Source of the DNA: Thalassomonas sp. RHCl1
GTDB taxonomy: Bacteria; Pseudomonadota; Gammaproteobacteria; Enterobacterales; Alteromonadaceae
Direction of reading: 5' to 3'
Length of the DNA: 64,000 nucleotides
Assembly (NCBI RefSeq): GCF_947387555.1
Contig: NZ_CANDNZ010000017.1
Coordinates: forward strand, 1 to 64,000
The translations under genes were made by a program, and so were the position numbers. Below, piece after piece: positions 1-64,000 of the stretch (the first letter of the stretch is position 1; the number at the start of each line of letters is the position of its first letter). Below the pieces are notes generated by a model. That model was not told the DNA's origin, searched no databases, and saw only the letters and a program-made list of their open reading frames with translations.

Positions 1-46
1 AAGGTGGGTAAAAACAAAGCCTTCTAAGTATCCGAAGAATAAAAGA

Positions 47-75
47 AATGCCAGTCAGCTTAACTGACTGGCATT
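47..75 (-). terminator. Rho-independent terminator of the chemotaxis receptor gene
   Basis: Perfect 12-bp inverted repeat (AATGCCAGTCAG, 5-nt loop, CTGACTGGCATT). Read on the minus strand it is followed by the T-rich run TTTCTTTTATT, and it lies about 60 bp beyond the stop codon of the minus-strand receptor gene. Confidence 0.8.
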
Positions 76-135
76 ACGCATAAAGCGGCTTTTTTTTATC
101 TACTTTTCAGATGCCTAAAGCCTGTATATCTAGCT

Positions 136-2154
136 TCAAATCATGGCCAAGAGTTTAGCGGAACGATCGCTGGTATCCCGGGTAACTATCTCCGACAGTT
201 CAACCACATTGCCAACCCCGGTTTGTACCTCTTGGGTGATGCTGGAAACCATGTCTGCATTTTGGGCAATCTCCGCAGTCGTCATGGTTTGCTGCTCGGC
301 AGTCGCGGCAATTGCCTGTATCTTAGCCACCACCTCATCAACACTGACAATGATATCCCCTAAGGAGCCGGCAGCCTTATTAGACATCTCAACGCCATTG
401 GCAATTTCTCCGCCGCTTTCATTGATCAAAACCACGGCATTATCGGTTTCCCTGCGCATGGTATCTATGGCGCTTTCTACTTCGACCGTTGCGCTCGTGG
501 TGCGGCTGGCCAGTTGGCGCACTTCATCCGCCACCACGGCAAAGCCGCGCCCCTGCTCTCCCGCCCGGGCTGCTTCAATCGCGGCATTAAGGGCAAGTAA
601 ATTGGTTTGATCCGCAATTCCCTTGATAACACTCAGGATTTCTTCTATTTCCTTACTGTGGTTACTGACGGTGGCAATCGCACTGGCACTGTTATCAAAA
701 GCAACTTTAATGGCTTCCATATGGGTTAAGGTCTGCTTGACAATATCTCCGCCAAATTGCGCTAATCTGGCGGCATCAGAAGCGCTTTGTGATGCATCAT
801 TACAGTTACCGGACACTTCCACCGATGAAGTGGAAAGTTCTTCTATGGCTGCGGCAATTTGTGCCATCTGCCCCACCTGGTTTTCAATACTTGACGCCAT
901 ATCCCGGTTGGCACTGGAGATCTTATCGGTTCCCTTTGAAGCATCCACCATGGAATCCGCCGTTTGCTCCACCAGGGATTTTAACGAATCAGACATTTTA
1001 TTTACCGCTATCGTTAAATTCGCCAGCTCATCATGCCCTTTAATAGCCAAATCTTTACCTGTCATATCACCATCGGCAATCTTGTCTGCACGGGCTAAGA
1101 TCACCGCTAACCGCTGCAGTAAATCTTTACTAAACACCATCGCACTAATAATGCCTATGGCCAGCGAAATCAGGGTCAGAACAATTAAATTGATTTTTAA
1201 TGCCTGTACCAGATCGGCAGCTTCTTCGGCATCCGTTTGTAACAGCCGCTCCTGGGAGGCTTTCATTTCATCCAGCAGGGCCAGGATTTTTTGCGCTGCC
1301 GGGGCGGCTTTGGTGCCCAGCCAGTAATTTGCCTGATTCCAGTCAGAGGCGCTGCGCAAGGCAAACATATTTTCAGGTAAAGGGGCAAACTGCTGGCGAG
1401 TCTGTAAAAAGGTCTGCCAGTGACCAGCTTGCGTCCCTGTGAACAACTCCAATTGACTGCTATTGATGGTATTCACCCTGGCTTCATTCACTTGCCACCT
1501 GGCATTAAAACTATCTTTGAACTTTTCGTCCCCGGATAATAAATAAGCCCGGATATTTGCCAGCCCTATGGCAAAAGATCCCCGGGTGTCCGCCAGGTTT
1601 TTCAACAGGTTCTTACGCGCCGTCGTCGCCTTTAAGCCGGACTCTTCATCTATAATTGCCGTAATACTGGTCAGCATAATTTCGGCTTTAGGAGCCGCCT
1701 GGCTTAACAGCAAGTCATAAGAAGGGATATTCTTACTGGTATGGGCGATATCTTCAATTTCCTGCTGGGCTTGTTTGAAAACATCCAGCTCTTGCCTGAT
1801 GCCCTGTAAACGCTTTACATTCGCCGGTACGGTCCAGTTTTTGGATAGTTGTTGAAACTGCTTTATCGATGCTTCAATTGTTTGCCAGGCGTCAGCGCGG
1901 GCATTACGCATTAGCCCAGCCTTGGCCGGATCTTTACCCAGGATCATATAACCGCGTAATGCCGCCAGCGAAGTATTAATACCGTTAGTGACATCCTTAC
2001 CCAATAAAACTGTTTTCATCCTTAAATCAACAACTTGATGCTGAACTTTTTCATTATCAAGTACCAAGGTATAGGTCACGCCACCAGAGATAATCATCAA
2101 AAACAATATTACACCAAAAGACAAACCTAACTTTTTACCTATTGTTAATTTCAT
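136..2154 (-). CDS. Methyl-accepting chemotaxis protein
   Basis: 672-residue transmembrane chemoreceptor that would sense a ligand in the periplasm and control CheA. The sequence shows an N-terminal membrane helix (about residues 10-32), a periplasmic helical sensor region of about 285 residues, a second helix (about 320-342), a HAMP linker, and a long cytoplasmic signalling coiled coil. The tip of the coiled coil carries the invariant motif [16 protein letters not shown], followed by [15 protein letters not shown]. There is no C-terminal NWETF-type CheR/CheB tether. The periplasmic part resembles helical-bundle sensors, but no ligand can be named. It is monocistronic, with a strong terminator after it and a long gap before it. 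The family assignment is certain; the ligand is unknown. Confidence 0.95.
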
Positions 2155-2686
2155 ATATTTCTCAACCTGTTATGTATGCCAACTTAAAAACCGGCAAATT
2201 TTATTATCAAATATACAACTCGGATTGATTCGATTATTAACTCGTTCCTTCAGCTTTACTTTCCTGCTCGAACCCATAAATTATAGCAAGCAAATTTTTG
2301 CCCACAGGAAAAAGCAAAAGAAAAAAGCTTAAATAACAATAGATTAGAAACGACATACGCTATGTGTTATAAAAAAACACACAGCAGACACCACATAAAC
2401 ACTTGAATAATATAAATAAAAAAAGAAAAGCCCTGGTTGACCAGTAAGCTTAAACAAGATGAAAATGAATAAATAAAAAATGACTTAAGCCTCTCCGACG
2501 ACTCAAGCCATCAACAAAGATAACGATAAAAAGTAAAGCCCCCAGGAAAAGAAAACAATACCGATAGAAATGAACTCATTTTTCATCAATAAAGTCAGAA
2601 TATCTGATTTTTTTACCGGCAATCTTACAGCCTAAAAATCAAGCAGAATTTCCAGCAAAATGATCAGCTAAAATCCTGCAAAAATC

Positions 2687-2702
2687 TTGACCGTTCGGTC
2701 AA
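2687..2702. promoter_or_regulatory. Orphan TetR-type operator-like palindrome
   Basis: TTGACCG-TT-CGGTCAA is a perfect 7-bp inverted repeat around a 2-nt centre. Its core GACCGNNCGGTC matches the palindrome inside the promoter of the TetR gene at 24782. No regulator gene lies nearby, and no good promoter elements are visible around the site. Confidence 0.45.
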
Positions 2703-2923
2703 CATCCCCCCGTTTTTTCTGGCCTCCAGAGACTTTATTGTTAAAAAACATGACACTGTAATAGTCCGAAGATTGTCGTCAAAAAGTGATCAGACCAGAA
2801 AAAATCATTTAAGTTCCCCTCGCCAGCTAAGATAAATAAACAATTACAAAGCAAAACATTAATTAACTGCAGATAAATTATTGAATTTTTTTCTAAATTA
2901 GTAGGGATTATTTGAAACGGATA

Positions 2924-2932
2924 TGCTAAGAT
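2924..2932 (+). promoter_or_regulatory. Extended -10 promoter of the cold-shock gene
   Basis: TGCTAAGAT is an extended -10 element. No good -35 hexamer lies 17 bp upstream, as expected for extended -10 promoters. Transcription would start near 2939 and give a leader of about 185 nt. Confidence 0.45.
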
Positions 2933-2938
2933 TTTTCA

Positions 2939-3124
2939 CGCGTTGAGTTCTTGCGTTGCGGATGAAGGTTTATACCAACTTTTGTTGTAGGTTTACCAAG
3001 CACTTCGGTGTGGGTTATCTGGTTCCTTCCTCTTTCTTTACTTTAAAGGTAGAGGGCATTTACTCCGTGGAAATGGCCTTCGGGCTAAAATATTTAATTA
3101 ATTGACTTACGGGAAAATGTTGGT
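2939..3124 (+). promoter_or_regulatory. Long structured 5' leader of the cold-shock mRNA
   Basis: The leader is about 185 nt long, similar to the roughly 160-nt cspA leader of E. coli, which acts as an RNA thermosensor. It contains two hairpins capped by UUCG tetraloops: CAC-UUCG-GUG at 3001-3010 and GCC-UUCG-GGC at 3076-3085. The 3' boundary is the start codon. Thermosensing is inferred from the analogy, not shown by the sequence. Confidence 0.5.
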
Positions 3125-3334
3125 ATGTCAGATACAGTTACTGGTAAAGTAAAATTTTTCAATGAAACTAAAGGTTTCGGTTTCATCGAGCAAGAAAATG
3201 GTCCAGACGTTTTTGTTCACTTTAGCGCTATCACAGGTAGTGGCTTCCGCACTTTAAGTGACGGTCAAGCTGTTTCCTTCAGCGTTAAGCAAGGACAAAA
3301 AGGTCCAGAAGCGGAAAACGTAACAGTTTTATAA
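3125..3334 (+). CDS. Cold-shock protein (CspA family)
   Basis: 69-residue single-domain OB-fold protein that binds single-stranded RNA and DNA and acts as an RNA chaperone or antiterminator. The RNP1 motif KGFGFIEQ and RNP2 motif VFVHFSAI are both intact, and the length is exactly typical. The long leader upstream and the strong terminator downstream mark a monocistronic transcript. Which csp paralogue this is cannot be told from the sequence. Confidence 0.95.
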
Positions 3335-3390
3335 TCGCTTTTGCTAGGTGGAACAGCATCTAGCTGTTTCACCGATTATCTTTTCTTCCT
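3331..3390 (+). terminator. Terminator of the cold-shock gene
   Basis: An 11-bp stem (GGTGGAACAGC at 3347-3357, loop ATCTA, GCTGTTTCACC at 3363-3373) with one G-U pair. An outer ATAATCG/CGATTAT pairing extends it, and a pyrimidine-rich TCTTTTCTTCC tract follows. Confidence 0.75.
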
Positions 3391-3641
3391 CACTTTCTTC
3401 TACTTCCATTACTTTTTCCAAACCTCTTATTTCTAATAGAAATATTTATAGCTTGCTATTGCTTATCTGTTTCTTCGGGCAATATCTGTTCCATGACTTC
3501 CCTGTCAGCACAGCATCCCCTTCGTCCTGAAGATAAAAAGGGCCAGCACACAAGTACTAACCCTAACTGTTATTTAGCTATGTAACAGAAGCAAAGGCTT
3601 AATTTTATAACCTCTTCCCCCGTGCAGATAACATATCCAAG
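3391..3641. other. Intergenic region, no gene seen
   Basis: This stretch lies between the cold-shock terminator and the convergent end of the PepSY-reductase gene. No conserved frame is visible, and no clear terminator for the minus-strand operon was found. Confidence 0.5.
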
Positions 3642-5480
3642 TCATCGGCTAAAGTCATCAAAAGCAATATTCGCCGGTTTCACCCCGGATGCTGTGAGCA
3701 TGGCAATAGTATCCGACATCATATTGGCCGGACCGCACAGGTAAAACTCTATATTTTCCAGATTATTTAAACTTGCCAGCTTAGCTTTAACTCCCTCCTG
3801 CACATACCCCCTGGCTCCCTGCCAGCTGTCACTTGCCCGGGATAAGGTGGGCAGATAGTGAAAATGGTCATAGTGCTGAGCCAAATCGCTAAATTCCCGG
3901 TAATAGATCAAATCTTGCTCGCTGCGGGCACCGAAATAAAAATAAAGCGGCTGCTTGTTGTTAAACTTTTCCAGCTGCTCGTAAATCAAGGCTTTTAACG
4001 GCGCCATACCGGCACCTGCCCCTATCATCACCCGAGTTTTACCCTGTTGCCCTTCATCGACATTTTCAGCATAAAAATCCTCAAAAGGCCCGGCAGCCTC
4101 TATGTTTTGCCCCTCCTCAAGGTTACATAAATAGCTGGAGCCTACCCCGGGTAATACCCGGTTATTCGGTGCCGACTGATACTTGATGGTAAAAACCAGT
4201 TCTTGCTGACCACCATAATTGGCCAGCGAGTAACTACGGCTACAGGCCAAATGCTGGTATTCCAGCTGTTCAATATGGTGCCAGTGGGGCTGAAAGGCTT
4301 CCGGCAGCCTTAACGGCACCGAGCAGCCCTTGGCCGCGGGAATAAAGAAGCGCATATAGGCTCCCGCCCGGTATTCCAGTGGGCTAGCGTCACAGAGCTT
4401 AAAGCGCAACTCTTTTATGCTCGGGCTGATAAACTCGTTGCTGACTAACGTCAGCTGATGCTTACGGGCATTTACTGCATCAAGTAATTTCAAACGACTG
4501 ACTTCAGTCCCCTTGTGCTGGCATGCCAGGCGGTAGCCAAGCGCCAGCTCCTGATCGGTAAAATAATGCTTATCTGCAGCGCCTGCGACTACGGCCGGGT
4601 CTGTCAATATTTTGCAGCGGCCGCAGGTGCCGCCGCCGCCACAACTGGACGGCAGGGCAATGTCGTGCTCGATCAAACCGTCCAGCAAGGTTTGCTGAGG
4701 CGAAAAGCTGCGTTCCCCAATACTGAGATCATTGTTATCGATAAGCTCGATAGCTTTCTTGCCGCCAACAAAGGGTAAAGCATAGCGACCATTCGCGATA
4801 AGGTTGATGGTCCAGATAAAGCCTGTCAGTGACAGGAAAAGGGTAACCACGGCAAAGAAAATGATTTGGATGTTGTTAAAGCCTTTAACCGAACCATAAT
4901 CCATAAAGTGCAGCATAAAGAAAAAATCGGCAAAACGCTTATCGTCATTGCTGTGACCGATAACATGTCCCGAACCGGCATCCAGGTAAACACTGGTATT
5001 GATATCATCATCAAAATTCACCTGCCAAACGGTGTTTTTCTCCTTCGGTAAGTCCGCTACCGGCGGCTCCAGCTTTACCGCAGAGACAATAGTGCCCGGT
5101 CCGTTATAACTGGACAAGGCCACTGCCGATGCCAATTGCTTATTTATCCGGGTGAGCTCACCGGTATAGGCATTGACCAGGCTATAAACATTTTTAAAAT
5201 GCCGGTATAACCCCTGCTCATGGGTTAACAGGTAATAAGGCACACCCAACAAGCTGATCTGCTGTAAAGCAACACTGCCTTGTTGCTGACTCAATATCAG
5301 GGCGGGTTCCACCAGGCGCTGATGATCAATTTCCTGCACCGGCGGCCGCACCCGGTATGCACTGCCCCGGGCACCTTGATGATCCATCACCACGAAATAA
5401 AAACCGCTGATCAGCCAAAGCAATAACTGGATACCGACAATCACAGAGCTCCATTTATGGAGTGCTTTCAAGTACTGCAT
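3642..5480 (-). CDS. PepSY-transmembrane protein fused to an NqrF-like 2Fe-2S/FAD reductase
   Basis: 612-residue inner-membrane oxidoreductase. Residues 1-240 form a PepSY unit: a membrane helix at about 10-32, an extracytoplasmic PepSY segment, and a second helix at about 203-230. A plant-type ferredoxin domain follows with C280-x5-C286-x2-C289 and C320, the spacing seen in NqrF. Next comes a ferredoxin-reductase module with FAD motif RSYS (415-418), nucleotide-binding GAGAGMAP (487-494), LCGP (581-584) and C-terminal FDDF. It would pass electrons from NAD(P)H through FAD and 2Fe-2S towards the periplasmic side; the acceptor is unknown. The start overlaps the previous stop by 1 nt and has an AAGGAG site. 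Related PepSY-flavoreductases are linked to ferric or siderophore reduction. Here the gene follows a copper pump, so a role in metal reduction is plausible but unproven. Confidence 0.85.
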   Translation of the reverse strand: MQYLKALHKWSSVIVGIQLLLWLISGFYFVVMDHQGARGSAYRVRPPVQEIDHQRLVEPALILSQQQGSVALQQISLLGVPYYLLTHEQGLYRHFKNVYSLVNAYTGELTRINKQLASAVALSSYNGPGTIVSAVKLEPPVADLPKEKNTVWQVNFDDDINTSVYLDAGSGHVIGHSNDDKRFADFFFMLHFMDYGSVKGFNNIQIIFFAVVTLFLSLTGFIWTINLIANGRYALPFVGGKKAIELIDNNDLSIGERSFSPQQTLLDGLIEHDIALPSSCGGGGTCGRCKILTDPAVVAGAADKHYFTDQELALGYRLACQHKGTEVSRLKLLDAVNARKHQLTLVSNEFISPSIKELRFKLCDASPLEYRAGAYMRFFIPAAKGCSVPLRLPEAFQPHWHHIEQLEYQHLACSRSYSLANYGGQQELVFTIKYQSAPNNRVLPGVGSSYLCNLEEGQNIEAAGPFEDFYAENVDEGQQGKTRVMIGAGAGMAPLKALIYEQLEKFNNKQPLYFYFGARSEQDLIYYREFSDLAQHYDHFHYLPTLSRASDSWQGARGYVQEGVKAKLASLNNLENIEFYLCGPANMMSDTIAMLTASGVKPANIAFDDFSR

Positions 5481-6235
5481 TACACCGACTCCTTGCTAAG
5501 GTGAACTTGAGTTGCCATCAGCTTTTGGCTGTCGCCGCCTCTCCCCAGGGCCTTTTTACGAAAGACCTTGAAATACACCAACACCAGGCCAGTAAGCGCC
5601 GCCAACAGGCCAAGCAAGCTGCTCACTAACAGGAGTTTATTATCGGGATCTCCGTCCTGGTAATCCATCACATGCAGGATAAACATCACATCAAAGCCAC
5701 GCCAAAACTCATGGCGCTTGCTCACCACCTTACCGCTTAATTGTGAGATATACAGGGACGGACTGGCAAAATCATCGAAGTTAACCCGGTAAACGGGTAA
5801 GTGGCGCTTACTGAGCTCTGACGGCGGATTGTCACTAATAAGCTCCACCTCGGCGATATCACCTGAGCCGCTGTAATAATAGCGGGCAGCGGTCTTTGCC
5901 TGGGCCTGAGTTATCGGCGAAAGCAAGTCGCCGTTAACTCCGCTGATCATATACTGCTGCCCGTCATGGCTAAAGCGGTAAACCGGCTGTTTGCCAAAGC
6001 TGCCCAGAGACAGCTTTTCAGAGCCAGGGTAGCGGTCAAGTACTTGTTTAAGGGAGAAGTTGATTTGCTTGTCATTGATAACATCCTGATGCTGCTGCAC
6101 CAGGGAATCACCATGGATATAGTCGATATCAAAGATCACCATATAGGCGCCGCTGACCGACCAAATCACAAACTGGATACCGATAAACAGCATCAGCCAT
6201 TTATGAAGTTTACGACTCATTTTTAACATCTTCAT
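5480..6235 (-). CDS. PepSY domain-containing membrane protein
   Basis: 251-residue protein with an N-terminal membrane helix (about 13-35, starting with the typical RKLHKWLM sequence), an extracytoplasmic PepSY-like region, and a C-terminal helix (about 203-225) followed by a basic tail. It matches the N-terminal PepSY unit of the next gene in layout but lacks the reductase. Its stop overlaps the start of that gene by one base, so the two are translationally coupled and probably form one complex. The gap to cusA upstream is 90 bp with no evident terminator. The exact start (6235 or the second ATG at 6229) is uncertain. Confidence 0.85.
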   Translation of the reverse strand: MKMLKMSRKLHKWLMLFIGIQFVIWSVSGAYMVIFDIDYIHGDSLVQQHQDVINDKQINFSLKQVLDRYPGSEKLSLGSFGKQPVYRFSHDGQQYMISGVNGDLLSPITQAQAKTAARYYYSGSGDIAEVELISDNPPSELSKRHLPVYRVNFDDFASPSLYISQLSGKVVSKRHEFWRGFDVMFILHVMDYQDGDPDNKLLLVSSLLGLLAALTGLVLVYFKVFRKKALGRGGDSQKLMATQVHLSKESV

Positions 6236-6325
6236 TTAACGACATCCATTAACATTTCCACTCCAATTAAGTTATTCACTTAAACAACAAGATTTATACC
6301 ACTGGCTGTTTGCCAAGCCTACCCT

Positions 6326-9300
6326 TTAATGCGATAAACGCCGGGTTTTCACCGAATTCACCCGCCACAGATAATAAATGGCCGGCAACACCAGCAAGGT
6401 TAAGATCACGGCGCTGACCATACCTCCCACCATAGGGGCGGCAATACGGCTCATCACCTCTGAACCTGTGCCCGTGCCATATAAAATCGGCAACAGGCCG
6501 ACAATAATTGCCGCCGCCGTCATCATCACCGGACGCACCCGTAAACCGGCGCCGTGCAATATCGCCTGTAAAATGCCTTCCCGGGTCACAGCAGTGCCTT
6601 TGGCATCACACTCCGCCAGCATTTCTTTGTAGGCCTGGTTCAGGTACACCAGCATGATCACGCCTATTTCCACCGCGACCCCCGCCAAAGCAATAAAGCC
6701 AACCCCTACTGCTACCGAGAAATTATATCCCTCTAAATACATCAGCCAGATGCTGCCCACCATCGCCAGCGGCAAGGTGCCCATAATAATCGCCACTTCA
6801 ATGATATTGCGGAAATTCATATATAACAGCACGATAATAATGGCCAGGGTTAACGGCACGACATAGGTCAGTTTCGCTTTGGCCCTTTGCATATATTCGT
6901 ATTGTCCCGACCAGGTAATGGAATAACCCGGTGGCAGCTTTAATTGCTCCCGCACCACCTGCTGGGCATCAACCACATAAGTGCCGATATCTATCCCTTC
7001 GATATCGATAAAGGCCCAGCCGTTTAACCTGGCATTTTCACTTTTAATGCCCGGCGGTCCGTCTTCGACAAAGACATTGGCGACATCGCTGAGGGAGATC
7101 CGCTGGCCGTTGGGTGTCACTATCGGCAATAATGCCAGCTGCTCCGGTGAATCACGATAATCCTGCGGATAACGCAGGCTGACAGGATAACGCTCCAGTC
7201 CTTCCACTGTATAAGTAACATTCATGCCGCCAATAGCGGTTGCCACCACCTGCTGGATTTCGGCGATATTCAAACCGTAACGCGCCGCTTTTTCCCGCTG
7301 AATATCCACCTTGATATAACGGCCGCCGGCTACCCGCTCAGAATAAACGGAGGCCGTGCCGGGTACATCTTTTAAGATGGTTTCCAGCTGCTGGCCGATA
7401 GCCTGGATTTCACTTAATTCCGGTCCGGCGATTTTGATACCCACCGGCGTCTTGATGCCGGTAGCCAGCATATCGATACGGGTTTTGATCGGCATTACCC
7501 AGGCATTGGTTACCCCGGGCAACTTCACCAGCGCATCCAGCTCCTGCTTCAGCGATTCGGTGGTAACCCCTTCACGCCACTCTTCCCTGGGTTTTAAGCG
7601 GATAAAAGTTTCTATCATGGTTAACGGCGCAGGATCTGTGGCGGTTTCTGCCCGGCCAACTTTGCCGAATACCGTTTCGACCTCAGGCACGGTCGCAATC
7701 AACTTATCGGTTTGCTGCAATAACTGCCTGGCTTTACCGATAGAGATACCCGGATAGGTGGTGGGCATATACATTAAATCCCCTTCGTCTAACGGCGGGA
7801 TAAATTCACTGCCGATTTTCTCCAGCGGCCATACCCCCACAGCCAATACCAACAGGGAAGCCAGCAGAGTCACTTTAGGAAACTTCAATACGGTTTTTAA
7901 CGCCGGTAAGTACAAAAAGGTCAATAGCCGGTTCACCGGGTTTTTATGCTCAGGCAAGACATGCCCGCGGATAAAATAGCCCATCAAGACCGGCACCAGG
8001 GTAACGGCCAGCGCCGCCGCTGCCGCCATGGCGTAGGTTTTGGTGAAAGCCAGCGGCGCAAACATACGCCCCTCCTGCGCTTCCAAGGTAAAAACAGGGA
8101 CAAAACTGACGGTAATGATCAACAAACTAAAGAACAGCGCCGGACCGACTTCACTGGCAGAGTCCGCGACAATTTGCCAGCGGTTTTCTTTGGTGAGCGG
8201 CGTTTTCTCCATGTGCTTGTGCATGTTTTCTATCATCACGATAGCACCGTCTATCATGGCGCCGATGGCTATGGCGATGCCCCCGAGCGACATGATATTG
8301 GCATTAAGGCCCTGGAAATACATCACGGCAAAAGCGGTTAAAATTCCCACGGGCAGGCTGAAAATGGCCACCAGGGAAGAACGTACATGGAATAAAAACA
8401 CGATACAGACCAGGGCCACCACGGCAAACTCTTCAACCAGCTTGTAGGCCAGGTTATTTACCGCCCGCTCGATCAGACCCGATCTGTCATAAACGGTAAC
8501 CACTTCCACCCCTTCCGGCAGACCTTGCTTTAACTGCTCAAGCTTTTCTTTAACACCGTCGATCACCTGTTGGGCATTTTCACCAAAGCGCATCACAATA
8601 ATGCCGCCGACGGTTTCACCTTCGCCGTTTAGCTCGGCAATACCCCGGCGCATTTGCGGCCCTATCACGATTTCCGCAACATCCTTAAGCAACAGCGGCG
8701 TACCGTTTTGATTGACCCCCAAAGGGATATTGCCAAGGTCCTGCTCATTTTTCAGGTAACCGCTGGCCCTGACCATATACTCGGCTTCCGCCATCTCCAC
8801 CACGGAAGCGCCGATTTCCTGGTTACCCTGTTTGATCGCCGCTTGAATATGGGATAAGGGAATGCCAAAGGCACGCAATTTATCCGGGTTAACCTTCACC
8901 TGGTACTGCTTGACCATGCCCCCCAGGGCGGTGACTTCGGAAACCCCGGCAACCGTTTGCAGCTCATATTTCAGGAACCAGTCCTGCAGGCTGCGCAGCT
9001 GGCTGATATCATGTTTGCCGGTTTTATCGACCAGGGAATAGATATAAACCCAGCCGACCCCGGTAGCATCCGGGCCCAACTGCGGCTTTGCCGCCGGCGG
9101 CAGATTCGGCGCCACCTGGCTCAGGTACTCCAGTACCCGGGTTCGGGCCCAATAAAGATCGGTATCGTCATCGAAAATGACATAGACATAGGAGTCGCCA
9201 AAAAAGGAATAGCCCCTGACAGTAACGGCCCCCGGCACCGACAACATAGCGGTCGTCAGGGGATAAGTCACCTGATCTTCCACCACCTGCGGCGCCTGCC

Positions 9301-9463
9301 CGGGATAAGAGGTTTTGATGATCACCTGGACATCGGAAAGATCCGGCAGCGCATCTACCGGGGTCTTTTGCAATGAATATAAGCCGATACCTACCAGAAT
9401 GAAGGTCATCAGCAGTACAAAAAATCGGTTCAGCACCGACCAGCGAATAATAGCCGTGATCAT
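6326..9463 (-). CDS. cusA: CusA-type heavy-metal RND efflux pump
   Basis: 1045-residue inner-membrane proton-driven transporter that exports Cu(I)/Ag(I) through CusB and CusC. The fourth membrane helix reads GGIAIAIGAMIDGAIVMIEN, the signature of the Cu/Ag group (HME4) rather than the Zn/Co group. The three methionines that bind copper in E. coli CusA have counterparts in LMYMPTTYPG, PAPLTMIETF and TRIDMLATGIKTP. A GGAG site 8 nt before the ATG lies in the end of cusB, so the two are coupled. Substrate is assigned from these motifs; the gene could be called silA or czcA-like by others. Confidence 0.93.
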   Translation of the reverse strand: MITAIIRWSVLNRFFVLLMTFILVGIGLYSLQKTPVDALPDLSDVQVIIKTSYPGQAPQVVEDQVTYPLTTAMLSVPGAVTVRGYSFFGDSYVYVIFDDDTDLYWARTRVLEYLSQVAPNLPPAAKPQLGPDATGVGWVYIYSLVDKTGKHDISQLRSLQDWFLKYELQTVAGVSEVTALGGMVKQYQVKVNPDKLRAFGIPLSHIQAAIKQGNQEIGASVVEMAEAEYMVRASGYLKNEQDLGNIPLGVNQNGTPLLLKDVAEIVIGPQMRRGIAELNGEGETVGGIIVMRFGENAQQVIDGVKEKLEQLKQGLPEGVEVVTVYDRSGLIERAVNNLAYKLVEEFAVVALVCIVFLFHVRSSLVAIFSLPVGILTAFAVMYFQGLNANIMSLGGIAIAIGAMIDGAIVMIENMHKHMEKTPLTKENRWQIVADSASEVGPALFFSLLIITVSFVPVFTLEAQEGRMFAPLAFTKTYAMAAAAALAVTLVPVLMGYFIRGHVLPEHKNPVNRLLTFLYLPALKTVLKFPKVTLLASLLVLAVGVWPLEKIGSEFIPPLDEGDLMYMPTTYPGISIGKARQLLQQTDKLIATVPEVETVFGKVGRAETATDPAPLTMIETFIRLKPREEWREGVTTESLKQELDALVKLPGVTNAWVMPIKTRIDMLATGIKTPVGIKIAGPELSEIQAIGQQLETILKDVPGTASVYSERVAGGRYIKVDIQREKAARYGLNIAEIQQVVATAIGGMNVTYTVEGLERYPVSLRYPQDYRDSPEQLALLPIVTPNGQRISLSDVANVFVEDGPPGIKSENARLNGWAFIDIEGIDIGTYVVDAQQVVREQLKLPPGYSITWSGQYEYMQRAKAKLTYVVPLTLAIIIVLLYMNFRNIIEVAIIMGTLPLAMVGSIWLMYLEGYNFSVAVGVGFIALAGVAVEIGVIMLVYLNQAYKEMLAECDAKGTAVTREGILQAILHGAGLRVRPVMMTAAAIIVGLLPILYGTGTGSEVMSRIAAPMVGGMVSAVILTLLVLPAIYYLWRVNSVKTRRLSH

Positions 9464-9466
9464 CTT

Positions 9467-11464
9467 CTACTCCTGGTGACTTGCGTGATTTTCCGCCGCC
9501 ATCGACGCTTGTTCCGGACGATTAATCTCGGTGATAACAAACTCACCATTGCGGATCTCGAAGGTAAACAAGATCTCCTGTCCCACTTTCAGCTGACCGA
9601 TATCCAGCGCCTGAGCCAGGGTAAAGTCCAGGGTTGCCGGTCCCCGCTGCCATTTTTCAATGGCGCCGCGGCTGATATTGACCATGTTGCGGCCCGGCAT
9701 CAGCGAGTTGATAACCCCGGTAACCGTGGCCGAACTCACCTTTTGCTGTGGTTTCATTTGATGCTGACTGTGGTCCATTTCTCCCATCTGGTGCTGACTG
9801 TGATCCATTCCTCCCATCTGATGCTGGCTATGGTCCATTTCCCCCATCTGATGCTGGCTATGGTCCATTTCCCCCATCTGATGCTGACTGTGGTCCATTT
9901 CCCCCATCTGGTGCTGGCTATGGTCCATTTCCCCCATCTGATGCTGGCTATGGTCCATCGCCGCCATTCCCGCTTTCATGGCCGCCATGCCTTCGGTTTC
10001 CCCGGGAATGTGCATATTGCTGATTTGGTACTTGCCCCCGGCCATTTTCTCTATCTCAATATGTAAGGTTAAACCGATACTGAGCTTGGAAAAATCAACA
10101 GAGTCCGCCACGGTAAAATCCATGGTCATTACCGGCCAATCCCAGGCGTCAATCGCCTGATGTGTCAGATTTACCATGCGATGTCCCGACATCAATTCCC
10201 GAATAGTCGCTTCCACCCACACTTTAGTCGGCACCGCCGCCGCTTCTTGCGAAGACATCAGGCTCATACGTTTAAAATCAGAAGACTTACTTGATTCTGA
10301 ATCCAGCAGGAAATGGGCCGAACTGACCACCTGCTCTCCTGATGCCAGTCCGGAAAGGATCTCCACATGCTCACTATCAACCCGGCCAACTTTGACTTCG
10401 ATCGATTTAAAACTGCCTTGCCCTAATGCCAGGACCACACGGTCCTGGCTACCGGTACGGATCAGCGCTTCTTTCGGGATAATTAAGGCTTTTTCATCAC
10501 CGCCGGTATTGATTGCCACCTGGGCAAACATATTCGGCTTAAACTCCCCTTCTTCATTGCTAAAACGTAACCTGACCTTCACGGTACGGGTCTTGGGGTC
10601 TAAGGTCGGATAGACATAATCCACCTTACCCTGCCAGGTCTTACCCGGGATATAATCCAATGACATGGTTACTTCCGCGCCCTCTTTCACCCGGGCCGCC
10701 TGACGTTCAAAAACTTCGGCATCAACCCAGACTTCGGATAAATCGCCGATAGATAACATCATGGTACCGGGCTTAACAAAAAAACCTTCCCGGATATACA
10801 GGTTTTCAATCACGCCGTTTTGCGGCGCATAAAAAGTCACCGTCTGGCTGACCTTTTTGGTTTTTTTCAAACGGGCAATTGCTGCCGTCGGCAACTGCAG
10901 CGCCACTAAACGGTTTTCTGCCGCCTCAACCAGGCGGCGGTTTTTGCGATCCAGCGCCAACAATAACTCTTCCTGGGCGTTGACCAGCTCGGGAGAATAG
11001 ATTTGATACAGGGGCTGGCCTTTTTTCACCGGCTCGCCCACGGCTTTGACATAAAGCTTTTCTATCCAGCCGTCGACACGGGGATGAATATGCACCAGTT
11101 TATCTTCGTCATAACTGATATAACCAACGGTTTCTATCCGTCCCTGCAAGGCCTGATAGGCAACTTCTGCGGTGCGCACCCCCAGGTTATTGATAACATC
11201 GGGGGAAATACGTATGGTACCCGCCCCTTCATCCGGCCCGGAGCCGCCATCATCGTAGACGGGCACCAGATCCATGCCCATGGGGGATTTGCCCGGCTTA
11301 TCCCGTTTATAGTTGGCATCCATGGGGGCCACCCAATAAAGCGGCTTTTTTTCAACGCTGGCGGCGCTTTGCTCTGCCTCGGGCGCAGCGATAAAATGTG
11401 TGACCGCCAGGGTAGCTGCCGTGCCTAAAAGTACGCCTAAAGCGATTGGGGTAATATTTTTCAT
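9467..11464 (-). CDS. cusB: CusB-type periplasmic adaptor with two CusF-like modules and a Met/His repeat
   Basis: 665-residue membrane-fusion protein bridging CusA and CusC. Domains in order: N-terminal anchor or signal segment; a heavy-metal-binding motif (about 40-68, YWVAPMDANY...SPMGMDLVPVY); the adaptor hairpin, lipoyl and beta-barrel region; a CusF-like domain (about 415-488) with the full ligand set H435, W443, M446, M448 in CusF spacing; seven MDHSQHQM units (503-570); and a second CusF-like domain in which all four ligands are replaced (R, R, A, L). E. coli CusB is about 400 residues and CusF is a separate protein, so this is a large fusion. TTG at 11470 is an alternative start; ATG 11464 is preferred. 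It directly follows cusC. Confidence 0.92.
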   Translation of the reverse strand: MKNITPIALGVLLGTAATLAVTHFIAAPEAEQSAASVEKKPLYWVAPMDANYKRDKPGKSPMGMDLVPVYDDGGSGPDEGAGTIRISPDVINNLGVRTAEVAYQALQGRIETVGYISYDEDKLVHIHPRVDGWIEKLYVKAVGEPVKKGQPLYQIYSPELVNAQEELLLALDRKNRRLVEAAENRLVALQLPTAAIARLKKTKKVSQTVTFYAPQNGVIENLYIREGFFVKPGTMMLSIGDLSEVWVDAEVFERQAARVKEGAEVTMSLDYIPGKTWQGKVDYVYPTLDPKTRTVKVRLRFSNEEGEFKPNMFAQVAINTGGDEKALIIPKEALIRTGSQDRVVLALGQGSFKSIEVKVGRVDSEHVEILSGLASGEQVVSSAHFLLDSESSKSSDFKRMSLMSSQEAAAVPTKVWVEATIRELMSGHRMVNLTHQAIDAWDWPVMTMDFTVADSVDFSKLSIGLTLHIEIEKMAGGKYQISNMHIPGETEGMAAMKAGMAAMDHSQHQMGEMDHSQHQMGEMDHSQHQMGEMDHSQHQMGEMDHSQHQMGGMDHSQHQMGEMDHSQHQMKPQQKVSSATVTGVINSLMPGRNMVNISRGAIEKWQRGPATLDFTLAQALDIGQLKVGQEILFTFEIRNGEFVITEINRPEQASMAAENHASHQE
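9755..9958 (-). repeat. Seven 30-bp tandem repeats inside cusB
   Basis: Seven in-frame copies, exactly 30 bp apart, of a unit encoding MDHSQHQM plus a two-residue linker (GE, once GG). The copies differ by a few silent changes (for example CAG/CAT alternatives), so the array is partly diverged. Copy number could vary between strains by slippage. Confidence 0.95.
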
Positions 11465-11466
11465 GA

Positions 11467-12963
11467 TCAACTTACTCCACCTGCTGTTACAACAGAAGAT
11501 CTATTGGCCGGCACATGGCTTTGCCCGACCGCAACAGCATTAATAAACAGATAATTTAATTCAAGAATGGTTTTTTCGATGCCGACCCGAATGGCCAGAG
11601 CATCAATTTCGGCGTTAAGTTCGGCAATACGGGCGCGAACCACCTCGGCAAAGTCGCCATCATCGCTGGTGTAGGCGGTCAGACTGGCTTCCGCCTGCAG
11701 GTGAATTTGTGGCAGCAATTCATCCCGATATAAATAACTTCTTTGCTCCAGGCGCTTTAATTTTGCTTGACCGGCATAAAAAGCCGACATCAGCTGCCTT
11801 AGCAAGAGTAACTTTTCGGTTTTAATGGCTTCGCTTTTAAAAACCTCCGCCTGCACCAACTGATCCTGTCGGTTTTCGGTAAACAGCGGTAAATCAAAGG
11901 TCACCCCTACGGAAAAAAGATCCGCACGGTTATTGCCCATGGCATCATCTCCACGCAGGCCATAACTGGCATTCACGCCCCATTGTGGCAAATAGCTCTG
12001 TTTAGCCAACTTAATGCCCTGATCGGCCGCCTGGATTTTCTTATCAAAAACCGCCAGTGTCGGATGTGCCATCAATTCCCTGGCCAGCTGCTGCGCTGGG
12101 ATCTGCTGCTTGGCGCTTAGCAACTCAGCCCTGAGCAACTCAAGTTCGGGCATCTGTTTACCCAAAGAGATAACGCCGGATGAAAAGCTCCCGGGCAAAT
12201 CCGCCGGTAAAAAAGCCTGATTTAACTCCAGCCCCTCTTGATAGGCCAACAGCCATTGGTTGAGTTTTTGCTGATACACCAGCTGCTTCTGTTTTAGCTG
12301 TACCAGACGGTCTTCCAGCCGGGTTAATTCCAGCTGGGCGCGCACGATATCCTGCTGCCGGGTTTTCCCCAAAGCGGAAGAATAACTGGCCTGGGCAACA
12401 TCAGATAACTGCTCAAACAGGGCGTAGTTTTTTTCGATTAGGGCAATGCTTTCCTGAGCCAGATAGGCATCAAGCCACAAACTGCCGACGGTTACCGTCA
12501 CCTTGGCTTCGCGGTCGCGCCGTTGCAGCGGATATTGCTGGCTCTGGATAGTCAACTGTTGCTGTTTGATCTGCAAACTGTCACCGCGGGGAAACATCTG
12601 GCTGACACCAACTTTTAGCTGGGTCATGGCTTCCTGTTCAAAGTCAAACTTATCTGTGCCCAGGTTCGCCAGTGCCACGGAGACTTTAGGGTCCGGCAAG
12701 GTTGCGGAAAAGCGGCTCATGGATTCCAGTGCAGACTGCTGATAACGGCTGGCATTGAGCCAGGGATCATTGGCCAGCGCCCGCTTGATGGTTTGCTCAA
12801 AGGACAAAGGCTGTGTTGCCGCCTGGCCAGCTTCTTCGGCAAAACTTAACTGGCTGTTCAGGCTCAGGATAGCACCGGCAATAACTGTCCTGGCAAACAC
12901 CTTTAGCGGCACCGGTTTTGACACCAAAGGCACAGCTTTAAAGTACCGGGATAGAAAAGCCAT
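11467..12963 (-). CDS. cusC: TolC-family outer-membrane channel of the copper efflux system (CusC)
   Basis: 498-residue outer-membrane efflux protein with an N-terminal export signal and two OEP repeats of coiled-coil character (Gln/Leu/Ala-rich helices around residues 140-270 and 350-470). It would form the exit duct for CusBA. It overlaps the DUF411 gene by one base upstream and abuts cusB downstream, so it belongs to the operon. The signal lacks a clear lipobox, unlike E. coli CusC. Confidence 0.88.
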   Translation of the reverse strand: MAFLSRYFKAVPLVSKPVPLKVFARTVIAGAILSLNSQLSFAEEAGQAATQPLSFEQTIKRALANDPWLNASRYQQSALESMSRFSATLPDPKVSVALANLGTDKFDFEQEAMTQLKVGVSQMFPRGDSLQIKQQQLTIQSQQYPLQRRDREAKVTVTVGSLWLDAYLAQESIALIEKNYALFEQLSDVAQASYSSALGKTRQQDIVRAQLELTRLEDRLVQLKQKQLVYQQKLNQWLLAYQEGLELNQAFLPADLPGSFSSGVISLGKQMPELELLRAELLSAKQQIPAQQLARELMAHPTLAVFDKKIQAADQGIKLAKQSYLPQWGVNASYGLRGDDAMGNNRADLFSVGVTFDLPLFTENRQDQLVQAEVFKSEAIKTEKLLLLRQLMSAFYAGQAKLKRLEQRSYLYRDELLPQIHLQAEASLTAYTSDDGDFAEVVRARIAELNAEIDALAIRVGIEKTILELNYLFINAVAVGQSHVPANRSSVVTAGGVS

Positions 12964-13520
12964 CAGAACTGCTCCCGGTAAGTATTTACTTTGGCATAAA
13001 CTTCCGAGCTACCGTCTCCTTTTAGTAATAAGATCTGGTACGGCATAAATTGCTCCCCCACTTCCATACCCGGACTGCCCACCGGCATAGCAGGTACTGC
13101 CAGGCCTAAAACCTGATCGCTTTTTTCACGCCCCGCTCTTTCACTGAGAAATTGTTGGATATATTTCGCCGGAATATGGCCTTCAAAAATATAGCCCTGC
13201 TCTGATACTGCGGTATGACAGGAGTGGTACCTGGGGTTAATGCCCTGCTCTACTTTAAAAGCAGACAAGGCATCGTGATTATAAACACGGGAAGAAAAGC
13301 CCGTTTCATTGGCATGGTCGATCCATTTCTGGCAACAGCCGCAAGATTCCCGTTTATAAACCTTTAATTCCGGCAGGCTCACCACTTTTTCGGCCTTTAC
13401 TGCTGCCTCCTGCGTTGGCGGCAATTCGCTCACCTCACTGCAGGCGCCAAGCACTAAAAAAGCTGATACGGCGAAACCATATCGCACAACTGAAGGTAAA
13501 AATTTTGCACTAAAAAACAT
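12963..13520 (-). CDS. DUF411 metal-binding lipoprotein
   Basis: 185-residue protein with a lipoprotein signal (lipobox LGAC, Cys27), followed by a DUF411 domain: YKRESCGCCQKWIDH, HSCHT and MPVGSPGME. DUF411 proteins are usually found with copper-resistance genes, and their conserved Cys pairs suggest metal binding in the periplasm. ATG 13520 was chosen because AGGAG lies 6 nt upstream; an in-frame ATG at 13553 would place 11 residues before the signal peptide. The stop overlaps the first base of cusC. Confidence 0.88.
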   Translation of the reverse strand: MFFSAKFLPSVVRYGFAVSAFLVLGACSEVSELPPTQEAAVKAEKVVSLPELKVYKRESCGCCQKWIDHANETGFSSRVYNHDALSAFKVEQGINPRYHSCHTAVSEQGYIFEGHIPAKYIQQFLSERAGREKSDQVLGLAVPAMPVGSPGMEVGEQFMPYQILLLKGDGSSEVYAKVNTYREQF

Positions 13521-13600
13521 AATATCTCCTGCGCGCCATTTCCCGGTAAACAAAACCAGGTAAGCATTACCCGGGAAAGCAATAATCAGCGCTATTTTCC

Positions 13601-13633
13601 AGCTGGCAGGCCTGAATTTTTCAGGCTGACAGC
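13601..13633. repeat. Stem-loop between CopL-like and DUF411 genes
   Basis: GCCTGA-ATTTT-TCAGGC forms the inner stem, and flanking GCTGGCA/TGACAGC extends it with one mismatch. No T-run follows on either strand, so it may be a processing or attenuation structure rather than a terminator. Confidence 0.35.
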
Positions 13634-13716
13634 AATTAACATAAAGGAGTTAAACTCCACTAAATACATCGAACTGGTATTGATTATCCGCCGAATTAAA
13701 GACGGATCTATGCTAA

Positions 13717-14070
13717 TTAGCTGGCAATAGGAGGATAATAAGGAGAGTTGGGGGGTTGGCTTATCGCAGGAAAAGCCCGCTCCCTGAGGGTTTCGGATAG
13801 CAGGGCCAGAGATTTAACTTGCGGGGCAGCCGCTAATGAAGCGGACAGGCATCCCCCCATAGGGCACTGGCATTCGGGATCGCAACAATCAGACATCATT
13901 TGTTCATGACTGTCAGCTGCGCTGTCCATATGCGCCATCGGCATGTCCATATCCATCGACATGGCATGGTGACTAGTTTCCATCTCAGAGCAAGGCATAG
14001 CAATCGCCAGAGTCGCCTGACCGATAAGGGTCAGCAACAACAGGGTCACTATTATTAGCTTGCTTTTCAT
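13717..14070 (-). CDS. Small His/Met/Cys-rich periplasmic protein (CopL/DUF2946-like)
   Basis: 117-residue protein with a signal peptide (about 1-24) and a short region rich in metal ligands: HHAMSMDMDMPMAHMD followed by CCDPECQCPMGGC. The C-terminal third is plain and proline-rich. The composition and position ahead of copper-export genes resemble CopL-type leader proteins, but the resemblance is compositional. TTG at 14073 precedes the ATG at 14070; no good ribosome-binding site is visible for either. It probably buffers copper or silver in the periplasm and is likely the first gene of the cus operon. Confidence 0.7.
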   Translation of the reverse strand: MKSKLIIVTLLLLTLIGQATLAIAMPCSEMETSHHAMSMDMDMPMAHMDSAADSHEQMMSDCCDPECQCPMGGCLSASLAAAPQVKSLALLSETLRERAFPAISQPPNSPYYPPIAS

Positions 14071-14134
14071 CAAAGGAACTCATTCATTGGCTTAAATCGG
14101 GATCAGCATAAAGGATAGCGCCGGAGAATGCCAT

Positions 14135-14165
14135 AAAATATTGACGAGGACTTATGCTAAATCAA
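14135..14165 (-). promoter_or_regulatory. Candidate MerR-type promoter of the copper operon
   Basis: On the minus strand TTGATT and TATTTT are separated by 19 bp, the over-long spacing used by MerR/CueR-activated promoters. The spacer has only weak dyad symmetry, and no merR-type gene is in the window. The call rests mainly on spacing and gene context. Confidence 0.3.
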
Positions 14166-14192
14166 GGTCCGGCCCGGCACTTGGTTTTGAGA

Positions 14193-15212
14193 CTAGCGCT
14201 TAATAATAAAAGGGCTCACCAGCTCGCTCAACATGGCGACATGGTCATCCCTATCGTTTAACGCTTTGATGTAATGGTACTTATCTCCACCGGCTTCCAT
14301 GAAGATCTCGCGGTTTTCACTTTCCAGCTCTTCCAGGGTTTCCAGGCAATCGGCACTAAAAGCCGGGCTCATGATGGCGATATGTTTACTGCCTGCTGCC
14401 GGTAGCGACTCCAGGGTAGCATCGGTATAAGGCTGCAGCCATTCGGCTTTACCAAAGCGCGACTGGAAGGTCATGATATAATCTTCCTGTGCCAGGTTCA
14501 GGTTTTCCACCAACAATTGCGTGGTTTTAGCGCAAAAATCATAATAGGGATCGCCCCATTGCTGGAAAGCTTTCGGCATACCGTGGTAGGAAAGCACCAG
14601 TTTATCCGGCTTACCGTGGGCGGCGATATGCTCGCGTACCGTGTTCGCCAGGGCATCGATATACTCAGGATTATCATGATAGCTGCTGAGAAAATGTAAA
14701 CTCGGTACCCAGCGCCAGCGTTTTACCTCTTTGGTGACGGCATCAAAAGTTGAACCGGTTGTCGGTCCGGCATATTGCGGATACAGCGGCAGCACGACAA
14801 TATTATCCACACCGGCCTGCTGGAACTTTTGCAGAGCCGATGCAATAGAGGGTTTGCCATAACGCATGGCAAAATCTACCAGCACATCGTCGCCGTATTG
14901 CTCAGCCAGGCGTGCCGCCACTTTGTCTTTTTGTTTTTTGGTGATCACCACCAGGGGGGCTCCCTGCTCGGTCCAGATACTCTTGTATAACTTGGCGGAC
15001 TTTGCCGGACGCACCCTTAAGATAATACCGTGTAAGATAATCAGCCACACCAGGCGGGGAATTTCCACAACCCTGGGATCAGACAGGAATTCTGCCAGAT
15101 AACGCCTTAATGCCCCGGCATTGGGCTCATCCGGCGATCCCAGGTTCGTTAACAAGACGCCGGTACGCGGTTTTTGCTGGCTGTAGCTGATTTCTCCGGT
15201 AAATCGTGACAT
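14193..15212 (-). CDS. hemH: Ferrochelatase
   Basis: 339-residue enzyme inserting Fe(II) into protoporphyrin IX, the last step of heme synthesis, at the inner face of the membrane. Family motifs are present: VLLTNLGSPDEP near the N terminus, LSYHGMPK with the metal-binding His, FQSRFGKAEWLQPYT, and SPAFSADCLETLEEL with the catalytic Glu. Length is typical. Its position next to the cytochrome c maturation genes fits a heme supply role. A modest GAGAG site precedes the ATG. Confidence 0.96.
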   Translation of the reverse strand: MSRFTGEISYSQQKPRTGVLLTNLGSPDEPNAGALRRYLAEFLSDPRVVEIPRLVWLIILHGIILRVRPAKSAKLYKSIWTEQGAPLVVITKKQKDKVAARLAEQYGDDVLVDFAMRYGKPSIASALQKFQQAGVDNIVVLPLYPQYAGPTTGSTFDAVTKEVKRWRWVPSLHFLSSYHDNPEYIDALANTVREHIAAHGKPDKLVLSYHGMPKAFQQWGDPYYDFCAKTTQLLVENLNLAQEDYIMTFQSRFGKAEWLQPYTDATLESLPAAGSKHIAIMSPAFSADCLETLEELESENREIFMEAGGDKYHYIKALNDRDDHVAMLSELVSPFIIKR

Positions 15213-15302
15213 TTTACTCTCTGTTAATATTGTTATCTGTTATTCGTTGCGGCGGAAAACTAAAGATATCCGGCTCCCCTGAACACCCGGCTTTGAAGAA
15301 AA

Positions 15303-15890
15303 CTAAAGCGCGGCTTCAATTGCCTGGATAAACTCGGCATCGTCCGGGGTCACCCGGCTGTTGAAATGCTTAATACGCTTGCCGTTACTGCTGATCAGAT
15401 ATTTATAGAAATTCCATTTAGGTGAAGTTGTCTTATCCGCCAAATGTTTAAAAATGGGATGGGCATCACTGCCGCGGACATTGATGGTTTGTAACATAGG
15501 AAAGGTCACGCCATAGTTAACGAAACATACTTTAGCGGTATCTTTTTCCTCATCCTCTTCCTGGAAAAAATCGTCGGAAGGAAAGCCCAGCACCACCAGC
15601 CCTTGTGACTGATATTTTTTATGTATGGCTTCAAGCCCCTTAAATTGCGGGGTAAAGCCGCAATGACTGGCGGTATTGACGATCAGCACAGGCTTGCCTG
15701 CGGTCAGTTCACATAAATCCAGCTGCACCTGGGAGTGAAGCCTGCGTATGGTATATTGCAGAAACGGTGCGCAATCGCTGGTATGAGAAATGCCCGATGG
15801 CGGCAGCGGTGACTCTTGCGGCCGCGCCGAAAGCGCTGTGCTTAGCAACAGACTTGCTGCCAGCAAAGTGGAAAGAAACAATTTAAACAT
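15303..15890 (-). CDS. Exported glutathione peroxidase-family protein
   Basis: 195 residues with an N-terminal signal peptide (about 1-22), so probably periplasmic. The peroxidatic Cys77 sits in NTASHCGFTPQ, and W159-N160 in WNFYKYL are conserved. The usual FPCNQF motif is FPSDDF here (103-108), so the Gln of the catalytic tetrad is replaced by Asp107. Cys122 might act as a resolving cysteine. It would reduce hydroperoxides using thioredoxin or another thiol. It lies between ccmI and hemH with gaps of about 85-90 bp, so it may have its own transcript. Confidence 0.88.
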   Translation of the reverse strand: MFKLFLSTLLAASLLLSTALSARPQESPLPPSGISHTSDCAPFLQYTIRRLHSQVQLDLCELTAGKPVLIVNTASHCGFTPQFKGLEAIHKKYQSQGLVVLGFPSDDFFQEEDEEKDTAKVCFVNYGVTFPMLQTINVRGSDAHPIFKHLADKTTSPKWNFYKYLISSNGKRIKHFNSRVTPDDAEFIQAIEAAL

Positions 15891-15924
15891 TAACCCTAAT
15901 CCTGAGTAAAATCCCGTAAACGCT

Positions 15925-15959
15925 GCCGGTAAGCAATCAGCAGTATCATCCTTACCGGC
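15925..15959 (-). terminator. Candidate stem-loop after ccmI
   Basis: GCCGGTAAG and CTTACCGGC form a 9-bp stem with a 17-nt loop between ccmI and the peroxidase gene. Only a short T stretch follows on the minus strand, so termination may be partial. Confidence 0.4.
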
Positions 15960-15973
15960 TATTATGCCTTTGC

Positions 15974-17227
15974 TTACGACTCGGGCACAAGGGTATTTAT
16001 GGTCAGGTCGATGGCATCACTGCTGGCAACGCTGATGTCTTTAAGCTCCCCGGTATAATCGCCGGGTTTAATGCCGACCCCGCCCAGGTTGGACACTACG
16101 GCATAAAGGTTGACCGATTCGACGCTGCTTAAGGTCATTTGCGGATTCATCGCCTGGGAATCGTTCAGTACTACCGTGGTCGGCAAGTCACTGGCGCGGA
16201 TCTTCACCGCCGCCAGCGGCATTCTCGGACCGTTTGCCGGGATGGCATAAACAAAAACGGTTTTATCTTCTCCCTGGCTCAGCTGCTGGCGGATATCATC
16301 CGTCAGGTTAACGTTCAATACCAGCTGCGAACCTGATACAGCAGCTTCAGGTACGGTTTCTCCGGCTGCCGCCATACGGCTTTTGGCTTCATCAATTGCT
16401 CCCTGCAACGCCTGGACATTGACATTGTTGCCTCCCAGGTTCACCACTTTTTGCCAGTAACCAATGGCATCGCCATAGTTCTCGCCGATAAAATGATTAA
16501 GTCCCAACAGAATGTTAGTGGAAGGATCATTGGGATCCAAAGCCAGGGCTTTATCGATCAAGGCCTGGATCGGTTCATTGATTTGCTGGTTATTCTGATA
16601 GAACATCGCCTGGGCTTTGGCTCCCAGGATATCCGCATGTTCTCCTTCAATCGCCATCACCTGGTCAAAAGCCGCTAAGGCACCGCTAAAGTCGCCCAGG
16701 CCGATGGACGCCTGGCCTAAGTTATACCAGGCCTGGGAGTTTTGCGGCTCCTGCTCGGTCAGCTGTTTCAGCTGCTTCAGGCGCACCATCATCTGCTGTT
16801 CGCTGTTTAAGCCCTCATGCCCCTGGCTTTTGGCAGACATGGCCGGCTGCGACAGCTGCTCATACGCACCATTTTTCAGGTATAAGGCAAAACTAAAGCC
16901 CAATACGAACACCGTCAGCACCATGGGCCAGACAACCGACAACGGCTTCTCGGCGGTAAGCACAGGCTCACCGGCATTTTCTTCGATATCCTGCAGTAAA
17001 CTCTTATCCAGTTCTTCCAACAGGTATTGATAGTTTTCCTGGTCTATACCACCTTCGGCATAGTCTTTTTCGATTTCCGCTTTATGCTCATGATAGAGGC
17101 GAACATTGGTTTCATCACGGACACTTTTTGCTGTACTCGGTGCGTTGATATTACTGCGCAAATAATGACCCCAGATCACGGCCAGCAACAATAATAACAA
17201 TACGACTATGGTAATAATAACTTCCAT
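15974..17227 (-). CDS. ccmI: Cytochrome c maturation protein CcmI
   Basis: 417 residues: one N-terminal membrane helix (about 3-22), a cytoplasmic leucine-zipper-like segment, a second helix (about 100-117), then TPR repeats (about 145-280) and a C-terminal domain. CcmI holds the apocytochrome c C terminus and hands it to the CcmFH heme lyase. It is encoded immediately after ccmH (5-bp gap), completing the minus-strand ccmFGHI operon. Confidence 0.9.
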   Translation of the reverse strand: MEVIITIVVLLLLLLAVIWGHYLRSNINAPSTAKSVRDETNVRLYHEHKAEIEKDYAEGGIDQENYQYLLEELDKSLLQDIEENAGEPVLTAEKPLSVVWPMVLTVFVLGFSFALYLKNGAYEQLSQPAMSAKSQGHEGLNSEQQMMVRLKQLKQLTEQEPQNSQAWYNLGQASIGLGDFSGALAAFDQVMAIEGEHADILGAKAQAMFYQNNQQINEPIQALIDKALALDPNDPSTNILLGLNHFIGENYGDAIGYWQKVVNLGGNNVNVQALQGAIDEAKSRMAAAGETVPEAAVSGSQLVLNVNLTDDIRQQLSQGEDKTVFVYAIPANGPRMPLAAVKIRASDLPTTVVLNDSQAMNPQMTLSSVESVNLYAVVSNLGGVGIKPGDYTGELKDISVASSDAIDLTINTLVPES

Positions 17228-17232
17228 AATAT

Positions 17233-17715
17233 CTAATCTTTTAAAATTTGTTTCAGTTTATCTTGCTGTTCGGCAGACAAGGCTTGTTTTTCTTTCACCT
17301 GAGGTTTGCGGCGAAGAATATAAATAATCACCCCGACTCCCAGCAACAATAAAATCGCCGGGCCAAACCACAAAATATATGTGGTGTTGTTGACTTTGGG
17401 GCGGTAGAGCACAAACTCGCCGTAACGGTCGACCATGTAGTTCATGATCTCCATATCCGACTTGCCTTCATGTAAAAGGTTGTAAACCTGACGACGCAGG
17501 TCGGCGGCTATCGGTGAATTGGAATCTATCAGATTCTGGTTCTGGCATTTGGGACAGCGCAACTCTTTGGTGAGCTCCTGATATCTTTTCTCAGTAACCT
17601 CATCGCGAAATTCATAGGTATCGACCGGGCTCGCCTGTGCGCTGCCCAGTAAAAACGCACCTAAAAGCATAAAGACAGAAAATAAAACCTTGCTGTTTTT
17701 AAATAAAGTCAACAT
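17233..17715 (-). CDS. ccmH: Cytochrome c maturation thiol-reductase CcmH
   Basis: 160 residues with a signal peptide, the LRCPKCQNQN motif (the LRCxxC active site that reduces the CxxCH disulfide of apocytochrome c), a three-helix domain and a C-terminal membrane anchor. The ATG at 17715 is preferred over GTG at 17721 because GGGAG lies 9 nt upstream. It overlaps or abuts the end of ccmG. Confidence 0.93.
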   Translation of the reverse strand: MLTLFKNSKVLFSVFMLLGAFLLGSAQASPVDTYEFRDEVTEKRYQELTKELRCPKCQNQNLIDSNSPIAADLRRQVYNLLHEGKSDMEIMNYMVDRYGEFVLYRPKVNNTTYILWFGPAILLLLGVGVIIYILRRKPQVKEKQALSAEQQDKLKQILKD

Positions 17716-17720
17716 CTGCA

Positions 17721-18266
17721 CTAGCTCCCTTGCTGTTCCGCTTCGATTTGTTCGATCAGGGGAAGAAATTCACTTTGCCATACCCTGGCATCGATCACCC
17801 CGGCAAAACGTTTGCGGATCACCCCTTCACCGTCGATGACAAAGGTTTCCGGCGCACCATAAACCCCGAGATCTAAACCTAAGGTCCCCTGCTGATCAAA
17901 AATCGAAAATACATAAGGGTCGCCGAGTTGCTGCAACCACTGGTTCGCCGGACCACGTTCATCCTTATAATTCAGGCCAAAAACCGCCACCCGATCGCTT
18001 TTGGCAATTTCCAGCAGATAAGGGTGTTCGTAACGGCAAGACGGACACCAGGTCGCCCAGACATTCAGTAATTTAACCTTACCTTTAAGATCGCCGGCAT
18101 TAACGGTTTCACCGGCATTTTTTAAGGTCGATAATTCAAAGTCCGGCAGCTTTTTACCCACCAGGGCAGAAGGCAATTCCTGGGGATTTAAAAACAGCCC
18201 CTGGTATAACACCCCGCCCAGGGCAAGACAGACGATTAACGGCAATAAACGGATTAATTTATTCAT
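17721..18266 (-). CDS. ccmG: Thiol:disulfide interchange protein CcmG/DsbE
   Basis: 181-residue membrane-anchored periplasmic thioredoxin. The N-terminal anchor is at about 5-22, and the active site is WCPSC (C74, C77). The GVYGAPETFVIDGEG segment with the cis-proline region is typical of CcmG. It keeps CcmH and the apocytochrome reduced. It starts 3 bp after the ccmF stop codon. Confidence 0.95.
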   Translation of the reverse strand: MNKLIRLLPLIVCLALGGVLYQGLFLNPQELPSALVGKKLPDFELSTLKNAGETVNAGDLKGKVKLLNVWATWCPSCRYEHPYLLEIAKSDRVAVFGLNYKDERGPANQWLQQLGDPYVFSIFDQQGTLGLDLGVYGAPETFVIDGEGVIRKRFAGVIDARVWQSEFLPLIEQIEAEQQGS

Positions 18267-18269
18267 GGC

Positions 18270-20309
18270 TTATTTTCCCTGCCCTGCTGTTTCAACTCTG
18301 ACATAAGCAGGTGCCGCAGCTCCTGCCACCAGTTCGGGTGCTACCTCAGTGCCGCCTTGGCGCTGTAATTCTTTCGCACTTTTGCGGCGGCGATAACGTT
18401 TATCCAGCATGGCAAAAACACCGCCAAGCCCCATAAAGATGGCACCCAACCAGATCCAGCGCACGAACGGTTTAAAGTGTACCCGAATTGCCCAGGCACC
18501 GTTATCGAGCGGATCTCCCAAGGCAACATAGACATCACGGAACAATCCGGGGTCGATACCCGCTTCCGTCATGCCCATGGTCTGTACCAGATAAGTGCGG
18601 CGCTCGGGTTTTAGCAGGGCAATAAAGTCCCCGTCTTTATAAACACTTAATTGTCCCTGCTCGGCACTGTAGTTAGGTCCCTGCACCGGTTTTACGCCAC
18701 CGAATTTGATTTCATAACCGGAAACAGACACGCTGTCGTTAACCGCCATTCTGACGTTCATTTCTTTTTCATAGCTGGACACTAAAGTCACACCGACAAT
18801 TGTCACAGCAATACCGGTATGGGCCACCGCCATACCTAAATGGCTCAGGCTCAAGCGCGACCAGGCCCAGCCCCCCTGGGGCAAGCGCACCTGTTTGATG
18901 AGTTCTTTAATCACCACGGACGCCACCCAGCACGCCAGGGTCATACCGCCGGCGACCAGGAAGTCAAATTCGCCGCCATAAAGGAAAGGGAAAGCGATAC
19001 CGAAGATCACGCTGCCAATGGAAACCAGGCTCAGCTGTTTACGTAATTCACCTTGCTTGGCTTTTTTCCAGCGGATCATAGGCCCTATGCCCATCACAAT
19101 AAACAGCAGGCTCATAATAGGCACAAAGACGGCATTAAAGTACGGTGGTCCCACGGAGATTTTGCCCATGCCCATGGCATCGACAAATAACGGGTACAGG
19201 GTGCCCAGCATCACGGTCACGGCGGCAACCACTAAAATAATATTACAGATCAGCAGGGCCGTTTCCCGGGAATACAAGGCAAACCGGCTGAAGCTGGCAA
19301 CATTGCTGGCCCTCAAGGCATATAAGGTCAGAGACCCTATCACGGTAATGGCCAGCAAGAGCAAAATAAACAGGCCACGTTCGGGATCGGCGGCAAAGGA
19401 ATGCACCGAAGTAATGGCCCCGGAACGTACCAAAAAGGTCCCCAATAAACTCAGGCTAAAGGCAAAAATCGCCAGTAATACCGTCCAGTTCCTGAAGGTG
19501 CCGCGTTTTTCCGTGACCGCCAGGGAATGGATCAAAGCCGTGCCCACTAACCAGGGCATAAAGGAGGCGTTTTCTACCGGATCCCAGAACCACCAGCCGC
19601 CCCAGCCAAGTTCATAATAAGCCCACCAGCTCCCCAGGGCGATACCTAAGGTTAAGAACACCCAGGCGCCTACCGTCCAGGGACGGGACCAGCGGGCCCA
19701 AGCAGCATCCATCTTGCCGGACATTAACGCGGCGATGGCAAAAGCAAAAGCAACCGAGAAACCGACATAACCCATATATAACATAGGCGGGTGAACGATC
19801 AGGCCGACATCCTGCAATAAAGGATTCAGGTCACGCCCTTCAAGCGGCACATTTGGCCATAAACGGTCGAACGGATTGGAAGTAAGCAAGGTAAAGGCGA
19901 TAAAACCAACCGAAACCATGCCCATCACGGACAAGACCCGGGCGATAAAGGCTTCATCTATGCCTTTACTGAACTTGGCTACCGCCATGGTCCAGGCGGT
20001 AAGCGAAAAGACCCAGAGCAACAGGGAACCTTCATGTCCACCCCAGACAGCACTGATCTTAAAATAATAAGGCAGTTGGCTGTTGGAATGACCGGCAATG
20101 TATTTCACGGAAAAGTCGTCGACGACAAAACTATATCCGAGAATAAAAAGACTGACGGCGGTAAAGGCGAACATGCCGAAGGCCAGGGGCCTGGCATAAG
20201 CGACTAATTTCTGTTGTTGACTAAATACGCCGATCATTGGAATGGTGCTTAAACAAATGGCAAAGGCCATAGCAACAATCAGTGCAAAGTGTCCCAGTTC
20301 AGGTATCAT
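18270..20309 (-). CDS. ccmF: Cytochrome c heme lyase subunit CcmF
   Basis: 679-residue multi-spanning membrane protein and catalytic part of the CcmFHI heme lyase. It attaches heme delivered by holo-CcmE to apocytochrome c. The tryptophan-rich heme-handling motif GWGGWWFWDPVENASFMPW is present, along with conserved histidines between helices. Length and hydrophobic profile match the family. First gene of the ccmFGHI operon. Confidence 0.96.
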   Translation of the reverse strand: MIPELGHFALIVAMAFAICLSTIPMIGVFSQQQKLVAYARPLAFGMFAFTAVSLFILGYSFVVDDFSVKYIAGHSNSQLPYYFKISAVWGGHEGSLLLWVFSLTAWTMAVAKFSKGIDEAFIARVLSVMGMVSVGFIAFTLLTSNPFDRLWPNVPLEGRDLNPLLQDVGLIVHPPMLYMGYVGFSVAFAFAIAALMSGKMDAAWARWSRPWTVGAWVFLTLGIALGSWWAYYELGWGGWWFWDPVENASFMPWLVGTALIHSLAVTEKRGTFRNWTVLLAIFAFSLSLLGTFLVRSGAITSVHSFAADPERGLFILLLLAITVIGSLTLYALRASNVASFSRFALYSRETALLICNIILVVAAVTVMLGTLYPLFVDAMGMGKISVGPPYFNAVFVPIMSLLFIVMGIGPMIRWKKAKQGELRKQLSLVSIGSVIFGIAFPFLYGGEFDFLVAGGMTLACWVASVVIKELIKQVRLPQGGWAWSRLSLSHLGMAVAHTGIAVTIVGVTLVSSYEKEMNVRMAVNDSVSVSGYEIKFGGVKPVQGPNYSAEQGQLSVYKDGDFIALLKPERRTYLVQTMGMTEAGIDPGLFRDVYVALGDPLDNGAWAIRVHFKPFVRWIWLGAIFMGLGGVFAMLDKRYRRRKSAKELQRQGGTEVAPELVAGAAAPAYVRVETAGQGK

Positions 20310-20698
20310 TTCTCTCTCCGCTCCTTAATTTGTCCGCTTTGCAAGAGCAGCCAAAGTAAAGACCTTGTTAAACAGTTACTGCGGTAAAAATATATTATTA
20401 AGGTTTTTTCTTAACTCAATCTTAAGCTTAGAAAGTAAGTGAGTGATCACCTTAACAACAGCAAATTTTTTTACCGATAGAAAGTTTGCCAATTCTAGCA
20501 TTATCTTGTCTGATTTAGCAGCAAAGATAATTGCAATCAGCCGATCTAAGATGAATTTCCTTCATTTTCAAACAGGCTGGCATTTGGCAGGGGTTATAGT
20601 ATGATATTCGCCAAACGGATTCTAAGATCTATATCAAATCATCAGTGTTAAAGATCAGTTATGATATGGCTGATGATACGGTCAACAGCCAGAAGTGA
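20310..20698. other. Divergent intergenic region between ccmF and ccmA
   Basis: 389 bp, AT-rich, with no coding frame. It must hold promoters for both halves of the ccm locus. A possible -10 (TATGAT, 20600-20605) faces ccmA but has a poor -35. No clear Fnr or ArcA box was recognised by eye. Confidence 0.5.
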
Positions 20699-21340
20699 AT
20701 GCCATTGTCAGAAATACTATCCCCATTAATTGAAGCCCGCCAGCTCAGCTGTATCCGGGAAGACAGAATTCTTTTTGAACACTTAAACTTAGCGGTATTC
20801 CCCGGTGAAATTGTTCAGGTGGAAGGCCCTAACGGCGCCGGTAAAACCAGCTTGTTGCGTATCCTGGCCGGTCTTTCCAGCCCCTATGACGGCGAAATTT
20901 GCTACCAGGGACAAGGGATCCGCTTTTGTAAAGAGCAGTTTCACCAGGATCTGCTGTATTTGGGACACCTGCCCGGGGTCAAGGGGGAAATGTCCGCCCA
21001 GGAAAACCTCGCCTTTAATCTCTCCCTGCATGGCCTGGACGGCGAACAGGCGGAAACCACCTTAAGTGAAGTGAATTTATTGGGCTTTGAAGATGCCCTG
21101 GCCTCCCACCTGAGCGCCGGACAGCACAGACGTATCGCCCTGGCCAGGCTGTGGCAGTCTAAAGCCAAAATTTGGATCTTAGATGAACCTTTTACCGCCA
21201 TAGATAAAAACGGCGTGCAGAAACTGGAGCAGCTTTTCTTAGCGCACGTCGCACAGGGAGGTTGTGTGATCTTAACCACCCACCAGGATCTTTCCTTCGA
21301 CAAAGTAAAAAAAGTTACTTTGAATTACCGGTTTTATTAA
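20699..21340 (+). CDS. ccmA: Heme exporter ATP-binding protein CcmA
   Basis: 213-residue ABC ATPase with Walker [13 protein letters not shown], signature [15 protein letters not shown] and Walker B IWILDEP. With CcmB and CcmC it releases holo-CcmE from the membrane complex. First gene of the ccmABCDE operon; the ribosome-binding site is weak. Confidence 0.95.
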
Positions 21341-21362
21341 GAGTATTATTAAACGGCCAGCC

Positions 21363-22055
21363 ATGAATCATCAGCAACCTCTTTCTTACCGCAGCGCTTT
21401 TATGTTGATCCTCAAACGGGATTTAACCATAGCTTTTCGTCACCAGGACGATATCTTCAATCCGCTGCTGTTTTTTATTATTGTCGTCACCCTGTTTCCC
21501 CTCGGGATAGGACCCGAGGCCAATACCTTGTCCCGCATTGCTCCCGGTATTATCTGGGTTGCCGCCTTATTGTCCACCCTGCTATCGCTGGACAGGTTAT
21601 TTAAATCGGATCATGAAGACGGCTCGCTGGAACAGATGTTATTAAGCCCGCACCCGGTATTTATCCTGGTGCTGGCAAAAATTTTCGCCCACTGGCTGGT
21701 AACCGGCTTGCCTTTGATCTTAATTGCGCCGGTACTGGCGGTGTTATTACACCTGGACGAAAACTCTTACCTGGCCCTGATGCTGACCCTGCTGCTGGGC
21801 ACACCTGTGTTAAGTTTGTTAGGCGCCATCGGGGTTGCCTTAACCGTGGGCATTAAAAAAGGTGGTATTTTACTAAGTTTATTAGTATTACCTTTATATA
21901 TTCCGGTATTAATTTTTGCCACCAGCGCAATAGATACCGCAGCAATGAACTTACCTTATAGTGGCCAGCTTGCTATAATTGCAGCTCTGTTTTTTGGTTC
22001 ATTGACCTTAGCCCCATTTGCTGCCGGCGCAGCTTTGAAAGTGAGTACTAACTGA
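21363..22055 (+). CDS. ccmB: Heme exporter membrane subunit CcmB
   Basis: 230-residue integral membrane protein with about six helices and the family-typical N terminus (LILKRDLTIAFRHQDDIFNPLLFF). Partner of CcmA and CcmC. It follows ccmA by 22 bp and precedes ccmC by 1 bp. Confidence 0.94.
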   Translation: MNHQQPLSYRSAFMLILKRDLTIAFRHQDDIFNPLLFFIIVVTLFPLGIGPEANTLSRIAPGIIWVAALLSTLLSLDRLFKSDHEDGSLEQMLLSPHPVFILVLAKIFAHWLVTGLPLILIAPVLAVLLHLDENSYLALMLTLLLGTPVLSLLGAIGVALTVGIKKGGILLSLLVLPLYIPVLIFATSAIDTAAMNLPYSGQLAIIAALFFGSLTLAPFAAGAALKVSTN

Positions 22056-22056
22056 T

Positions 22057-22803
22057 ATGTGGAAATGGTTACACCCTTATGCAAACCCGGAGAAGTCTTA
22101 TCACTTTACCGGGAAATTACTCCCCTGGTTTAATTACCTGGCCCTGATCTTTTTAACCGTAGGCCTGACCTGGGCACTCTTGTTTGCGCCGCCGGACTAC
22201 CAGCAAGGGGAAAGTTTCCGGATTTTTTATCTGCATGTCCCCGCCTCTATACTGTCCATGGGGATTTATCTGGGCATGGCGATAGCCGCCCTGTCGAGCC
22301 TGGTGTGGCAGCTTAAGCTGGCGGACGCTTCTGCCGCAGCATTAGCCCCGGTAGGCGCCGTGTTTACCGCCATCGCCCTGTTCACCGGGGCCGCCTGGGG
22401 TAAACCTATGTGGGGCACCTGGTGGGTCTGGGATGCCAGGATCACTTCAGAGTTGATCTTATTATTTTTATACCTGGGGGTGATTGCCCTGCACAACGCC
22501 TTTGAAGATAAAAACCTGGCAGGTAAGGCCGCCGGCATCCTGGCCCTGGTGGGCGCCATCAATTTGCCCATCATTCACTACTCGGTGGAATGGTGGAACA
22601 CCTTGCATCAGGGCGCCACAGTCAGTAAATTCGGCAAACCGGCCATGGCCGCCGAGATGTACTGGCCGTTTTTAATTTGCTTTTTCGGTTTCAGCTTTTT
22701 AGTCGCCGCCATCGCCAGCGTACGTTTTCGTACCGAGATCCTGGCGCGCAACAGTGTCCGTCCCTGGGTCAAGGCCCTGGTGCTGGCAAAGGAGGATAAA
22801 TAA
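22057..22803 (+). CDS. ccmC: Heme-handling membrane protein CcmC
   Basis: 248-residue six-helix membrane protein that presents heme to CcmE. The tryptophan-rich motif WGTWWVWDARITSEL is intact and histidines flank it (for example YLHVPAS and IHYSVEWWNTLHQG). It overlaps the start of ccmD by one base. Confidence 0.96.
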   Translation: MWKWLHPYANPEKSYHFTGKLLPWFNYLALIFLTVGLTWALLFAPPDYQQGESFRIFYLHVPASILSMGIYLGMAIAALSSLVWQLKLADASAAALAPVGAVFTAIALFTGAAWGKPMWGTWWVWDARITSELILLFLYLGVIALHNAFEDKNLAGKAAGILALVGAINLPIIHYSVEWWNTLHQGATVSKFGKPAMAAEMYWPFLICFFGFSFLVAAIASVRFRTEILARNSVRPWVKALVLAKEDK

Positions 22804-23051
22804 TGCAATTTGACAGCTTCAGTGACTTTTTGCACATGGGCGGTTATGGCTTCTATGTCTGGCTCTCCTACGGCGTCGGCTTCGTACTGCTGTTATTGCT
22901 TGTTCTGATCAGCAAGACACAGCATAATTCGGTCAAGCAGCAAATTGCCAAACGCCAGCAGCGCGAGGCAAAACTGCGCCAGGCGGCCGAGCAACATAAG
23001 CAGGAAAACAAGATTTCCACAGATAAGGTTTCTACAGAGGCATCATCATGA
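22803..23051 (+). CDS. ccmD: CcmD, small accessory of the CcmABC complex
   Basis: 82 residues: one membrane helix (about 15-36, after [16 protein letters not shown]) and a charged, Gln-rich cytoplasmic tail. It stabilises the CcmABC-E complex. Its last bases overlap the ccmE start (ATGA-type overlap of 4 bp). Confidence 0.92.
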
Positions 23052-23560
23052 ACCCAAGACGTAAAAAACGCTTAACCATAGTCAGCTCTATCCTCCTTGG
23101 CCTTGCTGTGGTAGCCGGCCTGGTTTTATACGCCCTGAGCCAGAATATCGACTTATTTTATACCCCTAAGGAAATTCTCCAGGGTAAAGAAGATACCGAG
23201 CTGAGACCGGTCATTGGCCAGCGTTTACGCATCGGCGGCCTTGTGGTACCCGGCAGTGTCAAACGCAACGAAGACAGCCTGAAAGTCTCCTTTAAACTGG
23301 CAGACATGAGAATGCCTATGGTGTTTAATGAAGACGATCCTATGGTGACGGTACATTACGACGGCATCTTGCCGGATCTGTTCCGTGAAGGCCAGGGCAT
23401 AGTCGCCAACGGCATTTTAACCTCGGAGTCGATCATAGATGCCAGCGAAGTACTGGCCAAACATGATGAAAACTATATGCCGCCTGAGCTGGCAGACGCC
23501 ATGAAAGAAGGAAGTGCAGACAAAGCCATGCATGGCAAGTCGGCCTACAACAAAGGTTAA
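23048..23560 (+). CDS. ccmE: Periplasmic heme chaperone CcmE
   Basis: 170 residues with an N-terminal membrane anchor (about 10-30) and an OB-fold domain. The covalent heme-binding His139 lies in KHDENY, with Tyr143 as likely axial ligand. It carries heme from CcmC to CcmF. Last gene of the plus-strand operon. Confidence 0.96.
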
Positions 23561-23594
23561 TGGCTATCCTTTAAGCCGAAATGAAATAACCTAG

Positions 23595-23624
23595 AGGCAG
23601 GGTGATTCATCCCCTGCCTTTTTT
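23595..23624 (+). terminator. Rho-independent terminator of ccmABCDE
   Basis: AGGCAGGG/CCCTGCCT stem with a 9-nt loop, followed by TTTTTT. Confidence 0.9.
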
Positions 23625-23654
23625 ATTGCCTTTAACAAATAATCAACTGCAGCA

Positions 23655-24515
23655 TTAACCATAACGCCGCGCCGCCTCCAGGGTATTCTTTAATAAACAG
23701 GCTATGGTCATGGGACCGACACCGCCCGGTACAGGTGTTATTGCTGCCGCCACTTCAACAGCCGCCTGATAATCCACATCCCCGACCAGGCGGGTTTTAC
23801 CTTCAGCATCTTCAATCCGGTTAATGCCGACATCGATCACGGTTGCCCCCGGCTTGATCCAGTCGCCTTTGACAAAGTTTGCCCTGCCGACAGCCGCCAC
23901 TAAAATATCTGCCTGGCGGCAGATCTCAGCCAGGTTTTCGGTGCGGGAATGGGCTATGGTGACGGTACAATTTTCCTGCAGCAATAATATTGCCACCGGC
24001 TTGCCAACAATATTAGAGCGCCCGATCACCACCGCATGCTTACCGCTCAGATCTTCGCCTAAATGACGTTTGGCCAGGATAACACAGCCTTGGGGCGTAC
24101 ATGGCACCAGGGCATCGCCGCTGCCATTAAGTAAACGGCCGGAATTGAGGGCATGGAAACCGTCAACATCCTTCTCCGGATTGATGGCCGCCAACACCTT
24201 GGCTTCGTTGATATGAGCCGGCAAGGGCAACTGCACCAGGATGCCGTGTACCTCCTTATCCTGATTTAATTGTGCCAACCGCGCCAATAGCACTTCCTCC
24301 CCGGTATCCACCGGCAGACGGATTTCCTGGGAATTCATGCCCAGCTCACGGGTTTGCCTGACCTTATTGCGCACATAGACTTCGCTGGCGGGATCTTCCC
24401 CCACTAAAATCACCGTCAGCCCGGGTACGATATTTTTTTCCTGTTGCAATTGCTCCACTTGCATCGACAGCTGCTTCCTTAAATCTGCCGCCGCCTGTTT
24501 ACCGTCTATTATCAT
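23655..24515 (-). CDS. folD: Bifunctional methylene-THF dehydrogenase/cyclohydrolase
   Basis: 286-residue enzyme interconverting 5,10-methylene-, methenyl- and 10-formyl-tetrahydrofolate with NADP. Motifs: [15 protein letters not shown] (catalytic Lys region), [32 protein letters not shown] for NADP, and C-terminal [12 protein letters not shown]. Strong AGGAAAGGA site before the ATG. Single-gene transcript, convergent with ccmE. Confidence 0.97.
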
Positions 24516-24726
24516 TTTCCTTTCCTGTTAACCGCATCAAAGATGCCAATAAACCAGCTTACCGGCACCGGGCAATATCATAGCACTTTAGCAGCGCTTT
24601 TATTTTGCTCCAAAACCTGACTATTGCCGCCAAAACCGAAAACAACGGATCATACGAATTAAAAACGTTAAAACAAAAAGTTACGAAATATATATTAAAA
24701 AATACTAAGAAAGATCCAAATAAAAT

Positions 24727-24756
24727 TTTACAAACCGACCGCGCGGTCTGTAGAAT
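24727..24756 (+). promoter_or_regulatory. Autoregulated promoter of the TetR gene with operator
   Basis: TTTACA (24727-24732) and TAGAAT (24751-24756) are spaced by 18 bp. The spacer contains a perfect 12-bp palindrome GACCGCGCGGTC (24737-24748) with matching outer bases at AC/GT. A repressor bound here would block RNA polymerase, so autoregulation by the adjacent TetR protein is the simplest reading. Confidence 0.7.
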
Positions 24757-24781
24757 ACTTCCATAATGATTAGAGGTAACT

Positions 24782-25366
24782 ATGCGAAACCCAGAAACAA
24801 CCCGGCAGAAAATTCTTGAGATCAGCGCTGAAGAAATCCATCAGCATGGCTACACCGGCGCCAGCTTATCTGTGATATTGGCGCGCAGTGAAATTTCTAA
24901 AGGTGCCCTATACCATCATTTTGCCAATAAACAGGCATTAGGTTATGCGGTATTGGAAGAGGTGTTTACCCCTATGTTTATCGAAAGCTGGCAACAGGCA
25001 CTGCAACATGACGATCCCATAGCCGGTATGTGTCATTTGCTCGCTGAGATGGCGGAAAGTGCCGACAGTGACGGTTTATCCTGCGGCTGCCCGATGAACA
25101 ATCTGTCTCAGGAAATGGCGGCGATAGATGAAGGTTTCCGGTTAAGGGTTTTTGCCATGTACCAGCAATTGAATCAGTTGATTGTTGCCGCGCTGGCCAG
25201 GATCAAAACACAATTGAAGCCGGATCTGGAATTAGAACAGGTCGCTTATTTTATCATTGCCAGCATTCAGGGGGCCGCCAGCCTGGCCAAGAGCTCAAGG
25301 TGCTGTCAATTATTCTCTAACCTGTTGAATGAATTACAAAGCTACCTCAGGGGATTACGCGTGTAA
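24782..25366 (+). CDS. TetR/AcrR family transcriptional regulator
   Basis: 194 residues. N-terminal helix-turn-helix (about 8-55; GASLSVILARSEISKGALYHHF is the TetR signature region). The C-terminal ligand domain contains CGCPMNNLSQEMAAIDEGF, a conserved stretch of one TetR subgroup; its cysteines could make it responsive to electrophiles, but that is speculative. GAGG ribosome-binding site. A palindromic operator sits in its own promoter, and a related palindrome occurs at 2687. No obvious target gene is adjacent except mlaC downstream. Confidence 0.9.
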   Translation: MRNPETTRQKILEISAEEIHQHGYTGASLSVILARSEISKGALYHHFANKQALGYAVLEEVFTPMFIESWQQALQHDDPIAGMCHLLAEMAESADSDGLSCGCPMNNLSQEMAAIDEGFRLRVFAMYQQLNQLIVAALARIKTQLKPDLELEQVAYFIIASIQGAASLAKSSRCCQLFSNLLNELQSYLRGLRV

Positions 25367-25382
25367 TCTGCTGTAAGCATAG

Positions 25383-25401
25383 AAACGGAGCGATTCCGTT
25401 T
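25383..25401 (+). terminator. Candidate weak terminator after the TetR gene
   Basis: AAACGGA-GCGAT-TCCGTTT stem-loop 16 bp after the stop codon. The following sequence has only a short T stretch, so read-through into mlaC is possible. Confidence 0.35.
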
Positions 25402-25492
25402 AAGATAGATGAATGATTAGCCGCTGTGAACTGCTAACGTCATTTGGCCCAAACTACATTGAGTATATTTTCATACTAAACAAGGAACATGA

Positions 25493-26089
25493 ATGAAAAC
25501 TTTAGCCCGACAACTTTTCCTAGCCTTAATGGTGCTCGTCAGCTTTAGCAGTTTTGCCGCCAGCGAAAGTGCTTATCAGGTGGTGAGTCAGGCCGGAGAT
25601 AAATTATTTTCCAGAATCAAAGCCGAACAGGCACAAATTAAAACCGATGCCCAGCTGCTCGAAACCATAGTCGAACAGGAACTGATGCCCTATATTGACT
25701 ATCAGTATGCGGCCTATAAAATTCTCGGCAAACACTTGCGTAAAACCAGCAAGGAACAGCGTAAAGAGTTTGTCTCCGCCATGCGTCACTACCTGGTAAG
25801 AACCTACGCCAGCGCTTTGAAGCAATATAAACAGCAGAAAGTGACCTTTCACCCGCCGGTGAAAAGCAGCGGTAAAGTGGTCGCGGTCACCGCGGTTATT
25901 TCCGATGCCGAGCGCCCGGACATTAACATTGACTTTAAAATGCGCCTGAACAAGAAAAAGCAGCAATGGAAAGCCTTTGATATGGTGGTTGAAGGCATCA
26001 GCCTGCTCAGCACTAAACAGGCGGAAATCGCCAAGAAAATCCGTGAGCAGGGCATAGATAAAACCACGGCACAACTTGCTGCGGCATAA
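25493..26089 (+). CDS. MlaC-family phospholipid-binding periplasmic protein
   Basis: 198 residues with a signal peptide (about 1-22) and the MlaC (Tol_Tol_Ttg2) fold. Recognisable are LMPYIDYQYAAYKILGKHLRKTSKEQRKEF and a C-terminal QQWKAFDMVVEGISLL segment. MlaC carries phospholipids between the outer and inner membrane. The rest of the mla operon (mlaA, B, D, E, F) is not in the window, so this is a stand-alone homologue. AAGGA lies 7 nt before the ATG. Confidence 0.87.
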   Translation: MKTLARQLFLALMVLVSFSSFAASESAYQVVSQAGDKLFSRIKAEQAQIKTDAQLLETIVEQELMPYIDYQYAAYKILGKHLRKTSKEQRKEFVSAMRHYLVRTYASALKQYKQQKVTFHPPVKSSGKVVAVTAVISDAERPDINIDFKMRLNKKKQQWKAFDMVVEGISLLSTKQAEIAKKIREQGIDKTTAQLAAA

Positions 26090-26119
26090 TTAGTGCCTCA
26101 GTATTCTCTTTACCAGATC

Positions 26120-26152
26120 AAAAAAGGTATTCACCAAGTGAATACCTTTTTT
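26120..26152. terminator. Bidirectional terminator between mlaC and the small convergent gene
   Basis: Perfect stem AAAAAAGGTATTCAC/GTGAATACCTTTTTT with a CAA loop. The T-run on one strand and A-run on the other let it serve both convergent genes. Confidence 0.92.
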
Positions 26153-26199
26153 GTGGCTTGGGGTTTAGCCTGGCTAAACGCCGGAACGAGCAGGATAAC

Positions 26200-26457
26200 T
26201 TAGTTCTGCCAGGCCCCTTTGGCAGTACTGCCCAGTTCATGATCGGCAATAATACGATCACCGACTTTATTTAACACATCCACTTCACCGTCACAGACAG
26301 CAATAATAGACTTTCCTTCCCGAAACGAATCGGAAATAATCACCCTGCCGGAGTCACTTTGCGGAAACTCATGTACCTTATGTAATAACTCCAAAGAAAG
26401 GTCGCTATAATAAATCACAGTAACCTTACGTAGTGACGCTTGACTCATACTTTTCAT
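26200..26457 (-). CDS. Small conserved protein, TIGR02922/DUF2375-like
   Basis: 85 residues. The pattern KVTVIYYSDLSLELLHKVHEFP...GRVIISDSFREGKSIIAVCDGEVDVLNKVGDRI (positions about 11-70) resembles a small family described in marine gammaproteobacteria, recalled as TIGR02922/DUF2375. No signal peptide or membrane segment; likely cytoplasmic and of unknown function. Starts at ATG 26457 or at M4. It shares the bidirectional terminator with mlaC. Confidence 0.65.
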   Translation of the reverse strand: MKSMSQASLRKVTVIYYSDLSLELLHKVHEFPQSDSGRVIISDSFREGKSIIAVCDGEVDVLNKVGDRIIADHELGSTAKGAWQN

Positions 26458-26632
26458 TTACTCTATTGATCTTGTTTAGGAAAACCGGACCAGGTTACAA
26501 GACCTTAACTGGCGGGCTTATTTCTGGTTACTTTATAACCAAAAAACGCTGAAAAGTAAAGAAATACCGCTTGCTCGCCAATAAGAGCGCCAATAAAAGT
26601 CCCGGCTCATAACAGCAATTTTTTACAAAAAT

Positions 26633-27775
26633 TTAGCGCCTGTACACTTGCTGGCCCCGGATCCAAGTGCCGGAAACCGTCAAATTCTCATCCAGCAATA
26701 CCAGATTGGCTGCCGCCCCCGCCTTAATCACGCCTAGACTCACTTGCCCGAGATAATCAGCGGGATAACGGCTGGCCATGGCAATGGCTTCTTCCAGCTC
26801 AAGCCCAAGCAAATCATGGCTGTTACGCACCGCTGTCGCCATATCTAATACCGAGCCCGCCAGCTCTCCGGTAGTGGATGTTAACTTGCCCTGATTTAAG
26901 GTGACTTTACGATCAAAAAAAGCAAATTCCGTTTGCTCTGTACCCACCGGTGACATGGCATCTGTGACCAGGAAAATCTTACCTTTAGGCTTAGTTTTTA
27001 ACGCCAGTTGGCAACTCACCTTATCGACATGAAAACCGTCAACAATCAAGCCGCAGCTGGCATTATCGTTCATCAATGCGCAGCCGACCATGCCGGGTTC
27101 ACGCCCCTGTAAGGGGGACATGGCATTAAATAAATGGGTAAAACCATCGGCGCCGACATCAACGGCCTGTTGCGCCTTGAGATAATCGGCATTGCTATGG
27201 CCGAGGCAAACCTTAACTCCCAGTGCGACCAGGCGGCGAATATCTTGTGCCGCAACGGTTTCCGGCGCCAGGGTGATCATGATCTGCCCGAGATCTTTAC
27301 GGGCATATAGCCGCCATTCGCCCTCGGAAATTTTTCGAATAAACTGTTCGCTATGGGCGCCTTTTTTGCCCTCGGATAAATGGGGCCCTTCAAAGTGAAT
27401 GCCGATAATCCCGGGCACTTTTTCTTTCAGCGCCTGCGCCACGGCATCGGCTGCCCGCTCCATAATGGCTAATTTATCGGTGATCAGGGTAGGTAACATC
27501 GCAGTGGTGCCAAAACGGGCATGGGCCGAGGCCATAGTCCTTAGTGCCGCCGCATCAGGCTGGTTATTAAAAAGCACACCACCGCCGCCGTTGACCTGCA
27601 AATCAACAAAACCCGGGACAAGCAGGCCATCGGCAAAAGCATCGGCAGCAGCCGTCTCCCTGTCAATGGCAATTATTTTTCCCTGCTCCAGGGTCAGGAC
27701 ACGATTTTCCAGATAGCGAAAACCGTCAAACACCCGCCGGGCATGTAAGCGGAAACCTTTTAACTTGGCATACAT
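26633..27775 (-). CDS. nagA: N-acetylglucosamine-6-phosphate deacetylase
   Basis: 380 residues from ATG 27775, which has AAGGA 8 nt upstream; a longer frame to 27880 would overlap nagK and adds an unrelated 35 residues. Amidohydrolase fold with metal and substrate motifs DLQVNGGGG, HFEGPHL (Glu), LGHSNADY (His), THLFNAMSPLQGREPG (His) and LVTDAMSPVG (catalytic Asp). It converts GlcNAc-6-P to glucosamine-6-P plus acetate. It follows nagK by 49 bp in the same transcript. No nagB deaminase or transporter is present locally. Confidence 0.95.
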   Translation of the reverse strand: MYAKLKGFRLHARRVFDGFRYLENRVLTLEQGKIIAIDRETAAADAFADGLLVPGFVDLQVNGGGGVLFNNQPDAAALRTMASAHARFGTTAMLPTLITDKLAIMERAADAVAQALKEKVPGIIGIHFEGPHLSEGKKGAHSEQFIRKISEGEWRLYARKDLGQIMITLAPETVAAQDIRRLVALGVKVCLGHSNADYLKAQQAVDVGADGFTHLFNAMSPLQGREPGMVGCALMNDNASCGLIVDGFHVDKVSCQLALKTKPKGKIFLVTDAMSPVGTEQTEFAFFDRKVTLNQGKLTSTTGELAGSVLDMATAVRNSHDLLGLELEEAIAMASRYPADYLGQVSLGVIKAGAAANLVLLDENLTVSGTWIRGQQVYRR

Positions 27776-27824
27776 GTCAATATCCTTGGTACAACCTTTA
27801 CCTGTCAGGCAAGCGGATGAAAAA

Positions 27825-28733
27825 CTAAGCCGAAGCAGCCTGTTGCCGGGCACCCTGCTGTTGTGCGTAAAGCACCGCACCTATTTCCGCCGGCCACACC
27901 GGCAAGGTCAGCATTTTCTGGACATCTTGTGCCAGCCAGGGTACCAGGCGAACCGCCAGTCCCCCCACCAGGGATAATCTCGGCGCTTTATCCTGCCACA
28001 GCTTTCTCGCTAACTGGTTGAGGTAACCGGCGCCTTCATTCACTATCGCCAGGGCCATGGCATCCCCCTGCTCCGCCGCATCAAACACTAAGTTGGCCAG
28101 CTGGGCATAAAAAGTGGCCGGTTTTCCAACCACAAGCTCCACCAGGGCGATAGTGTCCTTACAGCCTAAGGTATCCAGCACTTGCTGGTTTAAACAACTC
28201 TTTTGGGTTAAACCGTCAAGGGACTGCAAAACTTTCGTCACCAGCTGCAAACCGAACCAGGAGCCGCTGGCGATATCCCCCTGGGGAAAACCATGCCCCC
28301 CCAGCATCAGGGACTGACCGTCAACACTGGAAAATCCGCATGAGCCGGTGCCTGTGACTATGACGGCGCCATCCGCGCCGTTATGTGCTCCTAAACAGGC
28401 AATCAGCAGATCATTGGTCAGGTACATTTGCTGAAACGGATTTTGCCAATGCAACATTTGCTCAAGTAAACCCGGCAAATTCATGCCCGCCAGCCCGGCC
28501 CCCGTGATCAGCCGTTGCAACGGATAATCCGTCATGCCGGCATCCGCCAGCGCCAGCCGGGCAGAATCAACAATGGACGTCGTGGCCTGCTCAAAACCAT
28601 GAAGCGGATTCGCCGGTCCCGACAGGCCCTGCCCCAATATATCCAGGTTAGCCGACATCAGTACGGCTTTGCACTTGCTGCCTCCGCCGTCGATGCCTAA
28701 ATACAATTGCTGATCATCTTTGATAGCAGACAT
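27825..28733 (-). CDS. nagK: N-acetylglucosamine (or glucosamine) kinase, BadF/BadG family
   Basis: 302-residue sugar kinase of the ASKHA fold. Phosphate-binding loop GIDGGGSKCKAVL at the N terminus and second ATP loop VTGTGSCGFS in the middle. In marine gammaproteobacteria such kinases phosphorylate GlcNAc taken up without a PTS, and the product feeds NagA next door. The sequence cannot separate GlcNAc from GlcN as substrate. GGAG lies 5 nt before the ATG. Confidence 0.85.
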   Translation of the reverse strand: MSAIKDDQQLYLGIDGGGSKCKAVLMSANLDILGQGLSGPANPLHGFEQATTSIVDSARLALADAGMTDYPLQRLITGAGLAGMNLPGLLEQMLHWQNPFQQMYLTNDLLIACLGAHNGADGAVIVTGTGSCGFSSVDGQSLMLGGHGFPQGDIASGSWFGLQLVTKVLQSLDGLTQKSCLNQQVLDTLGCKDTIALVELVVGKPATFYAQLANLVFDAAEQGDAMALAIVNEGAGYLNQLARKLWQDKAPRLSLVGGLAVRLVPWLAQDVQKMLTLPVWPAEIGAVLYAQQQGARQQAASA

Positions 28734-28775
28734 CCTCTCTCCACAGTAGAAAATTCATGAGAAAATCAGCGAAAA

Positions 28776-28849
28776 AATCGATAATAATCGATTAAGAAAA
28801 GCGCTTTGATTTTTGTTCTTTATACCATATAGGGTGCAGTAGTGTACTG
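28776..28849 (-). promoter_or_regulatory. Candidate operators upstream of nagK-nagA
   Basis: Three dyads lie within 75 bp: AATCGAT-AATA-ATCGATT (28776-28793), AAAGCGCTTT (28798-28807, with the central CG typical of LacI-family sites), and CAGTA-GTG-TACTG (28837-28849). Any of them could bind a NagR/NagC-type repressor; no regulator gene is adjacent. Confidence 0.4.
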
Positions 28850-28920
28850 ATTGAAAATAATTAAACGAGAAAAATTTACTAAATCCTGACAATTTTTACG
28901 GATATCATGCGGCTTAAGGC

Positions 28921-28954
28921 AAAAAAAAGCGCGTAATCTGCTGTTACGCGCTTT
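28921..28954 (-). terminator. Rho-independent terminator of pgi
   Basis: Perfect 11-bp stem AAAGCGCGTAA/TTACGCGCTTT with a 7-nt loop. On the minus strand it runs into eight T residues, about 33 bp beyond the pgi stop. Confidence 0.93.
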
Positions 28955-28986
28955 CTACCGCCGGTTTTTAAACAAAACCTTACAGG

Positions 28987-30630
28987 TTATTGGCTGGCTT
29001 TTTTATAAAAGCGCAGCAGGTTTTCGGTAGAACAGTCGTGGCCGGGATCTATGGTATCACTTTCCAGCTCATGCTGGATCTTCGCCGCCAGTCCCTTGCC
29101 TAATTCCACACCCCATTGGTCAAACGAGCAGATCTGCAGGACGATGCCCTGCACGAAAATTTTATGCTCGTACAAAGCGATTAAGCTGCCCAAAGTGGTC
29201 GGGTCGATACGTTTTAACAGCAAGGTATTGGTAGGACGATTGCCCTTATGCACCTTATGGGGGGCAACGGTATCGATATAGGCATCGGTTCTGCCTTTGG
29301 CTTTAAGATCTGCCCTGACCTGCGCTTCGTCAACGCCGGTCATCAGCGCCTGGGTCTGGGCAAAGAAGTTTGACATCAGGGTTTCATGATGGCCTTTTAC
29401 CGGGGTAACACTGGCCACAGAACCGATAAAGTCAGCGGGCACTACATTATTGCTTTGATGCAGATACTGGTAAAAAGCATGCTGGCCGTTAATGCCTAGC
29501 TCTCCCCAGATAGAAGGCACAGTGGCATAGTCTACTTCATCGCCGTCCCAGGTCACCGACTTACCGTTACTTTCCATTTCCGCCTGCTGCAAATAAGCAG
29601 ATAACATATGTAAGGTTTGATCATAAGGTAAAATCGCCTGGGATCTCGCTCCCAGGAAAGTGGTGTTCCAGACGCTGAGCAAAGCCATGATCACCGGCAT
29701 ATTCTGAGCCATCGGTGCAGAAAGAAAGTGCTGGTCCATTTCATGGGCGCCATCGAGCAAGGCACGGAACTGATCAAAACCGAGATCCAACGCAATCGGC
29801 AAACCTATCGCCGACCACAGGGAAAAACGTCCGCCGACCCAGTCCCACATATCAAAAATATTGTCCGCCTGGATGCCAAAGCTCATGGCATTTTCTTTAT
29901 TGGCGGTTACGGCAACAAAATGTTTGGCCACCGATTTTTCATCAAAAGAAGAGGATGTCAGCCAGTTAATCGCGGTGCGGGCATTGGTCATAGTTTCCGT
30001 GGTGGTAAAAGTTTTTGACGAGACGATAAATAAAACTTTTTCCGGATCCAGCGGACGCAGGATTTCCACGATTTGCGCGCCGTCGACATTAGAGACGTAA
30101 TGGACATTGACGCTGTTGTCGCTGTAATGCTTTAACGCCTCGGTCACCATTTGCGGGCCAAGATTAGAGCCGCCGACGCCGATATTGACGATATCGGTAA
30201 TGCGCTTACCGGAGTAACCGAGCCAGTGTCCCTGGCGCACCTTATTGACAAAGGCTTCCATTTTCGCCAGCTGCTGCTGGACATGGTCGGTTACGTTTTC
30301 ACCGTCCACCACCAAAGGCTCGTCGCTGTGGCGTCTTAAGGCGGTATGTAATACCGCCCTGTGTTCGGTTTTATTGATTTTTTCACCGCTGAACATTTTT
30401 TCACGCCAAGCCGTCACTTCGGTTTCTTCGGCGAGTTTCAGCAGGGTTGCCATGGTTTCGTCATCGATCAGGTTTTTCGAATAATCCAGCAGCAATCTAG
30501 GCAACTCAATGGAGAATTTATCAAAACGTTTACTGTCTTCAGCAAATAATGTGTTCATGTGCTGAGACTTTTTATCTTGAGCAAGCTGGTTTAATTTTTT
30601 CCAGCTGGCTAATGTTTGGCGAGCTAACAT
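28987..30630 (-). CDS. pgi: Glucose-6-phosphate isomerase
   Basis: 547 residues from ATG 30630 (AGGA 8 nt upstream; TTG at 30636 is less likely). Signature motifs VSSKTFTTTETMTNA and GGRFSLWSAIGLP, and the C-terminal GVELGKGLAAKI. It interconverts glucose-6-P and fructose-6-P. The neighbouring nag genes feed fructose-6-P once glucosamine-6-P is deaminated, so co-location is metabolically sensible, but a strong terminator separates the transcripts. Confidence 0.97.
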   Translation of the reverse strand: MLARQTLASWKKLNQLAQDKKSQHMNTLFAEDSKRFDKFSIELPRLLLDYSKNLIDDETMATLLKLAEETEVTAWREKMFSGEKINKTEHRAVLHTALRRHSDEPLVVDGENVTDHVQQQLAKMEAFVNKVRQGHWLGYSGKRITDIVNIGVGGSNLGPQMVTEALKHYSDNSVNVHYVSNVDGAQIVEILRPLDPEKVLFIVSSKTFTTTETMTNARTAINWLTSSSFDEKSVAKHFVAVTANKENAMSFGIQADNIFDMWDWVGGRFSLWSAIGLPIALDLGFDQFRALLDGAHEMDQHFLSAPMAQNMPVIMALLSVWNTTFLGARSQAILPYDQTLHMLSAYLQQAEMESNGKSVTWDGDEVDYATVPSIWGELGINGQHAFYQYLHQSNNVVPADFIGSVASVTPVKGHHETLMSNFFAQTQALMTGVDEAQVRADLKAKGRTDAYIDTVAPHKVHKGNRPTNTLLLKRIDPTTLGSLIALYEHKIFVQGIVLQICSFDQWGVELGKGLAAKIQHELESDTIDPGHDCSTENLLRFYKKASQ

Positions 30631-30966
30631 ATTCAATCCTATAGTGCTTTAAGCTGATATTTGATCATGCTGCTTATCCGGCAACTACAAACGGTCAATA
30701 AGCAGGGATGACAAAACGACATTTCCTGACACAAGTGTCAAGATTTTAATGATATCACAAGTTTTCCGGGTTCTTGAATTTTTATCTTGTATTAATTATC
30801 CGATAAGATTCGTAAACCCTCCACCCCTTATTGCCCCTTTATCCGGCAGAGGTTTGGCGGCTACTGCAACGGCTGAAAATGCCGTTATCCATCACGGCGT
30901 TATCAATAGCGTGAAATGCCCGAGCAGAAATAAAACGAAAAAGTCGCGGATAAAGGCAGGCAGAAT
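30631..30966. other. Intergenic region between pgi and the RND regulator gene
   Basis: 336 bp without a credible gene. It contains the pgi promoter region and a small stem-loop AACGGC-TGAAAAT-GCCGTT (30868-30886) that may end the convergent-facing tetR transcript, though no T-run follows. Confidence 0.45.
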
Positions 30967-31596
30967 TTATTGCGGCGCATAGGCCCGGATAAACATGGCG
31001 ACGCTTGAGCAGATATAATCGTCAATTTCTTCCGGGGTCAGTTGTTTGCTGGTATTAAATTCAATCCTTAACCAGGCCTCGCCTTTGAGCATAGTTAAAA
31101 ACTGCACCGCCGCATGATGAGGGTTGGCAATCGACAAGGCCTTTTTTTCATCCAGCAGCGCCATCAGTTTGGCCACTTCCGTGGTTAAACGCTCCGGCCC
31201 GGCATGATAAAACAATTCCGACAGCTGGGGATAAGTCTTGGATTCATAGGCACATATTTTATGCACCGCCAGGGTTTCCTTGGCAATGAGCATGGAAAAA
31301 AAGCGTTTCGCCACCGCCAGCAAGGTGACATTGACATCCGAGAAGTCTTCCAGGGAAAAGTCCAGCATACGGTAAGAGTCGCATTTTTGCTCAATCGCCG
31401 CAGCAAACAAGTCGTCTTTACTGCCAAAATGACTATAAACCGTTTGCTTTGATACATCTGCCTGCCTGGCGATAAGATCCATGCTGGTAGTGGCATAACC
31501 TTTTTCGGTAAACAGCTCGGTGGCAGCGTCCAATATCTGTTTGCGCTTGGTTTCATTCTTACTGCGATTTTTTTGCATCTGTAATCCCATCGACAT
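30967..31596 (-). CDS. TetR/AcrR family repressor of the adjacent RND pump
   Basis: 209 residues with a basic N terminus (QKNRSKNETKRKQ) and a canonical helix-turn-helix (ILDAATELFTEKGYATTSMDLIARQADVSKQTVYSHFGSKDDLF, about residues 20-63). The C-terminal half resembles TetR_C domains that bind drugs. It is divergent from the RND genes with two matching palindromes between them, so local repression is the likely role. Start may be ATG 31596, 31590 or 31578. Confidence 0.88.
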   Translation of the reverse strand: MSMGLQMQKNRSKNETKRKQILDAATELFTEKGYATTSMDLIARQADVSKQTVYSHFGSKDDLFAAAIEQKCDSYRMLDFSLEDFSDVNVTLLAVAKRFFSMLIAKETLAVHKICAYESKTYPQLSELFYHAGPERLTTEVAKLMALLDEKKALSIANPHHAAVQFLTMLKGEAWLRIEFNTSKQLTPEEIDDYICSSVAMFIRAYAPQ

Positions 31597-31637
31597 CTTC
31601 GCCGGCTATTCTACCAAAAGATACCAGTCTAACAAAA

Positions 31638-31682
31638 TAGACTAGACAGTCTAGCAAGTTAAAACTAGACTATACAGTCTAG
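31638..31682. promoter_or_regulatory. Two near-identical TetR-type operators in the tetR-RND divergent promoter
   Basis: TAGACTAGACAGTCTAG (31638-31654) and TAGACTATACAGTCTAG (31666-31682) differ at one base. Each has the form TAGAC-N6-GTCTA, and the starts are 28 bp apart. The second lies in a longer perfect dyad AAACTAGAC/GTCTAGTTT (31662-31685). A further GTCTA half-site lies at 31627. Confidence 0.75.
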
Positions 31683-31711
31683 TTTGATTTAATGATACAA
31701 CAAGGTTAGCC

Positions 31712-32878
31712 ATGTTTTCCCTGAAAAGCTCAAGGTACCGCCACGGACTGTTTTTTGCCTTAATAAATCTGATGCTGTTATTGGTCTTATCCGGCTGCAA
31801 CGATGCCGAACAGGCAGAAGCAGGAGCCACCATCCACAGCGCCCGGATGTTGACCATAACACCACAAGCGGGTTACCCGCTGCAACGGGAATATATCGGC
31901 GAACTCACCACTAAACAACACACAGATCTCGGTTTTGAGTTCAGCGGCAAGATCAACAGCATAGCTTTTGACAGCGGCGATGAAGTCCGCCGCGGCGAAA
32001 TCCTGGCTCGCCAGGATACCGAGCTGTTAACGATCAAACACGCCGAGCTCGAGGCAAAAATCAAACAAAACAAGGCGCAAATCACCTTAAACCAGGCAAA
32101 CCTAAAGCGTATCAAATCGTTAATCAATAACGGTTATACTTCGGAGCAGAGCCTGGACGAGCTTAATGCCGAATACCAGGTATTGCAGGCGGGCCTGCAG
32201 GGATTAAACGCCAGCTTAAAAACCATAGAGTACCAGATAGAAAAGGCCAGCTTGATCGCCCCCTTTGATGCCACTATCGGCGAGCGCTTTTTATCTCAGG
32301 GGCAGGTACTTAACGCCGGCCAAGGTGCCTTTCGCCTGATAGCCAAAAACAACAATGAGATCTCCGTCGGCGTGCCTGCCAAACTGGCGGCCAGGCTCGA
32401 ACTTGGCCATACCTTCAGCGTAGAAATCAATGAAAACTTATCAGACGCCACCTTAATCGCCATCGGCAAACAAGTGGATAAAACCAACCGTACCGTACAA
32501 TTACGGCTATTGCCTCAGGAAAATACCAAAGGATTCAACGGCCAGCTGGTGCGGGTCAATATCAGGCAAGAGATCCAGAAAAGCGGCTACTGGCTGCCGT
32601 TGAGCGCCATCATCGACGGGGTGCGCGGCCAGTGGAACATTTACCTGGCGCAGCAGATCGGCGGCGGCCAATACCAAATCAAGGCGGCCACGGTTTCAGT
32701 ACTGCATACCACGGAAAATGACGCCTTTGTCAGCGGCCTGGAGGCAAACGAACACCTGGTCATCGCCGAAGGTCTACACAGATATGTCCCGGGACAGATC
32801 ATCAACAAACACCAGGGGACGCTGGCCCTTAAAACCAATTCCCAGCAAGCCAAGCAAGAAAAGGCCGGTACCCTATGA
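31712..32878 (+). CDS. RND efflux periplasmic adaptor lipoprotein
   Basis: 388-residue membrane-fusion protein with a lipobox LSGC (Cys29). It then shows the usual adaptor order: beta-strand/lipoyl half (GEILARQDTELL), a coiled-coil hairpin (about 105-165), second lipoyl half (ASLIAPFDATIGERFLSQGQ), and beta-barrel domain. It links the RND pump encoded next to an outer-membrane channel, none of which is in this cluster. AAGG lies 7 nt before the ATG. The stop overlaps the next start by 4 bp. Confidence 0.92.
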   Translation: MFSLKSSRYRHGLFFALINLMLLLVLSGCNDAEQAEAGATIHSARMLTITPQAGYPLQREYIGELTTKQHTDLGFEFSGKINSIAFDSGDEVRRGEILARQDTELLTIKHAELEAKIKQNKAQITLNQANLKRIKSLINNGYTSEQSLDELNAEYQVLQAGLQGLNASLKTIEYQIEKASLIAPFDATIGERFLSQGQVLNAGQGAFRLIAKNNNEISVGVPAKLAARLELGHTFSVEINENLSDATLIAIGKQVDKTNRTVQLRLLPQENTKGFNGQLVRVNIRQEIQKSGYWLPLSAIIDGVRGQWNIYLAQQIGGGQYQIKAATVSVLHTTENDAFVSGLEANEHLVIAEGLHRYVPGQIINKHQGTLALKTNSQQAKQEKAGTL

Positions 32879-35800
32879 TCCGTTCTTTTGTTAAAAATGG
32901 CCGTTTGATGTCACTGGTGATAGTGCTGCTGATCGTTTCCGGCCTGGCCGCCCTGTCCACCTTACCGCGCACCGAAGATCCGAGAATACAAAACCGGGTC
33001 GCCAGTGTGATCACATATATGCCGGGCGCCAGCGCCGAGCGCATTGAAGTATTGATCAGCGAAAAAATCGAACAGAAGCTGCGTAAGCTCTCGGAAATCA
33101 ACCTGATCACTTCCGTCTCCCGCCCGGGCATTTCCGTGGTACAGCTGAAATTACAGGATGAAATCAATCAACCTGAGCCCGTCTGGTCCAGGGTCCGGGA
33201 TCTGGTCAGCGATCTCGCGCCGCAATTACCCGCCAATATCGTGCCGCCTGTGCTGGAAACCGACCGGGGTTATGCCTATACCCAGTTGATTGCCCTGAAC
33301 TGGCAGGGAAATACCGAGATAGATATTGCCAGCCTGGGACGTTATGCCAATGAACTGCAAAACCGGCTGCGCACCGTCGGCGGCACCGATCTGGTCTCCA
33401 TTTTCGGCCAGGGGGAAGAAGAGATCCTGGTGGCAATAGACCAGGCACAAAGCAGCCGCTTAGGTTTGTCCGCGGCGCTGATTTCTGAAAAAATTCGCAG
33501 CGCCGATGCCAAGGTTGCCGCCGGCGCCCTGGTTAACCTGAATAACCAGATGCAGGTGGAATTAACCGGCGCCCTGGACACGGTAGAAAGGATCCGCAAT
33601 ATTCCCCTCAGGGACAATGACAACGGCTCGGTATTACGTTTAGGGGATATCGCCTCAGTGAAAAAAAGCCTGGCCTGGCCTGCCAGCGAAATCGCCCTGG
33701 TCAACGACCAGGCTTCCGTAGTGGTGGCAACCAGGATGTTGCCGGATCTACGCATAGATAAGTGGACACAAAGAGTCAACCAGCAGGTAGCAAACTTTGC
33801 CAAGGAGTTGCCCCAGAGCATTGAACTGGAAGTACTGTTTGATCAAAATACCTATACAGAGAAAAGACTCGGCGACCTCGTCACCAATATCAGCGTCGGT
33901 TTTATCCTGATTTCCCTGGTATTACTGGTCACCCTGGGCTGGCGCTCTGCCTTGATCGTCGCCGTTTCCCTGCCGTTAACCGTGTTATTTACCCTGGCAG
34001 TGATGAATTTTTACGGCCTGCCGATACACCAGATGTCGGTCACAGGTTTGGTGGTGGCTTTAGGCATCATGGTAGACAATGCCATTGTCATGACGGACAC
34101 CATACAGCAAAAACGCCAGCAGGGCATGCGCCGCCTGGACTCTGTCGGTTACGCCATCAAACATTTATGGTTGCCGCTGCTCGGCTCCAGCGTGACCACC
34201 ATTCTCGCCTTTATGCCCATCGTCCTGATGCCGGGTCCGGCAGGCGAGTTTGTCGGCGGTATTGCCTTAAGCGTGATTTTTTCCCTGATCGGCTCTTACC
34301 TGATCTCCCATACCATAGTGGCCGGACTGGCGGGACGTTTTATCAGCAAAGGCCAAAGCAACAGCCAAAGTTGGTACCGGGCAGGTATTGCCTTGCCGCG
34401 GCTGAGCCATGCCTTTCAAACAAGCCTGACCTGGGCGATAGAGCACAGGAAAACCACCATCATCACGGTTTTTTGCCTGCCGCTGCTGGGTTTTGTGCTT
34501 GCCAAACAGTTAAGCGAACAATTCTTCCCGCCCTCTGATCGGGACATGTTCCAGATAGAGCTGTTTTTACCGGCACAAAGCAGTATCAAACACACCCAAG
34601 CCGTCAGCCAGGAGGTCAGCCAGTATCTGTACCGACAGCAAGGCATAGAAAAAGTCCGCTGGTTTATCGGTAAAAATGCCCCCTCCTTCTACTACAATAT
34701 GCTGCCCACCAAAGACGGCCTGCAAAATTACGCCCAGGGCATGATCACCGCCAGCGATTTTAACTATGCCAACGCCCTGATCCCGCAAATTCAAACAGAA
34801 TTAGACAAATTGTTTCCCCAGGCACAGATCCTGGTGCGCAAACTGGAGCAGGGACCGCCGTTTAATGCCCCGGTGGAGCTGAGGATATTTGGCCCCAACC
34901 TGGATACCCTAAAAACCATAGGGGATGATATCCGCCAGCTGATGAGCACCACCAAGGACGTGATCCATAGCCGCTCAACCCTGCAGCCGGGTACCCCTAA
35001 GGTCTGGGTCCAGGCGGATGAAGAAGCAGTCGCCCTGGCGGGTTTATCTTTGACCAATATTGCCGGTCAGCTCAATACCACCTTAGCCGGTAATATCAAC
35101 GGCTCGGTGATCGAGGCAACCGAATCTATCCCGGTCAGGGTCAGGATAGACAATGGCGAACGCCGGGATATCACGGATCTCGCCAATATCCAGCTGCTCA
35201 GCAGTAACAGCGAGCAGGCGATCCCGCTGACGGCACTGGCAGAGTTGAAACTTAAACCCAGCCGGGGCGCTATTCCCCACAGGGACGGCGTAAGGGTTAA
35301 CGTGATTGAGGGTTATATCCGCGCCGGCGTCCTGCCTTCCGTGGTCCTGGCCCGGATACAGGAGAAAATGGCGCAGCAGCAATATCAGGTACCCGCCGGA
35401 TACTATATCGAAGTAGGAGGCGAGTCGGCGGAGCGTGACGAAGCGGTAGGAAAATTACTGGCCAGCGTCGGAGTGATCTTCACCTTACTGATCACTGTGG
35501 TGGTATTATCTTTTAACTCTTTCCGCCTCAGCGGCATCATTTTCCTGTCCGCCTTCCAGTCGGTGGGCCTGGGGCTGTTGAGCATTTATGTTTTTGACTA
35601 CCCCTTTGGTTTTACCGTGATCATCGGCCTGCTCGGCCTGATGGGACTGGCCATCAATGCCGCCATAGTGATCATCGCCGAATTAAAGTCGGACCCGGAT
35701 GCCGTGCGCGGCGACACCGGGGCAATCGTACGGGCGGTATTAAGCTGCACCCGGCATATCAGCTCCACCACCATTACTACGGTCGGCGGCTTCTTACCCC

Positions 35801-35979
35801 TGATATTGGCAGGCGGCGGTTTCTGGCCCCCGTTTGCGGTGGCGGTGGCCGGCGGTACGGTATTAACCACCTTGTTATCGTTTTTATTTGTCCCGGCCTT
35901 GTTTTCCCTGTTTAGCCAGAAGAGGGCATTCGAAACCTCGGAGCAAATTTCAAACGAGGCATTGACCGGCAATAGTTAA
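32875..35979 (+). CDS. RND efflux pump inner-membrane transporter (AcrB-like)
   Basis: 1034-residue proton/drug antiporter with 12 membrane helices in two halves and large periplasmic loops. The fourth helix carries GLVVALGIMVDNAIVMTDTI, with one Asp followed by Asn where AcrB has Asp-Asp. The short periplasmic N-terminal motif PRTEDPRIQNRVASV is typical of a sub-group common in marine gammaproteobacteria. Substrates unknown. Translationally coupled to the adaptor through a 4-bp overlap. Confidence 0.93.
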   Translation: MIRSFVKNGRLMSLVIVLLIVSGLAALSTLPRTEDPRIQNRVASVITYMPGASAERIEVLISEKIEQKLRKLSEINLITSVSRPGISVVQLKLQDEINQPEPVWSRVRDLVSDLAPQLPANIVPPVLETDRGYAYTQLIALNWQGNTEIDIASLGRYANELQNRLRTVGGTDLVSIFGQGEEEILVAIDQAQSSRLGLSAALISEKIRSADAKVAAGALVNLNNQMQVELTGALDTVERIRNIPLRDNDNGSVLRLGDIASVKKSLAWPASEIALVNDQASVVVATRMLPDLRIDKWTQRVNQQVANFAKELPQSIELEVLFDQNTYTEKRLGDLVTNISVGFILISLVLLVTLGWRSALIVAVSLPLTVLFTLAVMNFYGLPIHQMSVTGLVVALGIMVDNAIVMTDTIQQKRQQGMRRLDSVGYAIKHLWLPLLGSSVTTILAFMPIVLMPGPAGEFVGGIALSVIFSLIGSYLISHTIVAGLAGRFISKGQSNSQSWYRAGIALPRLSHAFQTSLTWAIEHRKTTIITVFCLPLLGFVLAKQLSEQFFPPSDRDMFQIELFLPAQSSIKHTQAVSQEVSQYLYRQQGIEKVRWFIGKNAPSFYYNMLPTKDGLQNYAQGMITASDFNYANALIPQIQTELDKLFPQAQILVRKLEQGPPFNAPVELRIFGPNLDTLKTIGDDIRQLMSTTKDVIHSRSTLQPGTPKVWVQADEEAVALAGLSLTNIAGQLNTTLAGNINGSVIEATESIPVRVRIDNGERRDITDLANIQLLSSNSEQAIPLTALAELKLKPSRGAIPHRDGVRVNVIEGYIRAGVLPSVVLARIQEKMAQQQYQVPAGYYIEVGGESAERDEAVGKLLASVGVIFTLLITVVVLSFNSFRLSGIIFLSAFQSVGLGLLSIYVFDYPFGFTVIIGLLGLMGLAINAAIVIIAELKSDPDAVRGDTGAIVRAVLSCTRHISSTTITTVGGFLPLILAGGGFWPPFAVAVAGGTVLTTLLSFLFVPALFSLFSQKRAFETSEQISNEALTGNS

Positions 35980-35980
35980 G

Positions 35981-36016
35981 AAAAAGGGCAGGCTAGCCAA
36001 ACGGCTTAGCCTGCCC
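35981..36016. terminator. Bidirectional terminator between the RND pump and the convergent gene
   Basis: GGGCAGGCTA/TAGCCTGCCC perfect stem, with inner GCC/GGC pairing. Five T residues follow on the minus strand and an AT-rich tract on the plus strand. Confidence 0.85.
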
Positions 36017-36041
36017 ATAATATTTTCTCCGTAAACAACCC

Positions 36042-38090
36042 CTAAACCGGCTTGTCCGGCACCCAGGACAAGTCCGTTTTCACTTTCCCCTGCTTGACCG
36101 AGCGTACCACCTGGACGATTTTCGGCCAGTTAAGGGTCCATTCGATATATTCCAGGGCATCATCTACCAGGATGGAAAAGTCATTATGCAGCTGATATTG
36201 ATTGAGATCGGCAATCTCTGTCAGCTTCATTTCCAGCGGCAGGGGTTCTTCGCCTATATGGGCAATACCTTGATATTTCTCCGCCAATGAAGGGAAGTAA
36301 TCTTTCACTATGCCTTTCGCCCAAATGGAGGCAAAGGTTTCTTTAACCTCCCGGCTGTCGCTTTTGCCTGTATCCGCCGTGAGCTTACCCCATTGACGGC
36401 GTACCTCGGTAATACGTTTTAATCCCACCTCAACCAACAAATCCCTGAGGTTGTTTCGGTCCAACTTGGTAAATGCCCCCTTCTCCAGCGCACTTTGTAA
36501 AGCCGCGGCTAACACCCCTTTAGAGCTGTCTTCCCGCTTAAGCTGATCCCAGATGGCTTGTTTGGCTTGGGTTAAGTCCCGCCGCCGGTATTTCACCACC
36601 GGATCCGGGTTGATCCAGACATCAAGCACTGTGCCCCAGAGCAAGGTGGGTAGATATGTGCCAAAAACATATTTCGGCAAATCCTTAATCGGCGCACGTG
36701 CTTTCTTCACCATCACCAGATCCAGCTTGGCATCGCTGAGCATGGGCTCCACCGCCGATTTGAAAGTACTGAGGTGTCGTAATTCACGGTGCAAGCTGTA
36801 CTTAAGATGATCATCAATCCACATCACATACAGGGTAAAATTACTGAACGGCGGCAGATCCAGGATCGCCCCGTCACTCAGGCACAACATGGCGCCGGAA
36901 ATTATAGAAGCCGATGGATTGCCGCCGATTTTACCAATACCGCTAACCCCTTTAAGTGCCAATCCGGTTTCGCTTAAACCGTAAAACTTTCTCGCCAAAG
37001 CAGGGTCGAAAACCTTTTTCGCATAGCGCTCCCAGGCAAAAGATCCCTGCCCTTCATTGCCGGCACTTTTTTTGGCGATGGCAATCTCACCTTTAACAAC
37101 AGGCAACGCCGGAAATACCCGGGTTGCAAAAGCTCCCCGCCAGGCATCGAAACTTTTGCCGTTCTCCGGCGGCCTCAGCGCCTGGGTATCGTATGAAGCC
37201 GACAATAAAAAAGTGGCAACCCCGGGCTCATCCATACGCAGCCGGTAAGCACGCAGGCAGGAGATAATGGTTTTAAAAAGCCCCAGGTTCGACAGATGTT
37301 CATTCTCTTGACCGCGAAAGAGCACATCATAATCCAGGCGGAATACCGGCACCCCGGAGCCCAGCATCCTGAGGCGCAGGAAGGCTTCGACAATCTTGGG
37401 AGTATCATAATGAATATCTTTATTTTTGCCGATAAACCACCAATGCAGATTTTCTGCCGTTGCCAGGTTCATACGGCCAAAAATATCCAGCAAATCTATC
37501 GGCGTAATAATGCGTACCCGGCCTGATAACGGGGGATAAGTGCCTACTTGCTCCACCAAACTTTTACCCAGCTCCATAGAAAACCTGATATAGGCTTGTT
37601 TGAGCAAATCCTCACGGCTTTTTCCCCGGGCAATGCCGTGAAGACAATCAGAAAATCCCGCCGCATAAAAGATGATCAGGTTACCCTCATAGGCAGGCGA
37701 GGTCAGCAGGCTATGCAACCCTTTCACATGGCGCTTGAAATAGCGCACACCCCGGAGATGGTCAAAGTGAAAACTAAAGTCAAAATCACGGCTGGCAGCC
37801 CAGGCAAGGAAGTCTTTAAAATCGCCCAGACCGGCTAAATCTTCAAAACCTTTGACACTGTTAATATCTTTTAAAGGTTTTAAATTATGAATATTTTCAA
37901 AGTCTTTAAAACTTCTTATTTTTTTTAACTCTGCAGCTTTGGCACCCGTCAGCTGCTTTAGGGATTGCAGAAATTTCGACTTTTTGAGGTAATCCAGGTA
38001 GTTGGCGTAGCGATAGGTTTTAAAATCATCCCCTTCCCCATAGTTATAATGGGTATATAACACGTACTTAACGGATGCCGGCTGCTCCAC
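36042..38090 (-). CDS. Large protein of unknown function
   Basis: 682 residues. I do not recognise the family. There is no signal peptide and no clear membrane segment, so it is probably cytoplasmic. Residues about 55-95 hold a repetitive FKDF/FEDL pattern (SFKDFENIH, GFEDLAGLGDFKDF). Motifs that stand out are RLDYDVLF (251-258), containing a DxD as in many glycosyltransferases, and WIDDHLKY (424-431) in a hydrophobic context after LCLSDGAILDLPPFSN. A sugar-transferase role is only a weak guess. The start is GTG at 38090 with GGGAG 8 nt upstream; an in-frame stop lies shortly before. It stands alone between two terminators. Confidence 0.8.
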   Translation of the reverse strand: MEQPASVKYVLYTHYNYGEGDDFKTYRYANYLDYLKKSKFLQSLKQLTGAKAAELKKIRSFKDFENIHNLKPLKDINSVKGFEDLAGLGDFKDFLAWAASRDFDFSFHFDHLRGVRYFKRHVKGLHSLLTSPAYEGNLIIFYAAGFSDCLHGIARGKSREDLLKQAYIRFSMELGKSLVEQVGTYPPLSGRVRIITPIDLLDIFGRMNLATAENLHWWFIGKNKDIHYDTPKIVEAFLRLRMLGSGVPVFRLDYDVLFRGQENEHLSNLGLFKTIISCLRAYRLRMDEPGVATFLLSASYDTQALRPPENGKSFDAWRGAFATRVFPALPVVKGEIAIAKKSAGNEGQGSFAWERYAKKVFDPALARKFYGLSETGLALKGVSGIGKIGGNPSASIISGAMLCLSDGAILDLPPFSNFTLYVMWIDDHLKYSLHRELRHLSTFKSAVEPMLSDAKLDLVMVKKARAPIKDLPKYVFGTYLPTLLWGTVLDVWINPDPVVKYRRRDLTQAKQAIWDQLKREDSSKGVLAAALQSALEKGAFTKLDRNNLRDLLVEVGLKRITEVRRQWGKLTADTGKSDSREVKETFASIWAKGIVKDYFPSLAEKYQGIAHIGEEPLPLEMKLTEIADLNQYQLHNDFSILVDDALEYIEWTLNWPKIVQVVRSVKQGKVKTDLSWVPDKPV

Positions 38091-38210
38091 GAGCTGCTCT
38101 CCCGGTGAAATGAATACCTATGACTCCTTACCGATGAATAAGTATAGTAAATTCACGACAACCCATAGATAAGCGGGCAAAATGATCACTTGTGCCGGAA
38201 CCGGAAACTA

Positions 38211-38243
38211 AAAAAGGGATGATACCCGGTATCACCCCTTTTA
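38211..38243 (-). terminator. Terminator after fadH
   Basis: Stem AAAAGGGATGAT/ATCACCCCTTTT with one A-C mismatch and a short loop. A T-run follows on the minus strand. Confidence 0.65.
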
Positions 38244-38254
38244 CTTTATCTTGC

Positions 38255-38304
38255 TCAGTTAGGACCTTAGTCAGGCCCTGGTTAGGCTCTTGGTTAGGCT
38301 CTTG
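38255..38304. repeat. Short direct repeats next to the fadH stop
   Basis: The unit GGTTAGGCTCTT occurs twice in tandem with partial copies on both sides (CAGTTAGGACCTTAGTCAGGC and TTGATTAGA). A local duplication of about 12 bp; no function apparent. Confidence 0.55.
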
Positions 38305-38305
38305 A

Positions 38306-40396
<2,091 letters not shown>

Positions 40397-40583
40397 CTAC
40401 TTGGTGTTGACACAAAACACAAGCAATTTTGACACCTGTCAGATTAAAAATTGATTGTATATTTTACCGCCACTTCTACCCGGGAGCGGACAGCAACAAA
40501 ATTAAGGTGAAAATTCAAATGCTTTGAAAACTTGTGGCACAAAGCCCTGTTGATAAATAAAATTCGTTTATCCAAGCCAAAAA

Positions 40584-41075
40584 ATGAAGCTTATGTATAA
40601 ACAATCCCTGATTGAAAAAATCGTCCACCACCTGCAAACAGAACTGGAAAATGCCGTCCGGGCCGCCGAAAAGGCCCATTTGGCGGCCACCGATGATCAG
40701 TCGGTGGCGGAAACCCAATACGATACCCTGGCCATAGAAGCCGGTTACCTGGCAGAAGGCCAGTCCCGCCGCATTGTTGAATTTCAAAATGCCCTGGCCG
40801 CCTACCAACAACTGGAGCTGACCCCCTATAGCGAAAAGACCGGCATAGCTTTAGGGCATTTGATACAACTCGACGGTGATACAAAAAGAGAACACTGGTT
40901 TTTTCTCGGTCCGGCCGCCGCAGGTTACCGCACCCAGATAGAAGGGCAAAGCATTACCGTGATCACGCCACATTCTCCTATGGGTCAGGCATTATCGGGT
41001 AAGTTTATTGATGATGATATCTGTGTTGTGCTCGGCAAAGGCGAGCTAAAAGATTTTATTGCCGCCGTTGACTGA
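40584..41075 (+). CDS. GreA/GreB-like protein
   Basis: 163 residues. The N-terminal two-thirds is helical (about 5-75) and resembles the Gre coiled coil, ending in SVAETQYDTLAIEAGYLAEGQSRRI. The C-terminal part (about 88-160) is a Gre FKBP-like domain: LGHLIQLD, FFLGPAAAG, ITVITPHSPMGQALSGKFIDDDI. It is probably a secondary-channel RNA polymerase factor or a stand-alone Gre relative. The acidic tip residues seem reduced compared with GreA, so cleavage activity is uncertain. Start at 40584 or ATG 40593. Confidence 0.75.
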   Translation: MKLMYKQSLIEKIVHHLQTELENAVRAAEKAHLAATDDQSVAETQYDTLAIEAGYLAEGQSRRIVEFQNALAAYQQLELTPYSEKTGIALGHLIQLDGDTKREHWFFLGPAAAGYRTQIEGQSITVITPHSPMGQALSGKFIDDDICVVLGKGELKDFIAAVD

Positions 41076-41157
41076 TAAAGTGTGACAAAAAACGACCACC
41101 GGCAAATAAGACGAACAGGCGGGCCATAGAGCGCCCGCCAGGATTAAGAGTAAATGA

Positions 41158-42537
41158 TTAAGAGACGCTGTCGGCCCTGTTAAGCAAGGCTTTCACATCT
41201 TTAAGATCGACCTGCTTTTCATCCACTTTTAAATAAGCCACGGCTTCGGAGTGCACCAGGGTCGCTTCAATCACGCCGGGCATATTGATCAGCAATTCCG
41301 CCACTTCATCGGCTTCCTCTTCAGAGGCAATATTGGTGGCAAAACTGTAACTTTTTGATTTTTTCAACGGTTTCATGCCCATAGCCGCAACAACCCACAG
41401 CAGGCTGAGCACAGCCATCACCAAAAAGATACTTTGCTCGCCATAAGCGGTTGATACCGCGCCACCGATCAAACCGCCGGCAAACGCCCCTAAAAACTGG
41501 CTGCTGGAGTATATGCCCATGGCACTGCCCTTGACCCCGGCGGGCGCCAGGCGGGATAAAATCGACGGCATAGTCGCTTCCAGATAATTAAAAGCGATGA
41601 AAAACAAGACGATCAGGGTGGCCAGCACGACAAAACTTGACGGCAGATACCAGAACAAGAGTAAAGACAGGGTCAATAGGGCAACCGCGGCAACAAACAT
41701 TTGTTTTTCTTTTTGTTTCTTAATGGCAATTATCATAAAGGGCACCATAAAGAAGAAAGACCCCAATAATGCAGGCAGATACAATTGCCAGTGCTGTTCA
41801 AGCGCCAGGCCGGAATCGATCAACTGCTTAGGTAAGGTAACAAAGCAGGCGGTGAGCGCCATATGCAGCACAAAGACCCCGATATTAAGGCGGGATAACT
41901 GCCCGTGGCGGAACAGGGTATTGAGCTGCCCGGTCACGGCAACATTATCCCCCCGCGGCGCCTTATGCACCGACTGGGGCACCATAAACTGGATCATCAG
42001 CATCGCCAATACGGTCAGCGCAGCGGTGAACCAGAACAGGCCGCTTAAGCCAAACAGCTGCGCCACTATCGGGCCAAACACCATAGCAACGGTAAAAGAC
42101 AAACCGATAAACATGCCTATGGTGGCCATCACCTTAGGCCGCTGCTCTTCGCGGCTTAAGTCGGCGGCCAGCGCCAACACCGCACTGGCAATCGCCCCCA
42201 TGCCCTGCAGCGCCCGGCCAAAAACAACACCATAGATGGTATCCGACATGGCGGCGACGATACTGCCGAGCAAAAATACCAACAGCCCCGCCAGGATCAC
42301 AGGTTTTCGGCCAAATTTATCCGATAAAATGCCCATGGGAATTTGCAACATCGCCTGGGTTAAACCGTAAGCCCCTATCGCCAGTCCCAGCCATACCGGG
42401 CTGTAACCGGCCAGCTGAGTACCGTATACGGCAAAAACCGGCAAAATCATAAATAAGCCGAGCATGCGTAAGCCAAAAACCGCAGCCAGGGAAAAAGCGG
42501 CTTTTTTCTCTATCTTGTTTAAACCTGTAACACTCAT
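41158..42537 (-). CDS. yajR: MFS transporter with C-terminal YAM domain (YajR-like)
   Basis: 459 residues: 12 membrane helices with the MFS motif A DKFGRKP after helix 2 and GRALQGMGAIASAVLALAADL in helix 4. After helix 12 comes a ferredoxin-like domain of about 65 residues (INMPGVIEATLVHSEAVAYLKVD), as in E. coli YajR. Substrate unknown. Divergent from uvrA. Confidence 0.88.
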   Translation of the reverse strand: MSVTGLNKIEKKAAFSLAAVFGLRMLGLFMILPVFAVYGTQLAGYSPVWLGLAIGAYGLTQAMLQIPMGILSDKFGRKPVILAGLLVFLLGSIVAAMSDTIYGVVFGRALQGMGAIASAVLALAADLSREEQRPKVMATIGMFIGLSFTVAMVFGPIVAQLFGLSGLFWFTAALTVLAMLMIQFMVPQSVHKAPRGDNVAVTGQLNTLFRHGQLSRLNIGVFVLHMALTACFVTLPKQLIDSGLALEQHWQLYLPALLGSFFFMVPFMIIAIKKQKEKQMFVAAVALLTLSLLLFWYLPSSFVVLATLIVLFFIAFNYLEATMPSILSRLAPAGVKGSAMGIYSSSQFLGAFAGGLIGGAVSTAYGEQSIFLVMAVLSLLWVVAAMGMKPLKKSKSYSFATNIASEEEADEVAELLINMPGVIEATLVHSEAVAYLKVDEKQVDLKDVKALLNRADSVS

Positions 42538-42919
42538 ATCTCTTTACTTCGAACCTTACACTTACTTGCCTGAAAGCAATAAACGGGCATTTCCCCATAG
42601 GATGTTTTCAGCGGTAGTACTCATCATCAGCCCGGGCAACAGTAACCACTTTACTTCAGGCACGGGGCGATAAAAAACGCGTTATCTTATCACGAACCGG
42701 CTAACGCCTGACAGCTTATTTTTTACCGCCGCCGCCTGTTATCCCTCCTTCTTGCCGGCCAACTTGCTTAACCGGCAAAAACCTTTTTATTCGATAAATA
42801 ACAAATAACTGTCCCCCTCCTCAGCCAGGGGCATTAAACAAAGAAACTTTACTTTTAAGGATGAAAGATGCGCAGAATCTATGCGATAATACCCGATTCG
42901 GTAGTTAGGCGGAATCGTT
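42538..42919. other. Divergent intergenic region between yajR and uvrA
   Basis: 382 bp without a gene. It contains a stem-loop TTGCCGG/CCGGCAA (42752-42778) followed by a T-run on the plus strand, and a small CCCCT/AGGGG hairpin (42814-42831). I found no CTGT-N8-ACAG LexA box in front of uvrA. Confidence 0.45.
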
Positions 42920-45745
42920 ATGAGAAAGATAGAAGTTAGGGGCGCCCGTACCCATAACCTGAAAAACATCAATTTGGAAATTCCCCGCGATAAACTCGTG
43001 GTGATCACCGGCTTATCCGGCTCGGGTAAATCTTCATTAGCCTTCGATACCCTGTATGCGGAAGGCCAGCGCCGCTATGTAGAATCCCTGTCTACCTATG
43101 CCCGCCAGTTCCTGTCCCTGATGGAAAAACCCGATGTCGACCATATTGAAGGCTTGTCGCCGGCCATTTCCATCGAACAAAAATCGACTTCCCATAATCC
43201 CAGATCCACCGTAGGTACCATTACCGAAATTTATGATTATCTCAGGCTGTTGTATGCGCGGGTCGGCGAGCCCCGCTGTCCGGATCATCACCAGCCGCTG
43301 GCGGCACAAACCGTTTCGCAAATGGTGGATAAAGTCCTGGCGCTGGAAGAAGGCACCAAGGTCATGGTGCTGGCGCCGGTATTGCAAAACCGCAAAGGGG
43401 AGCATGTTAAACTGCTGGATAACCTCGCGGCCCAGGGCTATATCCGGGCAAGAATAGACGGTGAAGTGTGCGACCTCTCGGATCCGCCCCCCCTGGAACT
43501 GCATAAAAAGCACACCATAGAAGTGGTGGTGGACAGATTAAAGGTGCGCGACGATATCCAGCTGCGCTTATCCGAGTCTTTCGAAACCGCCCTTGCCCTG
43601 ACCTCAGGCACCGCCACCGTCGCCTTTATGGATGAGCCGGATCGGGAAGAGTTGCTGTTTTCCGCCAATTTCGCCTGTCCGCAATGTGGCTACAGCATGC
43701 AGGAGCTCGAACCCAGGTTATTTTCCTTTAACAACCCCGCCGGTGCCTGTCAGACCTGCGACGGCCTGGGTATGAAACAATTTTTCGACCCTTCTAGGGT
43801 GATCTCCAATCCCGAGCTCAGCCTGTCCGGCGGCGCCATCCGCGGCTGGGACAAACGCAACTTCTACTATTTCCAGATGCTGCAGGCACTGGCGGATCAT
43901 TATGACTTTGCCCTGGAAAAACCCTTTAACGAGCTGGATAAAAAAATCCAGAAACTGGTGTTATACGGCAGCGGCAAGCAGGATATCGAATTCAAATATA
44001 TGAATGACCGCGGCGATGTCGTGGTGCGTAAACATCCGTTTGAAGGCATCTTGGTCAATATGGACCGCCGCTACCGGGAAACCGAGTCCAACGCGGTGCG
44101 TGAAGAGCTGGCCAAATACCTCAACAGCCAGCATTGCCCGGAATGTCAGGGCAGCCGCTTACGCCTGGAAGCACGCAATGTCTTTATTGAAGACACGCCT
44201 TTGCCGATTGTTGCCGATTTTGCCATCGCCGAAGCGCTGGAGTTCTTCTCCCAGCTGGAGTTCAGCGGCCAGAAAGGCCAGATCGCCGAAAAAATCCTGA
44301 AAGAAATCAAAGACAGATTAGGCTTCTTAGTCAATGTCGGCCTCAATTACCTCAACCTGTCCCGCAGCGCCGATACCCTATCCGGCGGTGAAGCCCAGCG
44401 TATCCGCCTTGCCAGCCAGATAGGCGCAGGTTTAGTCGGGGTCATGTACGTTTTGGACGAACCTTCCATCGGCCTGCACCAAAGGGATAACGAACGTCTG
44501 CTCAGCACTTTGATCCACTTGAGGGATCTCGGTAATACAGTAATCGTGGTCGAGCATGACGAAGATGCCATCCGCGCAGCGGATCATGTCATTGATATCG
44601 GCCCGGGGGCCGGGGTTCACGGCGGTGAAATCATCGCCGACGGTACCATGGAAGATATTATCGCCAACAAGGACTCGCTCACCGGAAAATATCTCTCGGG
44701 TGTTGAAAAAATCGATATCCCCGCCAGCCGCACGGCCATGGATAAAGAGCAGCAGGTGGTGCTGAAAGGCGCCAGCGGCAACAACCTTAAAAATGTCGAT
44801 CTCAGCATACCGGTCGGCCTGATGACCTGTATCACCGGCGTCTCCGGTTCAGGCAAGTCGACCCTGATCAACGACACCCTGTACAAGCTGGCCCATATCC
44901 AGCTCAACGGCGCCACCACCCAGGAGCCTGCCCCCCATAAAAGCATTACCGGGCTGGAGCTGCTGGATAAGGTCATCGATATCGACCAGAGCCCGATAGG
45001 GCGCACCCCGAGATCTAACCCCGCCACCTATACCGGCATCTTTACCGCCATTAGGGAAATTTTTTCCGCCACCCAGGAGTCACGCTCCCGGGGTTATAAA
45101 CCCGGCCGTTTCAGCTTTAACGTCAAAGGCGGCCGCTGTGAGGCTTGTCAGGGAGACGGATTGATCAAGGTAGAAATGCACTTCCTGCCGGATGTTTACG
45201 TGCCCTGCGATGTCTGTAAAAGCAAGCGTTACAACCGGGAAACCCTGGAGATCCGCTATAAGGGCAAAAACATCCACGAAGTGCTGGAGATGACCATAGA
45301 AGACGGCCTGGAGTTTTTCAGCGCTATTCCCGCGGTCAAACGTAAGCTGCAAACCCTGATGGATGTCGGCCTCAGTTACATTAAACTGGGACAGTCCGCC
45401 ACCACCTTGTCCGGCGGTGAAGCCCAGCGGGTCAAGCTGGCCAAGGAGCTGTCCAAAAGGGATACCGGCAAAACCCTGTATATTCTCGATGAACCGACCA
45501 CAGGTTTGCACTTCCATGATATCAAGCAGTTATTGCAGGTGATCCACCGCCTCAGGGATCACGGCAACACCATAGTGGTGATTGAGCATAACCTGGATGT
45601 GATCAAAACCGCCGACTGGATCGTCGACTTAGGCCCGGAAGGCGGCTCAGGCGGCGGCGAAATCCTGGTCACCGGCACCCCGGAGCAGGTCGCCGAACAC
45701 AAGCAGTCGCATACCGCCCGCTTCCTGAAACCCCTGCTGGCTTAA
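42920..45745 (+). CDS. uvrA: Excinuclease ABC subunit A
   Basis: 941-residue DNA-damage sensor of nucleotide excision repair. Two ABC ATPase modules: Walker [13 protein letters not shown] and [12 protein letters not shown], with signatures [12 protein letters not shown] and [12 protein letters not shown]. Two zinc-binding regions are seen (CPQCGYSM...CQTCDGLG and CEACQGDG...CDVCKSKRY). Length is typical. Confidence 0.98.
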
Positions 45746-45764
45746 GCGCACAAGGTAAGCTGAA

Positions 45765-45806
45765 ATAACAGGTTTGCTTCCTTTCAAAGGAAAGCAAGCC
45801 TGTTAT
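45765..45806 (+). terminator. Terminator of uvrA
   Basis: A long hairpin of about 19 bp (ATAACAGGTTTGCTT paired with AAGCAAGCCTGTTAT, one G-U and one bulge) followed by a pyrimidine-rich tract. Confidence 0.8.
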
Positions 45807-45925
45807 CATCTCTCTTTATCTTCTTAAAAAGAAACATTTTTATCTTCATTCAGATCCGGTAGGATAATGATCAGTTGTTGAAATAATTATCACCTTAGTG
45901 ATAGCAAAAGAAACAGGATCTGACT

Positions 45926-46573
45926 ATGTTTACCCGCTGGCAAAACCCCCTGATCTACAGCCTGGCCTTTAGTAGTGGTTTCACTATCATGGGCATAGAA
46001 CTACTGGGAGGACGGATCCTGGCGCCCTTTTTCGGCAGCAGCATACATATCTGGGGCAGTATCATTACCGTGTTTATGGTGAGCCTGTCCTTCGGTTACC
46101 TGCTCGGCGGCAAACTCTCTACCCGCAACGCTTCCCTGAAACGCTTCGGCATCATCTATTTGCTCGGCGGCATCTTTATTCTACCTATCGCCTTGTATGC
46201 CAATGAGATCATGCAGGCGATTTTCCTGCAGACAGAAGACAGCCGCTACGGCTCATTAATGGCTGCCAGCGCCTTGTTTTTCCTGCCGACGGTGATCCTC
46301 GGCATGTTATCCCCCTATTCGGTGCGGCTGTTAGTCAAAAATAAAAATGAAAGCGGCCAGGTGGCGGGCATATTATATTTTGTCTCTACCCTGGGCAGCG
46401 CCCTGGGCACAATAATCACTTCGTTTTACCTGGTACTCTATCTCGAGGTCAACCAGATTATTTTCACCTTCAGCGCCCTGCTGCTGTTGCTGGGACTGAT
46501 CGCCATTGCCGCCGACAAAATAATCAAAAATACCGCGATGCAAGTTAAAGATCAGGAAGTCCGTCATGTTTAA
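45926..46573 (+). CDS. Membrane half of a split spermidine-synthase-like transporter/enzyme
   Basis: 215 residues, nearly all membrane helices (six or seven). Typical family N terminus: FSSGFTIMGIELLGGRILAPFFGSSIHIWGSIITVFM. In many bacteria this module is the N-terminal half of a single fused membrane/spermidine-synthase protein. Here it ends at 46573 and the second half is a separate gene overlapping by 8 bp. The role of the membrane module is not established. AGGA lies 8 nt before the ATG. Confidence 0.82.
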   Translation: MFTRWQNPLIYSLAFSSGFTIMGIELLGGRILAPFFGSSIHIWGSIITVFMVSLSFGYLLGGKLSTRNASLKRFGIIYLLGGIFILPIALYANEIMQAIFLQTEDSRYGSLMAASALFFLPTVILGMLSPYSVRLLVKNKNESGQVAGILYFVSTLGSALGTIITSFYLVLYLEVNQIIFTFSALLLLLGLIAIAADKIIKNTAMQVKDQEVRHV

Positions 46574-47474
46574 ACCCGCTTTACCGACACTGTTGCTGTT
46601 ATTGCTGGCAGCCTGCTCTCCCTGGCCCGGCAATGCCGAAGTCGTCCATAGCGAGCGCTCCCTGTACCGCAATATCATGGTGGAAGACAAAGGAGACTTA
46701 CGCTGCTTAAGGTTTAACGTCAAACAGAATAAATCCAACCAAAGCTGCCTTTACAAAAGCCAGCCGCAACAACTGGTATTTAACTATACCAAGCTGCTGT
46801 TTTCCGGGTTATTGCTCAACAGCAGGCCAGATAACATACTTATCATAGGTCTGGGGGGCGGCACTATGTCCAATACCCTGCACCAGCTCTACCCCCAGGC
46901 GCGCATTGAAAATGTTGAAATAGATCCCGCGGTTATCAAGGTCGCCCGGGAATACTTTGGCTTTTTCGAAAACGAGCGCGTCACGGCAACCGATCAGGAC
47001 GGACGCTTGTTTATTAAACGGGCGTTGATGAAAAAACAGCAATACGACTGGATCATCCTAGACGCCTTTAACGGCGAATACATTCCCGAACATCTGCTGA
47101 CACGGGAGTTTTTATCGGAAGCCAGACAACTGCTCAGTGACAAAGGAGTTTTAAGCGCCAATACTTTTTCCAACAGCGGTTTATACGCCTACGAGTCCGC
47201 CACTTATTACGACGTTTTCGGCGATTACTTTAATGTCAGGAATAACAAAAACGAAAACCGCATTATTTTAACCGGCAAGCAGGCACTGCCGGATATCAAA
47301 ACCCTGAGCCAGCGCCTGCCTGTCCTCGACAAGCAATTAAAACCTTTTGGTGTCGACATCAAAGAAATTTTCGCCAATATGGCCCTGGCCTCACAGGAGC
47401 GCGACTGGCCGCAAGATACCCGGGTGTTAACGGATCAATACTCCCCGGCAAACCTGCTCAATATCGACAAATAA
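46566..47474 (+). CDS. Spermidine synthase-like protein with N-terminal hydrophobic lipobox segment
   Basis: 302 residues. A class-I methyltransferase-type fold of the SpeE family: IIGLGGGTMSNTLHQ (about 93-107), NVEIDPAVIKVAREYFG, and IILDAFNGEYIPEHL. The N terminus (residues 1-17) is a Lys followed by a leucine run ending LAAC, which reads as a lipoprotein signal but could be a last membrane helix paired with the preceding gene. SpeE enzymes need a cytoplasmic cofactor, so a truly periplasmic location would be odd. Polyamine synthase activity is not assured. Confidence 0.8.
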   Translation: MFKPALPTLLLLLLAACSPWPGNAEVVHSERSLYRNIMVEDKGDLRCLRFNVKQNKSNQSCLYKSQPQQLVFNYTKLLFSGLLLNSRPDNILIIGLGGGTMSNTLHQLYPQARIENVEIDPAVIKVAREYFGFFENERVTATDQDGRLFIKRALMKKQQYDWIILDAFNGEYIPEHLLTREFLSEARQLLSDKGVLSANTFSNSGLYAYESATYYDVFGDYFNVRNNKNENRIILTGKQALPDIKTLSQRLPVLDKQLKPFGVDIKEIFANMALASQERDWPQDTRVLTDQYSPANLLNIDK

Positions 47475-47837
47475 TTGGCCAAAACTTAGTCATAGACATC
47501 AGCAAGATAGCAGGCAACTCCCGGCGCCGCCAGGCGCCAGCCACCGGGATAAAGCCTGGCCTGTCAAAAATAAATACTGCTACAACAAATAGTTAAAAAC
47601 TATGATCTCCGTCAGCAATTGCCTGTGAATTACAATTTAACCGTAGTTTTTGATTTCTTTTTAGCCTATATTAGGTATAAATAATTTGGCGTAAAAGAAT
47701 ACCAAACTGATTTATTCAATGTACACCCGCCGGCTTTAAGACCCTGGGATAAACGGATTTTCTGTACATCTGGTATATCTACATTCAGCAGATTTTGTGC
47801 GGTTATCGGCTTGGTATCATCTACCTGGAGAGATAAA
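47475..47837. other. Intergenic region before the tubulin-like gene
   Basis: 363 bp with no gene. GC-rich inverted sequences (CCCGG...CCGGG and two GGCGCC copies near 47520-47550) follow the spermidine-synthase-like gene. The rest is AT-rich, with a CCTA-TAT-TAGG dyad near 47668 and a possible TATAAA -10 close by. No confident promoter. Confidence 0.45.
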
Positions 47838-50138
47838 ATGCAGTCAAAGAAGTCTCAAACTCGTCCGCTTGGTCCCCAACGCGCAGGCAGGGTAAAACCG
47901 ACCCCTGAACCTGCGGTTGAGGCCAGTGATGATTTTGACGTAATTGTCAAAGAGCCGCAGAGTGAGCTATTACTTAAGGATAAACACAGCAACACTCCGT
48001 ATATGTATTTTACCGAAAAGGATCTGTCGAGGATCCTGAAAAATCTCGATGTCCTGCGCAGCGAAGTTTATCCCAGCGAACACAACCAGGAAGAAAATGA
48101 GCGTAAATTGCCCAACTTCCCTTCGGTATGTTTGATCGGTTTGGGCCGTTGCGGCTCTAATATCGCCCTGGATGTCGCCTCCCTGGTACATAACGCCCGC
48201 AACTTTTACCTGACGGAATTTAACCACGAACAAAAGCAGGCCAAGGAAAAAGAAGCGCGGCCGGTAAAATGGATCCAGCGTAGCCTGAAACTCCAGCAAA
48301 AGAAAACCGTCAAGCCGGTGTTTTTAATCGAACCCCTGGTGATGCTCGGCGATCTCGACAAAGATATCGAAGGCCGTATCCGCTTCTCGTCCAAAGGCAT
48401 AGACAATGACTTTTTGCGGGAATACAACAAGCTGAAAATCATGGACTTATCGGAAGTCCATGCCGGCGGCGCCGGTAACGCCCCGATTTTAGGCCAGTAC
48501 CTGGCAAAAATTATTCTCAATAAAGACACTGAGCATTTCAGCAACTCCGACTGGAAGTTTATCCACTCCTATCTTATCGACTCCTGCGGCATCAAGGCCA
48601 ACCAGTCGCGGCTGTATTTTTATATTTTCAGCGCCGGCGGCGGTACCGGCTCGGGTATGGCTTCGGAATTCGGCCTGGCCCAACAATACTCCTATATGAG
48701 TAAAACCTTTGATATCCGCCCGGAAAAAGAGCTGGTCAGCCAGAACCAGTCTTTTGTGTTTGAACCGATTTTTACCAGCGGCATCTGTATCTTGCCGAAC
48801 ATCACCGATCAGGGAGTGGAAATGTCGGAAGCCCTGCATATCAATGCCGGGCGTCTGCTGTGTAAATACCTGTCGGAGGAATGGAATTTCTCCTACAACA
48901 TGGACAACGAAGACAGCACCTCGGAAAATGTCATGCGCCGCATCCGGCCATGGAATTCCATGATGCTTATCTCCAACGACATCATGCGCTACGCCGAGCA
49001 AAACGACTCCGACGGCGGCATCCAGCATATCGATGTCAATGCCATGGAGAAACACGCCAACCAGTATATCAGCCAGCAGATTTTTAATATCTTAACCGCC
49101 CAGGCGGTGACCACAGATTACGACGAAAATTACTTCCGCCGTGCCGGTATCGATATCGGCGAAACCATACGCCTGGATGCCAACGATCTCTTTATGAGTC
49201 TGGCGGGCCCGGTGGCCATCGCCTATGCCGAATCTGTGGTGGCAGACAGCAGCCAGTCCGCAGAAAGCAAGCTTAAGCTCGGCAACGGTGAGCAGTTGAT
49301 ACTCGATATCGACGATCTCTTCTACCGCTCCATCGACCTGCCCCATTACAACAAGCAGACTCAGGCGATTGAAGGGGTAAGTTTACTGCCGGTGGAATCA
49401 GAACGTTACCGGGAGGCACTGCGCCAGTACAAGGATTCCAACTATAATGCCAAACACCTCTCGGATCTGCATTTCTTTAAGAACTGCTCTTCCGTGGTGT
49501 CGATTATTTCCTTGCCCAAAGACTATAAGCTCTCTTACATGGATCTGAACAAGCTGAAAATGCACCTTAACAGTTTGTTCCCCAATACCACCTTAAAACG
49601 TTATGCCCTGGTGATAGGCGCCTCTGCCAACCTGTCCCTGACCACCTTGATTGCCAAAAGCCCGTGTTTAAGCGATGACTTCCTGACCCTGATCGTCGCC
49701 TATATCAAACGCTGTTTTGCCAAGGACGACCACAGGTTTGACGACTCGCTGGACAAGGCCATTATCGACTTTATCCGCGCACCGGTCTTTAACGAAAGTA
49801 AGCTTGAAGCCATGCTGGTGGAAAATGAAAACCCGGCAAAAATCCTGGATACCAACTGGTATGCCATCAAGCCTATGTATGAGAAAAAATACCGCGAGCT
49901 GATCCAGGACGGTAAGAAGTTTACTTCTATCAATGATATCCGCCTGACCCTGGATTGCGTGAAAAAGTCTATCCATTATTTGCGGGAAATCTACCGCCAC
50001 AAAATCAGTAAAACCAAAATCATCTCCCTTAATGATCATTTTAGTTTTTCCGAGGAACTGTCGGAGAAGAAACCTGCCAAGGCGAAAAGAACTAAAAAAG
50101 AAGATCTCAAAGAGCAGGATATCAAAAAAGACGAATAA
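47838..50138 (+). CDS. Tubulin/FtsZ-superfamily GTPase-like protein, orphan
   Basis: 766 residues from ATG 47838 (GGAG 8 nt upstream). An N-terminal extension of about 95 residues precedes a Rossmann-type start VCLIGLGRCGSNIALDVA (about 97-114; GLGRCGSN 101-108). The tubulin/FtsZ GTP-binding signature AGGGTGSGMASEFGLA is at 266-281 (GGGTGSG 267-273). A candidate counterpart of the catalytic T7 loop is KLSYMDLNKLKMHL (563-576), where the second acidic residue of FtsZ is not conserved. The C terminus is a Lys/Glu-rich tail (about 744-766). It is twice the length of FtsZ, so this is not cell-division FtsZ but one of the divergent tubulin-like families of bacteria. No phage or plasmid genes adjoin it. 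Function unknown. Confidence 0.8.
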   Translation: MQSKKSQTRPLGPQRAGRVKPTPEPAVEASDDFDVIVKEPQSELLLKDKHSNTPYMYFTEKDLSRILKNLDVLRSEVYPSEHNQEENERKLPNFPSVCLIGLGRCGSNIALDVASLVHNARNFYLTEFNHEQKQAKEKEARPVKWIQRSLKLQQKKTVKPVFLIEPLVMLGDLDKDIEGRIRFSSKGIDNDFLREYNKLKIMDLSEVHAGGAGNAPILGQYLAKIILNKDTEHFSNSDWKFIHSYLIDSCGIKANQSRLYFYIFSAGGGTGSGMASEFGLAQQYSYMSKTFDIRPEKELVSQNQSFVFEPIFTSGICILPNITDQGVEMSEALHINAGRLLCKYLSEEWNFSYNMDNEDSTSENVMRRIRPWNSMMLISNDIMRYAEQNDSDGGIQHIDVNAMEKHANQYISQQIFNILTAQAVTTDYDENYFRRAGIDIGETIRLDANDLFMSLAGPVAIAYAESVVADSSQSAESKLKLGNGEQLILDIDDLFYRSIDLPHYNKQTQAIEGVSLLPVESERYREALRQYKDSNYNAKHLSDLHFFKNCSSVVSIISLPKDYKLSYMDLNKLKMHLNSLFPNTTLKRYALVIGASANLSLTTLIAKSPCLSDDFLTLIVAYIKRCFAKDDHRFDDSLDKAIIDFIRAPVFNESKLEAMLVENENPAKILDTNWYAIKPMYEKKYRELIQDGKKFTSINDIRLTLDCVKKSIHYLREIYRHKISKTKIISLNDHFSFSEELSEKKPAKAKRTKKEDLKEQDIKKDE

Positions 50139-50146
50139 ACTTAAAA

Positions 50147-50177
50147 CAGCAAGCCGGCATTTACTGCCGGCTTGTTG
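50147..50177. terminator. Stem-loop between the tubulin-like gene and rluF
   Basis: 13-bp stem CAGCAAGCCGGCA/TGCCGGCTTGTTG (one G-U) with a TTTAC loop, between convergent genes. A TTTTAAG tract follows on the minus strand. Confidence 0.75.
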
Positions 50178-50213
50178 CCTTCAGGATACTCTTGGCTGCA
50201 ATCCCGGCAAAAA

Positions 50214-51188
50214 TTATGACTTAGACTTTGCCGGACGCTTCAAGGTCAGCGTCCCCGGCGAAGATTTTTTCCGGGTATTGACGACTTTCACCAGGCCTTT
50301 GCCTTTACCCGGTTGCCGGCCTTTATCGGCCTTTTTATGGTCCGGGAACTGGTTTTTTTTCTTTTCTCCCCGCCCTTTTTCCGGTGTTTTCGGCCTGCTT
50401 TGTGTTTTCACATCAGCCTGGGTTTCGACTTTATCTTTAGGTAAGGCAGTATCGGCTGCGGTTTTGCTGGAACCGGCCACCGCAGCATTAATTTCCGCCA
50501 TTTCCTGTACCGTCAAATCCCGCCACTGACCGGGTCTGAGTTTTTCCAGGGTGACATTCATGATCCGGGTGCGTTTAAGTTTTTTCACTTCATAACCCAG
50601 GTATTCACACATGCGGCGGATCTGGCGGTTTAATCCCTGGGTCAGGATAATACGAAACACAAAACGGCTTTGCATCTTCACCTGGCACGGCTGGGTAATG
50701 GTGCCGAGAATGGGCACCCCTTTTGACATACGCTCGATAAAACGCTCACTGATGGGTTTGTCCACCGTAACCACGTATTCCTTGTCGTGGGCATTTTCCG
50801 CCCGCAATATCTTGTTGACGATATCGCCGTCGCTGGTCAGGAAAATTAGCCCTTCCGAGGGTTTGTCCAAACGCCCTATCGGGAAGATACGCTCTTTATG
50901 GCGGATGGCATCGATAATATTGCCCCTGACATGGCGCTCTGTGGTGCAGGTAATACCTATCGGCTTGTTGTAGGCAATATAGATGCGATCAGATTTGTTT
51001 TCCGGGCTGGCACTGATTGGTTTGCCGTCAACTTCCACGGTATCGCCGGGTAATACCTTAGTCCCCAGCTCGGGATGTTTGCCGTTGATGGTGACACGAT
51101 TTTTTTCGATCAGCTTATCCGCTTCCCGGCGGGAGCAAAAGCCCGATTCACTGATAAATTTATTCAGGCGTTTTTCATTGCTGCTCAC
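50214..51188 (-). CDS. rluF: 23S rRNA pseudouridine synthase RluF
   Basis: 324 residues from GTG 51188 (GGAG 5 nt upstream). S4 RNA-binding domain (RLNKFISESGFCSRREADKLIE) and a RsuA-type catalytic domain with GRLDKPSEGLIFLTSDGD (catalytic Asp) and LTQGLNRQIRRMCEYLGYEV. A Lys/Pro-rich C-terminal tail of about 90 residues resembles E. coli RluF, which modifies U2604. Confidence 0.93.
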   Translation of the reverse strand: MSSNEKRLNKFISESGFCSRREADKLIEKNRVTINGKHPELGTKVLPGDTVEVDGKPISASPENKSDRIYIAYNKPIGITCTTERHVRGNIIDAIRHKERIFPIGRLDKPSEGLIFLTSDGDIVNKILRAENAHDKEYVVTVDKPISERFIERMSKGVPILGTITQPCQVKMQSRFVFRIILTQGLNRQIRRMCEYLGYEVKKLKRTRIMNVTLEKLRPGQWRDLTVQEMAEINAAVAGSSKTAADTALPKDKVETQADVKTQSRPKTPEKGRGEKKKNQFPDHKKADKGRQPGKGKGLVKVVNTRKKSSPGTLTLKRPAKSKS

Positions 51189-51397
51189 TGGCACTCCGGG
51201 TCATTGCTTGTTCGGGCTTATGGATGTTAAGCCGGGTCAGATATTAAATAGCGCTAGTATACTAAAGCCCCGGCCAGGATAGCCAGCGCAATAGAAACAG
51301 CAACAACAAGTTTCCACGCTGTCACCGTGCTTTTATCAACAAGCTCTGGTCCGTAACCGGCGACAAACAGTGCTCACCCGGCAACTGAAAATAAAAG

Positions 51398-51736
51398 CTA
51401 TGGCCGGCTATTTACTTCGGCTTTGACAATAACAGTACCTGTCATTTTCGGGTGCGGGCCGCACACATAAGGATAGCTGCCTTCCTTATCAAAGCGCTGC
51501 TCAAAAGTTTCACCGGGGAAAAAAATATCCGGCTCCTCTTCGGTAAACTGCTTAAACCAGACATTATGATATTGCCTTTTTTCCTTATTGCGCCAAATCA
51601 CCGTATCCCCGGGGGCTATGACCACCTGCTGCGGGGTGAATTTCATCTTGACTATGCTCACTTCCACTTGTTTCGCGTTTGCCAATCCCGAGAGCAACAA
51701 CAGGCCAAGGGAGGCCAGCGCAGTGATTGTTTTCAT
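51398..51736 (-). CDS. Periplasmic cupredoxin (amicyanin/plastocyanin-like)
   Basis: 112 residues with a signal peptide (1-21) and a type-1 copper fold. The likely ligands are the His in QYHNVWF and the Cys, His and Met of YVCGPHPKMTGTV. It could carry electrons or bind copper in the periplasm. Monocistronic; its partner is not evident, although the window also encodes a copper exporter. Confidence 0.88.
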   Translation of the reverse strand: MKTITALASLGLLLLSGLANAKQVEVSIVKMKFTPQQVVIAPGDTVIWRNKEKRQYHNVWFKQFTEEEPDIFFPGETFEQRFDKEGSYPYVCGPHPKMTGTVIVKAEVNSRP

Positions 51737-51898
51737 CCTATGCCGTCCTTTGTTATTTTGAGTAACTTAACACCATGAATAATAACGCCTTCATAAGTAT
51801 TAACACCAGCTAAAGCCGGACATTTTTCAGACAGTTATTTCTTAACCCGAAGTAAAGACGAATAACACAGCAGCTTAACGGGGGCGGAAAGGGGGTTT

Positions 51899-54079
51899 TC
51901 AAGTTAGCAACAGACTGCCGTTTACATCTGTCAACGGCTGGGGTTTGGCTATGCCATAACCCTGGCCATAGTCGACACCAATTTCTTTAAGACAGGCAAT
52001 AATGGCATCATTTTCAACAAACTCGGCTATGGTTTTTAGCTCCATCACATGACCGATTTCATTGATGGATTTCACCATGGCCCTGTCGATGACATCAAGC
52101 GCCATGTTTTTTACAAAAAGGCCGTCTATTTTCAGGTAGTCTACCGGCAGGTTTTTTAAATAGGCAAAAGAAGACAGGCCGCTGCCAAAGTCATCCAGTG
52201 ACAGCTTGCATCCCGACTGCTGTAAATTACGGATAAAGTGGTTGACGGATGACAGGTTGGAAATGGCGGCGGTTTCGGTAATTTCAAAACTGATCATGCC
52301 GGGAGGGATGTTAAAATACGCCAGCTGTTCGTTGATAAACGCCAGGGATTGCTCATCACTTAAGGTACAGCCGGAAAGGTTGATGGCAAAACTATACCCC
52401 TGCCCGCTCAAGCGGGTATTTTCCTTGGCAATCAGTTTAAAAACATGGGAAATCACCCATTTATCGATTTTTGTCATCAAGCCGAAACGTTCCGCAGCAG
52501 GAATAAACTCACCGGGTAAAATCAGCTTTCCGTCTTCGTCGAGCATCCGGACCAGGATTTCAAAATGTATGCTCTTGTTCATGTCGGCTAACGGCACGAT
52601 TTTTTGCGCATACAGGGTAAAACGATCCTCAGCTAATGCCCGCTGGATACGGGGAAACCATTCCATTTCCCCCTGATGGTAGACGGCGGCACAGTTTTCC
52701 GAGCGGTAGAAGTGTACCTGGTCCCGGCCGCTTTTTTTGGCGGCATAACAGGCGGCATCCGCCTTACAAAGAATATCTTCGGCACTTTCGCAGCTCGGGG
52801 TAACTTCCACCACGCCGATACTGACACCGATATTAAAGATTTTCTCCCCCCAGCTAAAACGGAATTGCTGAATGGCAATACGGATCATATTGGCAATGTT
52901 TGCTGCCGCCTCCGCCGGACAGTCAAGCAACTGAATACCAAACTCATCTCCCCCCAGCCTGGCCAGCAGATCATTGGCGCGGATATTAGCGGCCAGCAAG
53001 CGGGAAATTTGTTTAAGCAGTTCATCCCCCGCCGCATGGCCACAGGTATCATTGACAATTTTAAACCTGTCCAGATCTAAATAAAGCAAGGCATGGCTGT
53101 TATTCTGGTGGCGGACATTGTTCACCATTTCCGCCAGCTTGTCGTCAAATGCCCTGCGGTTAAGCAAAGCCGTCAGGGTATCATGGGATGCCTGCCAGTT
53201 AATCTGCCGTGCCAGCTGGCGTGCATTAGTGACATCCCTGAAAATCGCCACCACACCTAAAGTCTCATGGTTTTGATCGCAAATAGGCGCCATAGAAAGC
53301 TCTATCGCCAGGTTAGCGCCGCTTTTCGGTTGTAGCTCCAACTCCAGTTCACCAAGCTCCGGTGCCTGGCTTTTTTGCAAACAGTGGCCTACCGGCTCTG
53401 ACATTAACGCCTCTTTTTTATCGATAACGCTTAATACCTTATCCCAGGGCAAGCCAAGCGCTTGCTGAAACGACCAACCGGTCAGCTTTTCCGCGACGAT
53501 ATTCATATAATCGACCCGGCCGTCGACATCCAGGGTAATAACGGCATCGGCAATAGAAGACAGGATAGCCCGGGTGTGAAGTTCCTGGTGCTTATACTCA
53601 TTCGCCTGGTGACGCAGCATTTTATCCCTGGCGCTGGCAGGGCTGACATCTATCACTTGCACCAGGCTATAATTGCCGCCGTTATGAATGGGTTTCACCA
53701 TGATCATTTGCGACATCAGTTGTTTTTTCTTACGGTCTTCTGGAGATTTATAGAGGGGTAAGCTGTGGGGATTGAATTTTTGCGACAACACAGCAGACAT
53801 GCCCCGCAACAGAGCGTCGTCTATGGCCTGTTGCAACCTCAGGTTGCTAAAACCGGTAAACAGCTGTTCCAGCGTTTTCCCGGTGGCGTGATCTCCCTTG
53901 ATGCCGGACATCTGTGCCATCCAGCTATTCCAGCATACGATGCTTTTATCCCGGCCGAGAATAAAGATGCCGATATCACTTTTATCGATCACATCACAGG
54001 CCAGCTTTTCCAGATCAAAATCCACAGCGGCGGGGCTTTGTTCCACCAAATCTAATTCAGTTTGCTGTTTGAAGTCCAT
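51899..54079 (-). CDS. PAS-PAS-GGDEF-EAL cyclic-di-GMP enzyme
   Basis: 726 residues. PAS 1 (about 25-145), PAS 2 (about 168-288), GGDEF (about 295-455) and EAL (about 475-720). The GGDEF site is intact (RLGGDEF, 374-380), and an upstream RAND (367-370) gives an RxxD inhibitory site. The EAL motif reads EILVR (507-511) but the catalytic Glu is kept. ITETAAISN, LDDFGSGLSSFAYLK, and TIAEFVEN with GQGYGIAKP are present, so phosphodiesterase activity is likely. Third gene after the response regulator and cheC (10-bp gap), so a signalling operon. Confidence 0.93.
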   Translation of the reverse strand: MDFKQQTELDLVEQSPAAVDFDLEKLACDVIDKSDIGIFILGRDKSIVCWNSWMAQMSGIKGDHATGKTLEQLFTGFSNLRLQQAIDDALLRGMSAVLSQKFNPHSLPLYKSPEDRKKKQLMSQMIMVKPIHNGGNYSLVQVIDVSPASARDKMLRHQANEYKHQELHTRAILSSIADAVITLDVDGRVDYMNIVAEKLTGWSFQQALGLPWDKVLSVIDKKEALMSEPVGHCLQKSQAPELGELELELQPKSGANLAIELSMAPICDQNHETLGVVAIFRDVTNARQLARQINWQASHDTLTALLNRRAFDDKLAEMVNNVRHQNNSHALLYLDLDRFKIVNDTCGHAAGDELLKQISRLLAANIRANDLLARLGGDEFGIQLLDCPAEAAANIANMIRIAIQQFRFSWGEKIFNIGVSIGVVEVTPSCESAEDILCKADAACYAAKKSGRDQVHFYRSENCAAVYHQGEMEWFPRIQRALAEDRFTLYAQKIVPLADMNKSIHFEILVRMLDEDGKLILPGEFIPAAERFGLMTKIDKWVISHVFKLIAKENTRLSGQGYSFAINLSGCTLSDEQSLAFINEQLAYFNIPPGMISFEITETAAISNLSSVNHFIRNLQQSGCKLSLDDFGSGLSSFAYLKNLPVDYLKIDGLFVKNMALDVIDRAMVKSINEIGHVMELKTIAEFVENDAIIACLKEIGVDYGQGYGIAKPQPLTDVNGSLLLT

Positions 54080-54089
54080 ATCAAAAAAC

Positions 54090-54710
54090 TCAATCTATCA
54101 TACCAAAAGTTGTGTTAATGAGATCTGTGAGTGCCTGCATCGACTCAACATCCATCATCAAGGTTAGCAGGCCGTTGATATTGTTAGCCTTCAATGAAAA
54201 ATTCATCCGCACCAGCAGCACCGCATCCGCCGAGCGGGTAGCAGCCAGGTTACGGTTAAAGATAATGTCGCAAGATCCTTGTGCGTAACGGGGCAGGTCA
54301 CAGTGAAAGCTCTGCTCAAAGATATTTGCCAAACTGCCTAAACAGGCATTAAGAATAATATTGCCGACTTCCGTCAGCGCTTCCTGCTCCATTTCAGAAA
54401 GCATATCCAGAGGCAGGGCATCCTCTTGCAGCAAGGCCCTGACCAGCTCCAGGCTTTGAGATTCTGGAAATAACAGAAAAGCATCCCCCCAAAATGTGCC
54501 TTTAAAGGTTTCCTTAACGGCGGTAACTTCATTGCCTACCGTATCGCGAATATGCTCTACCGCATGGCGGCGTAGCATAATTTCAACACAGGGAATGGAT
54601 AAGTCGACTTTTTGTTTAACCATTTCACTCAGGGATGCCGCAGCGGTGCCCATGCCTATATTGAGTAATTCGGCGACAGCATCTTGTTGAAACTCAGTTA
54701 ATTCGAGCAT
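54090..54710 (-). CDS. cheC: CheC-family phosphatase
   Basis: 206 residues with both CheC active-site motifs: E14-x-x-N17 (AELLNIGMG) and E114-x-x-N117 (TEVGNIILNACLGSLAN). CheC removes phosphate from CheY-like regulators. It sits 6 bp after a CheY-like gene, which is its probable substrate. Confidence 0.9.
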   Translation of the reverse strand: MLELTEFQQDAVAELLNIGMGTAAASLSEMVKQKVDLSIPCVEIMLRRHAVEHIRDTVGNEVTAVKETFKGTFWGDAFLLFPESQSLELVRALLQEDALPLDMLSEMEQEALTEVGNIILNACLGSLANIFEQSFHCDLPRYAQGSCDIIFNRNLAATRSADAVLLVRMNFSLKANNINGLLTLMMDVESMQALTDLINTTFGMID

Positions 54711-54716
54711 CAGCTG

Positions 54717-55073
54717 CTACCTCTCAATATAAGCCCGAATTTTTTCTTCGGTTACCGGTTTCTGGATAAAGTCTACGGCAAGTTCTTCTGCTTGATTTCT
54801 AACGTTATTTTGAATGTTGGCTGTGATTAAAGCAATTTCAGCTTGCGGGAAACGTTGCCTGAGTTTTTCAATCAGGGTCAGGCCATTCATACCCGGCATA
54901 TTATAGTCTATGGTCATCCAGGTAATATTTTCATCCTGGCTTTTTTCCAAGGCTTCTTCACCATTACTGGCTTCGATAACATTCCAGTGAGGGTGTACGG
55001 ACAGGGTATATCGTTTGATCACCATGCGGGCTAGACGGCTGTCATCCACTATCAGTATTGCGTTATCTGACAT
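54717..55073 (-). CDS. CheY-like single-domain response regulator
   Basis: 118 residues from ATG 55073, chosen for the AAGGAGGAG site just upstream (a GTG at 55130 would add 19 residues). Conserved residues: acidic pair D10/D11, phospho-acceptor D56 (TIDYNMPGMNG), T84 and K105 (QKPV). No output domain. It likely signals through the CheC and GGDEF-EAL proteins encoded downstream, or to the flagellar motor; its kinase is not in the window. Confidence 0.92.
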   Translation of the reverse strand: MSDNAILIVDDSRLARMVIKRYTLSVHPHWNVIEASNGEEALEKSQDENITWMTIDYNMPGMNGLTLIEKLRQRFPQAEIALITANIQNNVRNQAEELAVDFIQKPVTEEKIRAYIER

Positions 55074-55336
55074 TATCTCCTCCTTAGATAAAATCTTATC
55101 AGGCTGGATTTCCGGGGTCTGCTGATCCACAACGCTGCTGATTCTTCTTAGTGTAGGCTAAGAATTTAATTTTGACTGTTTTTTCCCGGACTGAATGAGC
55201 CGGGCAAGCTTTACTCTTGGCCGCTAGCTGGCGGCACGCATAACATAAGCCTTATGTCCCGCCCTCAAACAAAAAGTAAATGAATCACAACCATTACACC
55301 GGCCACAAACCGGCATAATGGCGTAACTTAGACAAG

Positions 55337-56494
55337 CTACAGGGCTGCGGTCAGGATCTCGCGACTCACCGCTAAGGTGATATCGCCGTTTTCACCTAAT
55401 GCCGACATACCGTGTTGCTCCAGTTTGGCCAGCAGATGCTCAACGTCCGCCGCTCCCAGGTTAACCTCACCAAGGCGCACCGGCACCGCCATATTGACAA
55501 AAAACTGCTCTGTGAGCCGTATCGCTTCATCAATGATCTGCTCTTGATCTTCCCCGGTTAACTGCCATACCCGGGCGGCATATTGCAACAACTTCTCCCG
55601 TTTGCTTTGCCGGCATACTTTCATCACCGCAGGTAAGACAATCGACAGGGTTCTCGCATGATCGATGCCATAAGCCCCGGTCAGCTCGTGGCCTATCATA
55701 TGGGTTGCCCAATCCTGAGGCACCCCGGCGCCAATCAAGCCGTTGAGGGCCTGGGTCGCACTCCACATAATGTTGCCGCGCACCTTAAGATCTGTTTTTC
55801 CTGCTTCTGTCAGTGCCTTAGGACCTTCTTCAATTAGGGTTAACAACAGGCCTTCGGCAAATCTGTCCTGCACCTTGGCATCCACGGGATAGGTCAGGTA
55901 CTGCTCGGTAATGTGGACAAAAGCATCCACCACACCATTGCTGATCTGGCGATCGGATAAACTTAAACTGACCTGGGGATCGAGCACAGCAAATAACGGC
56001 CGCACCAGTGCGCTGGAAAACGCCAACTTACTGCCATCCCGGGTCACCACAGAATTACCGTTAGACTCGGAGCCGGTAGCAGGCAAAGTCAATACCGCCG
56101 CTAAAGGTAATGCCCGGGTAACTTCCTGCCCTTTGGCCAGGATATCCCAGGGATCGTCTCCTTCATATAGGGCCGCCGCGGCAATAAATTTCGTACCGTC
56201 GACAACAGAGCCGCCGCCGACCGCCAGCAAATAATCGATATCATGTGCTTTAATCAGCTGCTGCGCCCGCATCAGGGTATCGTAACTGGGGTTGGGCTCT
56301 ATACCGGAAAACTCAAACCATTGATGGTTTTTCAGCGCCTCAGTGACCTGCGAATAGACACCGTTGTTTTTGATCGAACCGCCGCCATAAGTCACCAACA
56401 CTTTAGCATCGGCGGGAATTTCTCCGCTGATTTGGGCTATTTGTCCCTGACCAAAGTGGATACGGGTGGGGTTATACAAACTAAAATTCAACAT
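55337..56494 (-). CDS. yqhD: NADPH-dependent aldehyde reductase (iron-containing alcohol dehydrogenase, YqhD-like)
   Basis: 385 residues closely resembling E. coli YqhD: YNPTRIHFGQGQIAQI at the N terminus, GGGSVVDGTKFIAAAA (NADPH site), and metal-binding motif regions DAFVHITEQY, GHELTGAYGIDHARTL. It reduces aldehydes such as those from lipid peroxidation. The neighbouring DJ-1-like gene suggests an aldehyde-stress pair. Confidence 0.93.
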   Translation of the reverse strand: MLNFSLYNPTRIHFGQGQIAQISGEIPADAKVLVTYGGGSIKNNGVYSQVTEALKNHQWFEFSGIEPNPSYDTLMRAQQLIKAHDIDYLLAVGGGSVVDGTKFIAAAALYEGDDPWDILAKGQEVTRALPLAAVLTLPATGSESNGNSVVTRDGSKLAFSSALVRPLFAVLDPQVSLSLSDRQISNGVVDAFVHITEQYLTYPVDAKVQDRFAEGLLLTLIEEGPKALTEAGKTDLKVRGNIMWSATQALNGLIGAGVPQDWATHMIGHELTGAYGIDHARTLSIVLPAVMKVCRQSKREKLLQYAARVWQLTGEDQEQIIDEAIRLTEQFFVNMAVPVRLGEVNLGAADVEHLLAKLEQHGMSALGENGDITLAVSREILTAAL

Positions 56495-56602
56495 CTGTTG
56501 TTTACCTTATTTATGCTTTACCTTATCGGCTGATATTACCGGCATGGCTAACGCCGAAAACGTGCCTTAACAGGCAATTTTATGCCCTTATCCGGGCACA
56601 CA

Positions 56603-57292
56603 CTACAAACTTTTTAATAACGCCCGGGCCACCATTTCCGATGACGCCGGATTCTGGCCGGTAATCAACATACCGTCCTGCACCACAAACGGCGCCCAGT
56701 CATCAACCTTCTGGTAATCGCCGCCCCTTGCCTTTAACTCATCTTCAAGCAGATAAGGCACAACCTGGGTTAATTGCACCGCATCTTCTTCCGAGTTGGA
56801 AAAGCCGGTAACCGACTTACCCCGGATATAAAAATCACCGTTATCATCTTTAACATTGAGCAAGGCCGCCGTGGCATGGCATACGGTCGCCACCGGCTTT
56901 TGCCGGCGGTTTAACTCAGTGATCAACGCCAGCGAATCCCGGTTATCCACCAGATCCCACAAAGGGCCGTGGCCTCCGGGATAGAAAACCGCGTCATAAT
57001 CTTCCTTGCTAACCCCGGATAATTTGACCGTATTTGCCAGCACTTGCTGCGCCTTGACATCCCGATCGAAGCGCCGGGTGGCATCGGTTTGAAAATCAGC
57101 CAGCTCACTTTTGCCGTCAATGGGAGGCTGACCGCCTGCGGGGGAAGCCAAAGTGATACTCACGCCGGCATCAAGCAAGACGTAATAGGGCGCAGCAAAT
57201 TCTTCCAGCCAGAAACCGGTTTTCTCGCCGGTATCACCCAATTGATCGTGAGAGGTTAAAACAATTAATACTTTTTTGTCAGCTAAGGTCAT
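56603..57292 (-). CDS. DJ-1/PfpI family protein, Hsp31-like
   Basis: 229 residues of the glutamine-amidotransferase-like fold. The nucleophile elbow is VATVCHATAAL (Cys138, His139), and FYPGGHGPLWDL and KTGFWLEEF (Glu30) are conserved as in Hsp31/glyoxalase III-type proteins. It probably acts on methylglyoxal or other electrophiles. It is transcribed away from a LysR gene and towards yqhD. Confidence 0.9.
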   Translation of the reverse strand: MTLADKKVLIVLTSHDQLGDTGEKTGFWLEEFAAPYYVLLDAGVSITLASPAGGQPPIDGKSELADFQTDATRRFDRDVKAQQVLANTVKLSGVSKEDYDAVFYPGGHGPLWDLVDNRDSLALITELNRRQKPVATVCHATAALLNVKDDNGDFYIRGKSVTGFSNSEEDAVQLTQVVPYLLEDELKARGGDYQKVDDWAPFVVQDGMLITGQNPASSEMVARALLKSL

Positions 57293-57394
57293 GGTTTTTC
57301 TCTTTTATTAACCCGGGAAATCAAAAACGGCACTTTCAGGCTTGGCCCGGTACTGCCATCGAATGAGGCTAGCTTACGCTTCTAAGCCGTTTCT

Positions 57395-57441
57395 AACAAT
57401 GCAGATAAAATCAACTTCATTGTTTCAATTATTTTTACAAT
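57395..57441. promoter_or_regulatory. Candidate LysR operator in divergent promoter
   Basis: Half-sites AACAATG (57395-57401) and CATTGTT (57418-57424) form an inverted repeat, and a further ACAAT (57437-57441) pairs with ATTGT at 57419-57423 at 13-bp spacing. The site is between the DJ-1-like gene and the LysR gene, as expected for LysR control. Confidence 0.5.
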
Positions 57442-57502
57442 AGAGCTTTTAAGGCAAACCTGATAATATAAAAGCGATAACTGAACAGGCCCGGAAAAAG
57501 CA

Positions 57503-58414
57503 ATGAATGTCTCGTTTGAACAACTAAAAAGCATGGTGGTCTTTGCCCAGGTCATTGAGCAGGGCAGCTTAAGCGCCGCGGCTAAACACCTGGGGTTGTC
57601 ACGCGCCGTGGTGAGCTACCATATCAAAAAGCTTGAATCATCTTTGGAACTGAAATTGCTCAACCGCTCCACCCGCAGCTTTACCATGACCGAAGCCGGG
57701 CAGCAGTATTATTATCGTTGCCGCACGATTGCCGAGCAGGCCCGGGCCGCCAACCAGCAGATTGAAAATTTCAAACAAGAACCCGAAGGCTTGCTCAAGA
57801 TCACCTGCCCGGTGAATGTCGGCTTACAAACCATAGTACCGGCCCTGAATGACTTTAAAGCTTTATACCCGAAAATAGAGCTGGATGTGATGTTAACCGA
57901 TGAAGTGGTCAATATCATCCAGGAAGGCATAGACCTGGCTATCCGCGGTGCCCCGCTGGCCGATTCGGGGCTGCAGGCGACGAAACTGTCCACCCTGACC
58001 ACCTGCCTGTGCGGCTCAAGCGAATATTTCAGAAAGCATGGTCGGCCCACCACGCCAACAGAGCTGGGCCAGCATCAATGGGTGATATATAAACTGACCT
58101 CAGGTGTCCTGACCCTGAGCAAAGGCAGCAAAAGCTACAGCATCAAAATACAGGGGAAAATCAGCACCAACAATGCCGCCGCCAGAACCGCTTTTGTCGA
58201 AGGAGGCCACGGCCTGGGGCGTATTCCCCTTTACGACGCCCTGCCAAAAATCAACAGCGGTGCGCTGGAGCAGGTATTGGCGGATTATACATTGCCGGAT
58301 ATTTATGTTTACGGTGTGTATCCCCCCGGCGGGGCAAGCGCCAAAAAACTCAGGTTATTGATCGATTATCTTAAAGGGTACTTTCTCAAAGAAGAAAAAA
58401 GAGCCGTTTTATAA
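57503..58414 (+). CDS. LysR family transcriptional regulator
   Basis: 303 residues. N-terminal winged helix-turn-helix (about 5-64; GSLSAAAKHLGLSRAVVSYHIKKLE) and a LysR substrate domain (about 90-295) of the type often found with DJ-1 or oxidoreductase genes. Divergently arranged with the DJ-1-like gene, so its probable target. Inducer unknown. Confidence 0.93.
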   Translation: MNVSFEQLKSMVVFAQVIEQGSLSAAAKHLGLSRAVVSYHIKKLESSLELKLLNRSTRSFTMTEAGQQYYYRCRTIAEQARAANQQIENFKQEPEGLLKITCPVNVGLQTIVPALNDFKALYPKIELDVMLTDEVVNIIQEGIDLAIRGAPLADSGLQATKLSTLTTCLCGSSEYFRKHGRPTTPTELGQHQWVIYKLTSGVLTLSKGSKSYSIKIQGKISTNNAAARTAFVEGGHGLGRIPLYDALPKINSGALEQVLADYTLPDIYVYGVYPPGGASAKKLRLLIDYLKGYFLKEEKRAVL

Positions 58415-58433
58415 GGATAAAATGAAAGTAAGC

Positions 58434-58538
58434 TGTGGATAAGCTGTAAAAAATGCAGGATAACTTGCAGGCACTTGGGATAATAGTGCATAAGCTTGTG
58501 GATAGCAGGGATAACCTTGTGAATAAAATTGTGAAAAG
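58434..58538. repeat. Phased cluster of DnaA-box-like sequences
   Basis: One perfect DnaA box on the minus strand (TGTGGATAA at 58434-58442) plus near matches: TGTGGATAG (58497), TGTGAATAA (58518), TTGGGATAA (58475), GCAGGATAA (58455), CAGGGATAA (58506), AGTGCATAA (58485) and TGTGAAAAG (58530). Intervals are 9-12 or 20-21 bp, all in the same orientation. It lies in a non-coding stretch after the LysR gene. Confidence 0.5.
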
Positions 58539-58542
58539 CCGC

Positions 58543-58566
58543 TCAGGTCAAGGGCTGCTGACCTGA
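58543..58566 (-). terminator. Stem-loop downstream of the DUF3012 gene
   Basis: TCAGGTCA-AGGGCTGC-TGACCTGA, an 8-bp perfect stem. On the minus strand a TTTT run follows after five bases. It probably ends the DUF3012 transcript. Confidence 0.55.
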
Positions 58567-58592
58567 ATGGCTCATTGTTCAAGGCTTAACCA

Positions 58593-58754
58593 TTATTTAA
58601 ATAAACAATGTTTGGCGTAATCTTTGGCTTCGGTAGCGGTCCAGTCGCCTTTAGGTTTTTCCTTCATCTGGGCACACCATTTTTCACTGCCCACTTCCGG
58701 CGCGCATGCCGCCAGCAAAAGAGATGCACTAAGTGCCAATATTATTTTTTTCAT
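58593..58754 (-). CDS. DUF3012-like small lipoprotein
   Basis: A 53-residue gene. Signal with lipobox LAAC (Cys17), then the short mature part APEVGSEKWCAQMKEKPKGD (18-37) and an end in DYAKHCLFK. The pattern WC..MKEKPKGDWTA.EA..YAKHC is recalled as DUF3012. Two mature-part cysteines could form a disulfide. GGGAAG lies just before the ATG. Outer-membrane-attached small protein of unknown role. Confidence 0.82.
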   Translation of the reverse strand: MKKIILALSASLLLAACAPEVGSEKWCAQMKEKPKGDWTATEAKDYAKHCLFK

Positions 58755-58861
58755 TGTCTTCCCATTTCTTCATCAGCTTAAAGTAAATATCCAGCAAGCT
58801 TAGCACAGCAAACCTTTACCTGGCAGCTGCTTAACCTGCGCTTTATCTGTGACAGCAAAAA

Positions 58862-59968
58862 TCAACCGCCGCCGCGTTTTCTCACTGTCAGGGTTGACCA
58901 GCCCTTCCAGAATTTAAACGAATTACTGTTAGGTTTGGCCTTAGTGGTCCAGTCTTCACCATGGGTACGGTTAAAATTACCGTTGCGTACCTCATAGATA
59001 TTATACATGCCATCCTTGCCTAAACTGATATTGCCGGTATTGGTCACATCGGGCTTATGGATGTAATCCTGAGTCAGGTTTTCGCTGATCACTGAACCGG
59101 CAAAACCCACTACCTTATGATTTCTAAACCCTTGCTCAACCAAAGCCCGGGCAAAACGACGGGCGTAAGGTTCGCGCTTACCAAAGCCACCCCACATCCT
59201 GCGGGTATGAGTGGCTCCCCAACAGGAAAAAAGATAAATGACAATCGGCTGGCCCGGGTTGCGATCTAAGCCGTCGGCCCGTAACTGTACCGCCAGCTCT
59301 GTAGCCCCCAGCTTGCCGTTATGGCTGCCGATCCCCCGCCCCAGGTGGCCATGCCCGACCACAAAGAGTTCACCGCCGCCATCGAGGGCTGCAAGCGAGT
59401 TACCGTGTGAGATCTCCCGCTTATACATGTCGGCGGTCAGGTGTCTTCTGATATAAGTAACAGTATGATAAGTAGCGCCATCCTGGTCATCATGATAAGG
59501 GGCGTAAATTTCATGGGGCAGGTTTTTCCTGTTGTTTGTTATCCCCTTTATCAGGGGTTGTAAACGCCTTGCCTGTTCAAGCTCAACCTTGGCATTTTCT
59601 TCACCGGCCATGACTTCCAGCGCCGTAGGAATCGGCGGCGGCACATAAGCGGCGCATTGCAGCAAAATTTGACTGAAACGAGTCTGTAATTGTCCGGAGT
59701 GAATGTTGCTCACTTCAGAGACCACCTTTCTGATCTCATGACGCATCACTCCGGCACGCATCATAATCATCGCCCGGCGATAACGGCGATCGTTCGCGGT
59801 ACCGCTCTTGCCTATATGCATTTTTTCTCCGATTCGGCTCATCTCATGGGTGGTAGCATTAATGCCCCACTGAAAAACCTTTGAGCCTGCTTGCGGATTG
59901 CGCTGATCGATATAGGCTGCAGTATCTACGAGTCTTTGTTCGGTACTTTTTGTGGAAAATAACGGCAT
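58862..59968 (-). CDS. Caspase-fold (clan CD) cysteine-peptidase-like protein
   Basis: 368 residues from ATG 59968 (AGGA 8 nt upstream; a TTG at 60028 is unlikely). No signal peptide. The N-terminal 180 residues are helical and unrecognised. The C-terminal half has the clan CD catalytic pattern: a strand followed by GHG (ELFVVGHGHLGRGIG, His206) and a second strand ending in the nucleophile (PIVIYLFSCWGATHTR, Cys249), with LGATELAVQLRADGL between. This layout matches the self-cleaving CPD (peptidase C80) of RTX toxins and related stand-alone proteins more than eukaryotic caspases. It may be an effector or a regulated protease. Substrate and activator unknown. Confidence 0.68.
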   Translation of the reverse strand: MPLFSTKSTEQRLVDTAAYIDQRNPQAGSKVFQWGINATTHEMSRIGEKMHIGKSGTANDRRYRRAMIMMRAGVMRHEIRKVVSEVSNIHSGQLQTRFSQILLQCAAYVPPPIPTALEVMAGEENAKVELEQARRLQPLIKGITNNRKNLPHEIYAPYHDDQDGATYHTVTYIRRHLTADMYKREISHGNSLAALDGGGELFVVGHGHLGRGIGSHNGKLGATELAVQLRADGLDRNPGQPIVIYLFSCWGATHTRRMWGGFGKREPYARRFARALVEQGFRNHKVVGFAGSVISENLTQDYIHKPDVTNTGNISLGKDGMYNIYEVRNGNFNRTHGEDWTTKAKPNSNSFKFWKGWSTLTVRKRGGG

Positions 59969-60170
59969 GTAAGGTCCTAATACATTAATGGGCGGCAATT
60001 CATTGCACTTAAGGCATAAAAGCAGCAAAGTTCTGACATGTTGCCGCCTTTAAGAAGATAAAGAAAAATATAACATTTGCCGGGCATGAGTAAAATGCCA
60101 AAACTAAAAAGTTCGTCAATTCCGGGCCGCATTGGCGGCAAACCGCAGCAAAGCTGAATTGAGCCCCGAA

Positions 60171-60641
60171 TCAGACTAAGTGTTTTTCCATCGACCAATT
60201 GACAAGTATCTCGCCGTTACGGGCAATTTCATTTTTTCGGAGCACAGCAAACCCCTGTTTGGCAAAAAACGGCTTTGCCAGGTAGGAGGCATTAACCGTT
60301 AAGATCTTTATGCCCTGCAGCCGGGCCTGAAGTTCCAGATGCCGGTACAATGCTGTGGCAATGCCTTTTTTCTGGTGCCCGGGATGGCTATAGGCCAAAC
60401 CAATCAAGCCATCATCTGCCAGGGCCATAAACCCTGCCACCTGGTTATCCAGTTCGGCAACATAAGGCGCCATTTGCTGAAATTTTGCTTGCCAGTGCGG
60501 GTAATCAATGGGCATGGGCGCCCATTGATTTATCTCCGCCTGGCTGTAATACTCACGGGCGACCTGGTGGATACTGGTATAAAAGATATCGGTAAGCGCC
60601 CTGGCATCACTGAGATAAAAGTTGCGGATATGAATGGTCAA
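60171..60641 (-). CDS. GNAT family N-acetyltransferase
   Basis: 156 residues with the acetyl-CoA-binding motif A, HPGHQKKGIATALYRHLE, and the usual GNAT strand pattern. Start is TTG at 60641 overlapping the stop of the upstream gene; no ATG occurs near the N terminus, so translation appears coupled. Substrate unknown. Confidence 0.85.
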   Translation of the reverse strand: MTIHIRNFYLSDARALTDIFYTSIHQVAREYYSQAEINQWAPMPIDYPHWQAKFQQMAPYVAELDNQVAGFMALADDGLIGLAYSHPGHQKKGIATALYRHLELQARLQGIKILTVNASYLAKPFFAKQGFAVLRKNEIARNGEILVNWSMEKHLV

Positions 60642-61279
60642 AACGACGCCCCGGGCTTTTTGGCGGCGCGCAGTTTCAGGCAGATAAAAGCAAAGGTTAA
60701 CAATAGCAGCAAAGTTGCAGGAATGAATTTAAGCGCCGGGATATGTAACCCCTGCACCAGCAGGCGTTCATTTTTCTCGATACTGGCCCATTTATGACTG
60801 GCGGCATCGGCAAAGGCATCGCTGGCAAAGATTTCCGCAATATCCCGGCGGCTGCGATAGCCTACTATCACCAGCCGATGCCAGTCATTGCCGTTGTCTG
60901 CCATCCAGTCGCTGCCGAAAATAGGCTGAGAAAACTGTTGCGCCAGCAACTTCACCATCACAGCACTGAAACGATCATAAGCTTGTCGCCCTGTGCCCGG
61001 ATTTTCCCGGCCATCCAGGTATTGTGCCTGTTCATTAAACTTATATAAATTGACCGTGTAAAAAGGCAGGCCGTCGTCGTTTTCCAGGAAATGCCGCAGT
61101 GCTTTCAGGTCGTGGCGGCCGCCGGGCACCTGGCTTTGCTGCTCAATCTTGCCAAGATACGCTTCAACTTCAGCTGCAGACAGGGGTTGCTGCGAACCGC
61201 GAAAAAGCAACAGCAGGACAAGTAAAAAAGTAAAGCAGCTCACAAACAACAGATTCGATAATTTAAACACGGCTTTCAT
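60638..61279 (-). CDS. Membrane protein with a DUF1330-like domain
   Basis: 213 residues: N-terminal membrane helix (about 8-26), an extracytoplasmic or cytoplasmic ferredoxin-like domain (about 65-180), and a C-terminal helix (about 186-203) with a basic end. The domain carries LPFYTVNLYKFN, a TGRQAYDRF segment and WHRLVIVGYRSRRDIAEIF, resembling the dimeric alpha-beta barrel of DUF1330. No known function. Coupled to the GNAT gene. Confidence 0.65.
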   Translation of the reverse strand: MKAVFKLSNLLFVSCFTFLLVLLLLFRGSQQPLSAAEVEAYLGKIEQQSQVPGGRHDLKALRHFLENDDGLPFYTVNLYKFNEQAQYLDGRENPGTGRQAYDRFSAVMVKLLAQQFSQPIFGSDWMADNGNDWHRLVIVGYRSRRDIAEIFASDAFADAASHKWASIEKNERLLVQGLHIPALKFIPATLLLLLTFAFICLKLRAAKKPGASF

Positions 61280-61337
61280 CCCGGCACTCTTCTATAAAAC
61301 TTTGCTTTTATTTATCCGCCAGCAGTTGCCGGCGGAG

Positions 61338-61868
61338 TTATTCTTGTGCTTTGAGCAAGTGATAAACTTTCACATCCGCCAACCGGCCGTAGCGATCAAG
61401 TTTTTGAATATTATGCTGATAGCTCATGCCGATTTTTTCCATCACTTTGCCCGATGCCGGGTTGTCAATTAAGTGATCGGCGGTTAATTTATTGAGCGCT
61501 AAGGAAGAAAAGGCAAAATCAACCAGAGCCCCGGCCGCTTCCGTCGCATAATTGTTGCCCCAATAGTCCACCCCCAGCCAATAACCCAACTCGCCTTCCT
61601 CTCCCTGAATATCTACCAGGGACATAGTGCCCATCAGGCATTTACTGACCTTGTCGGTGATGGCATAAATCACCGCGGTTTTATTTTTCCAGTGCTCGCC
61701 ATGCCCTGAAAGCCACTGCTCGGCCATCCCGTCGAGATAAGGATGGGGAATATGCAAGGTGGTTTCGGCGACCCGCTTATCCCCGGCTAACTGCTGTACT
61801 TTGGCGGCATCGGCAGGTAAAAACGGCCTTAAAATAAGCCTGGGGGTTTCAAGAATGATTTGTTCCAT
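61338..61868 (-). CDS. RimJ/RimL-type GNAT acetyltransferase
   Basis: 176 residues. Starts with ETPRLILRPFLPADA, the usual signature of this GNAT branch (Acetyltransf_3), and has the CoA-binding region YWGNNYATEAAGALVDFAF and a NPASGKVMEKIGM segment. Targets in this branch are N-terminal amines of proteins, amino acids or antibiotics; none can be assigned here. Confidence 0.88.
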   Translation of the reverse strand: MEQIILETPRLILRPFLPADAAKVQQLAGDKRVAETTLHIPHPYLDGMAEQWLSGHGEHWKNKTAVIYAITDKVSKCLMGTMSLVDIQGEEGELGYWLGVDYWGNNYATEAAGALVDFAFSSLALNKLTADHLIDNPASGKVMEKIGMSYQHNIQKLDRYGRLADVKVYHLLKAQE

Positions 61869-61913
61869 ATAAGGTCATTCTCCTGTCTTTTCAGTTGGTC
61901 ATCAGCCCTAATC

Positions 61914-61951
61914 TTGCACCCGGCTCCGGATTTCATCCGGGCCGGGTGCAA
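61914..61951 (-). terminator. Large GC-rich stem-loop after the amidohydrolase gene
   Basis: TTGCACCCGGC(T)CCGGAT-TTC-ATCCGGGCCGGGTGCAA: 17 bp with one bulged T. No T-run follows on the minus strand, so it may act as a Rho-assisted terminator or RNA-stabilising structure. Confidence 0.5.
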
Positions 61952-61963
61952 ACGGCTTAGGCG

Positions 61964-64000
61964 TTATTCAAAATAGAACTTTGCCCTTTCGTTATCATAG
62001 TTACCGATTTCATTCATGGTGGCGGCATCGTATAAGCGCCCGTTGATCATGGTATAACTGATCTTATCGCTAAGGCGGATATCTTTGGCGACATCACCGT
62101 CAACCACTATCATATCGGCAAGTTTACCGGCTTTAAGGGAGCCTAACTGGCTGTCCAACCCTAAAGATACCGCAGGTGCGATGGTCGCGGTACGAATAGC
62201 CTGCAGCGGCGTCATGCCCCCCTGAGCCATCATCCACATTTCCCAGTGCATCGCTAAACCTTCACGCTGGCCGTGACCGCCGGAATTAACCTTGATGCCT
62301 AAGTCCTGCAGCTCTTTAGCTACGGTAGCGACATTAACATGGTTGTAGTGATGCTCGGGCGCTTTAGTGCGGCGCATTGAACGGGCATCAAGGATCTCAT
62401 CAGGTACATACTTGCTCAGGCGCGGGTGGCGCCAAACGTCAGTGGTATCATACCAGTAGTGCTCACCCCAGATACCGCCATAAGCGACCCCTAAGGTCGG
62501 GGTATAAGCCATTTCGGAATGGGACCACAGCTGCTTAACATCGTCGTAAATGTTGGCAGTGGGAATGGAGTGCTCAAGCGTGGTATGGCCGTCAACTATC
62601 ATGGTCAGGTTATGCTGCAGCAAGGAGCCGCCTTCGGGCACCACCATCATTTCCAGTTCGCGGGCAGCCTGGACAAATTGCTGTCTTTGATCCCGGCGCG
62701 GCTGGTTATAACTCTTAACGCTGAATGCACCGGCTTTTTTCAAACGCTCGACATGGAACTTGGCATCATCAAGGTTATCAACATGGGCGGTATAACCGGC
62801 AGCAGTGGCACCGTATAAAATAGTACCGGTAGAAAACAGGCGCGGCGCCACTATCTGGCCGCTTTTCTGCATTTCGCTGGCAGCAAAAAACTCACTGGTA
62901 TCATAAGACGGGTTATGGATAGTGGTAACCCCTAGCGCCAGTTCGGCATAGTTCGACCAGTTTTGCTCTGGGATAAGCTCATTATTACCCTGCGGTCCGT
63001 GGGCATGGGCATCAATTAAACCCGGCATCAAGGTTTTACCACTGATATCGATCACCTTGGCATCTTCCGGCACAGAAACTTGTCCCTGCTGCCCCACGGC
63101 GGTAATTTTATTACCTTCAACCAGCACCACACCATTATTGATGATTTGCTCGCCTTCCATAGTGAGTACCTTACCGCCGACAAAAGCAACTTTGCCGGAA
63201 GGTTTATCGGTTTTTTTCTTAAAGCCTAAATAGGTGGTTTTTGGCGTAACCGCAGCGTCTTTCGCTTTGTCATCACCTTCTGTTTTCTTCTGCTCTTCAT
63301 CGGAAGAAATGGCGAATAAACCATCAAGCTCTGCCTGGTACAGGTCCGCACCTAAGCTCCAGTAGATTTCATCCGAGCCTTTATGCCAGTTAATGCCTTC
63401 ACCGGCACGTACCGACAACTGCCTGACCGGCAAGTTGGTTGCACCCGGGCCGATTTCAATCACTTCACCGCGCTCCACCAAAGGCGTCACGAACACTTTA
63501 AAGCGCTCGGCAAAAGCCAGGTATTTACCGTCGGGGGAAACCTTATACTCAGTGGCAAACTTGCCCTGGTAAATGGTTTGATCATGCTGGCCGTCAAGAT
63601 CGATTCGCGCCAGCTGAGTGTTTTCTTCATGACGCAACACATAGATGCGGTCATTACGATCGCCAAAGTGTGGCTTCAAGCCATTTTCGGTGACCAGTTT
63701 CATCTCGCCGCCTTTACTGGAAACCGAGTAGATCCCAGGGTTTAAGCCCCACTTTTTCGGTGTGATATAACCGCCGGAGACTTTTCTAAAGACGACTGTT
63801 TTACCGTCCGGGGAAAAACTGGGTTCGATATATTTACCCGGCTCATCCAGTATCGCCTTGCCTTTACCGCCGCGGGAGGAAACAACACGTACCTGACCCT
63901 GTTTCTCATCATCCCAGCTGACATAGACCACTTTTTTGCCGTCGCGGGAGAAACTCGGGTTAAATTCAAGATGATCTTTCTGCTTGGTCAAACGCTTAAC
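61964..64000 (-). CDS. Amidohydrolase with N-terminal beta-propeller, truncated by the window end
   Basis: The C-terminal 678 residues of a longer protein; the frame stays open to base 64000 and the start lies beyond. The N-terminal visible part is TolB-like propeller repeats (FNPSFSRDGKKVVYVSWDD, PSFSPDGKTVVF, KVSPDGKYLAFAERF). After about residue 270 comes a metal-dependent hydrolase: GLIDAHAHGPQG (HxH), VKSY with the metal-bridging Lys position, GHTTLEHSIP and a C-terminal LADMIVVDGD. Such PD40-amidohydrolases are often exported and thought to act on peptides or imide-like compounds; no substrate can be given. Confidence 0.9.
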   Translation of the reverse strand, partial: VKRLTKQKDHLEFNPSFSRDGKKVVYVSWDDEKQGQVRVVSSRGGKGKAILDEPGKYIEPSFSPDGKTVVFRKVSGGYITPKKWGLNPGIYSVSSKGGEMKLVTENGLKPHFGDRNDRIYVLRHEENTQLARIDLDGQHDQTIYQGKFATEYKVSPDGKYLAFAERFKVFVTPLVERGEVIEIGPGATNLPVRQLSVRAGEGINWHKGSDEIYWSLGADLYQAELDGLFAISSDEEQKKTEGDDKAKDAAVTPKTTYLGFKKKTDKPSGKVAFVGGKVLTMEGEQIINNGVVLVEGNKITAVGQQGQVSVPEDAKVIDISGKTLMPGLIDAHAHGPQGNNELIPEQNWSNYAELALGVTTIHNPSYDTSEFFAASEMQKSGQIVAPRLFSTGTILYGATAAGYTAHVDNLDDAKFHVERLKKAGAFSVKSYNQPRRDQRQQFVQAARELEMMVVPEGGSLLQHNLTMIVDGHTTLEHSIPTANIYDDVKQLWSHSEMAYTPTLGVAYGGIWGEHYWYDTTDVWRHPRLSKYVPDEILDARSMRRTKAPEHHYNHVNVATVAKELQDLGIKVNSGGHGQREGLAMHWEMWMMAQGGMTPLQAIRTATIAPAVSLGLDSQLGSLKAGKLADMIVVDGDVAKDIRLSDKISYTMINGRLYDAATMNEIGNYDNERAKFYFE

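Follow-up and report, generated by a model that had tools for sequence, protein, structure and literature searches.

The gene and its surroundings

The DNA analysed here, referred to as the window, is a 64,000-nucleotide stretch of a contig of Thalassomonas sp. RHCl1. An intact open reading frame (ORF) occupies positions 47838–50138 of its + strand, from the ATG at 47838 to the stop codon at 50138, and encodes the 766-residue protein P0001; length and coordinates agree exactly with the original prediction made from the sequence. The gene is present in a single copy in the 7.56-Mb genome. The features that delimit the gene and the ends of its product are as follows.

47827..47832, + strand: GGAGAG, recognised by eye as a probable ribosome-binding site that ends five bases upstream of the ATG
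47838..50138, + strand: gene very probably of the FtsZl2 family, 766 amino acids plus stop, from the ORF list and the alignment of relatives
47838..47999, + strand: N-terminal extension, residues 1–54, variable in sequence and length according to the conservation profile and alignment
50037..50135, + strand: Lys/Glu-rich tail, residues 734–766, unconserved within the family according to the conservation profile and alignment
50150..50174, strand not assigned (listed on the - strand): hairpin of 10 pairs, a possible terminator by consensus match only

An upstream TTG start was considered for P0001 and discarded as unnecessary, because GGAGAG lies ahead of the ATG. Upstream of the gene, a pair of spermidine-synthase-like ORFs ends 363 bases before the ATG, and uvrA is located beyond the pair. 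Downstream, the convergent gene rluF occupies window positions 50217–51194 and is separated from the FtsZl2-like gene by the hairpin at 50150–50174. Both neighbours had been described in this way, and we agree with the earlier placement of the gene outside phage, plasmid, and division clusters. Because the hairpin follows the gene and a gap of 363 bases precedes it, P0001 is probably transcribed alone. The spermidine-synthase-like pair is itself a split version of a fused MFS/spermidine synthase, in which the ORFs for the membrane part and the synthase part overlap by a few bases (window 45926–47471). The GC content at third codon positions of the P0001 gene is 0.632, which falls inside the range of 0.505–0.685 of the window genes, and recent acquisition by this genome was therefore rejected. 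The relatives of P0001 are 722–785 residues long (81 ORFs).

Probable nucleotide-binding loops

Conservation was counted in 118 aligned rows, the window protein and 117 distinct relatives, which were collected by similarity without a motif filter. Three loops of the tubulin/FtsZ nucleotide site can be recognised in the N-terminal half of P0001.

48138..48161, + strand: T1-like loop GLGRCGSN, residues 101–108, in 117 of 118 rows; weak PF00091 match at residues 97–134
48465..48485, + strand: T3-like loop GGAGNAP, residues 210–216, paired by hhalign with GAGANP of FtsZ
48636..48656, + strand: T4 signature loop GGGTGSG, residues 267–273, in 118 of 118 rows; aligned by hhalign; weak Tubulin_2 match at residues 211–283

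The T1-like and T4 loops are located where the original prediction had placed them. The T3-like sequence is exact in 104 of the 118 rows and differs by one letter in the other 14.

P0001 alone matches the Pfam families Tubulin (PF00091, residues 97–134) with an E-value of 0.056 and Tubulin_2 (PF13809, residues 211–283) with an E-value of 0.055, both under the curated cut-offs. When 18 family members were scanned singly (up to E 1), PF00091 matched all 18 and PF13809 matched 17, each with a best E-value of 8.4e-4. Unrelated families also gave weak matches; the next-ranked, DUF6562, matched five of the 18 members (best E 0.0026). FtsZ_C is absent among the Pfam families matched by the 18 members.

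A profile of 79 family members was compared with a profile of 43 FtsZ proteins (from 61 loci considered), and the scores were set against 60 column shuffles. The region from GGAGNAP to GGGTGSG, which spans T3 and T4, aligns with FtsZ over 45 columns with 38% identity. The whole-profile score is 28.4 (highest shuffle 27.3) and that of the N-terminal part is 26.4 (highest shuffle 23.9), with none of the 60 shuffles as high in either comparison; one of 60 shuffles scored as high for the T1 segment. An FtsZ-type C-terminal domain, which had been noticed by eye, gave no signal in the profile test (34 of 60 shuffles as high, 18 of 60 with a tighter cut) and was dropped. The segment from T6 to T7 likewise found no support against the FtsZ profile, with 45 of 60 shuffles as high. 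Two AlphaFold2 models have no confidence, with mean pLDDT values of 36.8 and 42.6. The weak but repeated profile signals make membership of the nucleotide half in the tubulin/FtsZ superfamily, the core of the original prediction, a well-supported assignment at the sequence level.

Candidate T6, H7, and T7 elements

Candidates for the elements that follow the nucleotide loops were placed by eye.

48966..48980, + strand: candidate T6 loop LISND, residues 377–381, in 118 of 118 rows
49032..49115, + strand: candidate helix H7, residues 399–426, DVNAMEKHANQYISQQ..., with Asn408 in 118 of 118 rows
49161..49193, + strand: candidate catalytic T7 loop ETIRLDANDLF, residues 442–452, with Asp447 and Asp450 in 118 of 118 rows
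49536..49556, + strand: YMDLNKL, residues 567–573, by eye and from its position more like the start of a helix in the C-terminal half; its acid is not in all rows

The D-x-x-D pattern and the motif order of the segment 442–452 fit FtsZ, which has the sequence NVDFAD in the same genome. The gap between the candidate H7 and T7 is about 15 residues longer than in FtsZ, and 314 residues follow the T7 candidate. A second candidate is DYDE at residues 427–430, the first three letters of which are found in 118 of 118 rows, with Glu, Gln, or Asp in the fourth place. YMDLNKL had been taken for the T7 loop and numbered 568–574, one residue too late. It is located about 140 residues past the probable H7 and was very probably misplaced; the segment 442–452 appears to be the better candidate, as far as placement by eye allows. 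The suggestion that GTP hydrolysis might be altered through the loss of a T7 acid has no basis in the 442–452 candidate, since both of its aspartates are invariant.

Distribution

Genome contigs contain 528 relatives of P0001. The best 80 of the 528 match over most of the length with 71–85% identity in the best segment, a resemblance that is, from the alignments, beyond chance. Judging by their titles, these 80 are Gammaproteobacteria, and they include Colwellia, Thalassotalea, Rheinheimera, Alkalimonas, Alteromonas, Paraglaciecola, Cellvibrio, Pseudomonas, and others. The family reaches far beyond Colwelliaceae, the group for which a synteny survey had been proposed. In genome samples that include the window's own genome, the gene was found in 10 of 59 relatives, 32 of 394 genomes of the order, 2 of 369 of the class, and 9 of 398 of the phylum, and the matches in the order, class, and phylum samples are all in the window's class. 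These counts include broken copies in genomes G042 (relatives, order, and phylum samples) and G561 (order sample), which are located at G042:C1:2486892-2489729 and G561:C55:32636-33113. There was no match at an E-value of 1e-3 in 72,556 plasmid and 50,697 phage records, no confirmed match in viral contigs, and no match in E. coli genomes at blastn sensitivity.

Evolutionary constraint and transfer

The lowest identity of any pair among 138 loci compared is 58%. These loci, which also underlie the 79-row tree below, had passed a motif filter (GGGTGSG plus DAND), which cost nothing, as all 138 loci (within L001–L168) with a similar open stretch of at least 300 amino acids were retained. No intermediate toward other tubulins was met among the loci compared.

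The rate of change was compared with that of FtsZ in 13 of 16 genomes, those with FtsZ DNA for the comparison, which provide 78 pairs. The mean amino-acid identity is 76.5% in the family versus 72.2% in FtsZ, and in 51 pairs the family has the higher value. Between the window and Thalassotalea, the family is 80% and FtsZ 91% identical, whereas between the window and four Pseudomonas genomes the values are 74–77% and 63–64%. Agreement at fourfold-degenerate sites is 0.34 in the family (0.26 expected from composition) and 0.38 in FtsZ (0.28 expected). For the window and Pseudomonas it is 0.53–0.60 in the family (0.37–0.41 expected) versus 0.39–0.46 in FtsZ (0.28–0.29 expected). Because the silent sites are largely scrambled, the high protein identity mostly reflects constraint. 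By these comparisons, the family is under purifying selection and evolves about as slowly as FtsZ.

The FtsZ tree unites the window genome, Thalassotalea, and Colwellia (support 99/99) and has long branches elsewhere. The family data reject this group with a p-AU of 1.7e-4, where the group was named after both trees had been seen. In a quick family tree of 79 rows, from which near-copies were left out, Paraglaciecola falls among Rheinheimera. In the 13-genome tree, a fully supported split separates the four Pseudomonas genomes from the other nine, which counts against wide transfer. The corresponding branch length is 0.24 in the family versus 1.56 in FtsZ. Since the 13-genome tree separates Pseudomonas, the case for transfer between orders depends on branch lengths and not on topology. 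We conclude that the family combines strong constraint with patchy presence and some horizontal transfer, and that it is dispensable.

Probable assignment to the FtsZl2 family

The FtsZl2 family was predicted in 2010, with PFL_1302 of Pseudomonas fluorescens Pf-5 as its type (Makarova & Koonin, PMC2875224). In the parts of that description drawn on here, FtsZl2 proteins occur in several Proteobacteria beside a normal FtsZ, continue for about 300 amino acids after the GTPase part, and have no associated genes (PMC2875224). They are said to possess T1, T4, T6, T7, and H7; the criteria of the family include a GGGTG(S/T)G loop, a C-terminal region of mixed alpha/beta type, and the lack of a coiled coil, and PFL_1302 was matched to PF00091 by HHpred with an E-value of 0.0033 (PMC2875224).

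P0001 shares with FtsZl2 the proteobacterial origin, the GGGTG(S/T)G loop, the coexistence with FtsZ, a C-terminal part of about 300 residues as counted from the candidate T7 loop, and the lack of linked genes; no difference was found, as judged from the published description. A canonical FtsZ is encoded elsewhere in the window genome. Among 15 further genomes that carry the gene, FtsZ was seen in 12, and the other three (G061, G068, and G071) lie outside the comparison of motif DNA. A DNA pattern that encodes GGGTG-x-G matched 42 times in 15 genomes with relatives, and 30 of these matches were classified. Ten belong to this family, 12 to FtsZ (61–90% identical to that of the window genome), and one to a divergent FtsZ (locus L098, 33%); four are located in ORFs like neither and three in open stretches shorter than 60 amino acids. 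The divergent FtsZ, in Colwellia psychrerythraea GAB14E (G065), is a second copy with an open stretch of 386 amino acids beside an ordinary FtsZ.

A GGGTGSG match represents this family in four of five Pseudomonas genomes, the four in which the match DNA was examined. In P. alkylphenolica (G060) and P. xionganensis (G063), the sole two GGGTG-x-G matches are FtsZ and this family. We take Pf-5 to be a relative of these two strains. A motif search in Pf-5 like that of the authors of PMC2875224 should find this family.

P0001 resembles FtsZ, which the same genome also encodes, in the pattern of the T1, T3, and T4 loops, but it is nearly twice as long and is encoded outside the division cluster; in BLAST searches at an E-value of 1e-5, none of ten family proteins showed similarity to the FtsZ of the window genome. 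The original prediction left open whether the protein belonged to a divergent family already described or formed a new branch. P0001 is very probably a member of FtsZl2, with PFL_1302 compared by description only, and a new branch is not supported. The full reading, that P0001 is an FtsZl2 protein and as such a stand-alone GTPase of the FtsZ/tubulin superfamily, encoded on the chromosome, that works beside the division FtsZ and does not replace it, is probable.

Gene context and a sigma-28-like site

The context survey covered 113 loci (window included, some genomes twice) with 37 genus labels. No neighbour spans the family, and the widest cluster among the 113 loci reaches nine of the 37 labels, at a median of 5.4 kb, in keeping with the earlier remark that the gene has no partner beside it. 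Scans against Pfam or NCBIfam showed 29 distinct neighbour proteins to be ordinary and varied, one of them without a family; none of the 29 is named as a von Willebrand A (vWA) protein, Ser/Thr kinase, OmpA, or P-loop GTPase.

In 32 of 113 loci other than the window, with some genomes represented twice, rluF is located near the gene. In Colwellia, one Thalassotalea, and the window's genus the two genes are on opposite strands, and in Rheinheimera and Arsukibacterium they share a strand. The remaining loci showed no rluF; the flanks of a few of them are very short. We read rluF as marking a location and not as a partner. A cluster taken to consist of GGDEF/EAL proteins occurs 17 times near the gene, in eight genus labels. 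They were rejected as partners, because this frequency was judged to be about that expected from abundance. Chemotaxis receptor, GGDEF, and GGDEF/EAL genes are found nearby in several lineages (L213:10429-12051, L201:10419-12308, L077:4636-6897), perhaps only through abundance.

In one Pseudomonas clade, the sigma-28-like sequence TAAAG-N14-GNCGAT is located 129–183 bases before the script-chosen start codon in 10 of 10 loci (L073, L074, L075, L077–L081, L160, and L161). The clade consists of seven rows of the 79-row tree and three near-copies, which are 87–99% identical, and much of the flanking DNA differs among the ten loci. Among 115 distinct upstream regions, the pattern occurs in 10, all from that clade, versus a mean of 0.05 in shuffled sequences. 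The pattern was shaped after the first hits had been seen and the loci are related, so that the 10 of 10 is not an independent test. The published sigma-28 consensus is TAAAGTTT-N11-GCCGATAA (PMC7286023, PMC4866697, in the parts drawn on here). Over 79 upstream regions, a laxer FliA pattern did not rise above chance level, with 16 matches versus 13.0 expected, and a strict one has 4 versus 1.4. The window's own upstream region contains no sigma-28-like site.

Possible functions

No experimental study of the FtsZl2 family was found in the open-licence literature. The most likely role of P0001 is that of a stand-alone GTP-dependent filament with an accessory task, accessory because many relatives are without the gene. 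The protein would be cytoplasmic and would bind GTP at the T1–T4 loops of one subunit. Acids from the T7 region of the next subunit would complete the active site, joining the subunits head to tail, and hydrolysis would limit the lifetime of the filament. With its roughly 300 residues, the C-terminal half may, like the variable tails, decorate the filament and bind a partner whose gene is located elsewhere.

Every member of the superfamily that had been characterised by 2010 forms filaments, and the same was predicted for FtsZl2 (PMC2875224, in the parts drawn on here). This prediction and the T7-candidate acids found in all 118 rows argue against a GTP-binding switch or scaffold of the superfamily that does not polymerise, in which the inserts and the long C-terminal half would block the contacts between subunits. 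Such a switch would fit the length of the C-terminal half, the extra residues between the candidate H7 and T7, and the lack of a detectable FtsZ C-terminal domain or T6–T7 signal; on balance, we consider it unlikely. The protein might also be no tubulin relative at all, but a Rossmann-like protein with converged glycine loops, as the scores of P0001 under the Pfam cut-offs and the low-confidence AlphaFold2 models could suggest. The correct order of T1, T3, and T4, the matches of two Pfam tubulin models to 18 and 17 of 18 members, and the HHpred E-value of 0.0033 between PFL_1302 and PF00091 (PMC2875224) speak for common descent and render convergence very unlikely.

With FtsZl1 (Pfam Tubulin_2, PF13809), P0001 has in common a weak match around T3–T4, and the Tubulin_2 model is the one used for divergent FtsZ-like sequences in the relevant part of PMC9871819. 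FtsZl1 differs in its vWA, kinase, GTPase, and OmpA neighbours, none of which is among the 29 proteins scanned here, where no neighbour recurs, and this leaves a slim chance for an FtsZl1-like machine that remodels membranes together with von Willebrand A proteins and other partners. TubZ and PhuZ share with P0001 only the superfamily. The signs of horizontal transfer would fit a DNA-partition filament of their kind that is the relic of a plasmid or phage, but this family is chromosomal, has proteins of 722–785 residues, and is absent from the plasmid and phage collections at an E-value of 1e-3, with no match confirmed in viral contigs. No recurring gene for a DNA-binding partner was seen, and such a filament is exceedingly improbable.

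For the preferred accessory filament, a more specific task can be proposed as a speculation that is itself improbable. FtsZl2 would form a bacterial tubulin cytoskeleton dedicated to the motile state, with no part in division or DNA segregation. In the Pseudomonas clade, it would be expressed from a FliA-like promoter alongside the late flagellar genes, and its filaments would place or arrange a structure linked to the cell pole, for example flagella or chemosensory arrays; control would be different elsewhere.

Compared with the 2010 description, FtsZl2 emerges as a tight and patchy family, partly moved by horizontal transfer, with conservation like that of FtsZ. A predicted tubulin relative conserved to about this degree is present in culturable Pseudomonas, Rheinheimera, and Colwellia. 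The gene could reveal a role of bacterial tubulins outside division and DNA segregation, for which the sigma-28-like site provides a first condition.
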